A stretch of DNA of 64,000 bases from Verrucomicrobia bacterium ADurb.Bin006. Lineage in GTDB: Bacteria; Verrucomicrobiota; Verrucomicrobiia; Limisphaerales; J093. Positions 1-64,000 of the stretch are shown piece after piece (positions within the stretch are counted from its first letter, which is position 1; each line of letters opens with the position of its first letter). Location of the stretch: positions 1 to 64,000 of the forward strand of contig MWFF01000035.1 of assembly GCA_002071485.1 (NCBI GenBank), written 5' to 3'. A program made the position numbers and the translations under genes. The notes under the pieces were generated by a model that was not told the origin of the DNA, searched no databases, and saw only the letters and a list, made by a program, of their open reading frames with translations.

Positions 1-112
1 AACCACCGAGAAATCAGCCCAGGAAATCACGCAAAAATCCTTAACGGCGTTTGGGGGAGGCACCGTCAAATCCTTCGGAAAACCAAGGGGTCTGGACTGA
101 TTTTCACCCCGC

Positions 113-334
113 ATGGGATGCCAGTGGCTTCAGTTAGCCGGCCTAAAGTGCTACGGCCCCACGCGTACACAAGTCTATGAACCCATGCCCAAATGGCGTC
201 GTGGAGCCAAGCGCCCCTCCTGTTTGGACCTGGTCACACTGCTGCGCAAGCAACTGGCCGACCATCCGGTCACATTCCCGACGGCCAAAGCCCCCGCAAC
301 CTACCCCATGATGGTCGGCAGCGCCGCCGCCTGA
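113..334 (+). pseudogene. Possible transposase C-terminal remnant
   Basis: A 73-codon open frame whose middle part (KWRRGAKRPSCLDLVTLLRK) looks to me like the C-terminal stretch of transposases found in planctomycete and verrucomicrobial genomes; this is a recollection of pattern, not a search result. No catalytic part is present, and a stop codon lies in the same frame just upstream (about 98-100). The last 20 residues look unrelated, so the similarity ends near 270. It overlaps the first codons of the hsdR-like frame in another phase. If real it is an insertion scar at the edge of the restriction-gene block; it could also be chance coding. Confidence 0.3.
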
Positions 335-3153
335 GATTCTCCCCTCGCCGCCTCACACTGCCCCCCGCCAAAATCTGTCTTCAGAATGTCCAAACTCCAG
401 GCCCCTCTCCCAGTGGGAGAGGGGTGGCCGAAGGTCAGGGTAAAGGCGCGCAGCGTAGGGAGAGGGAGGATGAGGCACATTACCGAGGCGGGTTTCAGTT
501 CTCCGGGCTGGTCGAAAGGGCGCGTGAACTGCGGAAGACGAATACCCCTGCGGAGGAAGTTCTGTGGGAGTTGTTGCGCAGTCGGCGTTTTCTTGGACTG
601 AAGTTCCGTCGACAGCATCAGATTGGCGACTACCTCACTGATTTCTATTGCCAGGAGGCCAAGCTCGTAGTGGAAACCGACGGCGGTGTTCACGACCTCG
701 TGGCAGTGCAAAAGAAGGACCACAAGCGAGACGCCTACCTGAAGTCGCTTGGCTTGGAGGTGATCCGATTCAGGAACGCTCTCGTACTCGAACAACCGGA
801 AGAAGTTTTGAAGCGCCTCGCCGACGCTCTTCCCTCTCCCACTGGGAGAGGGGCCGGGGGTGAGGGCAAGACGCACAGCCGCCTGGGCGTCTTTTGGCAG
901 ACGCAGGGGGCGGGCAAGAGCTACTCGATGGTGTTCTTCGCGCAGAAGGTGCTGCGGAAGGTGCCCGGCAACTGGACGTTCGTGGGGGTGACCGACCGCA
1001 CCGAACTGGACGACCAGCTCTACAAGAACTTCGCCAGCGTCGGCGCGGTGACGGAGCCCGAGGAACGGGTCCGGGCGGACAGCGCGGAGCACTTGAAGCA
1101 GTTGTTGAGCGAGGATCACCGGTACGTGTTCACGCTGATCCAGAAGTTCAGAACCGAGCGGGGTCAGCGGTTTCCCAAGCTTTCGGGCCGGGCTGACATC
1201 ATCGTGATGACCGACGAGGCCCACCGCACGCAGTACGACATCTTCGCCATGAACATGCGGGGTGCGCTGCCGAAGGCGGCGTTCATCGGGTTCACCGGCA
1301 CGCCGCTGATCGTCGGCGAGGAGAAGACCAAGGAGGTTTTCGGCGATTACGTCAGCATCTACGACTTCAAGCAGTCGGTGGACGACGGCGCGACGGTGCC
1401 GCTGTTCTACGAGAACCGCATCCCGGAACTGCAACTCACCAACGAGCAGTTGAACGACGACATCTACCGGGTGATCGAGGAGTCCGAACTGGACGAGGAC
1501 CAGCAGCGCAAGCTGGAGCGGGTGCTGGGCCAGCAGTACCACCTGATTACCCGCGATGACCGGCTGGACCGCGTGGCAGCCGACATCGTCGAGCATTTCA
1601 CCGGACGCGGCTTCAAGGGGAAGGGGATGGTGGTCTGCATCGACAAGCTGACGGCGGTGCGGATGTACGACAAGGTGAAGGCGCAGTGGACCAAGCACGA
1701 GGCGAAACTGAACGAGTCGATGGCCAAGGCCACGCAGGAGGAACAGGACGCCATCCTCGACACGCTGAACTGGATGAAGACCACCGACATGGCGGTGGTG
1801 GTGTCACAGGCCCAGAATGAAGCCGCTGACTTCAAGGCGAAGGGCTTGGACATCACGCCGCACCGGCAGCGGATGGTGAAGGAGGACCTGGAGACGAAGT
1901 TCAAGGACCCGGACGATCCGTTCCGGCTGGTGTTCGTATGCGCCATGTGGATGACCGGGTTCGACGTGCCCAGTTGCTCGACCATCTACCTCGACAAGCC
2001 GCTGCGGAACCACACCCTGATGCAGACCATCGCCCGCGCCAACCGGGTGTTCGGCGAGAAGGTGAACGGCCTGATCGTGGATTACGTGGGCGTGTTCCAC
2101 CATTTGCAGAAGGCGCTGTCGATCTATGCCGGGGGCGGGGCAGGCGGCGGTATTGGCGGCAGGACGCCCGTCGAAGCGAAACAGCAACTCATCGCGATGC
2201 TGAAGAAGGCCATTGCCGAGGCGGTCGAGTTCTGTGCGGCGCGTGGCGTGAAGGTGGACGCGGTGTTGGTCACGAGCGGTCTGGAACGGGTGAAGGCGCT
2301 GAAGGACGTGCGGGATGCAATTCTGGTCAACGACGACTCGAAGCGGCAGTTCCTCGGTCTGGCGGCTCGGACGACAGTCGTCTATCGAGCGATACTGCCC
2401 GACACGAGCGCGAGCCAGTTCGCGCCGGCGTGCGCGTTGTTTGCCACCCTGGTCGACATGATCCGGGCGTTGCTCCCGCCCGTGGACGTTTCCGGGGTGA
2501 TGAACCAGATCGAGGGCGTGCTGGACAAGTCGATTGCGACGGCGGGGTACACGATCACGGAGAGGGCCAAGCCACTTGATTTGAGCAGGATCGACTTCGA
2601 CGCGTTGCGGAAGTTCTTCAAGAAGGCGCACAAGCGGGCGGAGATCGAGCGGTTGCGGGCAGCCATTGCGGTCAAGTTGCACGCGATGCTGGCCATAAAC
2701 CGGAGCCGGACCGACTTCTTGCAGAAATTCCAGGCGCTTATTGACGAATACAACGCGGGCTCCGCCAACGTGGAGGAGACGTACGAGCAATTGCTCCGGC
2801 TCGCCCAGAGCTTGAACGATGAGGAGCAACGGCATGTCCGCGAGCAGTTGAGCGATGAGGAACTGACTGTGTTCGACATTCTGACCAAGCCCGCCGTGGA
2901 CATCACGCCCAAGGAACGCAAGGCGGTGAAGAAGGTCGCCCAGGACATGCTGCACACCCTGAAGGCCAAGCGGTTGGTACTGGATTGGCGGAAGCGACAG
3001 CAATCACGGGCAGCGGTGCGGTTGTGCATCGAGGAGTCCCTGGACAAGCTGCCGCGGGCCTACACGCCAGACCTGTACCGAGCCAAGTGTGAGGCGGTGT
3101 ATCAGCACGTCTACGACACGTACGCGGGGGGAGATGCCGCTGGCGAGTGGTAG
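193..3153 (+). CDS. hsdR: Chimeric type I restriction HsdR motor with N-terminal DUF559 nuclease
   Basis: One uninterrupted 986-codon frame. Residues 1-70 match nothing I know. Residues about 105-210 are a DUF559 (PD-(D/E)XK, Vsr-like) nuclease: NTPAEEVLWELLRSRRF, DFYCQEAKLVVETDGGVH with E161/D163, and a late LGLEVIRF strand. From residue about 229 on it is the HsdR DEAD-like translocase: Walker A TQGAGKS at 237-243, DEAH at 341-344, FTGTP near 366, a motif VI-like QTIARANR, and a normal helical C terminus. The usual HsdR N-terminal nuclease domain (about 230-260 residues) is absent; the DUF559 domain stands in its place, bounded by two palindromes. The true start is uncertain: the ATG at 193 is simply the first; a GTG at 424 is possible. 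No hsdM or hsdS lies downstream; upstream is outside the window. It may be an inactive relic or a working nuclease-motor swap. Confidence 0.8.
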   Translation: MASWSQAPLLFGPGHTAAQATGRPSGHIPDGQSPRNLPHDGRQRRRLRFSPRRLTLPPAKICLQNVQTPGPSPSGRGVAEGQGKGAQRREREDEAHYRGGFQFSGLVERARELRKTNTPAEEVLWELLRSRRFLGLKFRRQHQIGDYLTDFYCQEAKLVVETDGGVHDLVAVQKKDHKRDAYLKSLGLEVIRFRNALVLEQPEEVLKRLADALPSPTGRGAGGEGKTHSRLGVFWQTQGAGKSYSMVFFAQKVLRKVPGNWTFVGVTDRTELDDQLYKNFASVGAVTEPEERVRADSAEHLKQLLSEDHRYVFTLIQKFRTERGQRFPKLSGRADIIVMTDEAHRTQYDIFAMNMRGALPKAAFIGFTGTPLIVGEEKTKEVFGDYVSIYDFKQSVDDGATVPLFYENRIPELQLTNEQLNDDIYRVIEESELDEDQQRKLERVLGQQYHLITRDDRLDRVAADIVEHFTGRGFKGKGMVVCIDKLTAVRMYDKVKAQWTKHEAKLNESMAKATQEEQDAILDTLNWMKTTDMAVVVSQAQNEAADFKAKGLDITPHRQRMVKEDLETKFKDPDDPFRLVFVCAMWMTGFDVPSCSTIYLDKPLRNHTLMQTIARANRVFGEKVNGLIVDYVGVFHHLQKALSIYAGGGAGGGIGGRTPVEAKQQLIAMLKKAIAEAVEFCAARGVKVDAVLVTSGLERVKALKDVRDAILVNDDSKRQFLGLAARTTVVYRAILPDTSASQFAPACALFATLVDMIRALLPPVDVSGVMNQIEGVLDKSIATAGYTITERAKPLDLSRIDFDALRKFFKKAHKRAEIERLRAAIAVKLHAMLAINRSRTDFLQKFQALIDEYNAGSANVEETYEQLLRLAQSLNDEEQRHVREQLSDEELTVFDILTKPAVDITPKERKAVKKVAQDMLHTLKAKRLVLDWRKRQQSRAAVRLCIEESLDKLPRAYTPDLYRAKCEAVYQHVYDTYAGGDAAGEW
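402..424. repeat. REP-like palindrome, left copy
   Basis: CCCCTCTCCC-AGT-GGGAGAGGGG: perfect 10-bp arms around a 3-nt loop. In the hsdR frame it encodes PSPSGRG. The same core recurs at 832-852. Confidence 0.85.
832..852. repeat. REP-like palindrome, right copy
   Basis: CCCTCTCCC-ACT-GGGAGAGGG: perfect 9-bp arms, one loop base different from the left copy. It encodes PSPTGRG in frame and ends only about 16 codons before the HsdR Walker A motif. Confidence 0.85.
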
Positions 3154-3447
3154 GGCGGATTATCCCGCAACGCCCGTTTTGTTTCAAACGGTATCACGGA
3201 CAGCCCGACTGCTGCCGTCGAGGGACCCGGCGCCCGATCGCTGTTTCAAAACGATGCAGGGTGCCACAGGTTGACTGAAAATGAGGCGGAGGTGCGAGGC
3301 GGAACGACCGGGAGCGAGTTAGCACCGCAGGGAGCATGGTCGATGATGTTCATACCATTCGCACTGTTGCCCTTTGTTTCAACTGATTGGGACTGTCCCG
3401 TCTTTGTCCCGTCCAATGGAAAACCATCGCCAGAAGCCCACAGAAAC

Positions 3448-3797
3448 TGGTGGAGGCGGCGGGAGTTGAACCCGCGTCCCTGACAGAAACCCCAGCCGCG
3501 ACTACATGCTTAGCCGGAGGTAAAGTCTCGGCGAACGGTTACGCTCCGGCGCGACCCGCCCACCCAGCCCGCTGCAAAAGTTTCGGTCAGCCGCGCAGCC
3601 GGCGCCACGGCCAACCTACCCTGCTGTTGCGTTCGTCCACCCTAGCAGGTGTCAAGCGGCGAACGTCGCGGACTTAGGCCGCGAGGGCCAATTCAGTATT
3701 GGCTGTTTTGTTTTGACCCGATGATTAACGAGGCCAACGGATCGTCCTCGGCATGCCGCCTCTGGCGCGTCTTCCAGGTCGAAACCAGTACGCCCCC
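3448..3797 (-). ncRNA. ssrA: tmRNA (transfer-messenger RNA)
   Basis: Read on the minus strand this 350-nt RNA starts GGGGGCG and ends CGCCUCC-A-CCA, giving a 7-bp acceptor stem with a G-U wobble at the third pair, the identity element for alanyl-tRNA synthetase. The 3' part carries a normal T-arm (GGGUUCAACUCCC). The 5' part continues with ...CUGGUUUCGACCUGG, as in other tmRNAs, and an internal reading frame for the degradation tag lies at 3674-3703. It rescues stalled ribosomes with SmpB. CCA is encoded. The 3' end faces the restriction-gene block at lower coordinates, which fits ssrA as an island integration site; no second copy of the 3' end is seen between 1 and 3447. Confidence 0.96.
3674..3703 (-). 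other. tmRNA proteolysis tag ORF (ANTELALAA)
   Basis: On the minus strand the codons GCC AAT ACT GAA TTG GCC CTC GCG GCC TAA read ANTELALAA-stop. The ELALAA end resembles the tag I remember for Verrucomicrobium (ANSNELALAA) and supports the assignment to that phylum. Confidence 0.9.
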
Positions 3798-3857
3798 ATC
3801 GCAGCGATGCACACCATCGGCCATCGCACCCCGCAGGTCAAGCGCCAGGGTGAAAGG

Positions 3858-4661
3858 TCAGGGCAGCAGGATGTCAGGACGCAGCCGCCCGATGACATGC
3901 GCCGGCATCCGCGCGTCGATCGAACCGGCGAGTGGCGGCTCGGACGCCACATGGCCGTCGCAGAACACGACGTTTGCGCGGCGCGCATGGCGGAAGTGAA
4001 CCGTGGGTTCGCTGGCATTGATGTAATAGAACTCTTCGAGCATCGGATTCTCGGGCGAGGCCGGCGATTGAAAGGTGTTCACTTGAGCGGCGTCCGCCAG
4101 CAGCGCGACCTCCGAGGGACGCGCCAGGTGCGGAATCCGAACCGGAGGCTGCGAGGCCGGGGATGAGAGGTGGAAGTTGTACCCGTATCCGTAGGCCGCT
4201 CCGGACGCCTTGAGCTTGAAGGCGGCCAGCGCGTAGTTCAGGCTCGGACACGTTTCCACGCCCCTTCCCCCCAGGTAGGGGAAGAGCGCGCCCGTCGCCG
4301 GATCGAAGTCGCGCGCGCCCTCAGCGCCCCGCGCCAGCCAGCCGAACCAGTAGAGATCGCCGCCGTTGGTCGCGACACTGCGATAGCGGAATGCACAGCC
4401 GTCGTGGTCGTCCCAATACATCTGAGCCGCCAGGCCGAGCTGGTGGAGGTTGTTGACGCAGGCCAGGCGCTGGGCCGCCGCGCGACTGCGGGAGATGACC
4501 GGCAACAAGAGCGCCGCCAGAATGCCAACGATGGCCAGCACCACAAGCAACTCGATGAGCGTGAATCCCGATGCCAGGTCCCGCGAAGCCTTCTTAGGGT
4601 CTGTGCATAAATTACTTTCGATCAATTTTTTGCACAGACCCTTAGATAGACCGCATTTCAT
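3858..4661 (-). CDS. Type II secretion-like pseudopilin, H-X9-DG family
   Basis: 267 residues. A prepilin leader ends in G before [20 protein letters not shown], the class III signal and hydrophobic alpha-1 helix cleaved and methylated by the prepilin peptidase. The C-terminal half carries the H-X9-DG signature ([13 protein letters not shown]) of a large verrucomicrobial/planctomycete family. Such proteins are inner-membrane pseudopilins; their individual roles are unknown. The 32-residue leader is long because its first part is encoded by the palindromic element at 4594-4644. The ATG at 4661 lies 12 nt after the stop of the upstream exported protein, so the two may share the riboswitch-controlled transcript. 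Confidence 0.9.
4594..4644. repeat. GGGTCTGTGCA inverted repeat, full copy
   Basis: Arms AGGGTCTGTGCATAAATT and AATTTTTTGCACAGACCCT pair over about 18 nt with one or two mismatches around a short loop. It sits inside the leader codons of the pseudopilin. One arm recurs almost exactly at 41087-41113 and a degraded copy at 54058-54106. Confidence 0.8.
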
Positions 4662-4673
4662 GCTGGCGCTCGT

Positions 4674-5783
4674 CTACTGACTGTTCGCACGAATCCGGTA
4701 GAAGGAGCGATCGGACGCCGGATGCGGATCGGTCAGAGCCTGGCGTCGGCCGGTTCCATCACTGGGCCCGTCGATGGCGGACCAGGCGCGCAGGTCGGAC
4801 GAAGCCTCGATGGTGTACTCCCATCCCAACCACCCAGTGAATTCGGCGCGCCATGCGCCCTCGATCCAACCGCCCCGGAAGCGGCGGATCGGCGGGGGCG
4901 GCACTTCGAGCAGAATCCCGTCGATCCGGCCATGTGCAAGAACGGAGCCTGACCAGTCTGGGTCCTGGCCGGCATCGCTGTAACTGCTGATGGCAAGGGC
5001 ATCGACGGCGAAATCCCCAAACGTTTCCGGGATGGTGACCGGAGCCAAAGAGAACCTCTGGTCGCCCAACACCATCTCGAATTCCATCCTCTGCGCGGAC
5101 GCTCGGTAATCCAGGACGAAGCGATAAGAGGTGCCGATTTGCAGGTCGCAGGCGGGATTGTTCCAAGAGGTGTTGTGACTCGGGTTTGCCCAGGCATTGC
5201 TTTCCGATACGATGACTGCTGCCACGGTCGTTCCGTAGCCTGATTCCGGGAAGTAATTCCATTCCACCAGATTGGGCGAATCCATGCCGGTGCCGCGCCG
5301 GAAAGCCGGGTCCGTGGCCTGAGCCAGGTTCACCAAGCCCAGCGCAAGCTGGAATGCATACGGTTTGCCCGGCGTCGTCCCGACGGCGATGTCATCGAGG
5401 GTGAAGGTGAACTCGATCCGGAAATCGTCGTCCCGCGTGAGCCATGTGCCGAGGGGGAGGTAGTAATAGCTGTTCGATCGGGCCGAGTCCCATGTGACAG
5501 CCAGACACCCGGCGTCGGCGTCCCAGCGAAACAACGAGGCATCTCCGAAGACCCGCCAGCCGGCGTCGGCCGGGTTGCTGCTGAAGTCCGTTTCGATGCG
5601 CGACGGCGGCGGTCCGGCCTGCGGGACCCGGAGGACGAACAGGAAACCGGCGGCCAGAATCAATCCGAACAAGGGCGCTCGAGCCATCCGCAACCGCGGT
5701 TGTTTTGATGACGGAGGAGGGCGCATTGCCGATCCCGGAAGGTGACGTCCCATCTTGTCCGCACGCTCACTTGTGCCAAACAC
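4674..5783 (-). CDS. Exported protein of unknown role, riboswitch-controlled
   Basis: 369 residues from a GTG at 5783, chosen because AAAGG lies 7-9 nt upstream and no later start has a comparable site. An N-terminal anchor (FGLILAAGFLFVLRV) is followed by a beta-rich region with many aromatic and Asp/Asn residues, like concanavalin-type jelly-rolls, and by a C-terminal module (YTIEASSDLRAWSAIDG ... SFYRIRAN) common at the end of verrucomicrobial secreted proteins. I do not recognise a catalytic motif. It is the first gene after the cobalamin riboswitch and its terminator, and it lies directly upstream of the pseudopilin. Why a B12 sensor should control it is not clear; a B12-scavenging surface role is one guess. 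Confidence 0.75.
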   Translation of the reverse strand: MFGTSERADKMGRHLPGSAMRPPPSSKQPRLRMARAPLFGLILAAGFLFVLRVPQAGPPPSRIETDFSSNPADAGWRVFGDASLFRWDADAGCLAVTWDSARSNSYYYLPLGTWLTRDDDFRIEFTFTLDDIAVGTTPGKPYAFQLALGLVNLAQATDPAFRRGTGMDSPNLVEWNYFPESGYGTTVAAVIVSESNAWANPSHNTSWNNPACDLQIGTSYRFVLDYRASAQRMEFEMVLGDQRFSLAPVTIPETFGDFAVDALAISSYSDAGQDPDWSGSVLAHGRIDGILLEVPPPPIRRFRGGWIEGAWRAEFTGWLGWEYTIEASSDLRAWSAIDGPSDGTGRRQALTDPHPASDRSFYRIRANSQ

Positions 5784-5874
5784 TGCAATTCCTTTCTCTT
5801 GGCCGCCCGAGACCGGGGCCTGGAACCGCGGCGCGGGCGGGCGGTAACCCACCGAGACCAGCGCGGAAGGTGGC

Positions 5875-5916
5875 AAAGCAAAAGCCTTCACCCTCCGCCC
5901 AACGGAGAATGAAGGC
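5875..5916 (-). terminator. Intrinsic terminator behind the cobalamin aptamer
   Basis: On the minus strand GCCTTCA..CTCCG pairs with CGGAG..TGAAGGC (7 bp plus 5 bp with a small internal loop) and is followed by TTTTGCTTT. It lies between the aptamer and the start codon, so it is the likely expression platform or a default terminator. A second hairpin (GATCCCGC-CGT-GCGGGATC) lies just after the aptamer. Confidence 0.7.
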
Positions 5917-6008
5917 ATTCACACGTCCGCTCGAAAACCGTTCGAGCCACTGGCCTCATCCTTCTTTTGGTCGAAGAAGTTGATCCCGCACGGCGGGATC
6001 CGACGAGC

Positions 6009-6161
6009 ACGACCCAAACGATATCCTGACTGAGGGCTTCCGACCTTGCTCCCGCCTTCCCGAACGCACCGAAGCGCATCCAGTGGCCTCTGGGAGCTCG
6101 TAGCCCGACACAGTGGCGCAACCGTCCCCGATTCTCACGGGGTTCCCTGACTTTGGGTCGT
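6009..6161 (-). promoter_or_regulatory. Cobalamin riboswitch (AdoCbl/B12 aptamer)
   Basis: On the minus strand the RNA opens with ACGACCCAAA and closes with TTTGGGTCGT, a perfect 10-bp P1 helix. Between them are the family's conserved blocks: AGGGAA, GTGAGAATCGGGGAC, GCGCCACTGT, and AGTCAGGATAtcG near the 3' side, corresponding to the B12 box. Cobalamin riboswitches usually repress B12 transport or synthesis genes when the cofactor is plentiful. Here the next gene downstream encodes an exported protein of unknown role. Confidence 0.88.
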
Positions 6162-6206
6162 TGCAAGATGATCTCGACGATCATCTCCATTCAAAGAACA
6201 GAGATA

Positions 6207-6235
6207 TTGTTATGGCGGGCTCCCTGATGTGGCAA
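6207..6235 (-). promoter_or_regulatory. Candidate promoter of the riboswitch transcript
   Basis: On the minus strand TTGCCA (6230-6235) and TAACAA (6207-6212) are 17 nt apart, about 45 nt before the aptamer. The -35 matches 5 of 6 consensus bases, the -10 only 3. Confidence 0.3.
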
Positions 6236-6488
6236 GAATAATCGATTGAAGAACCGCAGCGGAAGCGCCAATCCATGAATGCGATAAGGCCAGTGGGGGG
6301 CCGCTTCGTCCCCGATCAATGGAACCGCCGCATCTGTTTGCGGGCGACGAGGACACCGCCCCTCCACTGCTCTGCTCGTGCGCACGAAGGTGTTGGAGCG
6401 GTTCGTCCCGCGCCATCGCGAGTGAATCCGGTGTTTGCCGGCGACGTGCCCTGTCTGCCTGCCGGCGGGCAGGCGTCCCCGCTCCACT
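6236..6488. other. Intergenic stretch with decayed repeat
   Basis: No gene is supported between the riboswitch promoter and the end of the sugar transporter. The stretch GTCTGCCTGCCGGCGGGCAGGC near 6450-6480 resembles the core of the GGTGCAT-ended repeat family, so this may be a decayed copy. Confidence 0.35.
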
Positions 6489-8003
6489 TCATGAATCGGC
6501 CTCGCGCCCAGACCGATCGACCAGCTCGCGCTCGATTTGTTCGAGCGATTTTCCCTTGGTCTCCGGCAGGCGGAGCCAAAGCACTGCGAATCCCGTGGCG
6601 CAGATCGCCGCGTAGATCCAAAACGTGTAGGACACGCCGAGCAGGGTCTTGAAGATCGGGAACGTGTAGGTGAGCAGGAAACAGGCGATCCAGAGGGCGC
6701 CAACGGCGATCGACATCGCGGTGCCGCGGACGCGGTTGGGGAAGATCTCGGAGATGAGCACCCAGACCACCGGCGCCAGCGACATCGAGTACGTGCCAAT
6801 GGCCGCCAGAACCAAGGCGAGGAAGAGGATGGGGGGGACCGGCGTGCCCGCTCCTTTGATGTGATAACAGGCCCCGATCGCCAGGTAGATGAGCGCCAAG
6901 CCCGCCGCCCCGAACAGCATCAGCGGCCTGCGCCCCAACCGGTCCACGGTGAACAGAGCCACGAAGACGAAGACCAGGTTGACCACGCCTGTGGCGACGA
7001 TGTTGGTGAGGGCGTCGTTGAGGTTGAAGCCGGCCTGGGCGAAGATCTCGCTGGCGTAATTGAAGATGACATTGATGCCGCACCATTGCTGGAACACCGC
7101 CAGGAAGATCCCCAGGCCCAGCACGACCAGCACCCGCCGATCGAGCAGTTCGCCCAAACGAACGCGCCTGTCTTCGCTCGTCAAAGTCGCTTGAATCTCA
7201 GCCATCGCCGCCGACGCGTAGGACGCGCCGCCAATGCGCGAGAGGACCCTCTCCGCCCGACGGCCCGTTCCGGCTTTGCAGAGCCAGCGCGGGCTTTCCG
7301 GCACGAACAGGGCGCTGACAAAGAACAGCAGCGACGGCACTGCGCAGGCTCCAAACATCCAGCGCCAGCCGCGCGTCACGTTCCACGACGCCGCGAATGC
7401 GTCCGCGGCCATCCCATCCGGGATCGGGCGGGCGATGCACCAGTTCACAAATTGCGCGGCCAGGATGCCGATGACGATCGTGAGCTGGTTGATGGCGACA
7501 AGCAGCCCGCGCTGTGTGGCGGGGGCGATCTCGGAGATGTACAACGGGGAGATGTTCGACGCCAGCCCGATGCTCACGCCACCCATGATCCGCCACGTGA
7601 CGAACACCGGGAAGCTCTGGGCAAAGGCGATTCCAAGCGACGACGCCACGAAGTTGAACGCCGCCAGGATAAGGATCGGTTTGCGTCCGAATCGGTCGCT
7701 CAAAGGTCCGGACACAATCGCGCCGACCAGGCACCCGAGGAGCGCGCAACTTTGCGCCCAGCCCACCGGAGAGATCGCGTTGGTTCTGAGCTTGGCCCAG
7801 AAACCGGACTCGGCGGCGACGGCTTGGGCCGTGTCCTTGAGTTGGAAGAAGGCCTCGTAGAACTTCGCTGCCCCGCCGATCACCACCCAATCGTAACCGA
7901 ACAGCAGGCCGCCCAGCGCAGCCACGAGACAGATGGTCCAGATGTAACGTGTGTTGAGACGCGCTTCGAGATTCGAACCGGAGGCGGTCGTGGCGGTGAT
8001 CAT
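6489..8003 (-). CDS. MFS sugar porter (SP family)
   Basis: 504 residues, twelve predicted membrane helices, normal for the sugar porter (XylE/GLUT-like) family. Family marks in order: GGLLFGYDWVVIGG in helix 1, SDRFGRKP between helices 2 and 3, PESPRWL after helix 6, VDRLGRRPLML in the second half, and VPETKGKS-like LPETKGKSLEQIE at the C terminus. It should import a monosaccharide or polyol by H+ symport across the inner membrane; the substrate cannot be read off. The ATG at 8003 (MITATTASGSNLEARLNTRYIW) was chosen because the upstream in-frame codons fall in a repeat. It appears to be a single-gene unit. Confidence 0.9.
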   Translation of the reverse strand: MITATTASGSNLEARLNTRYIWTICLVAALGGLLFGYDWVVIGGAAKFYEAFFQLKDTAQAVAAESGFWAKLRTNAISPVGWAQSCALLGCLVGAIVSGPLSDRFGRKPILILAAFNFVASSLGIAFAQSFPVFVTWRIMGGVSIGLASNISPLYISEIAPATQRGLLVAINQLTIVIGILAAQFVNWCIARPIPDGMAADAFAASWNVTRGWRWMFGACAVPSLLFFVSALFVPESPRWLCKAGTGRRAERVLSRIGGASYASAAMAEIQATLTSEDRRVRLGELLDRRVLVVLGLGIFLAVFQQWCGINVIFNYASEIFAQAGFNLNDALTNIVATGVVNLVFVFVALFTVDRLGRRPLMLFGAAGLALIYLAIGACYHIKGAGTPVPPILFLALVLAAIGTYSMSLAPVVWVLISEIFPNRVRGTAMSIAVGALWIACFLLTYTFPIFKTLLGVSYTFWIYAAICATGFAVLWLRLPETKGKSLEQIERELVDRSGREADS

Positions 8004-8068
8004 CGGCCCCGCAGTGTGCCGGGGGCGCCGGAGAAAGCAAGGCGCGAGGCCTCGCCCGGTTGTCTGCT

Positions 8069-8276
8069 CAGTGCATTTGCAAGTTGTCGGCGGGAATCGA
8101 GTTTGCGCCGCGTGGGGCTTGCCTGCCGCGCCTGCCTGTGCCGTGCCCGACACGGCAGACAGGTTGCTGCGCTTTGCGGCGCAGGCAGGGCACAGGGCTT
8201 GCACCGGGAGTCTCCATCCGTTGTAAGCCCGGGGCCCTCACCGGGCGACAGAATGCCGACAACTCCCATATGCACC
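8069..8276 (-). repeat. GGTGCAT-ended interspersed element, copy 1
   Basis: About 208 bp running from GGTGCAT (minus strand) to ATGCACTG. The core CCTGCCTGCGCCGCAAAGCG and following GTGTCGGGCACGGCACAGGC is shared with copies at 10613-10820 and 36258-36399. It fills most of the gap between the sugar transporter and gcvT. The short terminal inverted repeats (GTGCAT/ATGCAC) suggest a non-autonomous element. Confidence 0.8.
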
Positions 8277-8337
8277 GTCGCCCGCACCGTCGCCTGCTTG
8301 ACGGGCGCGGGAAGGTTGGTAGCGTCTGAGGCACGCT

Positions 8338-9489
8338 ATGCTCAAACGGACCCCGCTCCACGATTTGCACCGCCAACTCGAGGCCCGCATGGTCGATTTC
8401 GGCGGGTGGGAGATGCCCGTCCAGTACACCGGCATCGTCCAGGAACACCTTGCGGTGCGCCAAAGCGCCGGGTTGTTCGACATCTCCCACATGGGCGAAA
8501 TGCTGGTGAGCGGTCCCGGAGCAACCGAGTTTCTGAACCACGCACTGACCAACGACATCCGGAAGCTGGCGATCGGGCAGGGGCAGTACACGCTGCTCTG
8601 CCAGGAGCATGGCGGCGTGGTGGATGACCTGTACGTCTACCGGATCGACACCGACGAATTCCTGATGATCGTCAATGCCTCGCGCATCGAGGCGGATTGG
8701 GACTGGCTCCAGATTCGCGTCGACCATGCCCCCACGCGCGACGGATTTCGTCTCCGCAACGCCTCGTCCGAGTATGGCGCCGTTGCAGTCCAGGGGCCGG
8801 CTGTGGCGCAGTTCATCGACACCGCGATCGAGGGCGGATCGATGGGCTGCACCCTGGTGCCGGGCGCGTCTGCCCTCAAGAAGAACGAAATTGGGGCGTT
8901 TGTGTTTCAGGGCGCCTCCGTGTATGTGGCGCGGACCGGTTACACCGGTGAAGACGGCTTTGAGGTTGTCGCGCCGACCGCGGCGATCGCCCCGATCTGG
9001 CGGGCGCTGATCGAGGCGGGCGCGCCTTTCGGACTGAAGCCGGCGGGTCTGGGCGCGCGCGACACTCTGCGCACCGAAATGGGCTATCCGCTCTATGGCC
9101 ATGAACTGACCGAGGCGACGACCCCCATCGAAGCCGGCCTCGCTTTCTTTGTGGCGCTCGACAAGGGCGACTTTGTCGGACGGGACGTGCTGCTGAGGCA
9201 AAAGGCCGAGGGAGTATCCAGGCGATGCGTGACGTTCCGAATGGCCGACAAATCGCCGCCTCCCCGCCCCGGCTATATCGTTTGGAGCGCCGATCCGGCT
9301 GCGGCGCCGATTGGCAAGGTGGTCAGCGGCACCCAAAGCCCGTCCTTGGGGGTGGGGATCGGGATGGCCTACGTGGCGACTGCGATGGCGCAGCCGGGCA
9401 CGGCGCTGGCAATCGAGATTCGCGGACGGCGCTTCCCGGCGGCGATCGAGAAGAAACCGCTCTACCGGAGGCCCGCGGCCCGCCCGTAG
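8338..9489 (+). CDS. gcvT: Aminomethyltransferase, glycine cleavage T-protein
   Basis: 383 residues, the usual length. N-terminal TPLHDLHRQLEARMVDFGGW is followed by LFDISHMGEM, the folate-binding DDLYVYRI and the GYTGEDGFE motif, with the C-terminal GcvT_C barrel ending in KPLYRRP. With P-, H- and L-proteins it moves the aminomethyl group of glycine to tetrahydrofolate, giving 5,10-methylene-THF and ammonia in the cytoplasm. The partners gcvH and gcvP are not within the window and no glycine riboswitch is seen upstream. The thymidylate synthase that would use methylene-THF lies convergently downstream. Confidence 0.95.
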   Translation: MLKRTPLHDLHRQLEARMVDFGGWEMPVQYTGIVQEHLAVRQSAGLFDISHMGEMLVSGPGATEFLNHALTNDIRKLAIGQGQYTLLCQEHGGVVDDLYVYRIDTDEFLMIVNASRIEADWDWLQIRVDHAPTRDGFRLRNASSEYGAVAVQGPAVAQFIDTAIEGGSMGCTLVPGASALKKNEIGAFVFQGASVYVARTGYTGEDGFEVVAPTAAIAPIWRALIEAGAPFGLKPAGLGARDTLRTEMGYPLYGHELTEATTPIEAGLAFFVALDKGDFVGRDVLLRQKAEGVSRRCVTFRMADKSPPPRPGYIVWSADPAAAPIGKVVSGTQSPSLGVGIGMAYVATAMAQPGTALAIEIRGRRFPAAIEKKPLYRRPAARP

Positions 9490-9544
9490 CCGGTTATTCC
9501 ACACGCTTCGCGAGGAACCGGACCCGGCGCAGTTTTGCTTTTGC

Positions 9545-9616
9545 AGCCCGCATAGCAGTCCTCATGCGAGGTTTGTCCGCCCTGTGCACTGACGGGGCGA
9601 GAGGAATATGCGGGCT
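9545..9616. repeat. ~72-bp GCCCGCAT palindrome, copy A
   Basis: Begins AGCCCGCAT and ends ATGCGGGCT (9-bp perfect terminal inverted repeat), with the shared inner blocks CAGTCCTC and TGTGCACTGACGGGG. It sits between the convergent gcvT and thymidylate synthase genes and may end both transcripts as a large hairpin. Confidence 0.8.
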
Positions 9617-9648
9617 CGGCAAAGACGGCGGGAGTGCGGCGCGGTGAC

Positions 9649-10497
9649 TCAGGCAGTCCCTTTGCCCATGGCCGCCGCCTTTTCGAGGATCATCGGCCGT
9701 GCCTCCTCCATCATCTCTCTCAGATCGGCATAACGAAGCGTGCGCTGCTCGAAGGAACGTTTACGGAGTGCGCCGAGGAATCGGCCTTCGAACTCGCGGA
9801 AATAAGAGCCGTAGATGTGGTAACTGTCCGCGACGTGGACGTAGCGCCCTGGCTCGACGGGGCGCCCGGTCAGGCTGCCGATGCGATCGGCTATGCGCTT
9901 CTGCAGTTGAACCAGGGCGAAGATATTCATGAACGCGGCTTTGTAGGCGTCGTTGGACCGGAACCGGACGTTCATGCTCAGGACCTGGCGCCGCTGCTCC
10001 TCGGTTAGTCGGCACCAGATGCTTTGAAGGCAGGCCGGGTCGTAGCAATCGTTGTCCTCCCAGACCTTCCACGTGATGGCCTGGGCGCGCCTCGAGTGGG
10101 GTGTTCGCGCCAGTTTCTGGCAAAGGACCTCGATCTGGTCTGCGGGTTCGAGGGTGGGCGCTGTGTAGGCAAACAAGCGCTGATGATACGTGTACTCCCA
10201 GCGCGTGTCGTGCGGGTCATCCGGATCGCGCACCAGGTGGTCCTTGATGCCCTCGCACACTTCCATGACGTACTCCTGCAACTCGACGGGGCCCCCGGGA
10301 AAATCCCTGTGGATCATCGGCTCGCTCAGAGGGTCGGCGATCGTGATGATCATCGTCGCGTCCTTGCTTGGCGGATCGTCGGGCTTGTCATACTCGCTCC
10401 GGACGTTGCATCCGCGCTCATGCAGGGCAACGAGCGATTCTTCCCAAGCCCGAGCGATCCCATCGGCTTCGACGTGGAGGACAGGGATGCCTTTCAT
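9649..10497 (-). CDS. thyA: Thymidylate synthase, archaeal-like type
   Basis: 282 residues from the ATG at 10497. Key residues of the ThyA fold can be placed: phosphate-binding SRRA (135-138), catalytic Cys in PACLQ (C156), RSND (180-183), N191 eight residues after D183 (Asn there favours dUMP over dCMP), and H227/Y229 in YHIYGSY. The enzyme makes dTMP from dUMP with methylene-THF. The layout (PACLQ instead of the bacterial PPCH, and the N-terminal EPMIHRDFPGG block) is nearer the methanogen-type enzymes than Escherichia coli ThyA, as far as I remember those. A nucleotide hydroxymethylase activity is the alternative. No Shine-Dalgarno site is evident. Apparently monocistronic. Confidence 0.8.
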   Translation of the reverse strand: MKGIPVLHVEADGIARAWEESLVALHERGCNVRSEYDKPDDPPSKDATMIITIADPLSEPMIHRDFPGGPVELQEYVMEVCEGIKDHLVRDPDDPHDTRWEYTYHQRLFAYTAPTLEPADQIEVLCQKLARTPHSRRAQAITWKVWEDNDCYDPACLQSIWCRLTEEQRRQVLSMNVRFRSNDAYKAAFMNIFALVQLQKRIADRIGSLTGRPVEPGRYVHVADSYHIYGSYFREFEGRFLGALRKRSFEQRTLRYADLREMMEEARPMILEKAAAMGKGTA

Positions 10498-10612
10498 AAG
10501 CGGATGGAGAGTTGACGAGAGGATCGGATGGGCTGCGCGTTCATGACAGGGGAAGATCTGTACAGTGTTCTTCCGCCCGCGCAAACAGGAATCGTCGAGG
10601 AATCGTCAAGGC

Positions 10613-10820
10613 GGTGCATCGGCCCGCTGTCGGTATCCTCTCGCCCGGTGAGGGCACCGGGTCTACAACGGATGGAGACTCCCGCTGTAGGCCGCGTGCC
10701 CTGCCTGCGCCGCAAAGCGCAGCAACCTGTCTGCCGTGTCGGGCACGGCACAGGCAGGCGCGGCAGGCAGGCTCCACCCGGCGCAAACTCCTTTCCCACC
10801 GACAGCTTGCAGATGCCCTG
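10613..10820 (+). repeat. GGTGCAT-ended interspersed element, copy 2
   Basis: About 208 bp from GGTGCAT to AGATGCCCTG, closely similar over its whole length to copy 1 in the opposite orientation (shared CGCCCGGTGAGGGC, ACAACGGATGGAGACTCCC and the palindromic core). It accounts for nearly all of the gap between the thymidylate synthase and the hybrid kinase, ending 4 bp before the kinase stop codon. Confidence 0.8.
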
Positions 10821-10823
10821 TCG

Positions 10824-11957
10824 TCAAGGTTGCGCGGACCGATGCGGGCGCTTCGGCCCCCTTCCGGCCTGGGAGGGCGGTTGCTGTCGATCAGCGCGCT
10901 CATCAGGCCAGGTGAAGTGCACGATCGTGCCGCGCCCCTCTCGGGACTGGACCCAGGCGGCGCCGCCCCGGTCCTCGACGATCCGCTTGACCAGGGTCAG
11001 GCCCAGCCCCACGCCGGGCTTGTCGCCGCTGCGACGCATTCGCCAGTATGGCTCGAAGACCCGATCCAGAAAGCGCGCCGGGATCCCGCGTCCGTTGTCA
11101 GCCACCAGAAACTCCCAGGCGGCGACTCGTCGCGTGGCGCTGACCCGAAGCCGCCCCTGCGGCTGGTCCAAGGAAGCCAGGGCATTGTCGAGCAGGTTCT
11201 GGAACACCTGCTGCAACTGCTCGCGGCTCGCGTTCACGGTCGGCAGGTCGGGATCGATCGTGATCTTGACCAGCGGCGGGAGTGCGAGTTGCTCCGCGAT
11301 CTCGCGCACCAGTTCACCCGTGGCGATCTGCCGCTCAACCTGATGCGTCTTCCCCACCCGGGCGCATTCCAGGAGCCCGTCGATCGTCCGATCCAGCTCG
11401 CGCACCCGCTCCTTCAGAAGCGTGAACAGTTGCTGCCCCTCCGAATCGAGGCGCGCGGCGTGGTCCCGCGCGATCCAATCGGCAAGCTGGCGCATGCCGC
11501 GGAGCGGGGCCTTGAGTTCATGGCTGACGACCAGGGCGTACTCGGTGAGTTGATCCACCTTGGTACGTTCCTCGAGCAGCCGGCGATAGCGGTTCAACCG
11601 GAGAATGCTCTGGACACGCATGGTCAACTCGGCGCGGTCAAACGGCTTTGACACAAAATCGTCGGCCCCGGCCGCGATGCCCGCAAGGCGGGAATCCCGG
11701 TCGTCCAGAACCGTGAGAAGCAGGATCGGAACTTCGGCAAGCGCAGGATTGGCGCGTATCTGCCGACAAATCTCGAATCCGTCCAGTCCCGGCATGAGGA
11801 CGTCCAGGAGGATCAGGTCGGGCTGGAGTTGGGTCGCGATGGCCAGGGCCTTAGTGGGGTTCGACACGAATTCGAGCCGTCTCTCTTCGGACGCCAGCAG
11901 CGCTTGGAGCGTTTCCCGCGTTCCGACGTCGTCATCGATGATCAGCAATGTGTTCAT
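10824..11957 (-). CDS. Response regulator-histidine kinase hybrid
   Basis: 377 residues. A receiver domain comes first: acidic pocket D8-D10, phosphoacceptor D52 in LILLDVLMPG, K104 in SKPF. It is followed directly by a HisKA helix (VSHELKAPL, H146) and a HATPase domain with NLLDNA, DNGRGIP and GLGLTLVK. There is no membrane segment and no output domain, so it is a cytoplasmic relay kinase. Its ATG overlaps the stop of the upstream sensor kinase by 4 nt, implying translational coupling; it is the likely phosphorylation partner of that sensor. The C-terminal tail (about 20 residues, rich in Arg/Pro/Gln) is disordered. Confidence 0.9.
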   Translation of the reverse strand: MNTLLIIDDDVGTRETLQALLASEERRLEFVSNPTKALAIATQLQPDLILLDVLMPGLDGFEICRQIRANPALAEVPILLLTVLDDRDSRLAGIAAGADDFVSKPFDRAELTMRVQSILRLNRYRRLLEERTKVDQLTEYALVVSHELKAPLRGMRQLADWIARDHAARLDSEGQQLFTLLKERVRELDRTIDGLLECARVGKTHQVERQIATGELVREIAEQLALPPLVKITIDPDLPTVNASREQLQQVFQNLLDNALASLDQPQGRLRVSATRRVAAWEFLVADNGRGIPARFLDRVFEPYWRMRRSGDKPGVGLGLTLVKRIVEDRGGAAWVQSREGRGTIVHFTWPDERADRQQPPSQAGRGPKRPHRSAQP

Positions 11958-14710
11958 GCGTGGACGGCGGTCCCGGGGGGCGGCCCCTCCGTATCGAGGC
12001 CGTCTCGGAGTCCGCATTCGGTTTCGAGTCTTGTTCGCCAAGGCAGCACCACGCTGAAGCGGCTTCCGGTTCCCGGCGTGCTTGTGGCGTGCACGTGGCC
12101 GCCATGCAGTTCGGCCATGCGGCGCACAAGCACCAGGCCAAGACCGGTGCCGGCCGGGGTGTGGGAGAGCCGCTCGCCCGCCTGGACGAAAGGCTGAAAC
12201 ACGCGCGGCAAGTCCTCGGCGGCAATGCCCACCCCGGTGTCCCACACGGTGAAACGTAGAGCCCGATTGGCCTCGTCCCCTTCCACAGCCAGGCCAAGGC
12301 GCCCGCCTCGAGGAGTGAATTTGACCGCGTTCGAGAGGAGATTCACGAGAATCTGTTTCAATCGCCGCGCGTCCGCCACACAACTGATACCGGGCGGCCT
12401 GACGGTGACGCTCAGGATCTGCCCCTTGGCGAGTGCGGACTCCTTGACAAGGCGCAGGGCCGATTCGCACACCCCGCCCACATCGCACAGGTCGAGTTGA
12501 AGTCGAATTCGTCCGGCCTGGCTCTTGGCGACATCGAGGGCGTCATTGATCAACTGCAGCAGATGCCGACCGCTTTCCTCGATGGTGCGCAAGTAATGGC
12601 GCTGGCACGTGTTGAGCGCCCCGGGCGAGTCGGTCTGCAAGGCCTCGGCCAAGCCGAGGATGCTGACCAGCGGTGTGCGCAGTTCGTGGCTCATGTTCGT
12701 CAGGGACTCGTCCTTGAGCTTCGCCGCCCGCGCAAGTTCGGCGTTGGCTTGGCTCAATTGACGGGTGCGCTCCTCCACCCGCTGCTCGAGGTCGACGTTC
12801 AACTGGCGCACCAGCGCTTCCGCCCGGCACCGCTCGCGGGCCTCGATGGCCAGCACCACAAAATCGGCGCACGACGCCGCAAACACCTCTTCCTCGGGCG
12901 TCCACTCCCGCGCCAGGCCCGTATGCTCGAAACTGAATACGCCGAGCAGGCGCCCCGCCTGCCGGATGGGCGCATCGAGCAACGACACGATGCCATGCCT
13001 TGCCAGGTAGTCCTTGCGCAACTCCTCGGTGCGCGGATCGATGGCGGTTTGCCGCACAGCGATGATGCGCGACAAACCACACGCGTTGAAGTAGGCCGGA
13101 TAACGCGCCACCGACAGCCGCTCCCCGCTCTCATGCCGCCCTGTGTCGAGGTCGAACCTGTCCTCGCAACACAGTTCTTCGCCGCCGGACGTCAGCAGCC
13201 AGATCCCGACGCGGGCGACCTGGATCGCCCGGGCTCCGGCTTCGGTAATCTCGCGCGCGGATTCCTCCCACGCCCCGCCGCCGATGTGGGGACTGCGCGC
13301 GAGTTCAACGAGCCGTTTGTTCACCTCGGCCAGCCGTTTCGTCCTGCCCCGAAGCGCCTCGTTGTTGCGGTGTCTCTCGATCGCCAATCGAGCCAAGGAG
13401 ACCACCAGACGCGCCGTGTCCGACTCCTTGGCATCCAACAACTTGGCTCGGTCAGCACAGCAACAAACTACACCGAGAAGTTGCTTTTCGACTCCATCGA
13501 TGGGCATGGACCAGGACAAAACGTCGACTCCATCTGCCCCTGTTGGATCCAGCCCGACTTGCCACGGTTCCGACGCCGTGAACGCATCTGGAACCCGTTC
13601 GACAGCCCGGTTCTGGTGTGCGCTCCACCGGTCCAGAATCGCAGGTCCGAAACAAGTCGGGCATGCCCGGTGCTCCGCGGCGGCCCGGCGCATGTTCAGG
13701 AACTCGAGGCGCCCCGCCGCGTTCGCGACTGCGATGCAACAGGTCGAGCCCGCGATGTGGTTCTCCCAGAGGGTGGCTACCGCTTCAAGCGCCGCCGCAA
13801 GCGGCGCGCCCGTCGCGATCAGTTCGAGCACCTGCCGGCGCTGCGTAGAGCGCTCCTCGATCCTCTTGGTCTCCGTGATGTCCTGGAGCATGCCGACCCA
13901 CGCCGTCGGTCTCCCATCGCGCCCGAGCACCTGAGTCGAGCTGTCCGCCACCCAACGCTCTTCGCCCGAGCGCGTCCGAATGCGCAAGTCACATCGCCAC
14001 AGCAGCGGTCCGCCAACACCCTTCTGGCGCGCAACTGGGGGCGGATGCTCGGGACCGCTGCCGCCCCGCTCCGCCTCCTCGAGGATCAGGCTGTGCCAAA
14101 GCGTGGGCGTCATCTCGTGGGCTGGGTAACCTGTGATGCCCTCGATCCCATCGCCCATGAAGGCATAGAGATTGGTTGCAATGTCCTTGCGGTACGGAAC
14201 GGCTCCGGCCGCGCCGATGGCCTCGCGGTAGACACCCTCGATCAGCCGATACTCGGCCTTCAGTCTGGATTGCCGCCGCAGCACAAAGCCCAGGAAACCA
14301 AGCGAAACGACCGAGATGACCGCAAGCTCTTCGACAATCCGTTGCACTGTCAACCCTTGCACACCGACCAGCCCCACGGCCCCCACTAGGACCCCAAGCT
14401 CCGCCTCGAGTGGGCGCCGCACCCCCGGTCGTTCCGGACTTGCTGCGTTCGCGCCCAACAGAGACTCCGAACCGAGGGCCGGTTGCACCGCTACCGTCCC
14501 TGGCCCCCATGCTTCACTGGACTTAGCGGGGTCCCGCATCCGGGCTCCTGCGCCCGAAGCGCCCTGCGCTGGACAGTCGCGACACCAGACCAGGGAAAGG
14601 ACGCCGAGTCCGGCGCACATTAAGGATCGAGCCATCAGGCGTGCGCGTCGCCGACCCTGGCGGGCAAGGCGTGCAACACTCGCTTGACACTTGGCTTCGA
14701 CGATTGTCAT
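11954..14710 (-). CDS. Membrane PAS/GAF sensor histidine kinase
   Basis: 918 residues. N-terminal Arg-rich start and a hydrophobic stretch near 30-45 (signal anchor), a second hydrophobic region at about 100-145 (ELGVLVGAVGLVGV, LAVISVVSLGFLGF), then a PAS domain (about 150-275, ending WVGMLQDITETKR), a GAF-like domain (about 290-440) with Cys-rich patches (STCCIAV, CPTCF, GVVCCCAD), a second GAF (about 465-620), a coiled coil, HisKA with MSHELRTPL (H675) and HATPase with SNAVKFTP, DTGVGI and GTGLGLVL. It is the sensor of a two-gene system with the overlapping receiver-kinase gene. The Cys patches of the first GAF could bind metal or heme, an inference only. The signal is unknown. Confidence 0.9.
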   Translation of the reverse strand: MTIVEAKCQASVARLARQGRRRARLMARSLMCAGLGVLSLVWCRDCPAQGASGAGARMRDPAKSSEAWGPGTVAVQPALGSESLLGANAASPERPGVRRPLEAELGVLVGAVGLVGVQGLTVQRIVEELAVISVVSLGFLGFVLRRQSRLKAEYRLIEGVYREAIGAAGAVPYRKDIATNLYAFMGDGIEGITGYPAHEMTPTLWHSLILEEAERGGSGPEHPPPVARQKGVGGPLLWRCDLRIRTRSGEERWVADSSTQVLGRDGRPTAWVGMLQDITETKRIEERSTQRRQVLELIATGAPLAAALEAVATLWENHIAGSTCCIAVANAAGRLEFLNMRRAAAEHRACPTCFGPAILDRWSAHQNRAVERVPDAFTASEPWQVGLDPTGADGVDVLSWSMPIDGVEKQLLGVVCCCADRAKLLDAKESDTARLVVSLARLAIERHRNNEALRGRTKRLAEVNKRLVELARSPHIGGGAWEESAREITEAGARAIQVARVGIWLLTSGGEELCCEDRFDLDTGRHESGERLSVARYPAYFNACGLSRIIAVRQTAIDPRTEELRKDYLARHGIVSLLDAPIRQAGRLLGVFSFEHTGLAREWTPEEEVFAASCADFVVLAIEARERCRAEALVRQLNVDLEQRVEERTRQLSQANAELARAAKLKDESLTNMSHELRTPLVSILGLAEALQTDSPGALNTCQRHYLRTIEESGRHLLQLINDALDVAKSQAGRIRLQLDLCDVGGVCESALRLVKESALAKGQILSVTVRPPGISCVADARRLKQILVNLLSNAVKFTPRGGRLGLAVEGDEANRALRFTVWDTGVGIAAEDLPRVFQPFVQAGERLSHTPAGTGLGLVLVRRMAELHGGHVHATSTPGTGSRFSVVLPWRTRLETECGLRDGLDTEGPPPGTAVHA

Positions 14711-14757
14711 TGGTCCTTGACGCTTTTCCCGGAGAGGGCAAATGCCGGGCTGTATCT

Positions 14758-14825
14758 GGCCCGCATTGCAGTCCTCTCGCGGCGTCTAACCGCCCAGTGC
14801 ACCGTCGAGGTGCTAAAATGCGGGT
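14758..14825. repeat. ~72-bp GCCCGCAT palindrome, copy B
   Basis: Starts GCCCGCATTGCAGTCCTC and ends ATGCGGG, with inner GTGCACCG, clearly the same family as 9545-9616 and 52870-52940. It lies in the divergent gap between the sensor kinase and the PEP-CTERM gene. The rest of that gap (14826-15048) holds no gene I can support. Confidence 0.75.
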
Positions 14826-15048
14826 CAGGGCGCAATGAGCTATGGATCGGTTGCACTCTAATGCAGGCTCACCCCCCTTTCAACAACCTTAAGCCGGTCT
14901 TTGGCGGAGGGCATAGATGTACAACACACTGTTAACAAATAATTTCGGTCGTAGTCAATGGGCGAAGACACCTCCGAAAATTCTCGAAGATTTCTCTTGC
15001 CTGTGCCGGCCCGTTCCCTAAAATGCGTGCGGCACTGCAAAACAACCT

Positions 15049-15777
15049 ATGAAAACACAAACGATTCTTGGACTGTCTGTAGTGGTGGCGATGGCTTGCG
15101 TCGCGCAGGCACAGGACTTCAGCGAGAATTTTGACGGCTATGCTGCTGGCTCGAACATGCACGGCCAGGGCGGCTGGAAGGGCTGGCAAAACGACGCTGC
15201 GGCTGGTGCTGTTGTCTCCAGCAGTCAGGCTAAGAGCGCGCCCAATTCCGTGAACGTCACGGGCGGCACTGATTTGGTGCACGAGTTCAATTACACCTCA
15301 GGACAGTGGAGGATCAGCATTGACCAATATGTGCCGTCCACTGCGGTCGGTACGACAGACAAGAAATTCTACCTCATTTTTCTAAACAACTACAACGATG
15401 CCGGCAGCAGCCTTAACTGGAGCATCCAGACGCTAGGAGACCTTAACACCGGGTTATTCTCCGAGCTGGGCGGGTCAGGAAACACACCGCACAGCGCTAC
15501 GACTCCGATCATCAAGGATGCGTGGGCAAATTGGACGCTCGATGTGGATTTGGACAACAACAGCGTGCAGCAATATTACAACGGTGCGGCCTTCGGCACG
15601 CCATTCGCCTGGCAGAGCGGAGGCGTCAATGCAATCGGGGCCATTGACTTGTATGCCAACGACACTGGCCCCATCTATTACGACAATCTCACGATCCAGC
15701 AGATTCCCGAGCCAAGCGTTCTGGCCCTGATCGGCTTGGGCGGTTTGGCCCTCGGTTTGCGCCGACGAGTCCGGTAG
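15049..15777 (+). CDS. PEP-CTERM sorted surface protein
   Basis: 242 residues: a typical signal peptide (MKTQTILGLSVVVAMACVAQA), a beta-rich concanavalin-like body beginning with FSENFDGYAAGS, and a C-terminal PEP-CTERM tail IPEPSVLALIGLGGLALGLR followed by RRRVR. Such tails are recognised by an exosortase/archaeosortase system and the protein is released or anchored at the cell envelope. No exosortase gene lies in the window. Codon use and GC are lower than in the neighbours, as usual for this class. Nothing can be said about ligand or partner. Confidence 0.92.
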   Translation: MKTQTILGLSVVVAMACVAQAQDFSENFDGYAAGSNMHGQGGWKGWQNDAAAGAVVSSSQAKSAPNSVNVTGGTDLVHEFNYTSGQWRISIDQYVPSTAVGTTDKKFYLIFLNNYNDAGSSLNWSIQTLGDLNTGLFSELGGSGNTPHSATTPIIKDAWANWTLDVDLDNNSVQQYYNGAAFGTPFAWQSGGVNAIGAIDLYANDTGPIYYDNLTIQQIPEPSVLALIGLGGLALGLRRRVR

Positions 15778-15900
15778 TTAAGTTAGTTAAGTTACTGTTC
15801 CACTGATTCCCGATAACGGAGGCTGGCGTGCGAGCGTCAGCCTCCGTTGTGCTTTTGACCGCGTCCGGGGCCATGACAGGTTCATCGCCCCGGATGACTG

Positions 15901-17592
15901 TCACTGGACGACCATGCCGACAAACGGGGGCACCTTGGCTTGCAGGTACACCAGGACACCTGCCAGCGTGGCCAGGGCGAGGCTGTGGAAGAACACATAG
16001 CGCAGAATCTCGCCCTCGTGTCCAAACCAGTTCGTTGCCGTGCTCGCGACCACAATGCTCTGGGCATCGATCATCTTGCCCATCACGCCGCCGGAGCTGT
16101 TCGCGGCGCCCATCAGGATTGGGCTGATGCCGGTTTGTTCGGCCGTGATGCGCTGAAGACTGCCGAAGAGCACGTTCGACGCCGTGTCTGAACCTGTCAG
16201 CGCCACACCCAGCCATCCGAGCAACGTGCCGAAAAACGGATACCACGTCCCCGTGTGCGCCAGGGCCAGGCCAAGCGTGGCGTCGGCTCCCGAGTACTTC
16301 GTCACATACCCCAGCGCGAGCATCCCGGCGATGGTGAGCAGCGAGAATCGGACGCGGATCAGGGTGACCCAGTACACGGCCAGGAGTTCGCGCGGCGAGT
16401 AACCGATCAATACTCCCGTCACCACCGCAGCCAGCAGAATGGCCGTGCCCGTGGCCGAGAGCCAATTCCAGACAAACACGGCCCGCTCGGGCTGTGCGTT
16501 GAGGGGGGCCACAGGCGGCGAACGCAACACGACTCGATCCAGCTTCGGCACGGGAATGTCGATCTTCGTCACGCCGGACGGCAGGCGCACGCTGACGCCG
16601 CCCACGCCCAGAGGAGAGTCACCGTTGAGGAAGCCTTTGAGCTGAGGCAGACCCCATACGAAGAGAAACAGACTCAACGTAGCCCAAGGCAGCCACGCAC
16701 GCTTCAGTTCGCGGCGCGTGTAGTGCTGGACGGGACGCTCAGCCGGCGTGGATGACGCGGCAGGCAACGCCCAAATCGTTCCCGGTATCCAGAACCTCAG
16801 CAGGCCAGCCAGCGCGCCCATCGAGCAGACGGACGCCACCACATCCACCAGCCATGGGCCGTGGTAATTGGACACGAGGAACTGGGGAACGGCGAAGCTG
16901 ATTCCGGCGGTCAGGGCTGCCGGCCAGACGCCCAGCATGCCCCGCCAGCCGGCCATCGCCCAGACGACCCAGAACGGCACAATGAGGGAGAAGAAAGGCA
17001 ACTGCCGGCCCGCCATTGCCGAGAGTTGATGCAGGTCCATGCCCGTCACGGCGTTGAGCGCTATGATCGGAGTGCCCAGGGATCCGAAGGCCACGGGGGC
17101 GGTGTTGGCGATCAAAGACAGACCACACGCCTGCAACGGCGCGAAGCCCAGGCTGATCAGAATGGCGGATGTGACGGCGACCGGCGTGCCGAACCCCGCC
17201 GCGCCCTCGAAGAAGGCGCCAAACGAGAAGGCAATGAGGATGACCTGCACGCGCGGATCGGGCGCCAACGATGCCAGGCTGCCGCGCAGCACGTCGAACA
17301 GCCCGCGTCGGACAGTCAGTTGATACAGGAAGATTAGGTTGAGGATGATCCACCCGATCGGGAACAGCCCGTATGCAGCGCCATAGCCCGTCGCCCCCAA
17401 CACGGCCTGCACGGGCATGCGATAAACACCCAAAGCCAAAGCCAGCGCAACTCCCAAGCCGAGCCAAGCCGCCAGGTGCACGCGGATGCGCAGCCACGCG
17501 ATCGCCCCGAGAAGCACGACCACTGGCGCCGCCGCCAGCAACGTCGACACCACGCCATTGCCGGTGGGGTCGTAATGCTGTGACCAGGTCAT
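15901..17592 (-). CDS. lctP: L-lactate permease
   Basis: 563 residues with 13 or so hydrophobic segments, as in the LctP/GlcA family. Family marks: WSQHYDPTGNG at the N terminus, FGAFFEGAAGFGTPVAV, IANTAPVAFGSLGTPI, and the C-terminal SDTASNVLFGSLQ and MGAANSSGGVMGKMI. It imports L-lactate (and possibly D-lactate or glycolate) with H+ through the inner membrane. No lactate dehydrogenase gene is nearby and the gene appears to stand alone. The start ATG at 17592 gives the expected N terminus. Confidence 0.93.
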   Translation of the reverse strand: MTWSQHYDPTGNGVVSTLLAAAPVVVLLGAIAWLRIRVHLAAWLGLGVALALALGVYRMPVQAVLGATGYGAAYGLFPIGWIILNLIFLYQLTVRRGLFDVLRGSLASLAPDPRVQVILIAFSFGAFFEGAAGFGTPVAVTSAILISLGFAPLQACGLSLIANTAPVAFGSLGTPIIALNAVTGMDLHQLSAMAGRQLPFFSLIVPFWVVWAMAGWRGMLGVWPAALTAGISFAVPQFLVSNYHGPWLVDVVASVCSMGALAGLLRFWIPGTIWALPAASSTPAERPVQHYTRRELKRAWLPWATLSLFLFVWGLPQLKGFLNGDSPLGVGGVSVRLPSGVTKIDIPVPKLDRVVLRSPPVAPLNAQPERAVFVWNWLSATGTAILLAAVVTGVLIGYSPRELLAVYWVTLIRVRFSLLTIAGMLALGYVTKYSGADATLGLALAHTGTWYPFFGTLLGWLGVALTGSDTASNVLFGSLQRITAEQTGISPILMGAANSSGGVMGKMIDAQSIVVASTATNWFGHEGEILRYVFFHSLALATLAGVLVYLQAKVPPFVGMVVQ

Positions 17593-17666
17593 GCGGGGCG
17601 ACGGGCGGCATGAAATCGCAAAGCGCCGCTTCTGTCCAGCCCGAACCTCAGATCAACACCGTTCGT

Positions 17667-17855
17667 GGTGCATCTGGTTGGTGTCGGTGTTCTTTCGCCC
17701 TGAGGGGCGACGTCCTCGTCGCCCGCCAAACAGGGCCTGCAACTCTCATCGCCGGGGACGAGGCCGTCCCCACTCCACAACGGATCGAGATTGCTGGAGG
17801 GCCTGCCCCCACGCGGCGCAAACTCCATTCCCACCGACAATCCCCAGATGCACTG
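17667..17855 (+). repeat. GGTGCAT-ended interspersed element, divergent copy
   Basis: Runs from GGTGCATCTGG to CAGATGCACTG. The ends and the block CACGCGGCGCAAACTCCATTC are shared with copies 1 and 2, but the middle differs (GGGCGACGTCCTCGTCGCCC and GGGGACGAGGCCGTCCCC palindromes). It fills the gap between the lactate permease and the M50 protease. Confidence 0.65.
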
Positions 17856-17907
17856 CTATCGCCGTGCGCATTGTGTGTTGGGGGGCGGGCGGAGCAACCC
17901 GCCCGAC

Positions 17908-18561
17908 TCATTCCAGACCGGCCATGCGACGCATCAGCACGAAGGTGTAGGACGTGGCGAGCCAGAGCCCGGCGCGCACGATCGGGATTTGAAGCAGGAG
18001 GATGACAATCAAGAGGCCGAATCGGGAAATCCGCATGTACAGTTCGTCGCTCATCCCGATGAGGTTCTTGAACAGGTGCGAGCCGTCGAGGGGCGGAACG
18101 GGCAGGAGATTGAAGAAACAGAGCAAGAGGCTGATTACGGCCAGCATCTGGGCGACCTCGGCGAATGCGCCGATATGGGCGAGCTGGAATCCGCGCGCCA
18201 AACCGACCGCAACACCGGCTACCACGACATTCATGGCGGGTCCGGCGAGCGCGACGAGCGTGTCCTGCCAGCGGCGATGCCGCAGGTTGTACGGGTTGAC
18301 CGGGACCGGCTTGCCCCAGCCGATGATGAAGCCGGCCAGTCTCGAGTCGGCGGCCTGCAGCAGCACCACCAGCAACGGCAGCATCACCGTCCCCATACTG
18401 TCCATGTGCACAATGGGATTCAGGGAGACCCGCCCCTGCAGGCGCGCGGTGTCGTCCCCGAATTTCCAGGCGGTCCAGGCGTGAGCAAACTCGTGGAATG
18501 TCAGCACGATGAGCAGACACACATACCCGAGCAGCCCGTTGAAGATGGCTTCCGCATTCAT
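17908..18561 (-). CDS. Site-2 protease-like M50 membrane metallopeptidase
   Basis: 217 residues from the ATG at 18561. HEFAH (H23, E24, H27) within the first membrane helix supplies two zinc ligands and the catalytic Glu; NLLPVPPLDGSH further on supplies the third ligand (Asp). Four to five membrane helices, no PDZ domain, so it belongs to the compact YwhC-like branch. It cleaves membrane-embedded substrates; the substrate is not known. The gene is followed by the divergent repeat region and preceded by 43 nt after the stop of the upstream ABC permease, so co-transcription with that gene is possible. Confidence 0.92.
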   Translation of the reverse strand: MNAEAIFNGLLGYVCLLIVLTFHEFAHAWTAWKFGDDTARLQGRVSLNPIVHMDSMGTVMLPLLVVLLQAADSRLAGFIIGWGKPVPVNPYNLRHRRWQDTLVALAGPAMNVVVAGVAVGLARGFQLAHIGAFAEVAQMLAVISLLLCFFNLLPVPPLDGSHLFKNLIGMSDELYMRISRFGLLIVILLLQIPIVRAGLWLATSYTFVLMRRMAGLE

Positions 18562-18604
18562 GGGGGCGGCAAGGTAACACAACCGCCCCGGGCGCAAAGG
18601 CAAT

Positions 18605-20320
18605 TCAGGCCCGGAAAAGCTGCCCCATCTTGCGTCCCAGGAGCCGCCCCGCAAAGAGCAGGCTCAGCGTCAGGATGCCCATCCCGACCACACCGAGGGC
18701 GCACGCGACGCTTGGAGCGTTCGGTTCAATGCGCCCCAGCAGCGCGTAGATGGTCTTTGTGATCGGGAAGAACTGCTCGCGCATCGCCAGGATCAGACTG
18801 TCGCTGACTTCGAGCATGGCGAAGGCGAAGGTGAGGATGGTGCCGCCGATCAGGTTGGCCATGATCAACGGAAGCGTGATTCTCCGCAACGTCCGCCAGG
18901 GCGACGCGCCCAGGTTCGCGCTCGCCTCCTCGAGGGTGACACTGGTCTGTTGGAGCCCGGCGTACGCAGATCGGACGATGTAGGGGAGCCGGCGGACGCT
19001 GTAGCTGACGATGAGCAGAAGCGTCGGGTTGTCGCGGGGGTTCAGCCACGAAATGGGCCAATCGAATCCCGCAACATAACCGAAAGCCAGCACGAGTCCG
19101 GGCAGGGCCAGCGGCAGCATCGCCAAAGCGTCGAGCAGCCCGGCCAGTGGAATGCGGCGGCGCGTCAGAAGCCAGGCAATCAAGACGCCCAACCCCAGAT
19201 CAAGCGTCGCGCTCAGGCTCGCGTAGAACAGGCTGTTGCGGATGCTCGGGATTCCCAGATCGTCGCGAAACACGTCGCGATAGTTGTCCAACGTCCAGTC
19301 CGTCGGCAGAACCGAGAAGAACCAGCGGGCCGAGAAGGAGTGTCCGATCACCGCCAGGTGCGGCAGGAGAGCCAGGAGAATCACGCCGCCCAGGCCGGCC
19401 CATATCAAGAGCTTCTGACGCCGGGTCGCCGGCACTTCCGCGCCCGATGTGTGGCCGCGCGCAAGCATCTCGTACCGGCGCCCCGCGACCAGGCGTTTGG
19501 AGACCACAAAGAGCGAAAGCGTCAGCGCCAACACCAAAACGACCAGCGCATAGCCCATCGGATTCGTGTTCAGTTCCGTGATCGAGTCGAAGATCTGCAC
19601 CGGGACGACTCGAGAGAATCCGAACACCAGGGGTGTGCCGAGATCCGTGAACGCCCAGATGAACACGATGATCGCCCCCGCGAACCAGCCGGGCAGGATC
19701 AGCGGGAGCGTCACGGTTCGAAACAGCCGCCAGCCCCCAGCCCCCAAATTATGCGCCGCCTCCCGCAATGTCGGATCGATGTTCGCCATCGCCGCCGACA
19801 CGCTCAGGAGCATGATCGGATAGAGGCTCAGCACCTGCAGGATCACAATGCCCCAGAAGCCGCCCTGCCCAAGCCAATCGATCGGCCGGTCCGGCGCCAG
19901 CAGGCCAAGATCCATCAGCAGCAGGTTCACGGATCCGAAGCGCGCCAAGAGCTGCTTCAGACCGATCGCCCCGACGAACGGCGGCATGATCATCGGAACC
20001 AGCAACAGCCCGCTCAATAGCCCCTTGCACGGAAACCGCAGGCGGGTCAGCGCGTGCCCGAGCGGCAGCGCCAGAAGGGTGGTGAACAGGGTTGTCAGAC
20101 TGCCAATCGCAAAACTGTTCCACAAGGCCTCGCGCTGGAGCGGGCTGGCCAGCAACAGCGCAAAGTGCTCGAGTGTCCAATGCCCGCCGTCACCGAACGC
20201 GCGCCGGAGCATGAAGCTGACCGGATAGAACAGGAACAGACCGAAGAATCCCGCCACGATCCCCAGCAAGCCGGCCGTCGGAGCATTCAGATCGTAGCGC
20301 TTCATCCCGAGTCCGGACAT
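18605..20320 (-). CDS. Fused two-domain ABC permease, Fe(III)/phosphonate type
   Basis: 571 residues holding two complete binding-protein-dependent permease domains, each with an EAA loop: LREAAHNLGAGGWRLFRTVTLPLI (first 20: LREAAHNLGAGGWRLFRTVT) and EEASANLGASPWRTLRRITL. Twelve helices in all. This is the arrangement of FbpB/AfuB iron(III) and some thiamine or 2-aminoethylphosphonate systems. No ATPase or periplasmic binding protein gene is adjacent, so the substrate is undetermined. Two starts are possible, 20320 (MSGLGMKRYD) or 20305; neither has a clear ribosome site. Confidence 0.9.
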   Translation of the reverse strand: MSGLGMKRYDLNAPTAGLLGIVAGFFGLFLFYPVSFMLRRAFGDGGHWTLEHFALLLASPLQREALWNSFAIGSLTTLFTTLLALPLGHALTRLRFPCKGLLSGLLLVPMIMPPFVGAIGLKQLLARFGSVNLLLMDLGLLAPDRPIDWLGQGGFWGIVILQVLSLYPIMLLSVSAAMANIDPTLREAAHNLGAGGWRLFRTVTLPLILPGWFAGAIIVFIWAFTDLGTPLVFGFSRVVPVQIFDSITELNTNPMGYALVVLVLALTLSLFVVSKRLVAGRRYEMLARGHTSGAEVPATRRQKLLIWAGLGGVILLALLPHLAVIGHSFSARWFFSVLPTDWTLDNYRDVFRDDLGIPSIRNSLFYASLSATLDLGLGVLIAWLLTRRRIPLAGLLDALAMLPLALPGLVLAFGYVAGFDWPISWLNPRDNPTLLLIVSYSVRRLPYIVRSAYAGLQQTSVTLEEASANLGASPWRTLRRITLPLIMANLIGGTILTFAFAMLEVSDSLILAMREQFFPITKTIYALLGRIEPNAPSVACALGVVGMGILTLSLLFAGRLLGRKMGQLFRA

Positions 20321-20353
20321 TTCACAAGGCTGCGCGTGATTCGCATGTGCGGG

Positions 20354-20767
20354 CTAACCCTTTGTGCTCTCAGGCGGTCCGGCGTGGCGCCGCACGCGTT
20401 CAGGCAGTGGGTGTTTCAGGCGGTGCAGCCCTTGGAGGTGCTGATCCACCTTCCGATAGACCACCCAGGCGCCCGCCGAAAGCACCACCATCGCAACCTC
20501 GAAAAACCCGGTGAGAAAAAGGTGCTGCCGCTTCTCCTGGCGATAAACCTCGGCCGCCCATGCGGCGACTTCCGGCGACGGCGCCTGAACAATGCGCTTC
20601 GGCGAACGGAACGGATTGTGCGTCACCCTCCACCCCTGGTAGCCCAAAGCGCCCAGCGTGACGAATCCGCCGACCATCGCTACCAAACAAACCGTCTGCA
20701 TCACCTTCCGCACGCGATGCATCCACTGCCCCCCGCTTGCCTCGCTCGGGATCGAATCGTCTGTCAT
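20354..20767 (-). CDS. Small two-helix membrane protein, unknown
   Basis: 137 residues from the ATG at 20767. Two membrane helices (VCLVAMVGGFVTLGALGYQG at about 31-50 and LTGFFEVAMVVLSAGAWVVY at about 83-102) flank a short segment that faces the other side; the C terminus is rich in His, Arg and Pro. I do not recognise the family. The gene lies 33 nt upstream of the ABC permease start on the same strand and could be its first co-transcribed partner. Its stop codon TAG lies in GCGGGCTA, the end sequence of the 72-bp palindrome family. Confidence 0.65.
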   Translation of the reverse strand: MTDDSIPSEASGGQWMHRVRKVMQTVCLVAMVGGFVTLGALGYQGWRVTHNPFRSPKRIVQAPSPEVAAWAAEVYRQEKRQHLFLTGFFEVAMVVLSAGAWVVYRKVDQHLQGLHRLKHPLPERVRRHAGPPESTKG

Positions 20768-20887
20768 GCGGGCGCAGCCTACGCCCAGCCGGTCAAGGAT
20801 TCCATCGCATTCTCCGCGTAACCTTTTCGAGGCTCGGGGCATCGAGATAGAACCTGTGCAGAGGAAGAAATGTTTTTGAACAAAATG

Positions 20888-20917
20888 TTGACAGACGCAT
20901 CGAATATTGGAAATATT
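20888..20917 (+). promoter_or_regulatory. Candidate promoter of the sigma factor gene
   Basis: A perfect -35 TTGACA at 20888-20893, then 18 nt and AATATT at 20912-20917 (4 of 6 bases of a -10), in a markedly AT-rich leader. A further run of TATATATAAAA lies close to the start codon. Promoter identity is inferred from sequence only. Confidence 0.45.
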
Positions 20918-20946
20918 TATCCACTGTATATATAAAACGAATAGAA

Positions 20947-21936
20947 ATGAGCACCAAGGCAACCAGGAAAAAGGCCTCGAGAGCCCCGGTTCCCGCGACG
21001 AAGCGGAACGGCCCACGGAGACTCCAGTCCGCAGCCTTTGCCAAACCCGTGTCGACATCCCAGGTCTGTCGCAACGACAACGCGGCGGCCCTCCGGGCAC
21101 CCCGGTACGGGGTCGATGGCGCGCTGGCGCTCTACATGCGCGAGGTGGGCGAAGTGGACCTTCTGACCGTCGAGGAGGAGAACGCCCTGGCTGCGCGGAT
21201 CAAGAAGGGGGATGAAGCCGCGCGCGAGCACATGATTCGGGCGAACCTGCGCCTGGTGGTGAAGATTGCGCGAGATTACGAAGGTTTGGGCTTGCCGTTG
21301 CTCGACATGATCAACGAGGGGAACATCGGGCTGATGAAGGCGGTCGAGCGGTTCGATCCGGCCAAGGGCGGCAAGCTTTCGACCTACGGCTCGTGGTGGA
21401 TCAAGCAATCGATCCGGCGGGCCATTGCAAACCAATCCAAGACCATCCGGCTGCCGATCCACGCCATGGACAAGCTGAGCAAGGCGTCGAAGCTGGCGGC
21501 TGAAATGCGGGACGAGTTGGGGCGGGACCCGCTGCCCGAGGAACTGGCGGAAGTCCTGGGTCTGCGCACGTCGCGCCTGGCCGAGATGCGTACGGCGGCC
21601 GTGCGTCCGGCCTCACTTGACGCCCCGCTGGGTGACGAGGACGGCACGCGTCTGGCGGAAATCGTCGAAGACGAGCGCGCCACGAATCCGTACGAACTGC
21701 TCGACGAGAAGACCCGCCTGAGCATGCTCGGCGATCTGATCGAGCGCCTGCATCCTCGCGAGCGCAACATCCTGCGCTTGCGTTTTGGGCTCGACGGCGG
21801 AGAGGAGAAGACACTCGAGGAAATCGGGGCCGAGTTCGGTCTGACGCGCGAACGAATCCGGCAAGTCCAGAACGAAGCCCTGGCGAAGCTGCGCCAAATG
21901 ATCCAGGACCGCGAGGCATTTGCCGTCGCGGCCTGA
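20947..21936 (+). CDS. RNA polymerase sigma-70 family factor (RpoD/RpoS type)
   Basis: 329 residues. Region 1.2 (DGALALYMREVGEVDLLTVE), region 2 with core-binding and -10 recognition (NLRLVVKIARDY, DMINEGNIGLMKAVERFDP, KLSTYGSWWIKQSIRRAI), region 3 (LPIHAMDKLSK) and region 4 with the helix-turn-helix FGLTRERIRQVQNEALAKLR. It lacks the long acidic region 1.1 and the non-conserved insert of a housekeeping RpoD, so it is probably a group 2 factor or the phylum's short principal factor. The basic, Lys/Arg-rich 45-residue N terminus is unusual. The gene is single, with an AT-rich leader and no visible Shine-Dalgarno. Confidence 0.92.
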   Translation: MSTKATRKKASRAPVPATKRNGPRRLQSAAFAKPVSTSQVCRNDNAAALRAPRYGVDGALALYMREVGEVDLLTVEEENALAARIKKGDEAAREHMIRANLRLVVKIARDYEGLGLPLLDMINEGNIGLMKAVERFDPAKGGKLSTYGSWWIKQSIRRAIANQSKTIRLPIHAMDKLSKASKLAAEMRDELGRDPLPEELAEVLGLRTSRLAEMRTAAVRPASLDAPLGDEDGTRLAEIVEDERATNPYELLDEKTRLSMLGDLIERLHPRERNILRLRFGLDGGEEKTLEEIGAEFGLTRERIRQVQNEALAKLRQMIQDREAFAVAA

Positions 21937-22074
21937 TGCGCAAGAGGGAAGCTTGGCCGAATGCCCCAGGTTCCCTTTCTGGGCGCGATTTCGCCGGAGC
22001 GCGAATGTCAGACTCCGCGAAGCTTTGTGAAACATCCGGGTTAAAACGCTTCCTCGGTCTGACGCGAAGCCTCG

Positions 22075-22470
22075 CTAAGTCCCTTGCACGTTGACGCGCA
22101 GGGGGATGCTCGTTTGGACCTCGCCGTCAACGGCGATGGCGACGGCATAGTGGCCGGGCTGCTCGAATTTGAGCTGTTGGATATTGATGATGAAGTTGCG
22201 CGAGTGATTGAGAGCGTCGGCGGCCAGCCGGACTTCGAACGGGATGTCGACGGCGGGCATGAGCGATTTGCCGTCCGCATCCACCAGATCGACCCGCAGG
22301 CGGTGCGAACCCTCGTCGGACCGATCGAACACGATGCGTAAGGCGACGGAGCATTGGGGGTGTTTGGCCGGGAGTTGGCGGGCCATGATGGTGTCGAACG
22401 TCCCCAGCAGACTGAGTTTGCCGCCGTAGTCGGTGGCTGCGTCACAGAGCGTCGCGATTTGGATATTCAT
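22075..22470 (-). CDS. DUF6941-like conserved small protein
   Basis: 131 residues from the ATG at 22470 (MNIQIATLCDAATDYGGKLS). Reads LLGTFDTIMARQLP near the start and ends in a regular beta-pattern (GHYAVAIAVDGEVQTSIPLRV). It resembles DUF6941 proteins as I remember them, predicted all-beta cytoplasmic proteins of unknown function that are common in Verrucomicrobiota. No signal peptide. It is transcribed away from the Gfo/Idh gene, from which its start is separated by 115 nt. Confidence 0.75.
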   Translation of the reverse strand: MNIQIATLCDAATDYGGKLSLLGTFDTIMARQLPAKHPQCSVALRIVFDRSDEGSHRLRVDLVDADGKSLMPAVDIPFEVRLAADALNHSRNFIINIQQLKFEQPGHYAVAIAVDGEVQTSIPLRVNVQGT

Positions 22471-22585
22471 AGGCTCGGATGCCGGCCCGCATTGGCCTGC
22501 AGCATACCCGGTCCGCATTTCAACTCCCAGACAAAAGAACACTTTCGGCTTTGGCGGCGGGGGGGGCGGGGCTAGACTGCGGCGC

Positions 22586-23695
22586 ATGGGCTTACCTCTG
22601 AGGGTTGCTGTCCTGGGCACCGGGTCACTGGGCAGAGAGCATGCGCGAATCTACGCGGATCTGGCCTCCGCGGGTGAGGTCCATTTCGCCGGAGTTTACG
22701 ATGCGTCATCGGAAGTGGGGCGCCGGGTTGCTGAGAAGCACCGGGTCCGGACCTTTGTGTCTGTTGGCGAGGCGGCGTCAGCCAGCGATGCCCTGAGTAT
22801 TGTCACCCCGACCTCGACCCATTTCGAGCTGGCGCGGCTGCTTCTCGATCAGGGCAAGCACATCCTCGTCGAGAAGCCGATGACGGACAATGCGGAACAA
22901 GCGGCCGAGTTGGTCGAGTTGGCTCAACGTCAGCACTGTGTCCTTCAGGTCGGCCACGTCGAGCGCTTCAATCCGGTCTTCCACTACCTCCAATCCGTCG
23001 CCTCGGAGCCGCGGTTCATCGAAGCGCATCGGCTCTCGCCCTACCCGTCGCGCAGCACGGACATCGGAGTCGTGCTCGATCTGATGATCCACGATCTTGA
23101 TGTGGTGCTGGCCTTCGTCCGGTCGCCCGTCCTCCAGGTCGATGCCGTGGGAATCCCCGTCCTCAGCCGTTCTGAGGATATCGCCAACGCGCGCCTTCGG
23201 TTTGAAAACGGATGCGTGGCGAACCTCACCGCCAGCCGGGTCAGCCCGGAGCGGATGCGCAAGATTCGGGTCTTCAGCGGTGGGGCGGTGCCGAGCTACG
23301 TGTCGCTCGATTACCGTGCTCAGTCGGGGTACCTCTGCCGCCTGGCGCGTTCGAGCGAGGCGGATGCGTCGCTGTGGCAGAGAATCCTGGCGGCGCGGGA
23401 AGGGACGATTATCAGCGAATTCGCGGGCAAGCGGATTGTCCGCGAGTCGGTGCCGATCACGCACGAGGAACCGCTGAAGCTCGAACTCCAGAGTTTCATC
23501 AACTGTATCCGCGCCCGTCAGGCCCCCGTCGTCACCGGCGAAGCGGCCAAACACGCACTTGATCTGGCCTTCGAAATCACGCGCCAGATCCAGGCCGGCA
23601 TCCCGTCCTCCTGGGCCGGATGGGAGTCCGCGGCTGAGCCCAACCCCGTGGCGGCCTCATCGGGCGATGCGCCCCGTGAGAGACTCGGAGGGTGA
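22586..23695 (+). CDS. Gfo/Idh/MocA oxidoreductase next to lpxB
   Basis: 369 residues. Rossmann dinucleotide-binding loop VAVLGTGSLGREHAR, then STHFELARLLLDQGKHILVEKP with the family's EKP signature, and a C-terminal alpha/beta domain (DLMIHDLDVVLAF). Soluble NAD(P)-dependent dehydrogenase. It lies 24 nt upstream of lpxB, on the same strand, and is likely co-transcribed. Gfo/Idh enzymes are known in lipid A synthesis (GnnA oxidises the 3-OH of UDP-GlcNAc before amination by GnnB), so a lipid A precursor is a reasonable substrate guess; no GnnB-type transaminase is in the window. The start at 22586 avoids a Gly-rich upstream extension. Confidence 0.88.
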   Translation: MGLPLRVAVLGTGSLGREHARIYADLASAGEVHFAGVYDASSEVGRRVAEKHRVRTFVSVGEAASASDALSIVTPTSTHFELARLLLDQGKHILVEKPMTDNAEQAAELVELAQRQHCVLQVGHVERFNPVFHYLQSVASEPRFIEAHRLSPYPSRSTDIGVVLDLMIHDLDVVLAFVRSPVLQVDAVGIPVLSRSEDIANARLRFENGCVANLTASRVSPERMRKIRVFSGGAVPSYVSLDYRAQSGYLCRLARSSEADASLWQRILAAREGTIISEFAGKRIVRESVPITHEEPLKLELQSFINCIRARQAPVVTGEAAKHALDLAFEITRQIQAGIPSSWAGWESAAEPNPVAASSGDAPRERLGG

Positions 23696-23719
23696 GTCCC
23701 CGGACCGCTGTAAGTCCGC

Positions 23720-24991
23720 ATGAGAACCAACCCGCCTCACGGGATCATGCTGGTGGCCGGCGAGACGAGTGGCGACTTGCTGGGCGCTGAACTCGTGTCC
23801 GCTCTGCGCCGATCGCCCGGATGGCAGGCCTGGCCTCACGAACCCCGGGTGTTTGGCGCGGGCGGCCCGCTCATGAGGGCCGCAGGCGTGGACATCGCGC
23901 TGGATCTCACCCGGCATGCGGTTGTCGGCTTGGCTGAGGTGGTGCGGCGGGCTCTCGAATTTCGGCGCTTGCTTCAGAGCCTTGTCGACTTGGCCTGCGC
24001 GCGCCAACCCGACCTGCTGGTTGGGATCGATTTCTCCGCATTCAATCGCCGTCTGGTGCGGGCTCTCAGGCGCCGGTTGGCGGCGCAAACCGGGGTCTTC
24101 CACAACTGGCGCCCACGTTTTGTGCAGTACGTGTCGCCTCAGGTCTGGGCCTCGCGACCGCGACGCGCTTACGGTCTGGCGCGCGATTATGACCTGCTGC
24201 TCTGCCTGTTCTCGTTTGAGAAGGAGTGGTACGCGCGGCGGGTTCCCAAACTCGCCGTCGAATGGGTGGGCCATCCATTGCTTGACCGTCATGCCACGCG
24301 TTTGGCCCGCCCGCGTGCCTCGCCCCCAGCCTCCCCGTCCGACCCGCCCACGATTCTCCTCCTGCCGGGCAGCCGCGTGGGCGAACTGCAGGCGCATCTC
24401 CCCGTCCTGCTTGGCGCGGTCGAACGGCTGCGTGCCGGTCTTCGAGCGCGATTCCAGCTCGTCCTGCCCAATCCGGGTCTGCGTCCTTTGGCCGAAAGGC
24501 TCGGGGCGCGCGACGGACCCGATTTCGCGGTGCAGGTGGGCGGTTTGGCGGAGGCGCTCGATGGGGCGACCGTGGCGATCGCATCGACGGGCACGGTGAC
24601 TCTCGAATGTGCGCTGTACGGCGTGCCGACCGTCACGTTCTACAAGACCTCGTGGACAACGTATCAGTTCGCCAAGCGCCTGGTCACGGTCGCCTATGCG
24701 GCCATGCCGAACCTTCTTGCGAATGCGCCCGTCTTTCCCGAGTTCATTCAGCACGCTGCCACCCCAGACAACCTCGCCGACGCGGCGCGCGCGCTCCTCA
24801 CGGACCCGGCCCGCCGCAATCAGATCGGGCAACGCCTCGCGCAAGTCGTCGGGTCCTTGGGCGGTCCTGGGGCCAGCGATCGGGCGGCCGCGGCCATCCT
24901 CGGCATTCTGAATTCGCCTCCGCGACGGCGGCTCTCGATGGGGCGGGATGCGCCGCATGATTTCCTCGCCCCGATGGGCGCCGATTTGTAG
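23720..24991 (+). CDS. lpxB: Lipid-A-disaccharide synthase
   Basis: 423 residues, near the usual 380-400. N-terminal GIMLVAGETSGDLLGAELV, the central FVQYVSPQVWASRPRRAY and EWVGHPLLD, and the C-terminal glycosyltransferase B signature ASTGTVTLECALYGVPTVTF are classic for GT19. It joins UDP-2,3-diacylglucosamine and 2,3-diacylglucosamine-1-phosphate into the tetra-acyl disaccharide at the inner face of the cytoplasmic membrane. Its presence shows the organism makes lipid A and has an outer membrane. The following zinc-ribbon gene begins 10 nt after the stop. Confidence 0.96.
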   Translation: MRTNPPHGIMLVAGETSGDLLGAELVSALRRSPGWQAWPHEPRVFGAGGPLMRAAGVDIALDLTRHAVVGLAEVVRRALEFRRLLQSLVDLACARQPDLLVGIDFSAFNRRLVRALRRRLAAQTGVFHNWRPRFVQYVSPQVWASRPRRAYGLARDYDLLLCLFSFEKEWYARRVPKLAVEWVGHPLLDRHATRLARPRASPPASPSDPPTILLLPGSRVGELQAHLPVLLGAVERLRAGLRARFQLVLPNPGLRPLAERLGARDGPDFAVQVGGLAEALDGATVAIASTGTVTLECALYGVPTVTFYKTSWTTYQFAKRLVTVAYAAMPNLLANAPVFPEFIQHAATPDNLADAARALLTDPARRNQIGQRLAQVVGSLGGPGASDRAAAAILGILNSPPRRRLSMGRDAPHDFLAPMGADL

Positions 24992-25001
24992 GATGCAGCC
25001 C

Positions 25002-25295
25002 ATGACACGTCATTGCCATCAGTGTGGCTGGGAATGGACGCACGGGCGCCAGCCCGGGCGGACCGAGGCTTGCGAGCGGTGCGGGGCGGAAATGCGGGTA
25101 TGCCTGAACTGCCATCATTTTGATCTGGCCGTTGCCCAACAATGCCGCGAGTCGCGAGCCGAGCCTGTCGCGGAGAAGGATCGGGCGAACTTCTGTGAGT
25201 GGTTCGATTTCGCATGTCGTGTTTATGCGCCTCGGGGCGGGCGCGATCCAGCCTCGGACGCGCGCGCTCAATTCCAGAAACTCTTCGGAGATTGA
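25002..25295 (+). CDS. Small zinc-ribbon protein
   Basis: 97 residues from the ATG at 25002, with AGGA 8 nt before it. Cysteine pairs CHQCGWEW, CERCG and CLNCHHF, plus later Cys in QQCRES and NFCEWFDFACRVY, form one or two zinc-binding ribbons. The C terminus is a short charged helix (DARAQFQKLFGD). Small soluble proteins of this type are widespread in the phylum; the role is unknown. It is likely translated with lpxB, whose stop is 10 nt upstream. An alternative start lies at 24993. Confidence 0.75.
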   Translation: MTRHCHQCGWEWTHGRQPGRTEACERCGAEMRVCLNCHHFDLAVAQQCRESRAEPVAEKDRANFCEWFDFACRVYAPRGGRDPASDARAQFQKLFGD

Positions 25296-25352
25296 GGAAC
25301 TGCTGCTCCAGCGCGCGCGATGTTTATACGGAGCGACATGAATGATGCAGCG

Positions 25353-25436
25353 CCGGGTCAGGCCTGCCTGCCGGCAGGCAGGGCATCCGGTCTGCAAGCC
25401 TGGAGGCTGCGTGCCCCCACGCGGCGGACCTTCTGA
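25353..25436 (+). repeat. Decayed GGTGCAT-family element
   Basis: CCTGCCTGCCGGCAGGCAGG followed by GCCCCCACGCGGCG matches the core and 3' side of the interspersed element, but the ends are lost. It lies between the zinc-ribbon and L,D-transpeptidase genes. Confidence 0.4.
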
Positions 25437-25463
25437 CGCTGTGTCTAGAAGCTGAGCTGCGCC

Positions 25464-26669
25464 GTGCAGGTCTACACCCGGTACAGAACCGCGGCGCGCC
25501 GCGGGCGTTGGCGTTCCTTGGCCCATCTGGCCCTCGCGAGCGCCGGAGTCGCCTTTCTGGGCTGGGTCTTCTGGCACACCGTGCGGACGCTCGATTCTCA
25601 GGCGCCTGCTTCTGCAACACCCAAGCCCGCCACTGCGGCTGGCGCCCAGGCCCCCGCCGCACACCCCCCCGTCCCGCAAACACCAGCCGCCACGAACACG
25701 GCGCGCATCACCGTCTCCACCAATCTCGTCGTGCGGACGAATCCCAATCCGCTCCTGGTGTCGACGCCGGCGCTCCCCCTTGACCTCGAGCCTGTTCGCG
25801 ATGTCGCCCGGCTGCAGTCTCCCGCCAGTGTCTTCGAAGCCCAACTTGCACTGGTGCGTCTGGGCATTTCACCCGGGGTGTTGGACGGCGTTCTCGGGTC
25901 GCAGACGCGGGCGGCCCTGTGCGTGTACCAACGCCGGGAACGTCTGCCCGCGACCGGCCAGCTCGATTCCCCCACACGGGCCCGCCTTGGTTATGCGGCG
26001 CCTGCCCTGACGCATCGCCTGGTGACGTTCGAGGACGTGGCCGGGTTGCGCTCGTTGAGCCCGACCTGGCTGGGCAAATCGCGCCAGGACCGCCTCGGCT
26101 ACGAGACCGTCCTCGAGTTGGTGTCCGAACTCTCGCATTCGCACCCGAGATTTATCCGCAGTCTGAATCCCGGGATCGACTGGAGCAGGGCTGGGGTTGG
26201 ATCGCTGGTTGTCACCCCCAATGCCGTTCGGCCTTCCATCGAAACCAAGGCCGACAAAGTGGAAATCTCCCTCGGTTCCAGGACGCTTCAGGTGCACGAT
26301 GCCGGCGGACAACTGCTGGCGCACTTCCCGTGCAGCATCGCCCGCCGGGTCGAGAAGCGCCCCATAGGAACACTCCGGGTTGTGATGATCATACGCGACC
26401 CGAGCTACACCTTCGATCCAAAGGTCTTCCCCGAATCAGCCGAGGGACGGCGCCTCGGGCGCAAGCTGCTTCTGCCGCCAGGCCCGAACAACCCGGTCGG
26501 CACCGCCTGGATCGGTCTGAGCCGCCCCGGCTACGGCATCCACGGGACGCCGCACCCCGAGGATGTGGGGCGGACGGAATCGCACGGCTGCTTTCGGCTG
26601 GCCAACTGGGATGCCGAACACCTGGCCGATCTGGTCAGTGTGGGAACGCTGGTCGTTGTCGGGCGCTAG
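25464..26669 (+). CDS. L,D-transpeptidase (YkuD) with peptidoglycan-binding domain
   Basis: 401 residues from a GTG. A membrane anchor at about 19-38 (LAHLALASAGVAFLGWVFWH), a Pro/Ala/Thr-rich linker to about 85, a peptidoglycan-binding repeat (about 120-175: QLALVRLGISPGVLDGVLGS, TRAALCVYQRR), a LysM-like segment, and a YkuD catalytic domain with HGTPHPEDVGRTESHGCFRL (catalytic Cys about 376). The periplasmic enzyme makes 3-3 cross-links in peptidoglycan or attaches proteins to it. The catalytic triad His-Ser-Cys motif is intact. The gene is alone, preceded by a decayed repeat. Confidence 0.92.
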   Translation: MQVYTRYRTAARRGRWRSLAHLALASAGVAFLGWVFWHTVRTLDSQAPASATPKPATAAGAQAPAAHPPVPQTPAATNTARITVSTNLVVRTNPNPLLVSTPALPLDLEPVRDVARLQSPASVFEAQLALVRLGISPGVLDGVLGSQTRAALCVYQRRERLPATGQLDSPTRARLGYAAPALTHRLVTFEDVAGLRSLSPTWLGKSRQDRLGYETVLELVSELSHSHPRFIRSLNPGIDWSRAGVGSLVVTPNAVRPSIETKADKVEISLGSRTLQVHDAGGQLLAHFPCSIARRVEKRPIGTLRVVMIIRDPSYTFDPKVFPESAEGRRLGRKLLLPPGPNNPVGTAWIGLSRPGYGIHGTPHPEDVGRTESHGCFRLANWDAEHLADLVSVGTLVVVGR

Positions 26670-26952
26670 CCCGCTTCCGCCCTCCTCGGACAGGACGCGG
26701 GACTTGCCTGAACAACTGTTTGTTCGCTCATTCTTGCATGCTGTTGTGTATGTCGGGCGGCGATCAAAACTGCATGATGTTTTGTATTGCATTCGCGCCC
26801 CGCGGTGATCAGTCTCACCTCGCTTCCACTGCGGCGGCTATGCCACTGGATCCAGTGACGTGTTTTTCCGCCAGGACGGCTCGTGGATCAGGCAATCGGA
26901 AAGGCGAAGCTCGTCAGCTTCATGCCATGAATGAACGGTCAACCCTAATACC

Positions 26953-29900
26953 ATGAATGCCCCAACCAATCAAATCGTATCGCTCGGTTTGCTCGCCGCT
27001 CTGACGGCATGTTTTGCCGCCGCCGTGGCGCAAGCCCAAATCCCCGTCCTCTCCACAAAAGACAAAGTCGCCTCCCGCGTCGGCGTCTTTCGCGGCGGAT
27101 CCACTTTCACGCCGGATGGCCTCGGCCACACCGGGCAGGTCGGCGATCGCGCGGTTGACTTCGGGATGGGCACCGGGCCTGTGTACGTCGAGGATGCGAC
27201 GTTCCTGAATGCTCTTGCCCAGAATGACGAGATGTCGGTTGCGCTCTGGGTCTACAAGTACGACACCGCCGCTGGCTCGGGCTTTTGGATGAACTCGCCT
27301 TCGAGCAACGAAGGCAAGCGCGGTTTTCAGGCCCACATCCCCTGGAGCAACAACAATGTCTACTTCGACACCGCCGGCTGCTGCACCGCACCCCAGCGCA
27401 TCAACGCCAGCGTCGACAATTGGACCGGTTGGTCGGGCGATTGGCTGATGTGGCACTTCCTGGTCTTCATCAAGAAGGGCGCCGACAAGCAAATCTGGAT
27501 CGACGGCCAGTTGTTCCTCGACCAGGAGACCGCCAATCCCGGCATCGCCGCCGCCAAGTTGCCGACCGACTTCACCGACATGTACATCGGGTCCGACGGC
27601 GCCGGCGCAGGTCTGTTCCATGCGCTGGTCGATGACTTCTCGATTTACGGGACCGCACTGAGCGAGGCGACGATCGCCCAACTCTACAGCGGCACGCTTC
27701 CGACCGCCTTGCCGGCGAGCGATAAACTCGCCGCCTACTGGGATTTCAACGACGTTCCGGGCGAAGGCATATTTCTCTCCGTCAGCCCGGCTCCGAACGC
27801 CGGCGGCGCCGCCCCCAATCTGATCCGGATCGTCCATGTCGATGGCTTGGTCCCTTGGGAGACAGGGAATGTGACCCTCAAGGTGGACGGCGTTACAGTG
27901 ACGCCCAATTTCGACAAAGACGCGATCACAGCCACCCTGACCTACGTTCCCACCCCTGCGTTCACAGGGCACACGACCCACAAGATCGCACTCACGTACC
28001 CGGGTGAAGCGGGAACACCAGTCACCGCGGAATGGAGTTTCCTAGTCGGCCCCTACACCAAAGACGTCGTGGCATCCCGGATCGGCACCTTCCTCGATGG
28101 CTCGACCTTCACAGCGGACGCCGGAGGCCGCACCGGCCAGCCGGGAGATCTGGGCGCCGACTTCGGCAACCTGACCGGTCCGGTCCGAGTCCACGACGCG
28201 ACATTCCTCAACGCCCTGGCCCAAAACGATGTGATGTGCTTCGCCTTCTGGCTCAAGAAACCCGCCATCGAGGCCGGGTCCGCCTTTTGGGCCAACTCAG
28301 CCTCCAGCGCGGCGGACCTGCGCGGTTTCCAGGCGCACGTCCCGTGGAGCGACGGCAACATCTATTTCGACTCGGCCGGCTGCTGCGGCGCCGCAACCGA
28401 ACGCATTTACGCCAACATCAGTACCTTCGCCTACTACTCGGGCGAGGTCTCCTGGTGGAACGACTGGCATCACTTCGTCTTTCAGAAGAACCTGTCGACA
28501 AAGGAAATCTGGATCGACGGCCAGTACTTCCTGATCGGCGACAACACCGACCCGCTGCCAACCGACTTCACCGAACTGTTCATCGGCGCCGCCGCCTCAG
28601 GAGTCAATCGCATGAGCGGTGTCATCGACGATTTCGCCATCTTCGGAGCCGCCTTGAGCGAAACCACAATCGCCCAGCTCGCCGACGGCACGGCGCCGAC
28701 GGCGCTCCCCGCCTCCGACAAACTCACCGCGTACTGGTCCTTCAACGACTTCCCGTCCGCGGGAATGTTTACGACCATCGACCCCACGCCTAATTCACAG
28801 GCGGCGCGGCCTGATCTCGTCTATGTGCGCCACATGGACGGCACTGTCGTCTGGGACCAAAACAAAGTGAGCCTGAAGGTGGATGACACACCGGTGAGTT
28901 ACGCGTTTGCCAAGAATGGCCGGCTGTCCGATGTCAGCTATGTCCCCGATCCCTGGTTTCAAGCCGGCTCGACTCACAAGGCCACCCTAATCTATCCGGG
29001 CGAGGGCGCCGCACAGGAAACCCTCGAATGGCAGTTCACCATCGGAACCTTCGAAGAGGTCGGCACTGACCTCTGGACCGCGCCCGGGACTGGCGACTCG
29101 ACCAAGCCAGGTTTCAAGGCGCGCGTTTGGCAGATCGACCAACTGGGCACGGTGGGACTCCTCAACTACGTCCGGCGGGCGGAGCAGGAACTGGCCGGAA
29201 TTATCGGGCCCAACGTGGCCGACATGACCACCGCAGTCGAGGGCGTGTTCAACGTCGACCTCGTCAACTGGAATCAAGACCACGCGACAACCCAAATCGG
29301 CAATTTCCAGACGGGCAGCACCCCCAGCCGGCCCGACGCTCCCATCCCGGGCATCCCCGGCACGGGGAACACTGCCTACAACACCGACAATATCGCGGCC
29401 GAAATCATCGCCTACCTCGAGTTCCCTGCCGCCGGATTCTATCAGATGGGCGTCAACAGCGATGACGGCTTCCGAGTCAGCGTGGGCGACACACCGCCGG
29501 CCAACAACCTGGCCCTCGTCGTGAGCGGCGCCCCCTCGGCTGCGGGCAGCTACCATACAGCCGTGGCCCCCTCGAGCACGGCCAAGCCATTCACCGCCCC
29601 CATCAGCGCCAAGCTGGTGTACATGGACCCGGCTGACGGATGCACCGATCTGGTCAACGCCGCCGCTCTGAGCGGGAACATCGCCCTGGTGGACCGCGGC
29701 ACTTGCGACTTCAGTGCCAAGATCAAGGCAGCCAAGGACGCCGGCGCCATCGCGGTCGTCGTGGTGAATAATCGAACCGAAGATCTCGGGGCCTGGCCGG
29801 AAGGAGTGTTCCCGATCGAAATGGGCGCAGGCGCGGTCGGTTACCAGGACATTCCCGCCGTGATGATCTCGAGTCCCGATGGCGACAAGATCAAGACCGG

Positions 29901-30372
29901 CTTGAACAGCGATCTGATCGCTTCCCTTACGCCCGATGACACCCCGGCCCTCGGTGTGGCCGACTTTGGACGAGGATCGGCCGACACGATCTTCTCCTTC
30001 ACGGTCTCCAAGGCGGGAGTCTATCCGTTCCGGTGCGTCTGGTTCGAAGGCAACGGCGGCGCAAATCTCGAGTGGTTCACCGTCACCCCCTCCGGCCAGA
30101 AAATCCTGATCAACGACACGTCGAATCCCGCGGCGATCAAGGCTTACCGGGCCCGCACCGCGTCGCCACAGCCAACACTCATGCTCAGCGTCGCCCGCTC
30201 GGGCAACAACCTGACCATCACGTCCAACCCGCAACCGCTGCCGGCCGGATTCGAACTGCAGACCGCACCCTCGATCAACGGTCCGTGGACAACTCAAGCG
30301 GGCGCGAACACCCCGATCACCGTGCCCATCGGCACCGAACAGGCCGTGTTCCTCCGCGCCGCCAAACCTTAG
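26953..30372 (+). CDS. Giant secreted LamG/PA14 protein with inserted PA domain
   Basis: 1139 residues. Signal peptide to about residue 28 (ACFAAAVAQA). Two tandem LamG-type modules (about 37-355 and 375-690) share the pattern VASRVGVFRGGSTFTPDG ... DATFLNALAQND ... RGFQAHIPWS ... IWIDGQ, about half identical. Then a PA14-like barrel starting near 810 (AYLEFPAAGFYQMGVNSDDG), interrupted at about 865-995 by a protease-associated (PA) domain (GNIALVDRGTCDFSAKIKAA), and resuming with FSFTVSKAGVYPFRCVWFEG and ANLEWF. The C terminus holds the common secreted-protein end module. Such proteins bind or process polysaccharides at the surface. No catalytic site was found. Confidence 0.88.
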   Translation: MNAPTNQIVSLGLLAALTACFAAAVAQAQIPVLSTKDKVASRVGVFRGGSTFTPDGLGHTGQVGDRAVDFGMGTGPVYVEDATFLNALAQNDEMSVALWVYKYDTAAGSGFWMNSPSSNEGKRGFQAHIPWSNNNVYFDTAGCCTAPQRINASVDNWTGWSGDWLMWHFLVFIKKGADKQIWIDGQLFLDQETANPGIAAAKLPTDFTDMYIGSDGAGAGLFHALVDDFSIYGTALSEATIAQLYSGTLPTALPASDKLAAYWDFNDVPGEGIFLSVSPAPNAGGAAPNLIRIVHVDGLVPWETGNVTLKVDGVTVTPNFDKDAITATLTYVPTPAFTGHTTHKIALTYPGEAGTPVTAEWSFLVGPYTKDVVASRIGTFLDGSTFTADAGGRTGQPGDLGADFGNLTGPVRVHDATFLNALAQNDVMCFAFWLKKPAIEAGSAFWANSASSAADLRGFQAHVPWSDGNIYFDSAGCCGAATERIYANISTFAYYSGEVSWWNDWHHFVFQKNLSTKEIWIDGQYFLIGDNTDPLPTDFTELFIGAAASGVNRMSGVIDDFAIFGAALSETTIAQLADGTAPTALPASDKLTAYWSFNDFPSAGMFTTIDPTPNSQAARPDLVYVRHMDGTVVWDQNKVSLKVDDTPVSYAFAKNGRLSDVSYVPDPWFQAGSTHKATLIYPGEGAAQETLEWQFTIGTFEEVGTDLWTAPGTGDSTKPGFKARVWQIDQLGTVGLLNYVRRAEQELAGIIGPNVADMTTAVEGVFNVDLVNWNQDHATTQIGNFQTGSTPSRPDAPIPGIPGTGNTAYNTDNIAAEIIAYLEFPAAGFYQMGVNSDDGFRVSVGDTPPANNLALVVSGAPSAAGSYHTAVAPSSTAKPFTAPISAKLVYMDPADGCTDLVNAAALSGNIALVDRGTCDFSAKIKAAKDAGAIAVVVVNNRTEDLGAWPEGVFPIEMGAGAVGYQDIPAVMISSPDGDKIKTGLNSDLIASLTPDDTPALGVADFGRGSADTIFSFTVSKAGVYPFRCVWFEGNGGANLEWFTVTPSGQKILINDTSNPAAIKAYRARTASPQPTLMLSVARSGNNLTITSNPQPLPAGFELQTAPSINGPWTTQAGANTPITVPIGTEQAVFLRAAKP

Positions 30373-30415
30373 CGCTTCGATTCACAAATACGATCGCGTA
30401 TCCGGACTGTGCAAC

Positions 30416-30436
30416 GCCGAGTTTCGATAACTCGGC
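30416..30436. terminator. Hairpin after the LamG/PA14 gene
   Basis: GCCGAGTT-TCGAT-AACTCGGC: perfect 8-bp stem 43 bp after the stop codon, followed by ACTCAGTCTTTC with only a weak T-run, so termination efficiency is uncertain. Confidence 0.5.
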
Positions 30437-30784
30437 ACTCAGTCTTTCAGCCATGAGTTCGTCACCGAACTTATGGATCGAAGGACTTGGTGAGCGGTCC
30501 GCACAGCGCATGGCACGCCCCCTCCACCCCACCGTTCGCCTCGTCTGATGGGGAAAGAGGACACCCTGTGGCTGTGGGGGGGCAGGTGAAGGGGCGCGTG
30601 TCGCGCATCCAGGCCTCTGGGCTCTCAGCGGCTCTCCGCCGCGGCGATCCTTCGGTTGCGGCTTTGCCGCGCCTGTTCCCACCCGATAAAGACATCGTTC
30701 GTCGTGCCCCCGCGCAGCGCTGGCGAAACTAACGGAAACCAACGGTCCGAGGGCCGAGCTCCGCGAGGCCCTGCTGTTCCGCGG
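30437..30784. other. Non-coding stretch between LamG gene and toxin remnant
   Basis: GC-rich low-complexity blocks (homopurine GGGGGGGCAGG and repeated CGGC runs) with frames that read through into the toxin remnant on the minus strand. I see no gene with codon signal. It resembles intergenic repeat debris. Confidence 0.4.
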
Positions 30785-31194
30785 TCATCCGGGCAGTCGG
30801 AAGTCAGCCGGGTTGGAGGTGATGAGGCGTTGAATGCCAGCGGTCCAGAGCGTGGCGGTGAGTTGGGTATCGAGGATGCGCTTTCGGCCCAGTGGTGGCG
30901 TTGCAGCCAATCGAGCGCCAGGCGCATCGAGTCGTCGGTGGGGAAGACCTGGCGGACCTCGGCGACGTTCCACCAGAATCGGGCCTTGGCGATGGCTTCC
31001 GACATGGGCAGCGGCTTCTGGAATCGCCGCGGGTCGGTGTCCTTGTAGATAAACTCCGCCAGCACTTGGGGAGCGAGGGTCACCAGGACGCCGGGTTGCA
31101 GGACCTCGCGTTGGAGGATTTCATGCGCCGTGGCGTGCGCGGGCAACTCGACCAGTTCGAGTTGAGCCAGGAAGGTGGTGTCCGCGCCAATCAT
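30785..31194 (-). pseudogene. PIN-domain toxin (VapC-like), frameshifted
   Basis: From the ATG at 31194 the first frame reads MIGADTTFLAQLELVELPAH and continues to about LDWLQRHH near 30895; the rest of the PIN fold (RILDTQLTATLWTAGIQRLI then TSNPADFRLPG) is in another frame ending at 30785. A single missing base within the CACCACTGGG stretch explains the shift. Acidic residues D5, E48 and the distal D of RILD are all still present. PIN toxins are RNases that cleave tRNA or rRNA; here the enzyme should be inactive unless a frameshift is programmed. Its ATG overlaps the antitoxin stop (ATGA). Confidence 0.75.
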
Positions 31195-31426
31195 TCGCGC
31201 GCATCGCGCATTTCACCGAGTGTGTCGTCGTCAGCGGAAGGAAAGGGCCGGAGAACGGCGCCGACGGAAGTCGGGTCAAATGCCGCAAGGACGTCGTGGG
31301 TGTCACGGGCGACAGCTTGGCCACGGGCGTATTGGCATCCGTGATGAACAGTTCACCCTTGCGGGCAATCGCGCGCACCAGTTCCGTCAGGTGTTCTTGC
31401 GCTTCGGTCAAACTCACCGTCTGCAT
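31191..31426 (-). pseudogene. Phd/YefM-type antitoxin, frameshifted
   Basis: The frame starts MQTVSLTEAQEHLTELVRAI at 31426 and reads to KLSPV near 31305; the expected C-terminal toxin-binding tail (THDVLAAFDPTSVGAVLRPF, then ending GEMRDARE and the TGA that overlaps the toxin ATG) is in the -1 frame. A one-base loss near 31305-31310 is the simplest cause. The N-terminal DNA-binding fold is retained. Both genes of the pair are therefore broken in the same way. Confidence 0.7.
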
Positions 31427-31498
31427 AGCCGCAAAAGGAGGCACTGAATCGTCAAGGGGTTCTCACAATCGACAATGACATGAATCGAACTGACCAGA

Positions 31499-31579
31499 GG
31501 AATGTAGAGAACGGAGGAGGCGGGGCAAAGGCGTGATTTGGTCTGAGGGTCAAACCGCCTCCTCCGTTCTTTACATTCC
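31499..31579. repeat. GGAATGTAGA hairpin element, copy 1
   Basis: 25-nt arms (GGAATGTAGAGAACGGAGGA plus GGCGG, and the complement) match at 24 of 25 positions around a 31-nt loop. The 3' arm contains the TAA that ends the second toxin fragment (31571), so the element truncates that gene. The ends agree with a second hairpin at 33367-33441. The look is that of REP/RAYT-type elements, but no transposase of that kind is in the window. Confidence 0.85.
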
Positions 31580-31795
31580 CCGGTTGAACGAAGCCGCGAC
31601 CAACCTGGAACCGGAGTCGGCGAGGATCTGTTTGAGGAAAGTGTCTGCGCCCAGCGTGGCGGGTGCGCCCGGGTCAGCCTTGGCGTGGAGGCGTGGCCCC
31701 CGTTGCTGTCCTTGGAAGTCCCCATCAAGGGTCTCTGGTTTGGTCTGGTCGTCCATCAGCCAGTAGTAACTGCACGTGTCCAGCGCGTATTTCAC
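31571..31795 (-). pseudogene. PIN-domain toxin fragment, truncated by hairpin
   Basis: A 74-residue frame beginning MKYALDTCSYYWLMDD, the first strand and catalytic Asp (D6) of a PIN domain, but without the rest of the fold; it ends in the GGAATGTAA of the hairpin element. It lies 42 nt downstream of an intact antitoxin gene on the same strand. A truncated VapC-like toxin that should have no nuclease activity. Confidence 0.6.
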
Positions 31796-31837
31796 GTGGA
31801 CGAGAGACGTGGTGAGGCGGTTGCGGCGATTGGGCTG

Positions 31838-32083
31838 TTATCGGTCGGCGAGATCACCCCATTCCTCCGGTGGAAGGGGCTGAACCAGCGCCGCCGGATC
31901 GTGCGTCTCCGTGGAACCAACCAGATCGGGATGTCGCGTGAGCCGCCCGCGGATCGACGCGAGAGGCACTAATTTCACCGCCAGATGGTCTGCTTCGCGC
32001 GCAATGAATACTTCCTCGCCAGCTTCTGCTTGGGCGATGATCTGGGCGAGTCGTGTCTGGGCTTCAGCGACTGTGATCGTCAT
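31838..32083 (-). CDS. Phd/YefM-type antitoxin
   Basis: 81 residues from the ATG at 32083. MTITVAEAQTRLAQIIAQAE and the following GEEVFIAREADHLAVKLVPL are the N-terminal dimerisation/DNA-binding fold of the Phd/YefM family; the tail ends PPEEWGDLADR, typical of the toxin-binding arm. It is intact although its partner toxin (31571-31795) is cut short, so it may survive as an orphan repressor or anti-addiction gene. Unusually for the family, the toxin start is separated by 42 nt rather than overlapping. Confidence 0.8.
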   Translation of the reverse strand: MTITVAEAQTRLAQIIAQAEAGEEVFIAREADHLAVKLVPLASIRGRLTRHPDLVGSTETHDPAALVQPLPPEEWGDLADR

Positions 32084-32366
32084 AGGCACACTTTACTGGC
32101 GGCGCAGGGAAATTCAAAGCTACAGTGTGCGACGGCCGCGAGGTGTGCACCCCGGAAAGCCATTGGAAGGCGGTGGCTTTGAATCATGAATCCGTCCCCG
32201 CAACTTGCCCACGCCCGCGCGGTCACCGCGCCGCGTTTCGGTCCTTGCTCGCCCCCGCTCACAGCGCATACCTAGTTCGGCACGCCTCTCCCGAAACGGC
32301 CGCCGCCCACGCCGCCCACGCCGCCTTTGCCGGTGCACTTATTATTTCCTGACGGCCCCTAAAGCC

Positions 32367-33266
32367 TCAAAGCAGCGGCGCCGTGTCAGCCAAGCGCTGG
32401 TAATCCGGGTCCTTGGACTCCCACGGCAGACTGTGGATCGGGTTGACCCCTGCCGACGGGCGCTGCGAGCGGCTGTGGTCGGCGGAATACTGCATGTTCA
32501 ACTCCTTGATCCGGGGGCCGCGCCAGCGAAAGGTCTCGCCGTGGCCGTCGAGAAAGGAGAAGCTGCAGCCGTTGTTGTGGCGATTCGCGGGCAGGTTCCA
32601 GACCCCGCCGGGATCGCTGCCTGCATTGCCCGGAATGGGCCGGTTGAAGCCGATCGCACCATTGTCGATGCTGATCGCATTCTCCTCGATGAAGACGGAC
32701 GTCGACGATGGATTTCTGACCGCGCTGAATCGGTGCGCAATCAGGCCGGTGCGATCCGCGCCCAGGTCGAGGTTGTTGCCCAGCCAGACCGAGACCGCAT
32801 ACGAACGGTTGTGCGTCACCCGTGCGCCGGAGCCGCGGCCCACACCCTGAATATAAGCCCGGCTCGAAGGACACCGATAGATCTCGACGGAACTGTTGTA
32901 GAGGAAAAGAACGCCGAATCGGGGATGATCAAGGTAGTCGGCGGCATACTCCTGAACGTTGCCTTTGATCCAGGCCTTGTCGCCAGGACTGGCGACGCCG
33001 GTGACCGAGTTGTCCATCAGCGTGTCGCCGTTGTCGGTGGCGTAAAGCTCGTAGGCGAGCTGAAGTTGTTTCACATTGTTCAGGCACGCAATGGCCTGGG
33101 CCTTTACCTTCGCCTTGGACAGCGCCGGCAACAGCATCCCCGCCAGGATCGCGATGATCGCGATCACCACAAGCAACTCGATCAGAGTAAATCCGCACTG
33201 TCGCCCGCATGGCCTTGCATGCGCGCCATCCGCGACAGCCGCTTTTTCATACGCATTCATTTTCAT
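32367..33266 (-). CDS. Type II secretion-like pseudopilin, H-X9-DG family
   Basis: 299 residues. Leader of 25 residues ending in CG before [20 protein letters not shown], the prepilin signal; then [24 protein letters not shown] (first 20: [20 protein letters not shown]), the conserved alpha-1 continuation, and the C-terminal H-X9-DG signature in [13 protein letters not shown]. It should be processed by prepilin peptidase and held in the inner membrane. It is more typical than the pseudopilin at 3858-4661. It is transcribed divergently from the Ig-like surface protein gene, with a hairpin element in between. Confidence 0.92.
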
Positions 33267-33366
33267 TCTCGGTTCCCCGCGAGGCGCGCCTCAGACCAAT
33301 TCAATCCTCAACCTCATGAACCAGCCCCGCCGTTTTCCCGCCGTTCTCTTCCGCGCCTCGCTTCTC

Positions 33367-33441
33367 TAGAATCCTTGACCCCGTCAACGAGGCTCAGAAA
33401 CTTGACTTGTCCACAAAGAGTCTGACCAGTCAAGGATTCTA
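33367..33441. repeat. GGAATGTAGA hairpin element, copy 2
   Basis: TAGAATCCTTGAC (33367-33379) and GTCAAGGATTCTA (33429-33441) pair over 13 bp; the right arm is followed by CATTCC, giving the same outer TCTACATTCC end as copy 1. It lies in the 372-bp divergent gap 33267-33638, which otherwise holds no gene I can support. Confidence 0.7.
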
Positions 33442-33638
33442 CATTCCTTCATGCGCGCGAGCGTTCAAGCCTAAAGTCATGGCACGGTTTCGGGGCTGGG
33501 CCGATTCGAAGCCGGATGCGCTTGACGCGTGCAGTTCCGGCGCGTCAGCATCCATGCAAACGCGGATGCCGGCCCAGCGGTCCGCGCCATCGTCCGAGAC
33601 CACGACGAAATGAACAACAACGAACGACACATCCTGAG

Positions 33639-36146
33639 ATGAAACACTCGAACGAGCCCAATCCCTGCCCTGTTGTCCGATTCCTGCTGCTCCTCATGCT
33701 GGGGCTGACGCTCGGCTTCAGCGCGCGCGCACAATCCTACCAACTCACACCGGTTTGGAGCCTCGCGCCGGGTGACGTCGCGTTTCTCGACACCACCCAC
33801 TTGACGCGTGGTCTGGCTTATAACCCCACGACCGATCACTTGCTCGTGCCGAGCCGCACCGGCTCGGCGGCGGTGCATGTCCTGGACGCCGGCACGGGCG
33901 GGGAACTCGGGACGCTTCCTTTTGACACTTCTGTGATCACCGGCGGCACGTTCCCGGTAAACATGGTTGCGATCACCGACGATGGCGTGATCTATGTGGG
34001 CAACCTGACCGTCGACACCACCGGCGCCAGCGGCCCGTTCCGTCTCTATCGCTGGGCGGACGAGGCGGCGCAGCCCGAGCTGGTCTATTCCGGCGATCCT
34101 TCGGAAGCCGACGGAGTCGCCAACAACCGCCGGTTTGGCGATTCGCTTGTTCTGCGTGGCACGGGCTCGAACACGCAGATTCTGCTCGGCACGCGCGACA
34201 AGAACGTCGCCCTGCTCACCACCGCGGATGGAATGACTTTCACCGCGCAAAAGATTGTCACCGATTGCGCGGCCGACGACACGCGGTGGGGATTGGCCTG
34301 GGGCCTTGGCAACACGTTCTGGGCCAAACAGGCCGGCGGCAATCTCAAGCAGTTCACGCTCGATCTCACGGCCGGCACCGCGGCCGTGACAACCACGGTC
34401 ACCGGTATCGTCGGCGCCCCGCTTGATCTCGATCCCGCTCGCGCCCTGCTCGGCATTGTCGAGGCAGGCTCGGCCGACACCGCCAATCACAGACTCCGAC
34501 TCTACGATATCTCGAATCCCGCCGCCCCCCAACTCCAGGACGCCGCCAAGGATTTCCCGGGCGGGTACTCCAATGGCAATCTCACCGGCGCCGTCGCCCT
34601 TCACGCGGGAAGACTCTTCGCCCTGGAATCCAACAACGGCATGATGGCCTTTGACCTGATCGAGGTCTTCCTGCCCCCGGGCATCGCCACCCAACCGGCC
34701 AACGCCACCGTTTGGCAAGGCGCCCAGACCTACACGTTCTCGGTTGGCGTGAGCGGCACTCAACCGTTCACCTACCAATGGCGGTTCAACGGCGAGGAGA
34801 TCGCAGGGGCGACCTCCCCGACGCTGACGCTCTCGAACATCGCGTCCGCCAGCCAGGGCGCTTACAGTGTCGTCGTCAGCAACCTAAGCGGCTCGGCCAC
34901 CAGCGCCGAAGCGACGCTCACGGTCCTGCCCTCGAACGCCTCGCCGCAGGTCGAGAACATCTGGAACGTCCTGCCCGGAACACGGCCCTATCTGACATCC
35001 GGATACAAAGAGTACGGTTTGGCCATCAACCCGCTCACCACCAACGTCATCGTGGTCACCCGCCTCAACCCGACCAACATGATCGCGGTGATCGACATGC
35101 AAACGGGCGAACACAAGCACTACATCGATTACTCCGGACTCACCCTCTACGGCGGAATGAACAAAGTCGACGTCGCCGATGACGGCGTGATCTACATCTG
35201 CAACGTCACCGGCAACACCGACACAACACCGTTCACCATCTACGGCATCGGCGACGACAGCCCCTACACGCCCGACCAATGGCTCGCCTTCAGCGGCGAC
35301 CCCGGCAACGGCATCACCGCCCCCACCGACGGCTGGGGCGCCAACATCGATGTGCGCGGCGGCGGCCTCGAGACCGAAATCCTGGTCGGCGCCGGCAAAT
35401 GGAGTCCCACCCCGCTCCAAGCGCGCACCGTCGCCATTCTCAAACCCGATCCCAACTACGAGTTCATCTCCACCACCATCACCGTGCCCGACGCGCCGCC
35501 CAACATCTTCCGATTCGGCCTGGCCTGGGGCCCCGGCAACAACACCTTCTGGGTCAAAGCTGTCGGCAGCCTCTACCTCATCGAGTTTGACCTCGGCACC
35601 GGACTGGGCGCCGTCAAGGCGACCTACCCCACCGAAGGCGACCGCAGCGTCCCTGCGTCGGTCACAGGCATCAAGTACGACGCCGCCACCGGTCTCCTGG
35701 CCGGCCTGCGCAACGGCAGCCCTCCCAGCCCCGTCAGCGTCCCCGTCTACGACGTCCGCGACCTGGCCGCCGGCCCGCTCTGGGTCGATAACGAACTCTT
35801 CACCACGTACAATCCGGACATCGAGTTTCAGGGCAATGTGGATTTTGGCGCGGGCTACCTGGTGGCTCTGGGCGTGAACAACGGACTCAAGGCGTTCCTA
35901 ATCGATCCCACCTACGTCCCGCCGGCCGAGTCTTTCAAGATTCTGAGCGTGACCTCCGCCGCAGGCGGCATCGCCCTCGAGTGGCAATCGAAGGTGGGCG
36001 CCTCCTACCAGGTCCAGACCGCCAGCGCCGTGAATGGCCCCTGGCAAGACCTTGGCAGCCCCATCACGGCCGCCGGCAACACAGCGTCGTTCGTCGACCA
36101 AACGCCGGCCGCCGCGCAGCGGTTCTACCGCGTCCAAATCCGCTAG
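33639..36146 (+). CDS. Secreted protein with two propeller-like modules and an Ig-like domain
   Basis: 835 residues from the ATG at 33639. Signal peptide (VVRFLLLLMLGLTLGFSARA). Two similar modules (about 35-345 and 435-780) share TRGLAYNPTTDHLLVPSR/YGLAINPLTTNVIVVTRLNP and VAITDDGVIYVGNL/VDVADDGVIYICNV, the style of DUF4623 or a beta-propeller; the assignment is tentative. Between them stands an immunoglobulin-like domain (about 350-430: GIATQPANATVWQGAQTYTF, YQWRFNGEEI, GAYSVVVSN). The C-terminal module (WQSKVGASYQVQTASAVNGP) is the common surface-protein end. Role unknown; probably binds a polymer at the cell surface. Confidence 0.8.
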   Translation: MKHSNEPNPCPVVRFLLLLMLGLTLGFSARAQSYQLTPVWSLAPGDVAFLDTTHLTRGLAYNPTTDHLLVPSRTGSAAVHVLDAGTGGELGTLPFDTSVITGGTFPVNMVAITDDGVIYVGNLTVDTTGASGPFRLYRWADEAAQPELVYSGDPSEADGVANNRRFGDSLVLRGTGSNTQILLGTRDKNVALLTTADGMTFTAQKIVTDCAADDTRWGLAWGLGNTFWAKQAGGNLKQFTLDLTAGTAAVTTTVTGIVGAPLDLDPARALLGIVEAGSADTANHRLRLYDISNPAAPQLQDAAKDFPGGYSNGNLTGAVALHAGRLFALESNNGMMAFDLIEVFLPPGIATQPANATVWQGAQTYTFSVGVSGTQPFTYQWRFNGEEIAGATSPTLTLSNIASASQGAYSVVVSNLSGSATSAEATLTVLPSNASPQVENIWNVLPGTRPYLTSGYKEYGLAINPLTTNVIVVTRLNPTNMIAVIDMQTGEHKHYIDYSGLTLYGGMNKVDVADDGVIYICNVTGNTDTTPFTIYGIGDDSPYTPDQWLAFSGDPGNGITAPTDGWGANIDVRGGGLETEILVGAGKWSPTPLQARTVAILKPDPNYEFISTTITVPDAPPNIFRFGLAWGPGNNTFWVKAVGSLYLIEFDLGTGLGAVKATYPTEGDRSVPASVTGIKYDAATGLLAGLRNGSPPSPVSVPVYDVRDLAAGPLWVDNELFTTYNPDIEFQGNVDFGAGYLVALGVNNGLKAFLIDPTYVPPAESFKILSVTSAAGGIALEWQSKVGASYQVQTASAVNGPWQDLGSPITAAGNTASFVDQTPAAAQRFYRVQIR

Positions 36147-36257
36147 CGCGCATGAGTGCACTTTACGATGACATCGGCTCCGCATTTTACCCATGTCGAA
36201 GAGCCGGACACCGACCATGGACGCTGCGACCAGCGCCGGATAAGAGTCTATCCCTTC

Positions 36258-36399
36258 GAACCGCTGTAGGCCGCGTGCCCTGCCTGCGCCGCAAAGCGCA
36301 GCGGCCTGTCTGCCATGTCGGGCACGGCACAGGCAGGCGCGGCAGGCAGGCCCCACGCGACGCAGACTCGATCCCCGCCGACAGCCCGCAGATGCACTG
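36258..36399 (+). repeat. GGTGCAT-ended interspersed element, copy 3
   Basis: CGCTGTAGGCCGCGTGCCCT through the core CGCCGCAAAGCGCAG to CAGATGCACTG at the end, about 85% like copies 1 and 2. The left half is replaced by unrelated sequence; a GTGCAC at 36153 may mark the old left end. It lies between the Ig-like surface protein and the activase. Confidence 0.7.
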
Positions 36400-36512
36400 C
36401 GGGGTCAATGTGACTGGATCTCGAGGTGCCCGGGGCTGGAGGGATCGATCGGTTTCGGGTTGAATCGGGGCCGCGTGGCTGTCATCAGTTAGCACGCTGA
36501 TCCGCGGCTCCC

Positions 36513-39500
36513 ATGAGTGCAACACACGCTCCTCCGCCCGGCCCCGGACAACGTCCGCCGCCGGGAGCGCCGCCTGCGCCTCCGCAGGCGGGTTCGGCGT
36601 CGTCACTGCGCGGCTCGGAACCCGCGAGTGAGGGCGGGGGCGCCCCGACCCGCGTCCTGGGCATCGATCTGGGCGGCGAGACCATCAAAATTGTCGAACT
36701 GACGCGGGTTGACGGGCAATGGCGATGGACCCGTCGCGTGCATTTTGAGCATGCGAAGCAGCCGGGTCCGCGGCTGGTTGCGGCGCTGGCGGACTTCGAT
36801 TGGCCGACGTTGAGCGGGGCCGCTTCTAGCGGACGGCTGGCCCGGCTGGTGCGACTGCCGCGTGTGCCGACCAAGCAGGCCCAGGCGAGGGCTTATCGGT
36901 TCCTGTTCGGCAACGATCCGGCCACGGTCATCTCGATCGGCAGCCACGGCTTCTCGGTGCTCGAACTGCGAGACAAGGGCATCGAAATCTTCCGGGAAAA
37001 CAGCCGCTGTTCGCAAGGGACCGGCAATTTTCTGCGCCAATTGACCGAACGCTTCGGGCTCGATGTCGGGGCCGCCAGTGCCCTGTGCGCCGATGTCTCG
37101 GACCCCGCGCCGCTTTCGGGGCGATGCCCGGTGATCCTGAAGACGGATATGACGCACCTGGCCAACAAGGGCGAAAGCCGGGGCCGCATTCTGGCCGGAT
37201 TGTTCGACGCGGTGGGGGCGAATGTGTTGACTCTCCTCAAACCGCGGCTCAGCCCCAGCCCGGTCGCCTTGATCGGCGGGGTGAGCCGTTCGCTGCGTGT
37301 GCAGCGGACTGTGGCGCGCTTTCTCTCCGAGAACGGATTTCAATCCCGAACCGTGGCTCCCGAGGACGCGCTCTTCTTCGAGGCCCTCGGGAGCGCCCTT
37401 GTCGCGGCCGAGCGGCAGGCGCCCCTCCCGACGCTGTCGGAAGTCATCGCCGGAGAGACCCGGAGCCGCCTCGAACGGTTGCCGGCGCTGGCTCAATCGC
37501 TGCCCCTGGTGCGGCGCATGGTCTCGCCCGTGGCGCCCCGGATCGAAGGGCTCGAGCGCCGGCTGATTCTGGGATTGGACATCGGGTCGACCGGGTCGAA
37601 GCTGGTGGCGTTGGACGAGGTGGCTGGGGAAGCGCTCTGGGATTGTTACCGCCGAACGGGAGGCGATCCGGTCGGCGCAGCCCAGGCCCTGATTCGAGCG
37701 TTCGTTGACGGACCGGCCGGGAGGTTCCCTGTCCTCGGGCTGGGTGTGACCGGCAGCGGGCGGGAGATTGTGGGGTCGCTCTGCAGAACATGCTACGGCT
37801 CCGACGCGGTCCTGATCATCAACGAGATTGTGGCTCACGCCGAAGGCGCCCTCCACTTCGACGCGCGCGTAGACACCATTTTCGAGATCGGCGGCCAGGA
37901 CGCCAAGTACATCCGACTCGATGAAGGCCGTGTCATCGATTGCGCCATGAACGAGGCGTGCAGCGCGGGCACCGGCTCGTTCATCGAGGAACAGGGACGC
38001 AAGTTCGCCGGATTGGACGACGTGGCCCAACTCGGACGGGAAGCCCTCGATGCATCCCACGGCGTCTCTCTGGGCCAACACTGTTCGGTCTTCATGGCGG
38101 AGGTCATCGACGAGGCGGTGGCCGCCGGCGTCGATCAGAGCGCCATCCTGGCCGGCCTCTATGATTCCATCATCCAGAACTACCTGAACCGCGTCAAAGG
38201 CAGCCGTTCGGTCGGACGCGTGATCTTCTGCCAGGGCATGCCTTTCGCCTCGGACGCCCTGGCCGCCGCAGTCGCGCGCCAAACCGGCGGAGAGATCATC
38301 ATCCCCCCTAACCCGGGCACCGTGGGCGCGCTCGGCATCGCGCTGCTGGCCCGAGGGACGATCTCCCTGGATCGAGCCGACGGGCTCGACCTCGACCGTT
38401 TTCTGTCAGCTCGGGTCGAGCGGAAGGACACATTCGTCTGCCAGGCGACCGTTGGGTGCGGCGCGAGCGGGAACCACTGCCGGATCGACAGCCTGACGAC
38501 GGTGGTCCTCGGGGAACGGCGTGTGTTCCGCTGGGGCGGCGCATGCGCTCTCTATGACAAAGGGACGCGCCGGATCAAACTACCGGACCGTTCGCCCGAT
38601 CCGTTTCGGGAACGCGAGGCACTGGTGGCGGATCTAATGCACCGTCTCGATGCGCCCCCCCCCGGCAACGGAACCCGCCGGCGCATTGCCTTGACCGACG
38701 AGTTCGCCCTCAAAGGGCTGCTGCCGTTTTTCTCCGTCTTTCTGCGGACGCTCGGCTTCGATCTCGTCTTCCACACGGGCGCCGGTCGGGCCGCTCTCAA
38801 GCGGGGCATTCAAGAGGCCAATGTGCCGTTCTGCGCTCCGATGCAATTGTACTGCGGGCTCGCAAGCCAACTCGCGGCGGAGCCTGCGGACTATGTCTTT
38901 CTGCCGATGATCAGGCATCTGCCGCGGGTAGACAGCGAGCCGTTCGCCAAGACCTGCCCGATCCTCCAGGCCAGTCCCGACATGATCCGGTGGGGATTGG
39001 ACGGCGGGGACCGCTCGAGGGTGCTGTCGCCGGTGATTAACGTCGGGCCGGCCAATCTCGATTCCCCCGAGTTCGTAGAGAGCTGTCGGCGTCTGGCGGC
39101 GTCGTTGGGAATCGGGGGCCGCCGGTGGCGTGCGGCCTGGGAAGCTGCGCGCGAGGCTCAGCTTGATTTTGACCGCCGCTGTTTCGAGATCGGGGGCCGG
39201 GTCTTGGCGTTCTGTGCCGAGCGGGACGTGCTGCCGATCGTCGTGCTGGGGCGTCCGTACACAATCTACAACACGGTGCTCAATTCGAATGTGCCGGCCC
39301 TGCTGCGCGAGCAAGGCGCCTTGGCGATCCCGCTCGATTGCTACCCGGTGGATCGGGCGGTGCCGGTTTTCAGCGAGATGTACTGGGCGTATGGGCAGCG
39401 CGTGCTGCGAGCCGCGCATCAGATTCGCCGCACGCCCGGCGTCTACGGCCTCTACGCCAGCAATTACTCGTGCGGACCCGACAGTTTCAACCTGCACTTC

Positions 39501-40943
39501 TGCGCGCACGTCATGGAGGGCAAGCCGTTTGCTGTCATCGAGACCGATGGGCATTCCGGCGACGCCGGCACGAAGACGCGCATCGAGGCCTTCCTCCATT
39601 GTGTCCGCGAAGACCGCAGCCGCGCGCGCGGCGGATCCGCCCCGAGTGATTTTGGCGGCCTGGCCCGCGCCCAGACCGAGTGGCGGGGGATTCAGGACAG
39701 GGGCGAGGTGCTGCTGATCCCGCGCATGAGCGGAGTCGCCGAGATGGTCGCGGCCTGCTTTCGGGGTTTGGGGATGCGTGCGGAATGCCTGCCCGAGCCG
39801 GACGCGGAGGCTTTGCGGCTGGGGCGCCGCCAGACCTCAGGCAAGGAGTGTCTGCCCATGTGCATCACCCTGGGCAGCCTGCTCCAGCGGTCCGCCCGTC
39901 TCCGCGAGCCCGGCGAGCGGCTTGCGCTGCTGATGCCTTGCGCGGCCGGCCCCTGCCGTTTCGGCGCCTACAGCCTGCTGCACCAGATCGTTGTCGGCCG
40001 CTTGGGCCTGGGAGACCGGGTGCGCCTCTGGTCGCCCAAGGAAGCCGACTACTTCGCCGGGCTCCCGCCGGGGTTCAGTCTCCTGCTCTTTTCGGGGGTG
40101 ATGGCCTTCGACGTCCTGCACGAGGCCTTGCTCGAAACCAGACCGCTCGAATGCCGGCCGGGCGCGGCCGCCGCGATCCACACCGCCGCTCAGGCCCGAC
40201 TCGAGCGCCTGCTCGAAGAGCACGCCCGCACCGATCTGTCGGCACGGGCCGCGCTGCACGCGGTGGCCAGCGGCCATCTCTTCGGCCTGCGCGATCTGGT
40301 CGCCCGGACGGCGGCGGACCTTGCCGCGCTGCGCGCCGATCGCCCCATGCCAACCGTCCTGGTTGTGGGCGAGATTTACGTGCGACTGGATCCGTTCGCG
40401 AACAGTTACCTCATACGGGAATTGGAGGCGCGCGGACTGCGAGTGCGACTGGCTGCCGTCAACGAGTGGCTCGAATATGTCGAGCACTTTCATCAGATAA
40501 ACGCCTCGGCTCTCGACCTTTCGCCGCGCCTGAGGGTCTTCCTCCAAAACCGCATCCAGAACATCCTGTACCGGGCGGCCGGACGCGCCTTCCAGTGGCC
40601 GGAGCGGATTTCGGTGCGCGACTGTCTGGACGCCGCGCTGCCCTATTTGCGTCCGGCGCTCGAGGGCGAGGCGGTGCTTACGCTCGGCGGGCCAATCCGG
40701 GCCTGGCGGTTGGGGCAGATCGATGCGGTGGTCAGCGCGGGTCCTCTCGAATGCATGCCCAACAAGATCGCCGAAGCCCAGTTTTTCCACGTGGCCGAAC
40801 AGGAGGGTCTCTTGAGCCTGACCCTCTCGCTCAACGGCGAACCGGTGGCGCCAGACGTGCTGGACAACTTCGCATTCGAGGTCCACGAGCGTTTCGCCCG
40901 CCGTGCCTCGGAACGAACGCCGTCGATGCGTCCGTCTTGGTGA
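36513..40943 (+). CDS. Giant acyl-CoA dehydratase activase-like protein (BcrAD/BadFG plus HgdB-like)
   Basis: 1476 residues. Two ASKHA ATPase domains (about 45-330 and 345-615): VLGIDLGGETIKIVELTR, then LGLDIGSTGSKLVALDE. Each has the Cys pair that bridges a [4Fe-4S] cluster in HgdC: SRCSQGTGNF plus GRCPVILKTDMTHLANKGES in the first, NEACSAGTGSF plus GQHCSVFMAEVIDEAV in the second. Then a DUF2229-type region (about 640-870) and a 2-hydroxyacyl-CoA dehydratase-like domain (about 890-1400, RQTSGKECLPMCITLGSLLQ). Such proteins are ATP-driven electron activators of dehydratases or reductases; fusions of this length are widespread in anaerobes and their substrate is unknown. Soluble. Apparently monocistronic. 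Confidence 0.9.
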   Translation: MSATHAPPPGPGQRPPPGAPPAPPQAGSASSLRGSEPASEGGGAPTRVLGIDLGGETIKIVELTRVDGQWRWTRRVHFEHAKQPGPRLVAALADFDWPTLSGAASSGRLARLVRLPRVPTKQAQARAYRFLFGNDPATVISIGSHGFSVLELRDKGIEIFRENSRCSQGTGNFLRQLTERFGLDVGAASALCADVSDPAPLSGRCPVILKTDMTHLANKGESRGRILAGLFDAVGANVLTLLKPRLSPSPVALIGGVSRSLRVQRTVARFLSENGFQSRTVAPEDALFFEALGSALVAAERQAPLPTLSEVIAGETRSRLERLPALAQSLPLVRRMVSPVAPRIEGLERRLILGLDIGSTGSKLVALDEVAGEALWDCYRRTGGDPVGAAQALIRAFVDGPAGRFPVLGLGVTGSGREIVGSLCRTCYGSDAVLIINEIVAHAEGALHFDARVDTIFEIGGQDAKYIRLDEGRVIDCAMNEACSAGTGSFIEEQGRKFAGLDDVAQLGREALDASHGVSLGQHCSVFMAEVIDEAVAAGVDQSAILAGLYDSIIQNYLNRVKGSRSVGRVIFCQGMPFASDALAAAVARQTGGEIIIPPNPGTVGALGIALLARGTISLDRADGLDLDRFLSARVERKDTFVCQATVGCGASGNHCRIDSLTTVVLGERRVFRWGGACALYDKGTRRIKLPDRSPDPFREREALVADLMHRLDAPPPGNGTRRRIALTDEFALKGLLPFFSVFLRTLGFDLVFHTGAGRAALKRGIQEANVPFCAPMQLYCGLASQLAAEPADYVFLPMIRHLPRVDSEPFAKTCPILQASPDMIRWGLDGGDRSRVLSPVINVGPANLDSPEFVESCRRLAASLGIGGRRWRAAWEAAREAQLDFDRRCFEIGGRVLAFCAERDVLPIVVLGRPYTIYNTVLNSNVPALLREQGALAIPLDCYPVDRAVPVFSEMYWAYGQRVLRAAHQIRRTPGVYGLYASNYSCGPDSFNLHFCAHVMEGKPFAVIETDGHSGDAGTKTRIEAFLHCVREDRSRARGGSAPSDFGGLARAQTEWRGIQDRGEVLLIPRMSGVAEMVAACFRGLGMRAECLPEPDAEALRLGRRQTSGKECLPMCITLGSLLQRSARLREPGERLALLMPCAAGPCRFGAYSLLHQIVVGRLGLGDRVRLWSPKEADYFAGLPPGFSLLLFSGVMAFDVLHEALLETRPLECRPGAAAAIHTAAQARLERLLEEHARTDLSARAALHAVASGHLFGLRDLVARTAADLAALRADRPMPTVLVVGEIYVRLDPFANSYLIRELEARGLRVRLAAVNEWLEYVEHFHQINASALDLSPRLRVFLQNRIQNILYRAAGRAFQWPERISVRDCLDAALPYLRPALEGEAVLTLGGPIRAWRLGQIDAVVSAGPLECMPNKIAEAQFFHVAEQEGLLSLTLSLNGEPVAPDVLDNFAFEVHERFARRASERTPSMRPSW

Positions 40944-41086
40944 GCGCGGCATAATACGGATGCTCGCGGTTCCGAAAAGCCTTCAAGGTCCGTTCGCAAA
41001 TGATGTTCGACGGCACAAGCCACAGAGGTCAACGCCATGCTCCTTCGTCGCGCCTCGCCAGCGAGCCAAATCCCCTCCGGCAAAAC

Positions 41087-41113
41087 CGAAAGTAATTTTT
41101 GCACAGACCCTAA
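41087..41113 (-). repeat. GGGTCTGTGCA single arm at exbD stop
   Basis: Minus strand TTAGGGTCTGTGCAAAAATTACTTTCG matches the element at 4594-4644 over about 26 nt. The exbD stop codon TAG is formed by its first bases. The gap 40944-41086 holds no gene I can support. Confidence 0.7.
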
Positions 41114-41526
41114 TTGCCCCCAGGCGTCTTCACCTGGGCGCTGATGCTTTTGACGCGCGCGGCCTTGGCGGCGTCCATGACCTCGACGATGTGACCCCAC
41201 GTCGCGGTCGTGTCGCCGCGAATGCTCAGGGCCAGGTCGGGTTCGCGGGCGACGCGCGCGGCCAGTTCGGCGCGCAGAGCATCGAGCGTGATGCGCTGTT
41301 CTCCCAGAAAGAAGAAAGGCGGCTCATTGGCCACCGTGACAATCAGGCTCGCTTCGGAGGCGCCTTCGCGCGGCTGACTCGATTCGGGCAGGGTGAGCCT
41401 GACCGCCGGATGGCGTTTGAAGGTCGTGGTGACCATCATGAAGATCAGAAGGACGATCAGGATGTCGATGAGCGACACGATGATGATGGCAGGGGGCTGG
41501 CGGCGTTTGCGCTCGAAGAACCGCAT
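41110..41526 (-). CDS. exbD: ExbD/TolR-family biopolymer transport protein
   Basis: 138 residues. One membrane helix (IIIVSLIDILIVLLIFMMVT) with the conserved Asp (D20) that takes part in proton passage, then a periplasmic domain (RITLDALRAELAARVAREPD; VMDAAKAARVKSISA). With ExbB it energises TonB by the proton motive force. The gene starts 8 nt after the exbB stop. Its stop TAG is provided by the GGGTCTGTGCA repeat. Confidence 0.92.
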   Translation of the reverse strand: MRFFERKRRQPPAIIIVSLIDILIVLLIFMMVTTTFKRHPAVRLTLPESSQPREGASEASLIVTVANEPPFFFLGEQRITLDALRAELAARVAREPDLALSIRGDTTATWGHIVEVMDAAKAARVKSISAQVKTPGGN

Positions 41527-41534
41527 GGCTGGGG

Positions 41535-42188
41535 TCAGGCTTTGCGTGTCGAACCGGCGGTTTCCTTCGCGGGCGCAATGCGTGTCCGATGCCGGTACTG
41601 CCGCCGCAGGAAATCGTTGAGCAGCGTTTCCATCTCGACGGCGAGGGCCTGGACTTTGGCGGTATAGTAGCTCCAGGCGACGAGCGTGGGGATGGCGATG
41701 AGCAGGCCCATGAGCGTCGTATTGAGGGCGATGGCGATGCCCTTGGCGAGCACCGAGTTGTCGGCCAGGCCGGTCTGGCCCAGGTCGGCAAAGAGCGTGA
41801 TCAGTCCGTGCACGGTTCCCACCAGGCCGAGAAGCGGAGCGATACCGACCACAACCTCGAGCACCACCAGGCCGCGTTCGAGTTGGACGATTTCGTTTCG
41901 GGCGCGCGTCTGAATGCAATCGGCATTGTCGGGTTTTGGCCAGGGGAGGTGCTCGATGGCGAGGAGGACCAGTCGCCCGAGTGTCGAGCGCTTCTGCTGG
42001 CAAAGCACGCGCAAGGCCTGGAGGTCTTCCTTGCTCCCCGTCGTTTCGATCGCTTCCTCGATGCTCGCCGGAACCACCCTGCTCCGCCGCAAAGCCAGAC
42101 CGCGCTCGATGATGAAGGTCAGACCGACAATCGACGTCAACACCAAAACCACCATGAATGGCCCGCCAGCCAGGAGGAACTCCCACAT
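41535..42188 (-). CDS. exbB: ExbB/TolQ/MotA-family proton channel
   Basis: 217 residues with three helices: N-terminal PFMVVLVLTSIVGLTFIIER, and the later VLEVVVGIAPLLGLVGTVHG and LNTTLMGLLIAIPTLVAWSY. The APLLGLVGTVHGLI motif is the family signature. It forms the pentameric inner membrane channel that drives TonB with ExbD. It lies 9 nt after the tonB-like gene and 8 nt before exbD, so the three form one operon tonB-exbB-exbD. Confidence 0.93.
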   Translation of the reverse strand: MWEFLLAGGPFMVVLVLTSIVGLTFIIERGLALRRSRVVPASIEEAIETTGSKEDLQALRVLCQQKRSTLGRLVLLAIEHLPWPKPDNADCIQTRARNEIVQLERGLVVLEVVVGIAPLLGLVGTVHGLITLFADLGQTGLADNSVLAKGIAIALNTTLMGLLIAIPTLVAWSYYTAKVQALAVEMETLLNDFLRRQYRHRTRIAPAKETAGSTRKA

Positions 42189-42197
42189 AGTTTCGTC

Positions 42198-43328
42198 TCA
42201 GTAGTAAAACGTGAACCGCACATCGCGGGAGGCCGCCCCCACCATCCGGCGCACGTCTGTCGGCCATTGCTCGTACGGCGCCGGTTTGTGGATCGCCAAC
42301 TCGCAGATCATGGTGTAGATCTCGCCGACGTCCGATTGGACGGTCTTCAAGTCGGTGATGCGTCCGTCGGGAGTCAGCCGGAAATCGATCACGACTTTGC
42401 CCATGCGATCGAGGCTGTAACCCTGCTGTTCGAGCAGAGCGTACCAGCATTGCTGGACGGCGGCGATGAACTTGGCATCGTAGCTCCCCAAGGGCGTCGC
42501 CTGCACATCGAGAGACGAGGACACGGAGAACCTCCGCACCCCCCCTTCCTGCTTCATCTTCTCGCCCACCAGAGCGCTGTTCGGATTCAACTGTCGTTGC
42601 GCCAGTGCCGCCGCCACCGTGCGGGGACGCGGACGGGCTGCCCGCGCCCCCTCGACCGGCGTCGGCACGGGCACCGTCACCGCCGGCGCGGCGGGGACCG
42701 GATTCGCCTTGGCCAGCAGCGTCTCGCCCGGAGGCCGTGCCGGATCGGGCTCCGCCACGGGCGGGGGCAAAGGTTGAAGCGGTGCGGGCGCGACAGTGAC
42801 GGCCTGGGGTTGGATGGCCTCGGGGACGATGCCGTCCTGGGGCTGTTGCGGGGCCACGGGAGCCGGCTCCAGCGGTTGTGCAACCTGCGCGCGCTCGCTG
42901 TCCATGGTCTTGAGCACCTTGTCCTGGGTGCCGTCAAACGCCGGGGTATCCGTGTCGCGGCTGGTGTCGCGATTGCCGGCCAACGAACTGACCGACGAAT
43001 AATACGGGGTCTTTGCAGGCGTTTCGGTCGTGGCCTGGCTCGGATCGACATCCACAAACAACACCGGGATTTCCTGGTCCGCCTCCCGGAGCGCGGGATT
43101 CTCGGCAGCCGGAGGCGCCGAGGCGCGTTGGGCCGCCAGGGTCGATTCGACGTCGACGCCCAGCGCCTGGGCCAGGAGCACCAGCGGGCTGTATCGCCAC
43201 AACTCGTAGCGGTTCACAACCTCGATCGAGCCAAACAGAAGCGCGTGCAGCACCACGGACACGAAGAATGCCCGGACGACCGGACGCATCGTCCGGCGCG
43301 GCATCCAGGCAAGCGCTTCAGTCTGCAT
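42198..43328 (-). CDS. tonB: TonB-like energy transducer
   Basis: 376 residues from the ATG at 43328. One N-terminal helix (AFFVSVVLHALLFGSIEVVN), a long Pro/Ala/Gln-rich periplasmic spacer (about 130-250, rich in APVAPQQPQ-type runs) and a C-terminal TonB/TolA fold (AAVQQCWYALLEQQGYSLDR; KVVIDFRLTPDGRITDLKTV). It links ExbB/ExbD to outer membrane receptors. A TolA-like role is the alternative since no TonB-dependent receptor gene is in the window and the C-terminal pattern (CWYALLEQ) is also seen in such proteins. First gene of the operon. Confidence 0.85.
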   Translation of the reverse strand: MQTEALAWMPRRTMRPVVRAFFVSVVLHALLFGSIEVVNRYELWRYSPLVLLAQALGVDVESTLAAQRASAPPAAENPALREADQEIPVLFVDVDPSQATTETPAKTPYYSSVSSLAGNRDTSRDTDTPAFDGTQDKVLKTMDSERAQVAQPLEPAPVAPQQPQDGIVPEAIQPQAVTVAPAPLQPLPPPVAEPDPARPPGETLLAKANPVPAAPAVTVPVPTPVEGARAARPRPRTVAAALAQRQLNPNSALVGEKMKQEGGVRRFSVSSSLDVQATPLGSYDAKFIAAVQQCWYALLEQQGYSLDRMGKVVIDFRLTPDGRITDLKTVQSDVGEIYTMICELAIHKPAPYEQWPTDVRRMVGAASRDVRFTFYY

Positions 43329-43499
43329 TGTGCGGATTACAGAATGCCGCACCCCGTCCGATGCGGCAACTGGAAGTTCTCACCACGGCGAATCGCCGGC
43401 CCATTGCGAGCCGCCACGCTCGCCGCCATACCGCAAGATGAAACTGGAGTTTTTCGGATTGCAGCCTTCTACTGGCGCGGGCCGGCCATTCGCCAAACC

Positions 43500-44360
43500 G
43501 TGGACGTCAGACGGAGAAGCCTGATCGAACTGAACACCGCCGTCGTGTTGTGGGCGGGCACGGCGCTCTTTGCCAAGTGGATTCCACTGCCCGCGCATCA
43601 GATCACCGGGCTGCGGTCGGTCGTGGCGGCCGGGGCGTTGTTGGTCCTGCTGACAGCCCGGCGGGATTCGCTCGGCGTGCGCGGACTGCGCGACCTTGGG
43701 TTGTTGATCGGCTCGGGAGTGGCGTTGGCGGCCCATTGGATCACCTACTTCCAGTCGATCCAGACGTCGACCGTCGCCATCGGCATTCTGTCCGTGCACG
43801 CCTATCCCATCATGACCGCTCTGGTCGAGCCGTTGTGGTTCAAGGAGAAACTCCGCGCGTTCGATGTCGGCCTGGCCGCGGTGGTCGGGGTGGGTCTGAT
43901 AGTTCTGGTGCCCGAGTTCTCCCCGGACAGCCCCATTCTCCAGGGCACGCTCTGGGGGCTGCTTTCCGCGGTTCTGTTCACTTTGCGGAATCTCCTGACT
44001 CGGCATCTGCGTTCGGTGTACAGCGGAATCCACGTGACCTTCTGGCAATTGGCGACCTCGGTGGCGGTCCTGTTGCCGACGACACTTGCCTGGGGCGAGC
44101 CCGTGAGCGCGTCGTCCGCGTACAAACTGGTGCTGCTGGGCGTGCTATTCACGGCCCTGCCGCACACCCTGTACACCAATGCGCTTGAACATCTCAGCGC
44201 TCGGTCGGTCGGAATGCTCGGAACACTGCTGCCCGTCTACGGCACCGTCACCGCGGCACTGCTCCTGGGCGAGGTGCCGTCGATGCGCACCATCGTGGGC
44301 GGCGCGATCGTCCTGGGCGCCGTGACCATCGAGACGGGACGCGCCCTCCATACGCGGTAG
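43500..44360 (+). CDS. EamA/DMT-family transporter
   Basis: 286 residues from a GTG at 43500. Ten membrane helices in two EamA repeats: LNTAVVLWAGTALFAKWIPL, ITYFQSIQTSTVAIGILSVH then GTLWGLLSAVLFTLRNLLTR, GMLGTLLPVYGTVTAALLLG. The inner membrane exporter/importer is of the drug-metabolite type; substrate unknown. No Shine-Dalgarno was visible, so the start could also be the in-frame ATG at 43344. The gene is divergent from tonB, with a 171-bp gap. Confidence 0.85.
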   Translation: MDVRRRSLIELNTAVVLWAGTALFAKWIPLPAHQITGLRSVVAAGALLVLLTARRDSLGVRGLRDLGLLIGSGVALAAHWITYFQSIQTSTVAIGILSVHAYPIMTALVEPLWFKEKLRAFDVGLAAVVGVGLIVLVPEFSPDSPILQGTLWGLLSAVLFTLRNLLTRHLRSVYSGIHVTFWQLATSVAVLLPTTLAWGEPVSASSAYKLVLLGVLFTALPHTLYTNALEHLSARSVGMLGTLLPVYGTVTAALLLGEVPSMRTIVGGAIVLGAVTIETGRALHTR

Positions 44361-44381
44361 CCCGGGTCGTTCACAGGCTCC

Positions 44382-44562
44382 GTGCGCATTCAACCGTTCA
44401 ATGTCAACGCTTCCCATGAACCGTGGTTCCGTAGCCGCGGACGTGAGTCCGCGCCATCTCGCTCCGTCAAAAGCAGAAATCAGCGCCGACTCACGTCGGC
44501 GGCTACAAATCGGTTCATGGTCCCCGTGCGCATTCAACCGTTCAATGTCAACGCTTCCCATG
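44382..44562. repeat. 37-bp direct repeats bracketing a CATGAACC hairpin
   Basis: GTGCGCATTCAACCGTTCAA and the following 17 bp (to CATG) occur identically at 44382-44418 and 44526-44562. Between them is a hairpin-like element (44415-44520) with terminal CATGAACC/GGTTCATG and inner arms GTAGCCGCGGACGTGAGTCC and the near complement. The arrangement looks like a palindromic element with duplicated flanking DNA. Confidence 0.8.
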
Positions 44563-44590
44563 GACGACGACTGGCGATACAAAGGGTCCG

Positions 44591-45421
44591 ATGTCATGGC
44601 CCGCCGATTACCACATGCACACCTCGCTCTGCCGGCATGCCAAGGGTGAACCGTCCGATTACGCCCGCCGCGCCATCGAGCGCGGTCTGGATGAAATTGG
44701 ATTCTCCGACCACAGCCCAATGCCCCGCGACGATTTCGACGACTGGCGCATGCGCCTGGACCAACTGTCGGACTACGTCGCGCGGGTCGATCGGGCGCGC
44801 CGCGAGGCGCCCTCCCTGACCATCAAGCTCGCGCTCGAAGTGGATTTCATTCCTGGGCAGGAGGAATGGGTGCGCGACCTTGCAGGGCGTCACCCCTGGG
44901 ATTATCTCATCGGCTCGGTGCATTATGTGACCGAGTCGTGGGACATCGATAACCCCCACCGCATCGCCCTCTGGAAGGGGCGCGATCTGTTCGAGGTGTG
45001 GACCGCCTACTTCGAGCGGCTGACGCAGGCTGCCGAGTCGGGCCTGTTCGACATCATCGGGCACGCCGACCTCTGCAAGAAATTCGGATTTCGCCCGGAC
45101 GCCGACTGCACGCCGCTCTACCGGCGGTTCCTCGCCTCGGCGAGGCGTGCCGGCGTCGCGATCGAACTGAACACCGCCGGTCTGCGCAAGGAATGCCGGG
45201 AGATTTACCCGAGCCGCGCCTTGCTCGAACTGGCGCACCGGGAGGGCGTTCCCATCGCGTTCGGATCGGACGCCCATGCGCCTGAGGAAGTCGGCGCCGA
45301 TTTCGAAGAGGCGGTGGCCCTCGCCCGTTCGGTGGGCTATGCCCATGCCTGCCGCTGGACTCGGCGAGCGCGCACGACTGTCCCGCTCCTGGCGCCCGGC
45401 CCGGCGGAAATCAAAAGCTAA
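44591..45421 (+). CDS. hisK: PHP-family histidinol-phosphatase
   Basis: 276 residues. Metal-binding motif HMHTSLCRHAKG near the N terminus, GFSDHSPMP, EVDFIPGQE, IGSVHYV, DIIGHADL and the closing IELNTAGLRK and FGSDAHAPEEVG fit the PHP superfamily histidinol-phosphatase HisJ/HisK. It removes phosphate from histidinol-phosphate in histidine synthesis, using a trinuclear metal centre. All His/Asp ligands of the family are present. Stands alone, without other his genes. The second copy of the 37-bp repeat ends 28 bp before the start. Confidence 0.9.
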   Translation: MSWPADYHMHTSLCRHAKGEPSDYARRAIERGLDEIGFSDHSPMPRDDFDDWRMRLDQLSDYVARVDRARREAPSLTIKLALEVDFIPGQEEWVRDLAGRHPWDYLIGSVHYVTESWDIDNPHRIALWKGRDLFEVWTAYFERLTQAAESGLFDIIGHADLCKKFGFRPDADCTPLYRRFLASARRAGVAIELNTAGLRKECREIYPSRALLELAHREGVPIAFGSDAHAPEEVGADFEEAVALARSVGYAHACRWTRRARTTVPLLAPGPAEIKS

Positions 45422-45424
45422 GAA

Positions 45425-46654
45425 TCAGCGTTTGAGGAGAACGAAGACAGTGAATTCGGTGGGGGTCGGAAGCGACAGAGGGTCGCCGTGGGCAATCCCG
45501 CTCAGCACCGGGTCGCCGAAGAAATCCGTCGGCTCGAGCACGCGGAACCGGTCGCCGGGCTGAAGGAACATCGAGACATCGGCCGCCACGGACGGCGTGC
45601 GATCCCAATTGAGCACCGCCAGGTGGGCGCGTTGGGGATCGTATTTGCTGGGCTCGAGGACAACTCGAAATCCGGACGGGCGAGTCTCGAGCGCGCCCAG
45701 AAGCCAGTTGTCCTGCTCGACGACGCGCGCGAAGCGGCTGATTGTGAGCCGGGAATTGACGAAGAGATTGCCGCGCAACTCGCAATCGACGTTGGTGACG
45801 GCGGAGTAACCGAGCTGGACGGACATCCCATAGAAAAGGTTCGTCAGCACGCGAATGCCATGGCTCGGCTGGGCCCCGCCGATCAGGAAGGTGCCGGCGT
45901 CGTAGGCCATGTTGTTCTCGACACGGCAATGGTCGACGAAGGCCTGACGAGACCCGTACGCATGCAGGCTGTAGCCGAGCCCGCCGGTGAGGATGTTGTT
46001 CGAAATCGTTTTCACGCCGTGCCGGTTTTGGGTGTAAATGGCGTGTCCATGACCGCGTTGAGTGCCCGCCCAGCCATTGTCATAGATGATGCACCCGTGC
46101 AGTTCACTGTTGGTCGACCCCGCCCACCAGCTCACGCCTTGAGAGTTGTCGTGAATGATCAAGTGGATGAACTTGCAGTCGCCGCCGCCGTACACGTTCA
46201 GCCCACCCCACGGCCGGTTCAGATTCCGGTATGTCGGGTCCGGAGGAACCGGCTCCGCAGGGCGCGGCTCGGACACCAGGATTTCCAGATCCCAAATCCA
46301 GAGATGACTCGAAGGGGACTGCACGTTGAGCCCTCCATCGAGGATCACCCGCTCGCCGGGCATTGACCGGACGTGGACGGGGGCGCCGGCGCGCCCGGCC
46401 AGCTTGACCGGCCAGCCCATGCCGACGTTCTCGAACGGGCGTTTGTAAACGCCCCGACGCAGCCAGAGGGTGTCGCCCGGGGCGATCGGCTGCCGCCCGG
46501 CCAAAGCCGACTCGATGTCCCAGGGCGCACGACGGGACCCTTCGGCTGTGGCGGTCCCGTTCGTGGCCGCGTACCACTCGGAAGCCAGGATGCTCCCGTG
46601 TAATCCGAGGAAGACCCAAACGAAAACCTGACTGGCCCAGGCACGCATCGCCAT
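45425..46654 (-). CDS. Secreted right-handed parallel beta-helix protein
   Basis: 409 residues. Signal peptide (ASQVFVWVFLGLHGSILASE). The body has turn repeats of a pectate lyase-like solenoid: APWDIESALAGRQPIAPGDT, GVYKRPFENV, RVILDGGLNV, GCIIYDNGW, GHAIYTQNR, ISNNILTGGLGYSLHAYG, CRVENNMAYDAG, LRGNLFVNS. The family includes polysaccharide lyases, epimerases and adhesins; no catalytic set could be assigned. The C terminus is a beta-sandwich (SRFARVVEQDNWLLGALETR). Transcribed convergently with hisK, with only 3 nt between stops. Confidence 0.85.
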   Translation of the reverse strand: MAMRAWASQVFVWVFLGLHGSILASEWYAATNGTATAEGSRRAPWDIESALAGRQPIAPGDTLWLRRGVYKRPFENVGMGWPVKLAGRAGAPVHVRSMPGERVILDGGLNVQSPSSHLWIWDLEILVSEPRPAEPVPPDPTYRNLNRPWGGLNVYGGGDCKFIHLIIHDNSQGVSWWAGSTNSELHGCIIYDNGWAGTQRGHGHAIYTQNRHGVKTISNNILTGGLGYSLHAYGSRQAFVDHCRVENNMAYDAGTFLIGGAQPSHGIRVLTNLFYGMSVQLGYSAVTNVDCELRGNLFVNSRLTISRFARVVEQDNWLLGALETRPSGFRVVLEPSKYDPQRAHLAVLNWDRTPSVAADVSMFLQPGDRFRVLEPTDFFGDPVLSGIAHGDPLSLPTPTEFTVFVLLKR

Positions 46655-46699
46655 CGAGTCTGCCTGGCGATGGAATCCGCCGCAAGACGAGACGCGATG

Positions 46700-46765
46700 T
46701 CCGAATAGGTGTAGGTTCTTGCGCCGCGTGGGGCACGCGGCCCAGGAGTTTGGGCACTATTCGGA
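46700..46765. repeat. Inverted repeat between divergent exported-protein genes
   Basis: TCCGAATAG (46700-46708) and CTATTCGGA (46757-46765) enclose a further hairpin GCCGCGTGGGGCACGCGGC. It lies between the divergent starts at 46654 and 46895 and could be an operator or another palindromic element. Confidence 0.45.
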
Positions 46766-46894
46766 TTGTACATCATCGCGCACTCCATCGCGCACTTCAT
46801 CGATCCGTGGCGAGCAGCACGTGCAACGACATCGACAAGATCAAGAATGCAATGGCTTGACTGCCGGATGAAGCAGGCCTTCACTTGGTTTGCC

Positions 46895-47905
46895 ATGAAA
46901 CGCCCCTTCACTTCTTTCCTCGGCGCCTGGTTGGGCTTGGCCATGCTCCTGGCGCCGGCGGCCCACGCGGAGGACGTCCGCGCAATTTTCCTCTTCAAGA
47001 CCGTCTGGTACGAACAGAACGACGCCGGCGATCCCGTGCCGATTCCGAGTGCGGACGAACCCTATGACATCACGGCCGATGTTTATCTGACCGACGAGAC
47101 GCTCAGCGACCCGGAATGGTATTGGTGGATTTCGGGCATGACAGTTCGCACGCCCAGCAGCCAAACGCATGGCATGACAATCGACTATGAGGAGGGCGGT
47201 TTCGATTACTACGACGGGGCGGTGAGCCAGCAGGCGTTGAACTCGAAGTACGGCCCCGGCAGCTACCGTTTCACGTTGTCGAGCTACATCACCGGAGACA
47301 CCCGATACGACGTGCCCCTGGCCTCGGACGATTACCCCCCCGCGCCTCGATGCACCAACTTCGATGCCGCCCAGAGGGTCGATCCCACCAAGGATTTCAC
47401 GCTGCGTTGGGCGACCTTCACCGGCGAAGGCGAGCGCGAGGTCTGGATCCACATCACGGATTCAGAGACTGGGGAGTTTGCGTTCTATGCCGGACCGATC
47501 GACGGCGCGGAGACCGCCATCGACATCCCGGCCGGGAAGCTGACATCGGACACAACCTACAGGGTCTGGATTTTGTTCACACGCTACACGCACCTCTCCT
47601 ACCAGACGCTACCCGCGACCTACTCGGGCTTCGACGCTTACAACAGTTTCCCGCTCAAGGCGACCTCGGGCGGATCGGCGCCCGATCCGGCAGTCATCAC
47701 CGCCTATCGCGTGCTCGAAAACGGCGATCTTGAACTGACCGCGGACTGCACCGCCGATCACCCCCTCACCGTCCAGGGCGCTCGAGCGCTCGACGCCCCG
47801 TGGTCTGACCTCCAGACCACCACGCCGGCAAGCTCGCAGGTCGTGCTGACCGTCCCCAAGGCGACCCTCGGCAATCGCCTCTTCCTACGCCTCGTCCAGG
47901 AGTAG
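46895..47905 (+). CDS. Exported protein of unknown function
   Basis: 336 residues from the ATG at 46895 (46868 is equally possible). Signal peptide SFLGAWLGLAMLLAPAAHAE. The body is beta-rich with many Asp/Tyr/Trp residues (TADVYLTDETLSDPEWYWWI, GFDYYDGAVS) and a domain like fibronectin type III (DFTLRWATFTGEGEREVWIH). The C-terminal module (TAYRVLENGDLELTADCTAD) resembles the common secreted-protein end. I do not recognise a catalytic site or family. It may be secreted or surface bound. No operon partner; divergent from the beta-helix gene. Confidence 0.7.
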   Translation: MKRPFTSFLGAWLGLAMLLAPAAHAEDVRAIFLFKTVWYEQNDAGDPVPIPSADEPYDITADVYLTDETLSDPEWYWWISGMTVRTPSSQTHGMTIDYEEGGFDYYDGAVSQQALNSKYGPGSYRFTLSSYITGDTRYDVPLASDDYPPAPRCTNFDAAQRVDPTKDFTLRWATFTGEGEREVWIHITDSETGEFAFYAGPIDGAETAIDIPAGKLTSDTTYRVWILFTRYTHLSYQTLPATYSGFDAYNSFPLKATSGGSAPDPAVITAYRVLENGDLELTADCTADHPLTVQGARALDAPWSDLQTTTPASSQVVLTVPKATLGNRLFLRLVQE

Positions 47906-48000
47906 ACCCCGCCCAAACTGGTTGCGCGCGGACCACAGAAGGGCTTTAATTGCGGTGTCTTCGAATGAGCACTCACTTTCGATCTCCTTTGGATGCCGCC

Positions 48001-49788
48001 ATGAACCGCCGTCTGCCGATCCCCTGCGCCTCGACCCCGCGCGCCCGATGGTCGCCGCGACCCTGGCTTCTGGCGGCCGTCTTGCTTGTTCCAATCGCCG
48101 GACTGGCCGATGACGCCACCCGGAAGACCGCCGCCGCGTGGCGGGCCGAGCATCGGCTCATCGATCTCCATCAACACGTCGATTCCAGCGAAACGGCGCT
48201 GCGACGGGACATGCGCCTGATGGACACCGTCGGTGTTGGGTTGGTTGTGAATCTGAGCGGCGGCTTCGTCACGCACAAGCCGGGCGAGAAATCCGCATTC
48301 GAGCGCAACAAGGAGCTGGCCGATCGCCTCTTCCCGGGCCGCTTCCTGTATTACATGAGTCTGGACTTCGCCGGTTGGGACGAGCCCGACTTTTCGGAAC
48401 GTGCCGTGCAACAGCTCGAGGAGGGGTATCGGCTCGGGGCGGCGGGTTTGAAGGAATACAAGCGGCTGGGCCTTTATCTGAAAGACAAGGCCGGGCGATT
48501 GATCCGCGTGGACGATCCGAAGCTCGATCCGGTCTGGCGGCGCTGCGGCGAGTTGGGAATGCCCGTGTCGATTCACGTGGCGGATCCGCAGGCCTTCTGG
48601 AAGCCCTACAACGCCGAAAACGAGCGTTGGCGCGAACTCAAGGATCACCCGCAATGGTGGTTTGGCGACCCGGCGAAATACCCGCCGTTCCACGAGCTTC
48701 TGACGGCGCTGGACCGTGTGATCGAGCGCCACCCGCAAACCACGTTTGTCTGCGTGCATTTCGCCAATAACGCCGAGGACATCGATTGGGTCGAGCAGGC
48801 CCTGGACAAGCGCCCCAACATGCACGCCGACCTCGCGGCGCGCATCCCGGAGATCGGACGCCACGATCCGGCGCGCGTGCATCGGCTCTTTGTCAAACAC
48901 CAAGACCGCATTCTGTTCGGCACGGATTTCATGGTGTACGCAAACCTCACGCTCGGGTCGGGCGGCAGCGGCCCGCCGCCGACCGACGAGGATGCCATCG
49001 AGTTCTACGAAAAGCACTGGCGGTGGCTGGAGACCTCCGACCGCCAATTCGAGCACATGACGCCCATTCAGGGAGACTGGAAGATCGACGCCATAGACCT
49101 GCCGGCCAGCGTGCTGCGGAAGATCTACTTCGACAACGCCCGGCGGTTGCTGGTCCGATCGCTGCCTTTGCCGGTGGTTCAGGCAAAGAAGATCGACCGG
49201 GATTTCAAACCGAACGGGCGCCTGGACGAACCGGCTTGGCGGGCCGCATCACCCGCGCGTCTCGAGTACCTCCTGAAGGATGGCTCCGCACGACCCGATC
49301 TGGCCACGACGGCCCGTATCCTCTGGTCCGACTCGCATCTCTATTTCGGGTTCGAGGCGCCTTACGAGACCCTTGCCACATTCGCGCCCGTCCTCAAAGA
49401 CAAGGAACGCCTCGGCCTATGGGAACGCGACGTTGTCGAGGCGTTCATCGGAACCGATCCGACCCGCCCCGATCACTATACCGAATTCGAGGTGGCCCCG
49501 ACCGGCGAGCGGTTGGACCTGGCCATCCGGGGACAGGACAAGGACTTCGACTGGAGCAGCGGTTTCGAATCGGCCGTCCGCCTGAACCGCAGGACCAAGG
49601 TCTGGACCACCGAATTCCGGATTCCGCTTGCGGCTCTCAGTCCGTCCAAGCCCGAGCCAGGCACGCGCTGGCGCCTCAATCTCTATCGCCACGCCGCCAC
49701 GGAACGGGCCTTTCTGGCATGGAGCCCGACCGCCACGGCCACCGCGCACACGCCGGCAAAGTTCGGTTTCCTTGAACTTGTTCATTGA
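48001..49788 (+). CDS. Secreted amidohydrolase fused to a CBM9-like domain
   Basis: 595 residues from the ATG at 48001 (47965 possible). Signal peptide (WLLAAVLLVPIAGLADD). An amidohydrolase-2 TIM barrel with LIDLHQHVDSS (H57, H59 metal ligands), MPVSIHVADPQAFW, TFVCVHFANNAED and LFGTDFMVY fills about 45-395. The C-terminal region from about 400 (KKIDRDFKPNGRLDEPAWRA; SHLYFGFEAPYE; DVVEAFIGTDP; EFRIPLAAL) is the CBM9-like (DOMON-related) sugar-binding sandwich. The enzyme probably hydrolyses or decarboxylates a small substrate outside the cytoplasm; the linked carbohydrate module suggests a saccharide context. No partner genes. Confidence 0.85.
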   Translation: MNRRLPIPCASTPRARWSPRPWLLAAVLLVPIAGLADDATRKTAAAWRAEHRLIDLHQHVDSSETALRRDMRLMDTVGVGLVVNLSGGFVTHKPGEKSAFERNKELADRLFPGRFLYYMSLDFAGWDEPDFSERAVQQLEEGYRLGAAGLKEYKRLGLYLKDKAGRLIRVDDPKLDPVWRRCGELGMPVSIHVADPQAFWKPYNAENERWRELKDHPQWWFGDPAKYPPFHELLTALDRVIERHPQTTFVCVHFANNAEDIDWVEQALDKRPNMHADLAARIPEIGRHDPARVHRLFVKHQDRILFGTDFMVYANLTLGSGGSGPPPTDEDAIEFYEKHWRWLETSDRQFEHMTPIQGDWKIDAIDLPASVLRKIYFDNARRLLVRSLPLPVVQAKKIDRDFKPNGRLDEPAWRAASPARLEYLLKDGSARPDLATTARILWSDSHLYFGFEAPYETLATFAPVLKDKERLGLWERDVVEAFIGTDPTRPDHYTEFEVAPTGERLDLAIRGQDKDFDWSSGFESAVRLNRRTKVWTTEFRIPLAALSPSKPEPGTRWRLNLYRHAATERAFLAWSPTATATAHTPAKFGFLELVH

Positions 49789-49858
49789 ACGTACGCCACA
49801 CCGACAGAGAGGCTGACCGCCGATGAACGCGGACGGTCCTCGAGGCGGCACACACTGC

Positions 49859-51352
49859 ATGAAGATTCTGTTAGTCAGTCCCCAGACACCCGATACCTTT
49901 TGGAGTTTTCGTCATGTCGTTCGGATGGTGTCCAAACGCGCGGCGTTTCCCCCCTTGGGCCTGTTGACCGTCGCAGCGATGCTGCCGTCGGATTGGTCGC
50001 TGCGGGTGGTGGATTTGAACGTCGAGCGTCTGCGGGATGAGCATCTGCGGTGGGCCGACTACGTGATGCTCAGCGCGATGCGCATCCAGCGGGCGTCAGT
50101 GCTCGATGTGGTGGCCCGTTGCGCCGCGGCGGCCAAGCCGGTCATCGGAGGCGGCCCGCTTTTCACCACCGGCCACGAGGAGTTCTCCGAAGTGCCGCAT
50201 GTCGTCCTGGGCGAGGCTGAGGACGTCATGCCGGAGCTGGTGCGGGACCTGGAACAGGGCACTCTCAAGCCCGTGTACCGGGCTTCAGGATACCCCGATG
50301 TCACGCGCACGCCGATTCCGCGCTGGGACCTCATCGACCTGCGCAATTATGTCACGATGGCGGTCCAGTTCTCGCGCGGCTGCCCGTTCGACTGCGAATT
50401 CTGCGACATCATCGTCATGAACGGCCGCGTGCCGCGGACCAAGACGCCGGCGCAGTTGGTGGCGGAACTCGAAACGCTGCGCCGGGCCGGCTGGAAAGAC
50501 ATGGTGTTCGTGGTCGATGACAATTTCATCGGCGACAAGCGACGCGCCCGCGCCTTGCTCCGGACGTTGATCGAGTGGCGGACCGGCACGGGCGCGCCGG
50601 GGGGCTTCCTGACCGAGGCCTCGGTCAACCTGGCCGACGATCCGGAGTTGCTGCGGTTGATGGTCCAGGCCGGCTTCACCAAGGTCTTCGTCGGAATCGA
50701 GACGCCCTCCGCCGAGTCGCTGGCCGAGTGCCACAAGATGCAGAACCGCGGGCGCGACCTGATGTCGGCCGTGCAGACGATGCAACAGGCCGGCCTCGAA
50801 GTTATGGGCGGGTTCATCGTCGGATTCGACAGCGACCCGGCGGACATTTTCAAGCGCCAGTTCGAATTCATCCAGCGATCCGGGGTGGTGACCGCGATGG
50901 TGGGTCTGCTCACGGCGTTGCCGCGCACGCGCCTCTACGAACGGCTCAAGCGCGAAGGCCGCCTCGAGCGCGAGAGCTGCGGCAACAACACCCAAGCCGA
51001 GTTGAATTTCCGTCCGAAACTCAATCGCGATTTCCTCCTTTCCGGTTATCGCGACCTGATGAATCGGCTCTACGAACCCCGCGCCTACTATCAGCGCATC
51101 CGCAACTTCCTGCGCCAACACCAACCGCGGCGCGGACCAGCACTGCGTCTTTCGCCCGACGATGTGCGCGCCTTTCTCAAATCGTTCTGGGTTCTCGGCG
51201 TCGCCCACCGCGGCCGGCGCGCTTACTGGCGGCTCCTCTGGACCACGCTGTTGTTGCGACCACATCAGTTTCGCCAGGCGATCGAGATGGCCATCATCGG
51301 CCACCATTTCCGGCGCGTCGCGACAAGTCTCGACCGCACTGGCGACTCTTGA
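49859..51352 (+). CDS. B12-binding radical SAM protein (HpnP/DUF4070-like)
   Basis: 497 residues from the ATG at 49859. N-terminal Rossmann-like B12-binding domain (ILLVSPQTPDTFWSFRHVVR, FPPLGLLTVAAMLP; GGGPLFTTGHEEF), then the radical SAM barrel with CPFDCEFC (C175, C179, C182), which binds the [4Fe-4S] cluster, and FVVDDNFIGDK. C-terminal DUF4070-type extension with RPHQFRQAIEM. The fold matches class B methyltransferase-type enzymes such as HpnP (hopanoid 2-methylase); substrate not predictable. It depends on cobalamin, which ties it to the B12 supply sensed by the riboswitch elsewhere in this window. It lies upstream of the GH109-like gene, same strand. Confidence 0.9.
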   Translation: MKILLVSPQTPDTFWSFRHVVRMVSKRAAFPPLGLLTVAAMLPSDWSLRVVDLNVERLRDEHLRWADYVMLSAMRIQRASVLDVVARCAAAAKPVIGGGPLFTTGHEEFSEVPHVVLGEAEDVMPELVRDLEQGTLKPVYRASGYPDVTRTPIPRWDLIDLRNYVTMAVQFSRGCPFDCEFCDIIVMNGRVPRTKTPAQLVAELETLRRAGWKDMVFVVDDNFIGDKRRARALLRTLIEWRTGTGAPGGFLTEASVNLADDPELLRLMVQAGFTKVFVGIETPSAESLAECHKMQNRGRDLMSAVQTMQQAGLEVMGGFIVGFDSDPADIFKRQFEFIQRSGVVTAMVGLLTALPRTRLYERLKREGRLERESCGNNTQAELNFRPKLNRDFLLSGYRDLMNRLYEPRAYYQRIRNFLRQHQPRRGPALRLSPDDVRAFLKSFWVLGVAHRGRRAYWRLLWTTLLLRPHQFRQAIEMAIIGHHFRRVATSLDRTGDS

Positions 51353-51465
51353 CACGCGCCGGGCCCCGGCTGCCGGGCGGTCCGCACCCGCCTGGCGGGA
51401 GCGATTCGCGGGTGATCACGCCGGATGGAACGCGACGACTCGAACCGATTTCAAAGGACACCAGG

Positions 51466-52872
51466 ATGCCACATAAGATCACATCCGCTCACGGCGCTTC
51501 CCTGTCGCGCCGTGATTTCCTCGCCGTCGCGGGCGCTGCCGGCGCCGGAGGCGCCCTGATCGCAAAGACGGCTGCCGCCGCCGCCGCGGACCCGCCTCCG
51601 CCAACGCCTCAGCCGGCGCAGCAGCGGGTCTTTGGATTGCGTCACCCGGCCCTCGACATGGTCCGCATCGGCTTCATCGGTGTCGGGAGCCGCGGTTCGA
51701 GTTTGCTGGGCAACCTGCTCGAACTCGACGGACTCCAGATCAAGGCCGTGTGCGACATTGTGCCGGAGCGGGTCGAGGCCGCCCGACGGCGTGTTGCGGC
51801 GAAGAACCAGCCGGAGCCGGAAGGCTATTCGGAGGGCGAGATGGACTTTGAGCGCCTCTGCCAACGCGACGATCTCGATCTGGTCTACATCGCCACGCCC
51901 TGGGACTGGCATGTCCCGATGGCCGTCAGCGCCATGCGCCATGGCAAGCATGCAGCAATCGAGGTGCCGGCCGCCATGACACTCGACGATTGCTGGCGTT
52001 TGGTGGATACAGCCGAGCAGACGCGCCGCCACTGCCTCATGCTCGAGAACTGCTGCTACGGCGAGATCGAACTCATGGTGCTGCGCATGGTGCGCCAGGG
52101 CGTCTTGGGCGAGTTGACGCACGGCGAGGCCGGCTATCTCCACGAGGCGCGCGACTGGCTGCTGCGCGAGGACAGCCCGGCCAACTGGCGCCGGCGGTTC
52201 GTCGCCACGCTCGACGGCAACCTCTACCCGACCCACGGACTCGGCCCCGTCGCGGAATACATGGGTATTCATGCCGGCGATACGTTTGATTACCTGGTAT
52301 CGATGAGTTCGCTCGAACTCGCGCTGAGCCGGCGTCTCGAAGCCCGGTCCGGCGCGTCCACAAGCCGCGGCAGGGCGTTCGCCTGCGGCGACATCAACAC
52401 CACGCTGGTGAAGACCGCCTTGGGGCGCACCATCATGATTCAGTACTCGCTGGCTCAGTCGCGCCCCTACAGCCGCATCAATCTCATCGCGGGCACCACG
52501 GGCACGTTTTGTGACTATCCGCCCCGACTGCATCTGGATGGTCAGGGCGAGGATTGGACCACAGAACTGCAGCCGTACCACGACAAGCACGGTCATCCCT
52601 TCTGGAAAAGCCTCAATGCCCAGGCCCGGCAATCCGGTGGACATGGCGGCATGGATTACGTCATGAACTGGCGCCTCATCCAATGCCTGCGGCGAGGACT
52701 CCCGCTCGACATGACCGTTTATGACGCCGCCGCCTGGAGCAGCATTGTGCCGCTGAGCATCGCCTCCGTGGCTCGACGCAGCGCGCCCGTGACGGTTCCC
52801 GACTTCACCCGTGGCACCTGGCGCCAGCAGGCCCCGAGCGCATTGGGCGACGACTGGCCGGCGCCGGTCTAG
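51466..52872 (+). CDS. Tat-exported Gfo/Idh/MocA protein, GH109-like
   Basis: 468 residues. Twin-arginine signal SRRDFLAVAGAAGAGGALIA followed by an Ala-rich run. Rossmann fold RIGFIGVGSRGSSLLGN, EVPAAMTLDDCW, and the second domain with MLENCCYGEIELMVLRMVRQ, GHGGMDYVMNWRLIQCLRRG and YDAAAWSSIVPLS, which fit the GH109 family (NAD-dependent alpha-N-acetylgalactosaminidases) as I remember it. AAAGGACACCAGG precedes the ATG. The protein should act in the periplasm with tightly bound NAD. The stop TAG forms part of the 72-bp palindrome. Confidence 0.88.
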   Translation: MPHKITSAHGASLSRRDFLAVAGAAGAGGALIAKTAAAAAADPPPPTPQPAQQRVFGLRHPALDMVRIGFIGVGSRGSSLLGNLLELDGLQIKAVCDIVPERVEAARRRVAAKNQPEPEGYSEGEMDFERLCQRDDLDLVYIATPWDWHVPMAVSAMRHGKHAAIEVPAAMTLDDCWRLVDTAEQTRRHCLMLENCCYGEIELMVLRMVRQGVLGELTHGEAGYLHEARDWLLREDSPANWRRRFVATLDGNLYPTHGLGPVAEYMGIHAGDTFDYLVSMSSLELALSRRLEARSGASTSRGRAFACGDINTTLVKTALGRTIMIQYSLAQSRPYSRINLIAGTTGTFCDYPPRLHLDGQGEDWTTELQPYHDKHGHPFWKSLNAQARQSGGHGGMDYVMNWRLIQCLRRGLPLDMTVYDAAAWSSIVPLSIASVARRSAPVTVPDFTRGTWRQQAPSALGDDWPAPV

Positions 52873-52940
52873 CCCGCATTGAAGTCCTCTTGCGAAGTCC
52901 GAGTGCCCCATGCACAGACGGGGTGTGAATATGCGGGCTA
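52870..52940. repeat. ~72-bp GCCCGCAT palindrome, copy C
   Basis: TAGCCCGCAT ... ATGCGGGCTA, with the inner GAAGTCCTC and ATGCACAGACGGGG of the family. The first TAG is the stop of the GH109-like gene and, on the other strand, the last TAG is the stop of pgpA. Confidence 0.85.
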
Positions 52941-53465
52941 GCTGAGCCAGGCACAGGGCATCCAGATGATGTTCGATGCAAGTCCGGCCAGGACATCGTC
53001 GATCGTGACACCCCACCCTCCCGGCATCGCCTGGCTTTGACGGATGGGCCAGGGCTTGAGGACATCGAACACACGGAAGGCAACAAAACCGGCTGCCAAG
53101 ACCAGCCATCCGCGCCCCGTCACCAAGACCTCCGGCGCGGGCATCGCGCCCGTCACCCAGAGATGATGACCGATCCATCCGGCGAAACACAAGGGAAGCG
53201 CCGTGATCTCATCGAGCACGACCGAGCCCGGATCGCGTTCCCGAAGAAGCCGCTCAGCCAGCCCACACACAACGACCGACAGAGCCAGCCCCGCCGCAAC
53301 GCCCAGTCCGTACCACCAGACGCTCCGTGTCGCGAGCAACACAAGCGTCCAGGCCAGGCCGACCACCGATCCGAACGTGCCCGGAGCGACCGGCACACGC
53401 CCGACACCGAAGCCTCGAGCTAGCCAAAGGACAAGGGCGTCCCTCCACTTGCGCTCACATGTCAT
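52938..53465 (-). CDS. pgpA: Phosphatidylglycerophosphatase A
   Basis: 175 residues from the ATG at 53465. Marks: GFGVGRVPVAPGTFGSVVGL, DPGSVVLDEITALPL, FRVFDVLKPWPIRQSQAMPG and GWGVTIDDVLAG, typical of PgpA; four helices. It removes the phosphate from phosphatidylglycerol-phosphate in the inner membrane, the step after PgsA. Its start overlaps the pgsA end by 11 nt, so the two are translationally coupled. The stop codon lies in palindrome copy C. Confidence 0.93.
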   Translation of the reverse strand: MTCERKWRDALVLWLARGFGVGRVPVAPGTFGSVVGLAWTLVLLATRSVWWYGLGVAAGLALSVVVCGLAERLLRERDPGSVVLDEITALPLCFAGWIGHHLWVTGAMPAPEVLVTGRGWLVLAAGFVAFRVFDVLKPWPIRQSQAMPGGWGVTIDDVLAGLASNIIWMPCAWLS

Positions 53466-54051
53466 CGAGATAGAGCGCCCGGTTTCGCCAGAGATAGAGA
53501 GCACCGGAGGTCACGGTCAGCACAACTGTCATATAGAGGGCGAGTTGGGTGAAGGCAGGCACCCACCACTCGAACAGCCCGCGAAGCCAGGACCACCACT
53601 CGACGTGCGCGTCCAGCACGAGCAATGAAATGATCGCCACGATCTGCGAGACGGTCTTGTGCTTACCGTAACCCTCCGCCGCCAGCACGATGCGCTTGGA
53701 CGCCGCCAGCAGTCGCAGGCCGGTGATCGTCAGTTCGCGCGCCACGATCAGCACCACCATCCACCCCTCGACCGTCACCGGAGCCGACGGATTCATCCGG
53801 CCGCGTTCGAGCAGCATGATGAACGCCGTGCAGATCAGAACCTTGTCGGCCAGCGGGTCCATGAGGATGCCGAAGTTGGTGATCAGACCGCGCCGACGGG
53901 CGATCCGTCCGTCCAGGTAGTCCGTGATGCCTGCGGCGCAGAAAAACACCAGGGCCAGCGTGTCGTTGACGGGCCCGCGCGACAACACCGCCAAAACAAA
54001 GACCACCGTGAGCGCAAAACGCGACACTGTGAGTTTGTTCGGCAGATTCAT
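53455..54051 (-). CDS. pgsA: CDP-diacylglycerol-glycerol-3-phosphate 3-phosphatidyltransferase
   Basis: 198 residues from the ATG at 54051. The CDP-alcohol phosphotransferase signature D-G-x2-A-R-x8-G-x3-D-x3-D is complete in DGRIARRRGLITNFGILMDP followed by LADK. Six helices. It makes phosphatidylglycerol-phosphate from CDP-diacylglycerol and glycerol-3-phosphate in the inner membrane, the step before PgpA. First gene of the pgsA-pgpA pair. A degraded GGGTCTGTGCA repeat lies just before its start. Confidence 0.94.
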   Translation of the reverse strand: MNLPNKLTVSRFALTVVFVLAVLSRGPVNDTLALVFFCAAGITDYLDGRIARRRGLITNFGILMDPLADKVLICTAFIMLLERGRMNPSAPVTVEGWMVVLIVARELTITGLRLLAASKRIVLAAEGYGKHKTVSQIVAIISLLVLDAHVEWWSWLRGLFEWWVPAFTQLALYMTVVLTVTSGALYLWRNRALYLDDM

Positions 54052-54057
54052 GAGCCC

Positions 54058-54106
54058 AAAGGATCTGTGCAAAACTCAATTCCTATTTCTTGCACAAACC
54101 GCTGAG
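54058..54106. repeat. GGGTCTGTGCA element, degraded copy
   Basis: AAAGGATCTGTGCAAAACTC and TATTTCTTGCACAAACCGCT are imperfect arms of the family at 4594 and 41087. It lies 7 bp before the pgsA start codon. Confidence 0.5.
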
Positions 54107-54505
54107 TCTTGTTCGTCCAGCGGCGGAGTCTAAAGGGGCGGGGCGGCTTCGTCGAGCCTTGCGCGAAGAGCCTTGGTGGAGGGCCACGGTCATTTCATTT
54201 AAATTCCTGAAGGGTTGCTGTTGTTGAGGTTGTAAATAACGCTTGTCAATTGGCGCGGTTTGGGGCGTAGTAGGCGTGCGATGATCTCGACAAACCACGA
54301 ACTGTTCAGTGCCGATCCGCCCGTTTCCTTTCTCAAGAACAAGGGCCAGATTCTCCTTGGGCCAGTTCCTGAGGAAGAACTTGTCCTCTTCGGGAATCTG
54401 TGTTCCGCCCTGAATCGGTGTGGGAATTCTCTGGCTCGCTCGACCCGTGCCGTGCACCGAATCGGTGGGGAACTCCACACAGATTCGGGTCGGAACACAG
54501 ATTGA
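54107..54505. other. Non-coding stretch with a long inverted repeat
   Basis: No gene is supported here. An inverted repeat at 54395-54503 is formed by AATCTGTGTTCCGCCCTGAA and following bases on the left and the complement on the right (about 35 nt arms, about 80% paired). It may be another palindromic element or an insertion-sequence end. Confidence 0.5.
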
Positions 54506-54799
54506 ACGAGCGGAGAGCCGAACTTCCCCGACCCGCGCCGTGCCAACCGCACCTATCCGTGTTGGTCGCTGCTGGTGTTCATCGCCATGGCCCTGTTTGC
54601 CGGCCGTGACAACGTCGCCGCCGTTCAGCGATACGCCCAGTTCCTCACCCAGACCCAACGCGCTTGGCTTGGCTTTCCGCGCAAGAAAGGCACCTCTTTT
54701 CGCAAAGTCCCCAGCTACTCCGCCCTGCGCAATCTGCTCATCCGAATCGATCCTCATCAACTGGCCGACTGCCTCAATCGTTGGCTCCAGGCCAACTGA
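54506..54799 (+). pseudogene. ISAs1-like transposase N-terminal fragment
   Basis: The frame FPDPRRANRTYPCWSLLVFI, AMALFAGRDNVAAVQRYAQF and SYSALRNLLIRIDPHQLADC resembles the N-terminal region of ISAs1/H-repeat transposases. A stop precedes it and no catalytic DDE part follows; it ends at 54799 exactly where an opposite-strand transposase fragment begins. Confidence 0.65.
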
Positions 54800-55011
54800 T
54801 AGAGTCGGTCGCGGCGCGAGCGCAGGCAGACTTCCAAGTCGGCCAGACTCTCACGGTAGGTTATCTGAGTGAAGGACATCGTCAGGAACTGCTCCCAACA
54901 AGAGAAACTCAGAACCTTGTAGTCACCGCGGTAACGGGCGACACAACGGCGGAACTGCTCGGGATGAACCCAGGCCATGACTTGAGCGAAGACGTTTTTT
55001 CCAATATGCAT
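54795..55011 (-). pseudogene. IS4-family (DUF4372) transposase N-terminal fragment
   Basis: MHIGKNVFAQVMAWVHPEQF, RRCVARYRGDYKVLSFSCWE, QFLTMSFTQITYRESLADLE and CLRSRRDRLYQL are the DUF4372 start of IS4-type transposases. It is cut at about residue 73 where the ISAs1-like fragment begins. Confidence 0.75.
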
Positions 55012-55095
55012 TTCGGGAGTTTGGCGGGGAACCTGCTTTGCGAAATGCCAAAATCGCGCTCAAATCGCTCACACCTCCTTCCAGCTCCATCATCC

Positions 55096-56745
55096 CTATT
55101 TGGAACCGGATCCAGCAGATCCTACTCGCCGTGGCCGGATGATAGTGATCCTCTTGATTCCCCCCGCCTTCATCCACTTCGATTCCGCCGCCGCCACCTC
55201 CTCGGGCGAGGCCAGACAAGGCCAGAGGAGATCGCGCCCGAATTCCCATCCGCAAACATCGCCCTGAGAATCCCGGCCGTCCCCGCCGTCATCTACCCCG
55301 TCCGAACTCACCGAATACAACTCGTACGCCCCGCCGGCAACCGGTCGATAGCGCATGGGCGCATCGGCGAACCAATCGTGCGGAACGGAGGTCAGAAACT
55401 CCGGAACCAGGGCCTCGAGTGTGGGCGGCAGCCGTCCATGCCGAAGCCGATGACGCTTGAGGGCGATCGCTGCGACAATCTGCTCGCGCATCACGTCCAT
55501 CGGCGCCGCTTCGTCCGGCAGGTCCAGCAGGATGTCCGAGGGCATTAAGGTCGCCGGAGCCACCCAGAACCTGATTCGGTTGTACCGGTTCATCATTTTC
55601 CCGAACAGGCCGCTCCTCGCGTATGGATGCAAGTCCTGATCGGACGGAACGGCGGCCTTGGCCTTCCACCGTCGATCGCGCGCCGCGCGCCGGACGGTCT
55701 CGATCTGCTTCTGCATCTCGCGGTGATGAAACAACAGGTCCTGCTTGGCCCAGGCGAACCGCCAGCAGACCAGGTGCATCATGCCCCTGCACCAACCCCC
55801 AAATTCGATCACTGGCTGGAACAACTGATCGAGTTCGCCCTGCGGCGCGCTCGCTGACGAGGCTCCAAACAAATCGAGGGTCGGACCGTCAATCAACTCG
55901 ACCAGCTCCCACACCGAGTAGCGTTTCGGATCGTAAGCCAGCGCAACCTGCGCGCGCCAGCCTTCGAGCGCCCGACCCATCGGCGCCATGAACTCCTGTT
56001 TTTCCCAGCGCGCCTGGAGCGCCTCGAGTTGAGCGTCCGTCCAACCCTCGGTCTCGAGCGCCTCCCAAACACCACCCTGGATGATCGCCGCGCCCGCGAT
56101 GCGCACCAACTGCGAGATCAGAAGAGGCTCGTCTTCGAGCAGGTCCAGAAGATACGTCGCCGCCATCAGATTCTCCCAGGCCTCATCCAGTCGCCCCTCG
56201 TGAAGCGCATGGACCGTGTCCGCGTTCAACGCCTGTATGGCCGACTTCGCGGGCGCCAGGTGCGGCAGGATCATCTCGAAATCCTCCTCGTCGAAAACCT
56301 CCTCGAGATCCAGCCGGATGAACAACGCGCGGTTCGTCAGCATCCGACGCAGTTCGGAAAGCGGCCCCCGCAACGACTCGAACTCGGATGCCAAATCCCG
56401 CCACCCGTTCGTGCGCCCGTCGCTGTCGATCCACCGCTCAGCGGCCGAAAGCAACCGCGCCTTCCCCGGCGCAACCATCTGCATCCCCGTCGGTACGGTC
56501 GCCGGGGCGCGCGCCGCGGCCAGGAGGTCTTCGGCTTCGGACGCGCTCACGATGCGCACCGCGGCGTTCGTCGGCAACAAAGGCACCAATTCCTGAAAGT
56601 CGATCTTCTCGCCCCGAGCCCGCATCTCCCGCTGCCAGGCGGAGAGCGCCAGAGACCCCCGCATCCGTTCCTCGATCAGGAACAAAGCCGCCAAACCGGC
56701 AAGACCGGCGGCGACAAACAGCATGCGACGCGTCACTCGAGTCAT
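55096..56745 (-). CDS. Membrane-anchored protein of unknown function
   Basis: 549 residues from the ATG at 56745. One N-terminal helix (RRMLFVAAGLAGLAALFLIE) and a large helical, acidic body (LYS-poor; LLDLLEDEPLLISQLVRIAG; EGWTDAQLEALQARWEKQEF). The C-terminal quarter has LKRHRLRHGRLPPTLEALVP and YELYSVSSDGVDDGGDGRDS, the hallmark end of a family of unknown verrucomicrobial/planctomycete proteins related in style to pseudopilin C-terminal domains. No enzyme motif was found. It lies between transposase fragments but looks intact. Confidence 0.7.
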   Translation of the reverse strand: MTRVTRRMLFVAAGLAGLAALFLIEERMRGSLALSAWQREMRARGEKIDFQELVPLLPTNAAVRIVSASEAEDLLAAARAPATVPTGMQMVAPGKARLLSAAERWIDSDGRTNGWRDLASEFESLRGPLSELRRMLTNRALFIRLDLEEVFDEEDFEMILPHLAPAKSAIQALNADTVHALHEGRLDEAWENLMAATYLLDLLEDEPLLISQLVRIAGAAIIQGGVWEALETEGWTDAQLEALQARWEKQEFMAPMGRALEGWRAQVALAYDPKRYSVWELVELIDGPTLDLFGASSASAPQGELDQLFQPVIEFGGWCRGMMHLVCWRFAWAKQDLLFHHREMQKQIETVRRAARDRRWKAKAAVPSDQDLHPYARSGLFGKMMNRYNRIRFWVAPATLMPSDILLDLPDEAAPMDVMREQIVAAIALKRHRLRHGRLPPTLEALVPEFLTSVPHDWFADAPMRYRPVAGGAYELYSVSSDGVDDGGDGRDSQGDVCGWEFGRDLLWPCLASPEEVAAAESKWMKAGGIKRITIIRPRRVGSAGSGSK

Positions 56746-56817
56746 CCGAACCACTCTGACACGCCGCGCCACCGATCGTCACGTCCAGATCGTCATTGAC
56801 AGGCGACTGGCAACGGA

Positions 56818-57048
56818 AGCAGTAGCAGCAGCTATTTGGAGGGCGACTCCAACGCCTTGGCGGCTTGGGGGTATAATCGGAACCACAAGGAGGGCAAGAA
56901 ACAGGTCGTCGCCGGGCTTTTGACCGACAGCCAGGGGGAGCCGGTCTCGATCCAGGTTTATCGCGGCAACACCAACGATCTCAATACCTTCGGCCACCAA
57001 GTCCATAAGATCAAAAGTTGGTTCTTCCGGCGACGGTGCCGAAGCCCA
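56818..57048 (+). pseudogene. IS1634/IS4-like transposase internal fragment
   Basis: SYLEGDSNALAAWGYNRNHK, EGKKQVVAGLLTDSQGEPVS and IQVYRGNTNDLNTFGHQVHK are typical of the central part of an IS1634/IS4-type transposase (the first catalytic strand region). Neither ends is present; the frame is lost after KSWF. The rest of the gap to 57308 holds no gene I can support. Confidence 0.7.
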
Positions 57049-57308
57049 AGTCACCGTAGGCACGCGCAAGAAAATCAACCACGTGCGTAAACCCCTTGAA
57101 AAATAAGGCCGAAACCACGATCCCGGCTTCAGATTTTGATGGAACTTCCGCTGTGTGGAGGGGGCGCATCCCGGCTTTGATGAATCGATGAGCCGATTCT
57201 CCTTGATGGGCGCGGGTTTCACAGACCCGGAAATCTCACCCGCAGACCGTCCGGAATGCCGCGATCGTCCCACTGATGAGATTCCCGGACCATGAGCGCG
57301 GCACGGTG

Positions 57309-57965
57309 TCATTGGCTGGGAGGGTCTGGCCGAGGGTCATGACCCGCGCCACCGTATCGTTCCCGGATCATCTTGAGAATGACGAAGGACTCGCGCTCGC
57401 GCTCTTCGAGCGAGCCGGTGATATAGGCGATCGTCTCCAGGTGCGCTGGGATGAAGAGCTTCGAGAGGGCGTTGCAGCGGCGCTGGGTCTTGCGCAACTC
57501 GCGGGCCAGGCGGATGACCGCGTTCTCCAACTCGGCCAGTTCCGCCAACAAAGGCAGGACCTCGACGAAGCGCTGCATGGCCACGTCAGTGTTTGCGGAC
57601 GTGGTGCTGACGCCGAACTGCGGGCCAGACGCATCCAGCCGCGCCTGCACATGGGGCACGTGCAGGCCCATGAGGGGCTGGGGGGCGAGCATCACGCGAT
57701 GGTCCAGCCGCACGGCGAGGGCGGCGCAGTCGAGGGCTGCCGAACCGATGTCCAGCACCGCTTCGCCCAGGGCGTCGTAGGCGCGGCGCAGGGCCTGCTC
57801 GACCCGGCCCTCGGCTTCCTGTGCCCGATCCAGGCGGCTCATCAGTTCGAAAACCAGGATTTGCCGCTTCTGATCGAGCAGATCGTAACCTTCCTCGGCG
57901 AAGGCGAGCTGTCGCTTCAGGGCGAGGAGGCTCGACTTGGTGGGTGGGACGTTGAGCTTGGGCAT
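57309..57965 (-). CDS. atpD: V/A-type ATP synthase subunit D
   Basis: 218 residues. MPKLNVPPTKSSLLALKRQL is the standard start of the central-stalk subunit; the rest is a long coiled coil with a short beta region in the middle (HVPHVQARLDASGPQFGVST) and RRCNALSKLFIPAHLETIAY near the C terminus. It is the rotor axle that couples the A3B3 head to the membrane ring. Last gene of the operon, 92 nt after the atpB stop; the gap holds a decayed 72-bp-type palindrome. Confidence 0.93.
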   Translation of the reverse strand: MPKLNVPPTKSSLLALKRQLAFAEEGYDLLDQKRQILVFELMSRLDRAQEAEGRVEQALRRAYDALGEAVLDIGSAALDCAALAVRLDHRVMLAPQPLMGLHVPHVQARLDASGPQFGVSTTSANTDVAMQRFVEVLPLLAELAELENAVIRLARELRKTQRRCNALSKLFIPAHLETIAYITGSLEERERESFVILKMIRERYGGAGHDPRPDPPSQ

Positions 57966-58013
57966 GATAGCGAGCCGGAGGATATCGGTTTTCGAGTGCT
58001 GCCCTTCATTTCA

Positions 58014-58060
58014 TAGCCCGTGAGTCTGTGTCCTTGTCGTGGCATGAGATTTCCGGGCTA
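58014..58060. repeat. Decayed ~72-bp-type palindrome
   Basis: TAGCCCG (58014-58020) and CGGGCTA (58054-58060) form the ends of a shortened element; the atpB stop TAG is its last triplet on the minus strand. Confidence 0.45.
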
Positions 58061-59482
58061 GGCGACTGCCTGTTGCGGAGCCTGCTTGCGGTAATACAAC
58101 TCCACCAGCGCGTCGCTCGCGCGGTGGAGTTCGTCGCGCGGAAGCATCGAGAGCACATCCCAACCGAGTTCGAGTGTGGTCTGTATCGAACGATTCTCGT
58201 ATTCGCCCTGGTTCAGGAAGCGTCGCTCGAAGGCCTCGCCGAACTGCATGTATTGCCTGTCGAGGGCATTGAGTTCCTCCTCGCCGATGACGTCGGCCAG
58301 CGCGCGCACCTTCTTCACGTAGGCATAGCAGGCGAACAACTGGCTTGCGAGGGCCGGATGATCGTCGCGCGTGAAGCCCTGCCCCACGCCGTCCTTCATG
58401 AGGCGCGAAAGGCTGGGCAGCCCGGCGATCGGCGGATAGATCGCGCGTTGGAACAGTTCGCGGTCCAGCACGATCTGGCCCTCGGTGATGTACCCCGTGA
58501 GATCGGGCACGGGATGGCTGATGTCGTCGGCGGGCATGGTGAGGATCGCGACCTGCGTGATCGAGCCGGGCGAACCCTCGATCCGCCCCGCGCGCTCGTA
58601 AATGCTCGCCAGGTCGGAATAGAGGTAGCCTGGGTAACCTTTGCGCCCGGGGATTTCGCCGCGCGCGGTGCCGACTTCCCGCAGGCTCTCGCAATAGTTG
58701 GTCATGTCGGTCAGCAGCACCAGGACATGCTGGCCGCAGTCGAAGGCGAGGTGCTCGGCTGCAGTGAGGGCGACGCGCGGCGTCAACAGGCGCTCGACGC
58801 TGGGCGCGTCGGCGAGGCAGAGGAACATGGCCACCCGGGCCAGCGCTCCGGAATCCTCGAAATTCCGGATGAAGAAATCCGCCACTTCGTGCTTCACGCC
58901 CATGGCGGCAAACACAATCGAGAACGCGCTCTGCTCTTCGAGCAGGCACGCCTGGCGGACAATCTGCGCCGCGACGCGGTCGTGCGGCAGGCCGTTCCCG
59001 GAAAACATCGGCAGTTTCTGTCCGCGCACCAGCGCGTTCATGCCGTCGATGGCGGACAGGCCGGTCTGGATGAACTCGCGCGGATAGCGCCGGGCGCAAG
59101 GATTGATCGGACGGCCGTTGACGTCGCGCAAATCCGCCGAGAGCGGCGGCGGCCCGCCGTCCGCCGGGCGGCCCAGGCCGTCGAAGACGCGTCCCAACAT
59201 GTGTCGCGACACGGGCAGGAGAAAACTCGCACCGAGGAAACGCGCGCGCAGGCTCTGGTTGGAGAGTCCGGTTGTGCCTTCGAGGACCTGGATGACGGCT
59301 TGTTCCCCGGAAATGTCGAGCACGCGGCCGACGCGCGGATGGCCTTCGGGATCGAGGATTTCCACCACCTCGTCGAAGCCCACATCGCGAACGCGCTCGA
59401 TCACCACAAGCGGCCCGTCGATGCGCGCCGCGCCGAGGTATTCGAGCCCCCGATCCTGCACGGTGAAGTTCAGTTCAGACAT
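58058..59482 (-). CDS. atpB: V/A-type ATP synthase subunit B
   Basis: 474 residues from the ATG at 59482. Non-catalytic nucleotide-binding head subunit: LDISGEQAVIQVLEGTTGLS, GRVFDGLGRPADGGPPP, LPMFSGNGLPHDRVAAQIVR (degenerate P-loop) and VLVLLTDMTNYCESLREVGT. The start overlaps the atpA stop by 8 nt. It alternates with A in the hexamer. Length and domains are normal. Confidence 0.95.
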   Translation of the reverse strand: MSELNFTVQDRGLEYLGAARIDGPLVVIERVRDVGFDEVVEILDPEGHPRVGRVLDISGEQAVIQVLEGTTGLSNQSLRARFLGASFLLPVSRHMLGRVFDGLGRPADGGPPPLSADLRDVNGRPINPCARRYPREFIQTGLSAIDGMNALVRGQKLPMFSGNGLPHDRVAAQIVRQACLLEEQSAFSIVFAAMGVKHEVADFFIRNFEDSGALARVAMFLCLADAPSVERLLTPRVALTAAEHLAFDCGQHVLVLLTDMTNYCESLREVGTARGEIPGRKGYPGYLYSDLASIYERAGRIEGSPGSITQVAILTMPADDISHPVPDLTGYITEGQIVLDRELFQRAIYPPIAGLPSLSRLMKDGVGQGFTRDDHPALASQLFACYAYVKKVRALADVIGEEELNALDRQYMQFGEAFERRFLNQGEYENRSIQTTLELGWDVLSMLPRDELHRASDALVELYYRKQAPQQAVA

Positions 59483-61271
59483 CCTGTCGGTCCTCCTGGG
59501 CGGAGCGCTTTGCCAGCGCCGCGAGTTCGTCGCGCACGCGTTGCTCGAGTTCTTCGAGACGCGACAATTCGTCGTTACCGAACGTTTCCTTGGCCTGAAG
59601 CACTTTGGGCACACAGGGCAATTGCCGCACCCGCGCCAAAGGAACGCCGGCCTCGACCAGATCGCGTCCCCCGCGATAAAGCGTCAGGATGAGCCGAAGC
59701 AAGGCCACCTGGCGTTCCGGCGCGCAGAAGGTGTCCTTGTCGTGGTAGGCGCTCTGCGCCAGGAAACCGTCCTTCAGCATCTCCGCGATGAACAGGATCA
59801 AGCGCTGCGAGTCAGGAAGCACATCCGGGCCGACGAGGCGGACAACCTGCTGCAGCCGCTCCTCGCGCTGGAGCAGCGTGAGGGCCTCCGTGCGCAGATC
59901 GCTCCACCCGGGCGCCCGCTGTTCCCACCACGCGGCGACGTTCTCGGCGTATTCGGAATAGGACTGCAGCCAATGGATCGCCGGGTAGTGGCGGGCGTTG
60001 GCCAACTCGGTGTCCAACGCCCAGAAGCAGCGGATGAACCGACGCGTGTGCTGCGTCACCGGCTCCGAGAAGTCGCCTCCCGGCGGACTGACGGCCCCGA
60101 CGATTGTCACCGACGCGAGCTCTCCCGCCAGCGTAGTCACGGCGCCGCCGCGCTCGTAAAACTGGGCCAGCCGCGTCGCCAGTGTGGCCGGGAAACCTTC
60201 CTCGGCGGGCATTTCCTCGAGGCGCGCCGCCAGTTCGCGGAGGGCCTCGGCCCAGCGACTGGTGGAGTCGGCGAAAACGGCGACGTTGAGCCCCTGGTCG
60301 CGGTAGTACTCTGCCAGGGTGATGCCTGTGTAGATGGAGACCTCGCGTGCCGCCACCGGCATGTTCGATGTATTGGCGATCAGGATGGTGCGCTCCATGA
60401 GCGGGCGGCCGGAGCGCGGATCCTTCAACTCGGGGAATTCACGCAGCACGCTGGTCATCTCATTGCCGCGCTCGCCACAGCCGATAAAAACGATGATCTC
60501 CGCGTCCGACCACTTGGCGAGTTGGTGCTGGGTGATCGTCTTGCCGGTGCCGAAGCCGCCCGGAATCGCGCCCGCGCCGCCCTTGCCCATCGGGAAGAAC
60601 GTGTCGATGACACGCTGGCCGGTGAGGAGTGGCAGGCCGACGCGCCAGCGTTCGCGAATCGGGCGCGGCTGACGAACTGGCCACCGCTGCATCAGGCTGA
60701 TTGTACGGTCGCCGCCGGGCGTCTCGATGACCGCCACAGGATCGCGCAGGCTGCACTCGCCGGGCGCCACCACCGATTTCACTCGGCCGGCGACCTCGGG
60801 CGGAATCAGTAGGCGGTGCCGCACCAAGGTCGTTTCCGGCACTTCACCGAAGACCTGCCCCGCCGCGACGGTGTCGCCGGGCCGCACCGTGGGCGCAAAA
60901 GGCCAGCGGCGGTCGAGGTCCAGGGGATTCACCTTCTCGCCGCGTTGGATCCACGCGCCGCTGCGCTGCTCGATGCCCGGCAATGGACGCTGGATGCCGT
61001 CGTAGATGTTGCCGATGAGTCCCGGCCCGAGCCACACCGACAGCGGGGCGCCGGTGCATCTGATGGGCGCGCCGGGCTTGAGCATCGTCGTGTCCTCGTA
61101 CACCTGGATGGTGGCCCGGTCGCCGACGAGCCGCACCACCTCACCCACCAGGCCCAGCTCGCCGACGTGCACGACCTCGTACATCGCGGCGCGTCTCATG
61201 CCGACGGCCGTCACGACAGGCCCGCTGATGCGGACAACAATCGACTCGGCACTCTCGGAACTGCTGTTCAT
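59475..61271 (-). CDS. atpA: V/A-type ATP synthase catalytic subunit A
   Basis: 598 residues. Walker A GGFGTGKT at 238-245 (the family usually has G-P-F-G-x-G-K-T), Walker B region [15 protein letters not shown], the A-specific long insert (about 110-190), and [20 protein letters not shown]. Catalytic subunit; couples ATP turnover to ion movement in the inner membrane. The start is 4 nt inside the end of atpE. The Gly for Pro change in Walker A is slight but noticeable. Confidence 0.96.
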
Positions 61272-61909
61272 GAGCCGCCTTGCTCCCCGATCGCCGCACG
61301 CGCCGCGATTTGCCGGCGCAACTCCGGCCAGCAGCGTTCGAGCCGCGCTTCGAGGCTGAGGTTCCAGGCTTGCCGGCTCGTCTCGTCCTCGAGCCAGAGG
61401 CCGTCGCGGTTCAGGTTTGAATCCGCCACCAGCCGGAGCTTCAAGTTCGAGCGGTTGGAACGGTTTCGGATTTCATCCGCCAACTCCCGACCCAGGGCAT
61501 CGTGGTCCGCTTGTGAAAGCCGAAGCTCAAACGCGTCGCCCGCCATTTGCCCGAGCGCCTCGGCCGCCAAACCCGCAATGACCTTTGGAAAGTCGAATGC
61601 GTTTCGCGCGCGGAGTTCGTCGCGGGCGCGATCGTGGATCGCCTGAAGCGCATCCTCGATGCGCGCCGAGCGCATGCGCCCGACCTCGACGGAGACCGTG
61701 GCGAGGATGGCTTCAGTGCGCCGCCTGGCCTCGACTCGCGCTGCTTCCATTCGGTCCGCCCGCGATTGCGCGGCCTCCTTCTCCGCCTCGGCGAGGATGG
61801 ACTCGGCTTTCTGCCGCGCGTGGTTCCGGATCGCTTCCGCACGCCTTCGGGCCTCATCGAGGATTTCCTGGCGCAGCAGTTCGGATGCCTTGGAGTCAGG
61901 AGATTGCAC
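61268..61909 (-). CDS. atpE: V/A-type ATP synthase subunit E (peripheral stalk)
   Basis: 213 residues from a GTG. The N-terminal half is a long charged coiled coil (ARRRAEAIRNHARQKAESIL, AEAEKEAAQSRADRMEAARV); the C-terminal half is a small globular domain that binds the head. It is a stator element. It starts directly after the atpF stop (TGA GTG) and overlaps atpA by 4 nt. No subunit G gene is present in this operon, so E may serve alone or with a distant partner. Confidence 0.85.
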   Translation of the reverse strand: MQSPDSKASELLRQEILDEARRRAEAIRNHARQKAESILAEAEKEAAQSRADRMEAARVEARRRTEAILATVSVEVGRMRSARIEDALQAIHDRARDELRARNAFDFPKVIAGLAAEALGQMAGDAFELRLSQADHDALGRELADEIRNRSNRSNLKLRLVADSNLNRDGLWLEDETSRQAWNLSLEARLERCWPELRRQIAARAAIGEQGGS

Positions 61910-62233
61910 TCAGGTTCCTTCTCTCTTGTCCAGGCGGACACCGACGGCCGCATGCACGAGATGGCGCAGCGTCTTGCGCCCGGCCAGGGGTCCGTCCCGC
62001 CCGGGAATCTCGACGAGCAGCGGACGATCGCGCTCGAGCCGAAAGGCGTCCACCTGCTTGCGCATCGATGCAGCGACCTGTTGCGTGAGGATCACCACGC
62101 CATGCTCCGGGTCCGCAACCGTGGCATCGAGAGCCTCCGCGGCCTCCGATGCCGAAGTGACGACACGGCCCTCGACGCCGGCCAGACGGAAGCCACGCAC
62201 GGTGTCTTCGTCCGCGATGCAGTAGAACTTCAC
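61910..62233 (-). CDS. atpF: V/A-type ATP synthase subunit F
   Basis: 107 residues from a GTG. MKFYCIADEDTVRGFRLAGV and EHGVVILTQQVAASMRKQVD are the CheY-like fold of the rotor-associated F subunit, ending PLLVEIPGRDGPL. Lies between atpK and atpE with 15 nt to the former. It regulates the rotor. Confidence 0.9.
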   Translation of the reverse strand: MKFYCIADEDTVRGFRLAGVEGRVVTSASEAAEALDATVADPEHGVVILTQQVAASMRKQVDAFRLERDRPLLVEIPGRDGPLAGRKTLRHLVHAAVGVRLDKREGT

Positions 62234-62248
62234 CCTCGGCCTCCCGGC

Positions 62249-62602
62249 TCACATCTTTTGGATGAGCATCATGGCGATGGCGAATCCGAGCACGGCCAGC
62301 CCTTCCGCCAGCGCCACAAACAACAGGCTGCGGATGAGCAGTTCCGGCTTTTCGACAGCCGCCCCCAGCGCGGCGGAGCCGATCTTGGCGACGGCGTAGC
62401 CGGCGCCGATGATGCTGACGCCCACAGCAAACGCCGCGGCCGCGCCGAGGCCGATGGTCTGATACACATCGCCTTTCTCCAAAGCCGCTCGCGCGGCTCC
62501 CGTCTCGGCGGCCGCGGCCGCCGCGACCAACAGCAAGGAGTCGGCGAGGAGCGTCCCGCGCAACCAACGAGATGTTGTCTTCATGCCTTGTCTGGATTTC
62601 AT
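62249..62602 (-). CDS. atpK: V/A-type ATP synthase ring subunit K
   Basis: 117 residues. An N-terminal helix that may be a cleaved signal (about 15-33) precedes a two-helix hairpin (GLGAAAAFAVGVSIIGAGYA and LIRSLLFVALAEGLAVLGFA) with the ion-binding Glu at 100. It forms the rotating membrane ring. This is the short two-helix type, not the fused four-helix type of some V-ATPases. A second start at 62584 is possible. Confidence 0.92.
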   Translation of the reverse strand: MKSRQGMKTTSRWLRGTLLADSLLLVAAAAAAETGAARAALEKGDVYQTIGLGAAAAFAVGVSIIGAGYAVAKIGSAALGAAVEKPELLIRSLLFVALAEGLAVLGFAIAMMLIQKM

Positions 62603-62653
62603 GGTTCGGCTGCGCCCGGCCGACAGTGCAGCGAGCGCCGGGTTTGTTGTTTG

Positions 62654-64000
62654 TTAAGTCGGTTCAGCGGCCAGGCGGAAGGGAGTGAACGGCTGGCCTT
62701 CGCCGGAAAAGAACTTTCCGAAGAACTCGTAGTACTCGAGGCGCAGCGCCTGCACGGACGCCACGATGCCCTCGAGCACCATCGCGACCAGGTTGCCGCC
62801 GATGACCACCGCGACGCCAAGCGCCGGGCCGCCGGCCGACAGGCGCTCGACCTGAGCGGCCAGAGTGAAGGTGGCCATCAGCAGGGCCGCATGGCTCATC
62901 GCGTAGGCGGCCAGACGCACGAAACTGACGGTGTTTGCCAGGTAGAGCAACACTCCCTCGAACGCGCCAACTACTGACTCCGTGACGGCGGCAACCAGGC
63001 CGTCGCCTGTCGACGCGCGGCCGGCGCGCTTGTCGAGCAGATGTTCCAGGGGTTCCTTGAGCCCCCAGCAGACAACGGGCAGCACGAGAAACGCCACCAG
63101 CGCCGGCGTCCACCAACCGTGCGCCCGTATCGAGGCCGCTTTGGCCGCCAGGGCGAGCGCGCCCCAGTAGAACACGACGCCCATGACGCCGAACTTGCCG
63201 AGCAGGCCGTCCAGCCACTGCCGATGGCGCAAGCGGTTCGCGATGTTCAGCAGCAGGCCGAGGCTCATCAGCACCACACCGGCGCCGATCGCCAGGGTCA
63301 TCAGGACCATCGGGTCGCCCTCGATCGGGTCGCGCCACAAGGCGTGTTCCTTGAGCCGTGGCAGGCCGAAGCAACTCCCATACGCCACGCCCCACGCGGC
63401 GCTCGAGAGACCGTTGAAGAGGAAGAGAAGGCCGAGGTCGCGGTTCCGCGACCCTCGGCTCGCCAGCAGCAGCACCAATCCGCCTAGCGCCAGCACACCG
63501 CCGTGCCCGACATCCCCGAACATCATGCCGAACATCAGCACATAACTGACCGCGACGAATGCCGTGGGCGCCAGTTCGCGGTAGGTGGGCAGGCCGTAGG
63601 CCGACACCAGAAGTTCAAACGGACGCAGCAGCCGCGAATGCCGGAGCAATACTGGAATCTCCGTCTCCGGCACATCGCGAGGCGATGCGGCCTCGACGGC
63701 ACAGCGGCCGCCTGTCGTCTCGAGCAGTCGCTCTCGAATCTCCGGCACGGCGGCTTCCGGCGCCCAACCGGTGATCAGCACCGCAGCGTCCGTGCGGGGC
63801 GAGCATTGTTCCGCCTCCAGCAGACGTCGTTCGACTTCAGCCCATGCCTCGAACAAGGCAAGCGGCCTGGCCGCTTCCGCGGCGAACGCCCGCGTCTCCA
63901 TCTCCAACCGCTCGAGATTCGATTGGCTCCGTGCCCGCTCCAGCTCCAGTCGTGCCCACAACTCATCCGCGGTGGCCCCTTCCGCCGGGGACAGTTTCGT
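62654..64000 (-). CDS. atpI: V/A-type ATP synthase subunit I, 5' end outside window
   Basis: 448 residues are visible; the frame runs off the window edge, so the N-terminal cytoplasmic arm is incomplete. The visible N part is a coiled coil with an alpha/beta lobe (DAAVLITGWAPEAAVPEIRE); the C part has seven or eight membrane helices with MFGMMFGDVGHGGVLALGGL, WGLKEPLEHLL and VSFVRLAAYAMSHAALLMAT, whose Arg contacts the ring Glu. It is the stator half-channel for H+ or Na+. First visible gene of the operon. Confidence 0.94.
   Translation of the reverse strand, partial: TKLSPAEGATADELWARLELERARSQSNLERLEMETRAFAAEAARPLALFEAWAEVERRLLEAEQCSPRTDAAVLITGWAPEAAVPEIRERLLETTGGRCAVEAASPRDVPETEIPVLLRHSRLLRPFELLVSAYGLPTYRELAPTAFVAVSYVLMFGMMFGDVGHGGVLALGGLVLLLASRGSRNRDLGLLFLFNGLSSAAWGVAYGSCFGLPRLKEHALWRDPIEGDPMVLMTLAIGAGVVLMSLGLLLNIANRLRHRQWLDGLLGKFGVMGVVFYWGALALAAKAASIRAHGWWTPALVAFLVLPVVCWGLKEPLEHLLDKRAGRASTGDGLVAAVTESVVGAFEGVLLYLANTVSFVRLAAYAMSHAALLMATFTLAAQVERLSAGGPALGVAVVIGGNLVAMVLEGIVASVQALRLEYYEFFGKFFSGEGQPFTPFRLAAEPT

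Follow-up and report, generated by a model that had tools for sequence, protein, structure and literature searches.

Positions 402–866 of the window (the whole 64,000-nucleotide stretch analysed here, which starts at base 1 of contig C35 in a 4.8-Mb genome of 200 contigs) are interpreted as a single copy, ~430 bp long, of a REP/REPIN-like mobile element, with a Vsr/homing-type nuclease as its partner instead of a RAYT and with a translatable, gene-embedded form. This interpretation was assigned a probability of roughly 70%. The element is bounded by 10–11-bp inverted terminal tags (ACCCTCACCCC), each followed inwards by a CT-rich hairpin, and encloses a single DUF559 nuclease. Many organisms carry this nuclease as a small free-standing gene with hairpins on either side; in the clade of the window the element is stop-free, mostly without its own start and with hairpins that can be translated as PSPxGRG, and sits in frame in host-gene loops, nearly always of type I restriction–modification (R-M) genes. 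Here it inserted into the HsdR linker, with the intact N-terminal nuclease domain to one side and Walker A to the other, and a palindrome-seeking insertion sequence (IS) would later have hit the left hairpin and cut hsdR in two.

A single open frame at 193–3153 (986 aa) gave Pfam matches to DUF559 (3e-34, aa 108–212), SWI2_SNF2 (1e-67), T1R_D3-like and T1RH-like_C. The DUF559 (PF04480) domain, a Vsr-like PD-(D/E)XK nuclease domain on the + strand at 511–828, scored 117.5 bits against a profile cut-off of 20.6, retains the conserved D and E-x-D-G-x-x-H residues, and is preceded at 478–510 (+) by the motif HYRGGFQFSGL, typical of the gene-embedded DUF559 clade. The left palindrome (CCCCTCTCCCAGTGGGAGAGGGG, 401–425) contains CCCTCTCCCAGTGGGAGAGGG at 403–423, composed of CCCTCTCCC-AGT-GGGAGAGGG and read as PSPSGRG; the right palindrome, CCCTCTCCCACTGGGAGAGGG at 832–852, is composed of CCCTCTCCC-ACT-GGGAGAGGG and read as PSPTGRG. 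The window holds five copies of CCCTCTCCC against 0.82 expected, and no shuffle reached five. Between the left palindrome and the motif, the spacer at 426–477 (+) carries a half-palindrome, GGGAGAGGG, at 458–466, and comparison with locus L256 indicates that it is probably a palindrome insertion nested within the original left hairpin. The right terminal tag, GGGGTGAGGG at 857–866 (−), is the inverse of the left tag CCCTCACCCC, which is found at the end of contig C199. The motor and C-terminal part of hsdR follow at 867–3153 (+), with Walker A (QTQGAGKS) at ~898–921, and continue the hsdR begun at C199:5759. An earlier sequence-only reading had proposed that a palindrome-flanked DUF559 domain shares its frame with a type I restriction motor, and this observation is real. 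The left boundary given there was corrected, since that palindrome is the one duplicated by the IS; the element's own ends lie farther out, outside both palindromes, as 11-bp inverted tags (ACCCTCACCCC ... GGGGTGAGGGT).

Positions 1–400 (+) are the right end of a high-copy IS, outside the cassette, which splits hsdR at the first palindrome, and the frame before position 401 accordingly belongs to the IS rather than to hsdR. The IS has about 20 partial copies in the genome; the right ends examined share TGTCCAAACTCCA, and every one of them adjoins a hairpin. The copies examined (window 1–400, L017 at about 1290–1775, L018–L022 and L035) all abut hairpins, and the one in L017 is a complete short copy of about 485 bp with both ends, MITE-like, whose 24-bp target duplication is itself a hairpin/palindrome. 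The IS therefore targets palindromes, with an unusually long target duplication, and the left palindrome, present on both sides of the IS, represents its ~25-bp duplication. The palindrome 21-mer, searched with an NNN centre and up to two mismatches, has three copies in the genome: the two in the window and a third at the end of C199 (near 6626–6646), following immediately on the 5′ half of hsdR and preceding the left end of this IS. The 5′ half missing from the window thus ends contig C199 (..KNHQYLGVNNAINALLA-TLTPGPSPSGRG), with HSDR_N intact (E=3e-44), and the left end of the IS follows it. Joining C199 to C35 through the IS on the basis of the IS ends, the duplication and an intact orthologue, the IS is placed exactly at the first palindrome, and the reconstructed order before its arrival is HSDR_N, palindrome, DUF559, palindrome, motor, in which the N-terminal nuclease was never replaced. 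The proposal that DUF559 had taken the place of HsdR_N does not hold: HSDR_N is intact on C199, and in L256, an orthologue without the interruption, a single protein combines HSDR_N, DUF559 and motor. Domain replacement is ruled out by C199, L256 and L255.

For comparison, hsdR was searched in 196 genomes of the order with both halves joined. Locus L255 (genome G096) has an empty site: its HsdR is 88% identical over 424 aa and carries no insert (..NNAINAVLGLKHNRGRLGVFW; ..NNAINAVLGLKHNRGRLGVFWQTQGSGK). Locus L256 (G093) is an intact filled site with 90–92% identity (..NNAIRALLA-[cassette]-KTHTRLGVFW), encoded as one 1186-aa ORF with HSDR_N, DUF559, SWI2_SNF2, T1R_D3 and T1RH_C, and L257 (G059) is also filled. 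The more distant relatives L259 and L260 are empty, so the insertion is the derived state. The insert lies in the linker between HSDR_N and Walker A. Close relatives with the same arrangement but no palindromes would have counted against that reading; the relatives with this arrangement do have palindromes, and an insert-free close relative exists. As a type I HsdR, the host protein has all the expected domains (HSDR_N, helicase motor and C-terminal domain, together in L256 and here divided between C199 and C35 with the IS between); it differs by the extra in-frame nuclease between HSDR_N and motor and, in this genome, by the split. Just before Walker A in L262 (G181), the same linker holds another insert, repeat-like but different in sequence (RRSSRREEALTFPAHGREVSLLTSAATGKGERTPAPRSASANPNG), and insertions may therefore land in this loop generally.

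Comparison of in-frame loci gave the element ends as A/CCCTCACCCC-nn-hairpin ... hairpin-nn-GGGGTGAGGG/T (slashes mark the edges), with a length of about 410–450 bp in most. With one mismatch allowed, the tag was found on the left of 74/107 loci and on the right of 75/107, some matches being the hairpin itself. Several free-standing relatives have the hairpin outermost and the tag inside, an order often reversed with respect to the embedded form, and the two forms might move differently. In G037, two DUF559 loci (L065 and L070) share 500 bp at 79% identity, and this homology starts and stops exactly at the outer palindrome edges, which marks the mobile unit. Beyond A/element/T, no constant target duplication or target consensus was found at the element flanks, and neither transposition nor excision of the element was observed. 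The repeats share with REP/REPIN sequences tagged hairpins, high copy number, inverted pairs and a flanked cognate gene. An intein is not indicated, the insert holding only DUF559 and its weaker relative MTES_1575 and no Hint splicing domain. At L002/L075 (G000:C133, about 814–1110), a palindrome array beside a DUF559 gene repeats ~75 bp from the beginning of the gene downstream (ATGAGCAAGACCATCGAAGAAATC...), which suggests an unusual repair-like duplication at palindrome repeats.

Loci were also collected from a scan of about 85,000 species genomes, from which the best 80 were taken, a set biased to the clade of the window. From the clade with the motif YRGGFxFSGL, 51 loci were examined: hsdR was the host of 31 and hsdM of 18, while Pfam placed one in hsdS and sequence similarity placed the last in an hsdS-like gene; 50 of the 51 were embedded in frame. 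A stop within 90 nt upstream was present at none of the 51, and one within 150 nt downstream at 1/51 as against 34/42 free-standing genes. Dependence on host translation would explain a clade without stops; the in-frame state of embedded copies may need no other explanation than the selective removal of insertions that break the frame of useful genes. The named organisms of the in-frame clade span about 19 phyla and include Methanophagales archaea, nearly all in-frame examples coming from metagenome-assembled genomes. Other DUF559 clades occur in frame in HrpA (twice), methionyl-tRNA synthetase, Eco57I/MmeI-type enzymes and an N6/N4 methylase; the cassettes in methionyl-tRNA synthetase (L174) and HrpA helicase (L165, L172) indicate that they are tolerated in housekeeping genes. 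A phage or plasmid origin was considered and rejected, DUF559 relatives being present in only 4/50,697 phage records, 43/72,556 plasmid records and 27 viral contigs.

In comparisons of the window, G093 and G059, dN/dS was 0.05–0.09 for the cassette and 0.08–0.15 for the host gene; judged from these sequences, purifying selection on the cassette is at least as strong as on its host. An AlphaFold2 model built from 27 sequences (pLDDT 83) had among its best PDB matches 3hrl (NGO0050, annotated there as a putative endonuclease-like protein), the I-Bth0305I catalytic domain and Vsr. The conserved D, E-x-D-G-x-x-H and D residues (invariant D, E and H) are kept in embedded copies, and model and catalytic-type residues together point to a PD-(D/E)XK, Vsr-like fold. 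The presence of a homing endonuclease among the nearest folds is in keeping with a different mode of spread, in which the embedded nuclease cuts empty alleles at particular R-M sites and is copied in by homologous repair, giving site-specific occupancy. HsdR insertions occupy only four loops (reference aa 223–229, 257, 283–289 and 381–390), and site labels cluster on the DUF559 tree across phyla (16 changes against 30 when shuffled), although such clustering may have arisen through whole R-M genes being transferred horizontally together with the insert. Between the window and G093, cassettes at the same site had a dS of 2.2 against 0.43–0.70 for the host (Fisher p=2e-6, near saturation and on 73 sites), a difference that points to repeated filling of this one site; the corresponding G093–G059 contrast was not significant (p=0.08). 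The flanks, however, share no target motif beyond the outer A and T. Homing of this kind is considered a serious possibility, held as a minority view.

The association between DUF559 and palindromes was assessed at 95 loci with enough flank, counting palindromes within 400 bp. CT-rich palindromes of the CCCTCTCC type lay on both sides at 59/95 and on one side at 28/95, against both sides at 0/1043 random control positions in the same loci. Palindromes of any kind numbered 3.55/kb within 350 bp of DUF559 and 0.54/kb beyond 1 kb. Palindromes of the form CCCTCTCC...GGAGAGGG had a median of 64 per genome in the 14 genomes with a strong DUF559 match and of 1 in the remaining 44 (p=1e-6, a statistic that ignores shared ancestry), and a reversed control pattern gave almost none. 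The dispersed copies are paired, for example 87 nt apart in G029, like the pairs flanking that genome's own DUF559 gene. Palindromes scattered at random with no tie to DUF559 would have told against the original proposal; they are indeed dispersed as well, yet strongly tied to DUF559, with which their genomic copy number correlates. Another enzyme, such as a RAYT/Y1 transposase, could instead mobilise the palindromes, with DUF559 as a passenger gene. TnpA_REP is thought to move REPs in other bacteria (PMC8266576, PMC3733652), and some genomes are rich in palindromes without a strong DUF559 match (76 in G049, which has weak matches only, 30 in G012 and 25 in G057). This alternative is unlikely: in the same 58 genomes none of 30 Y1_Tnp genes lay between such palindromes, and G030, with 236 copies the most palindrome-rich genome of all, has no Y1_Tnp match whatever. 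A RAYT was rejected as carrier because no Y1_Tnp gene examined was flanked on both sides by these palindromes. In G049 many of the 76 palindromes are of one type (CCCTCTCCTCCGTTCCGAACGGAGGAGAGGG), and a DUF559 partner has possibly been lost or is very diverged.

A passive domain fusion would make DUF559 a normal accessory domain of type I enzymes, kept by selection because it adds a second cleavage activity, with REPs bordering it by chance. This reading would accommodate the strong purifying selection, the intact active-site residues and the preference for R-M hosts. It is nevertheless improbable, given the spread over four HsdR loops and several HsdM/HsdS places, the empty site in an 88% identical gene, the in-frame cassettes in HrpA, MetRS and Eco57I/MmeI-type enzymes, and the same flanks around free-standing DUF559 genes. 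An assembly artefact, with hsdR and an unrelated DUF559 locus wrongly linked through short repeats in a fragmented metagenome bin, might be suspected from a junction 400 bp from a contig end and from the tendency of palindromes to break assemblies. For the cassette within hsdR it is already refuted, since independent genomes (L256, L079, L114 and others) show the same arrangement without interruption in open frames of about 1200 aa, the contig break being accounted for by the IS and its target duplication.

The REP/REPIN-like element is preferred, and the suggestion that DUF559 ORFs and CTCTCCC/GGGAGAG repeats form a unit inserted without loss of frame is strongly supported by the flanks, the duplicate copies, the filled site and the open frames. 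The DUF559 nuclease would drive its own spread by cutting at or near the hairpin, the tag or the target, with repair copying the element; free hairpins would be non-autonomous copies, as REPINs are for RAYTs; and expression of the embedded form would be supplied by the host gene, with the fused nuclease presumably active within the HsdR protein. More tentatively, and at slightly less than even odds, DUF559 nucleases may act as the functional counterpart of RAYTs and mobilise an unnamed family of hairpin repeats with the tag CCCTCACCCC, very widespread among bacteria and archaea. One branch would then be a start- and stop-less translatable element, homing into type I restriction gene loops and carried along with these genes from phylum to phylum. 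If so, a nuclease family that is widespread but uncharacterised would gain a function, an explanation would be at hand for the many CT-rich palindromic repeats without a known enzyme, and a mobile element would be seen to persist through translation inside housekeeping or defence proteins.

Among known systems, REP/REPIN sequences with their RAYTs (PMC3733652, PMC8266576) are similar in their short tagged hairpins, often in inverted pairs, in an enzyme gene flanked by cognate hairpins, and in many dispersed gene-less copies, occasionally inside genes. They differ in that the enzyme here is a PD-(D/E)XK Vsr-like nuclease, not an HUH/Y1 transposase, that the tag is CCCTCACCCC, not GTAG/CGTC, and that a whole clade bears the enzyme in frame within host proteins; the hairpin-flanked gene is DUF559 and not Y1_Tnp (PF01797). 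The REP literature found concerns HUH enzymes. The hairpin-framed DUF559 unit looks like an undescribed mobile element living in proteins without breaking them, and there is a fair chance that it forms a class of its own. Rickettsia palindromic elements are palindromes inserted in frame into genes for unrelated proteins and translated as part of them; they are not known to carry a nuclease or to occur outside Rickettsiales. By that description they resemble the present insert in being palindromic and readable in frame (50/51 loci open through), and differ in that the insert here encodes a conserved nuclease domain and occurs in about 19 phyla. Vsr and the Vsr-like/EDxHD homing endonucleases (I-Bth0305I) share the modelled fold and possibly homing at fixed sites; in the present case the putative homing nuclease is hairpin-bounded and lies in a protein-coding frame with no intron or intein.

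A further known system is E. coli YcjD, of the same DUF559 family and assigned earlier to the PD-(D/E)XK superfamily (PMC1189080). No role or repeat link for DUF559/YcjD was found in the literature searched, and other papers could exist. In phylogroups A, B1 and C, ycjD lies in the fabI–sapF interval, where others carry eefRABCD (also PMC12817139); presence or absence of ycjD was therefore set aside as an empty-site test, the ycjD-less strain examined having the eef operon there and no clean empty site (PMC12817139). The repeat beside ycjD in E. coli K-12 MG1655 (L224:3703–3743) seems to have a few further copies in E. coli genomes (with the whole query, a median of 4 matching places per genome). 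Unlike the embedded copies, ycjD is a free-standing gene; it likewise adjoins a CCCTCACCC...CCCTCTCCCC repeat, with CCCTCACCCTAACCCTCTCCCC...GGGG on one side in K-12 and a GGGAGAGGG half on the other. Since E. coli K-12 thus holds a candidate, ycjD with its adjacent repeat, the idea is testable in a standard laboratory strain.
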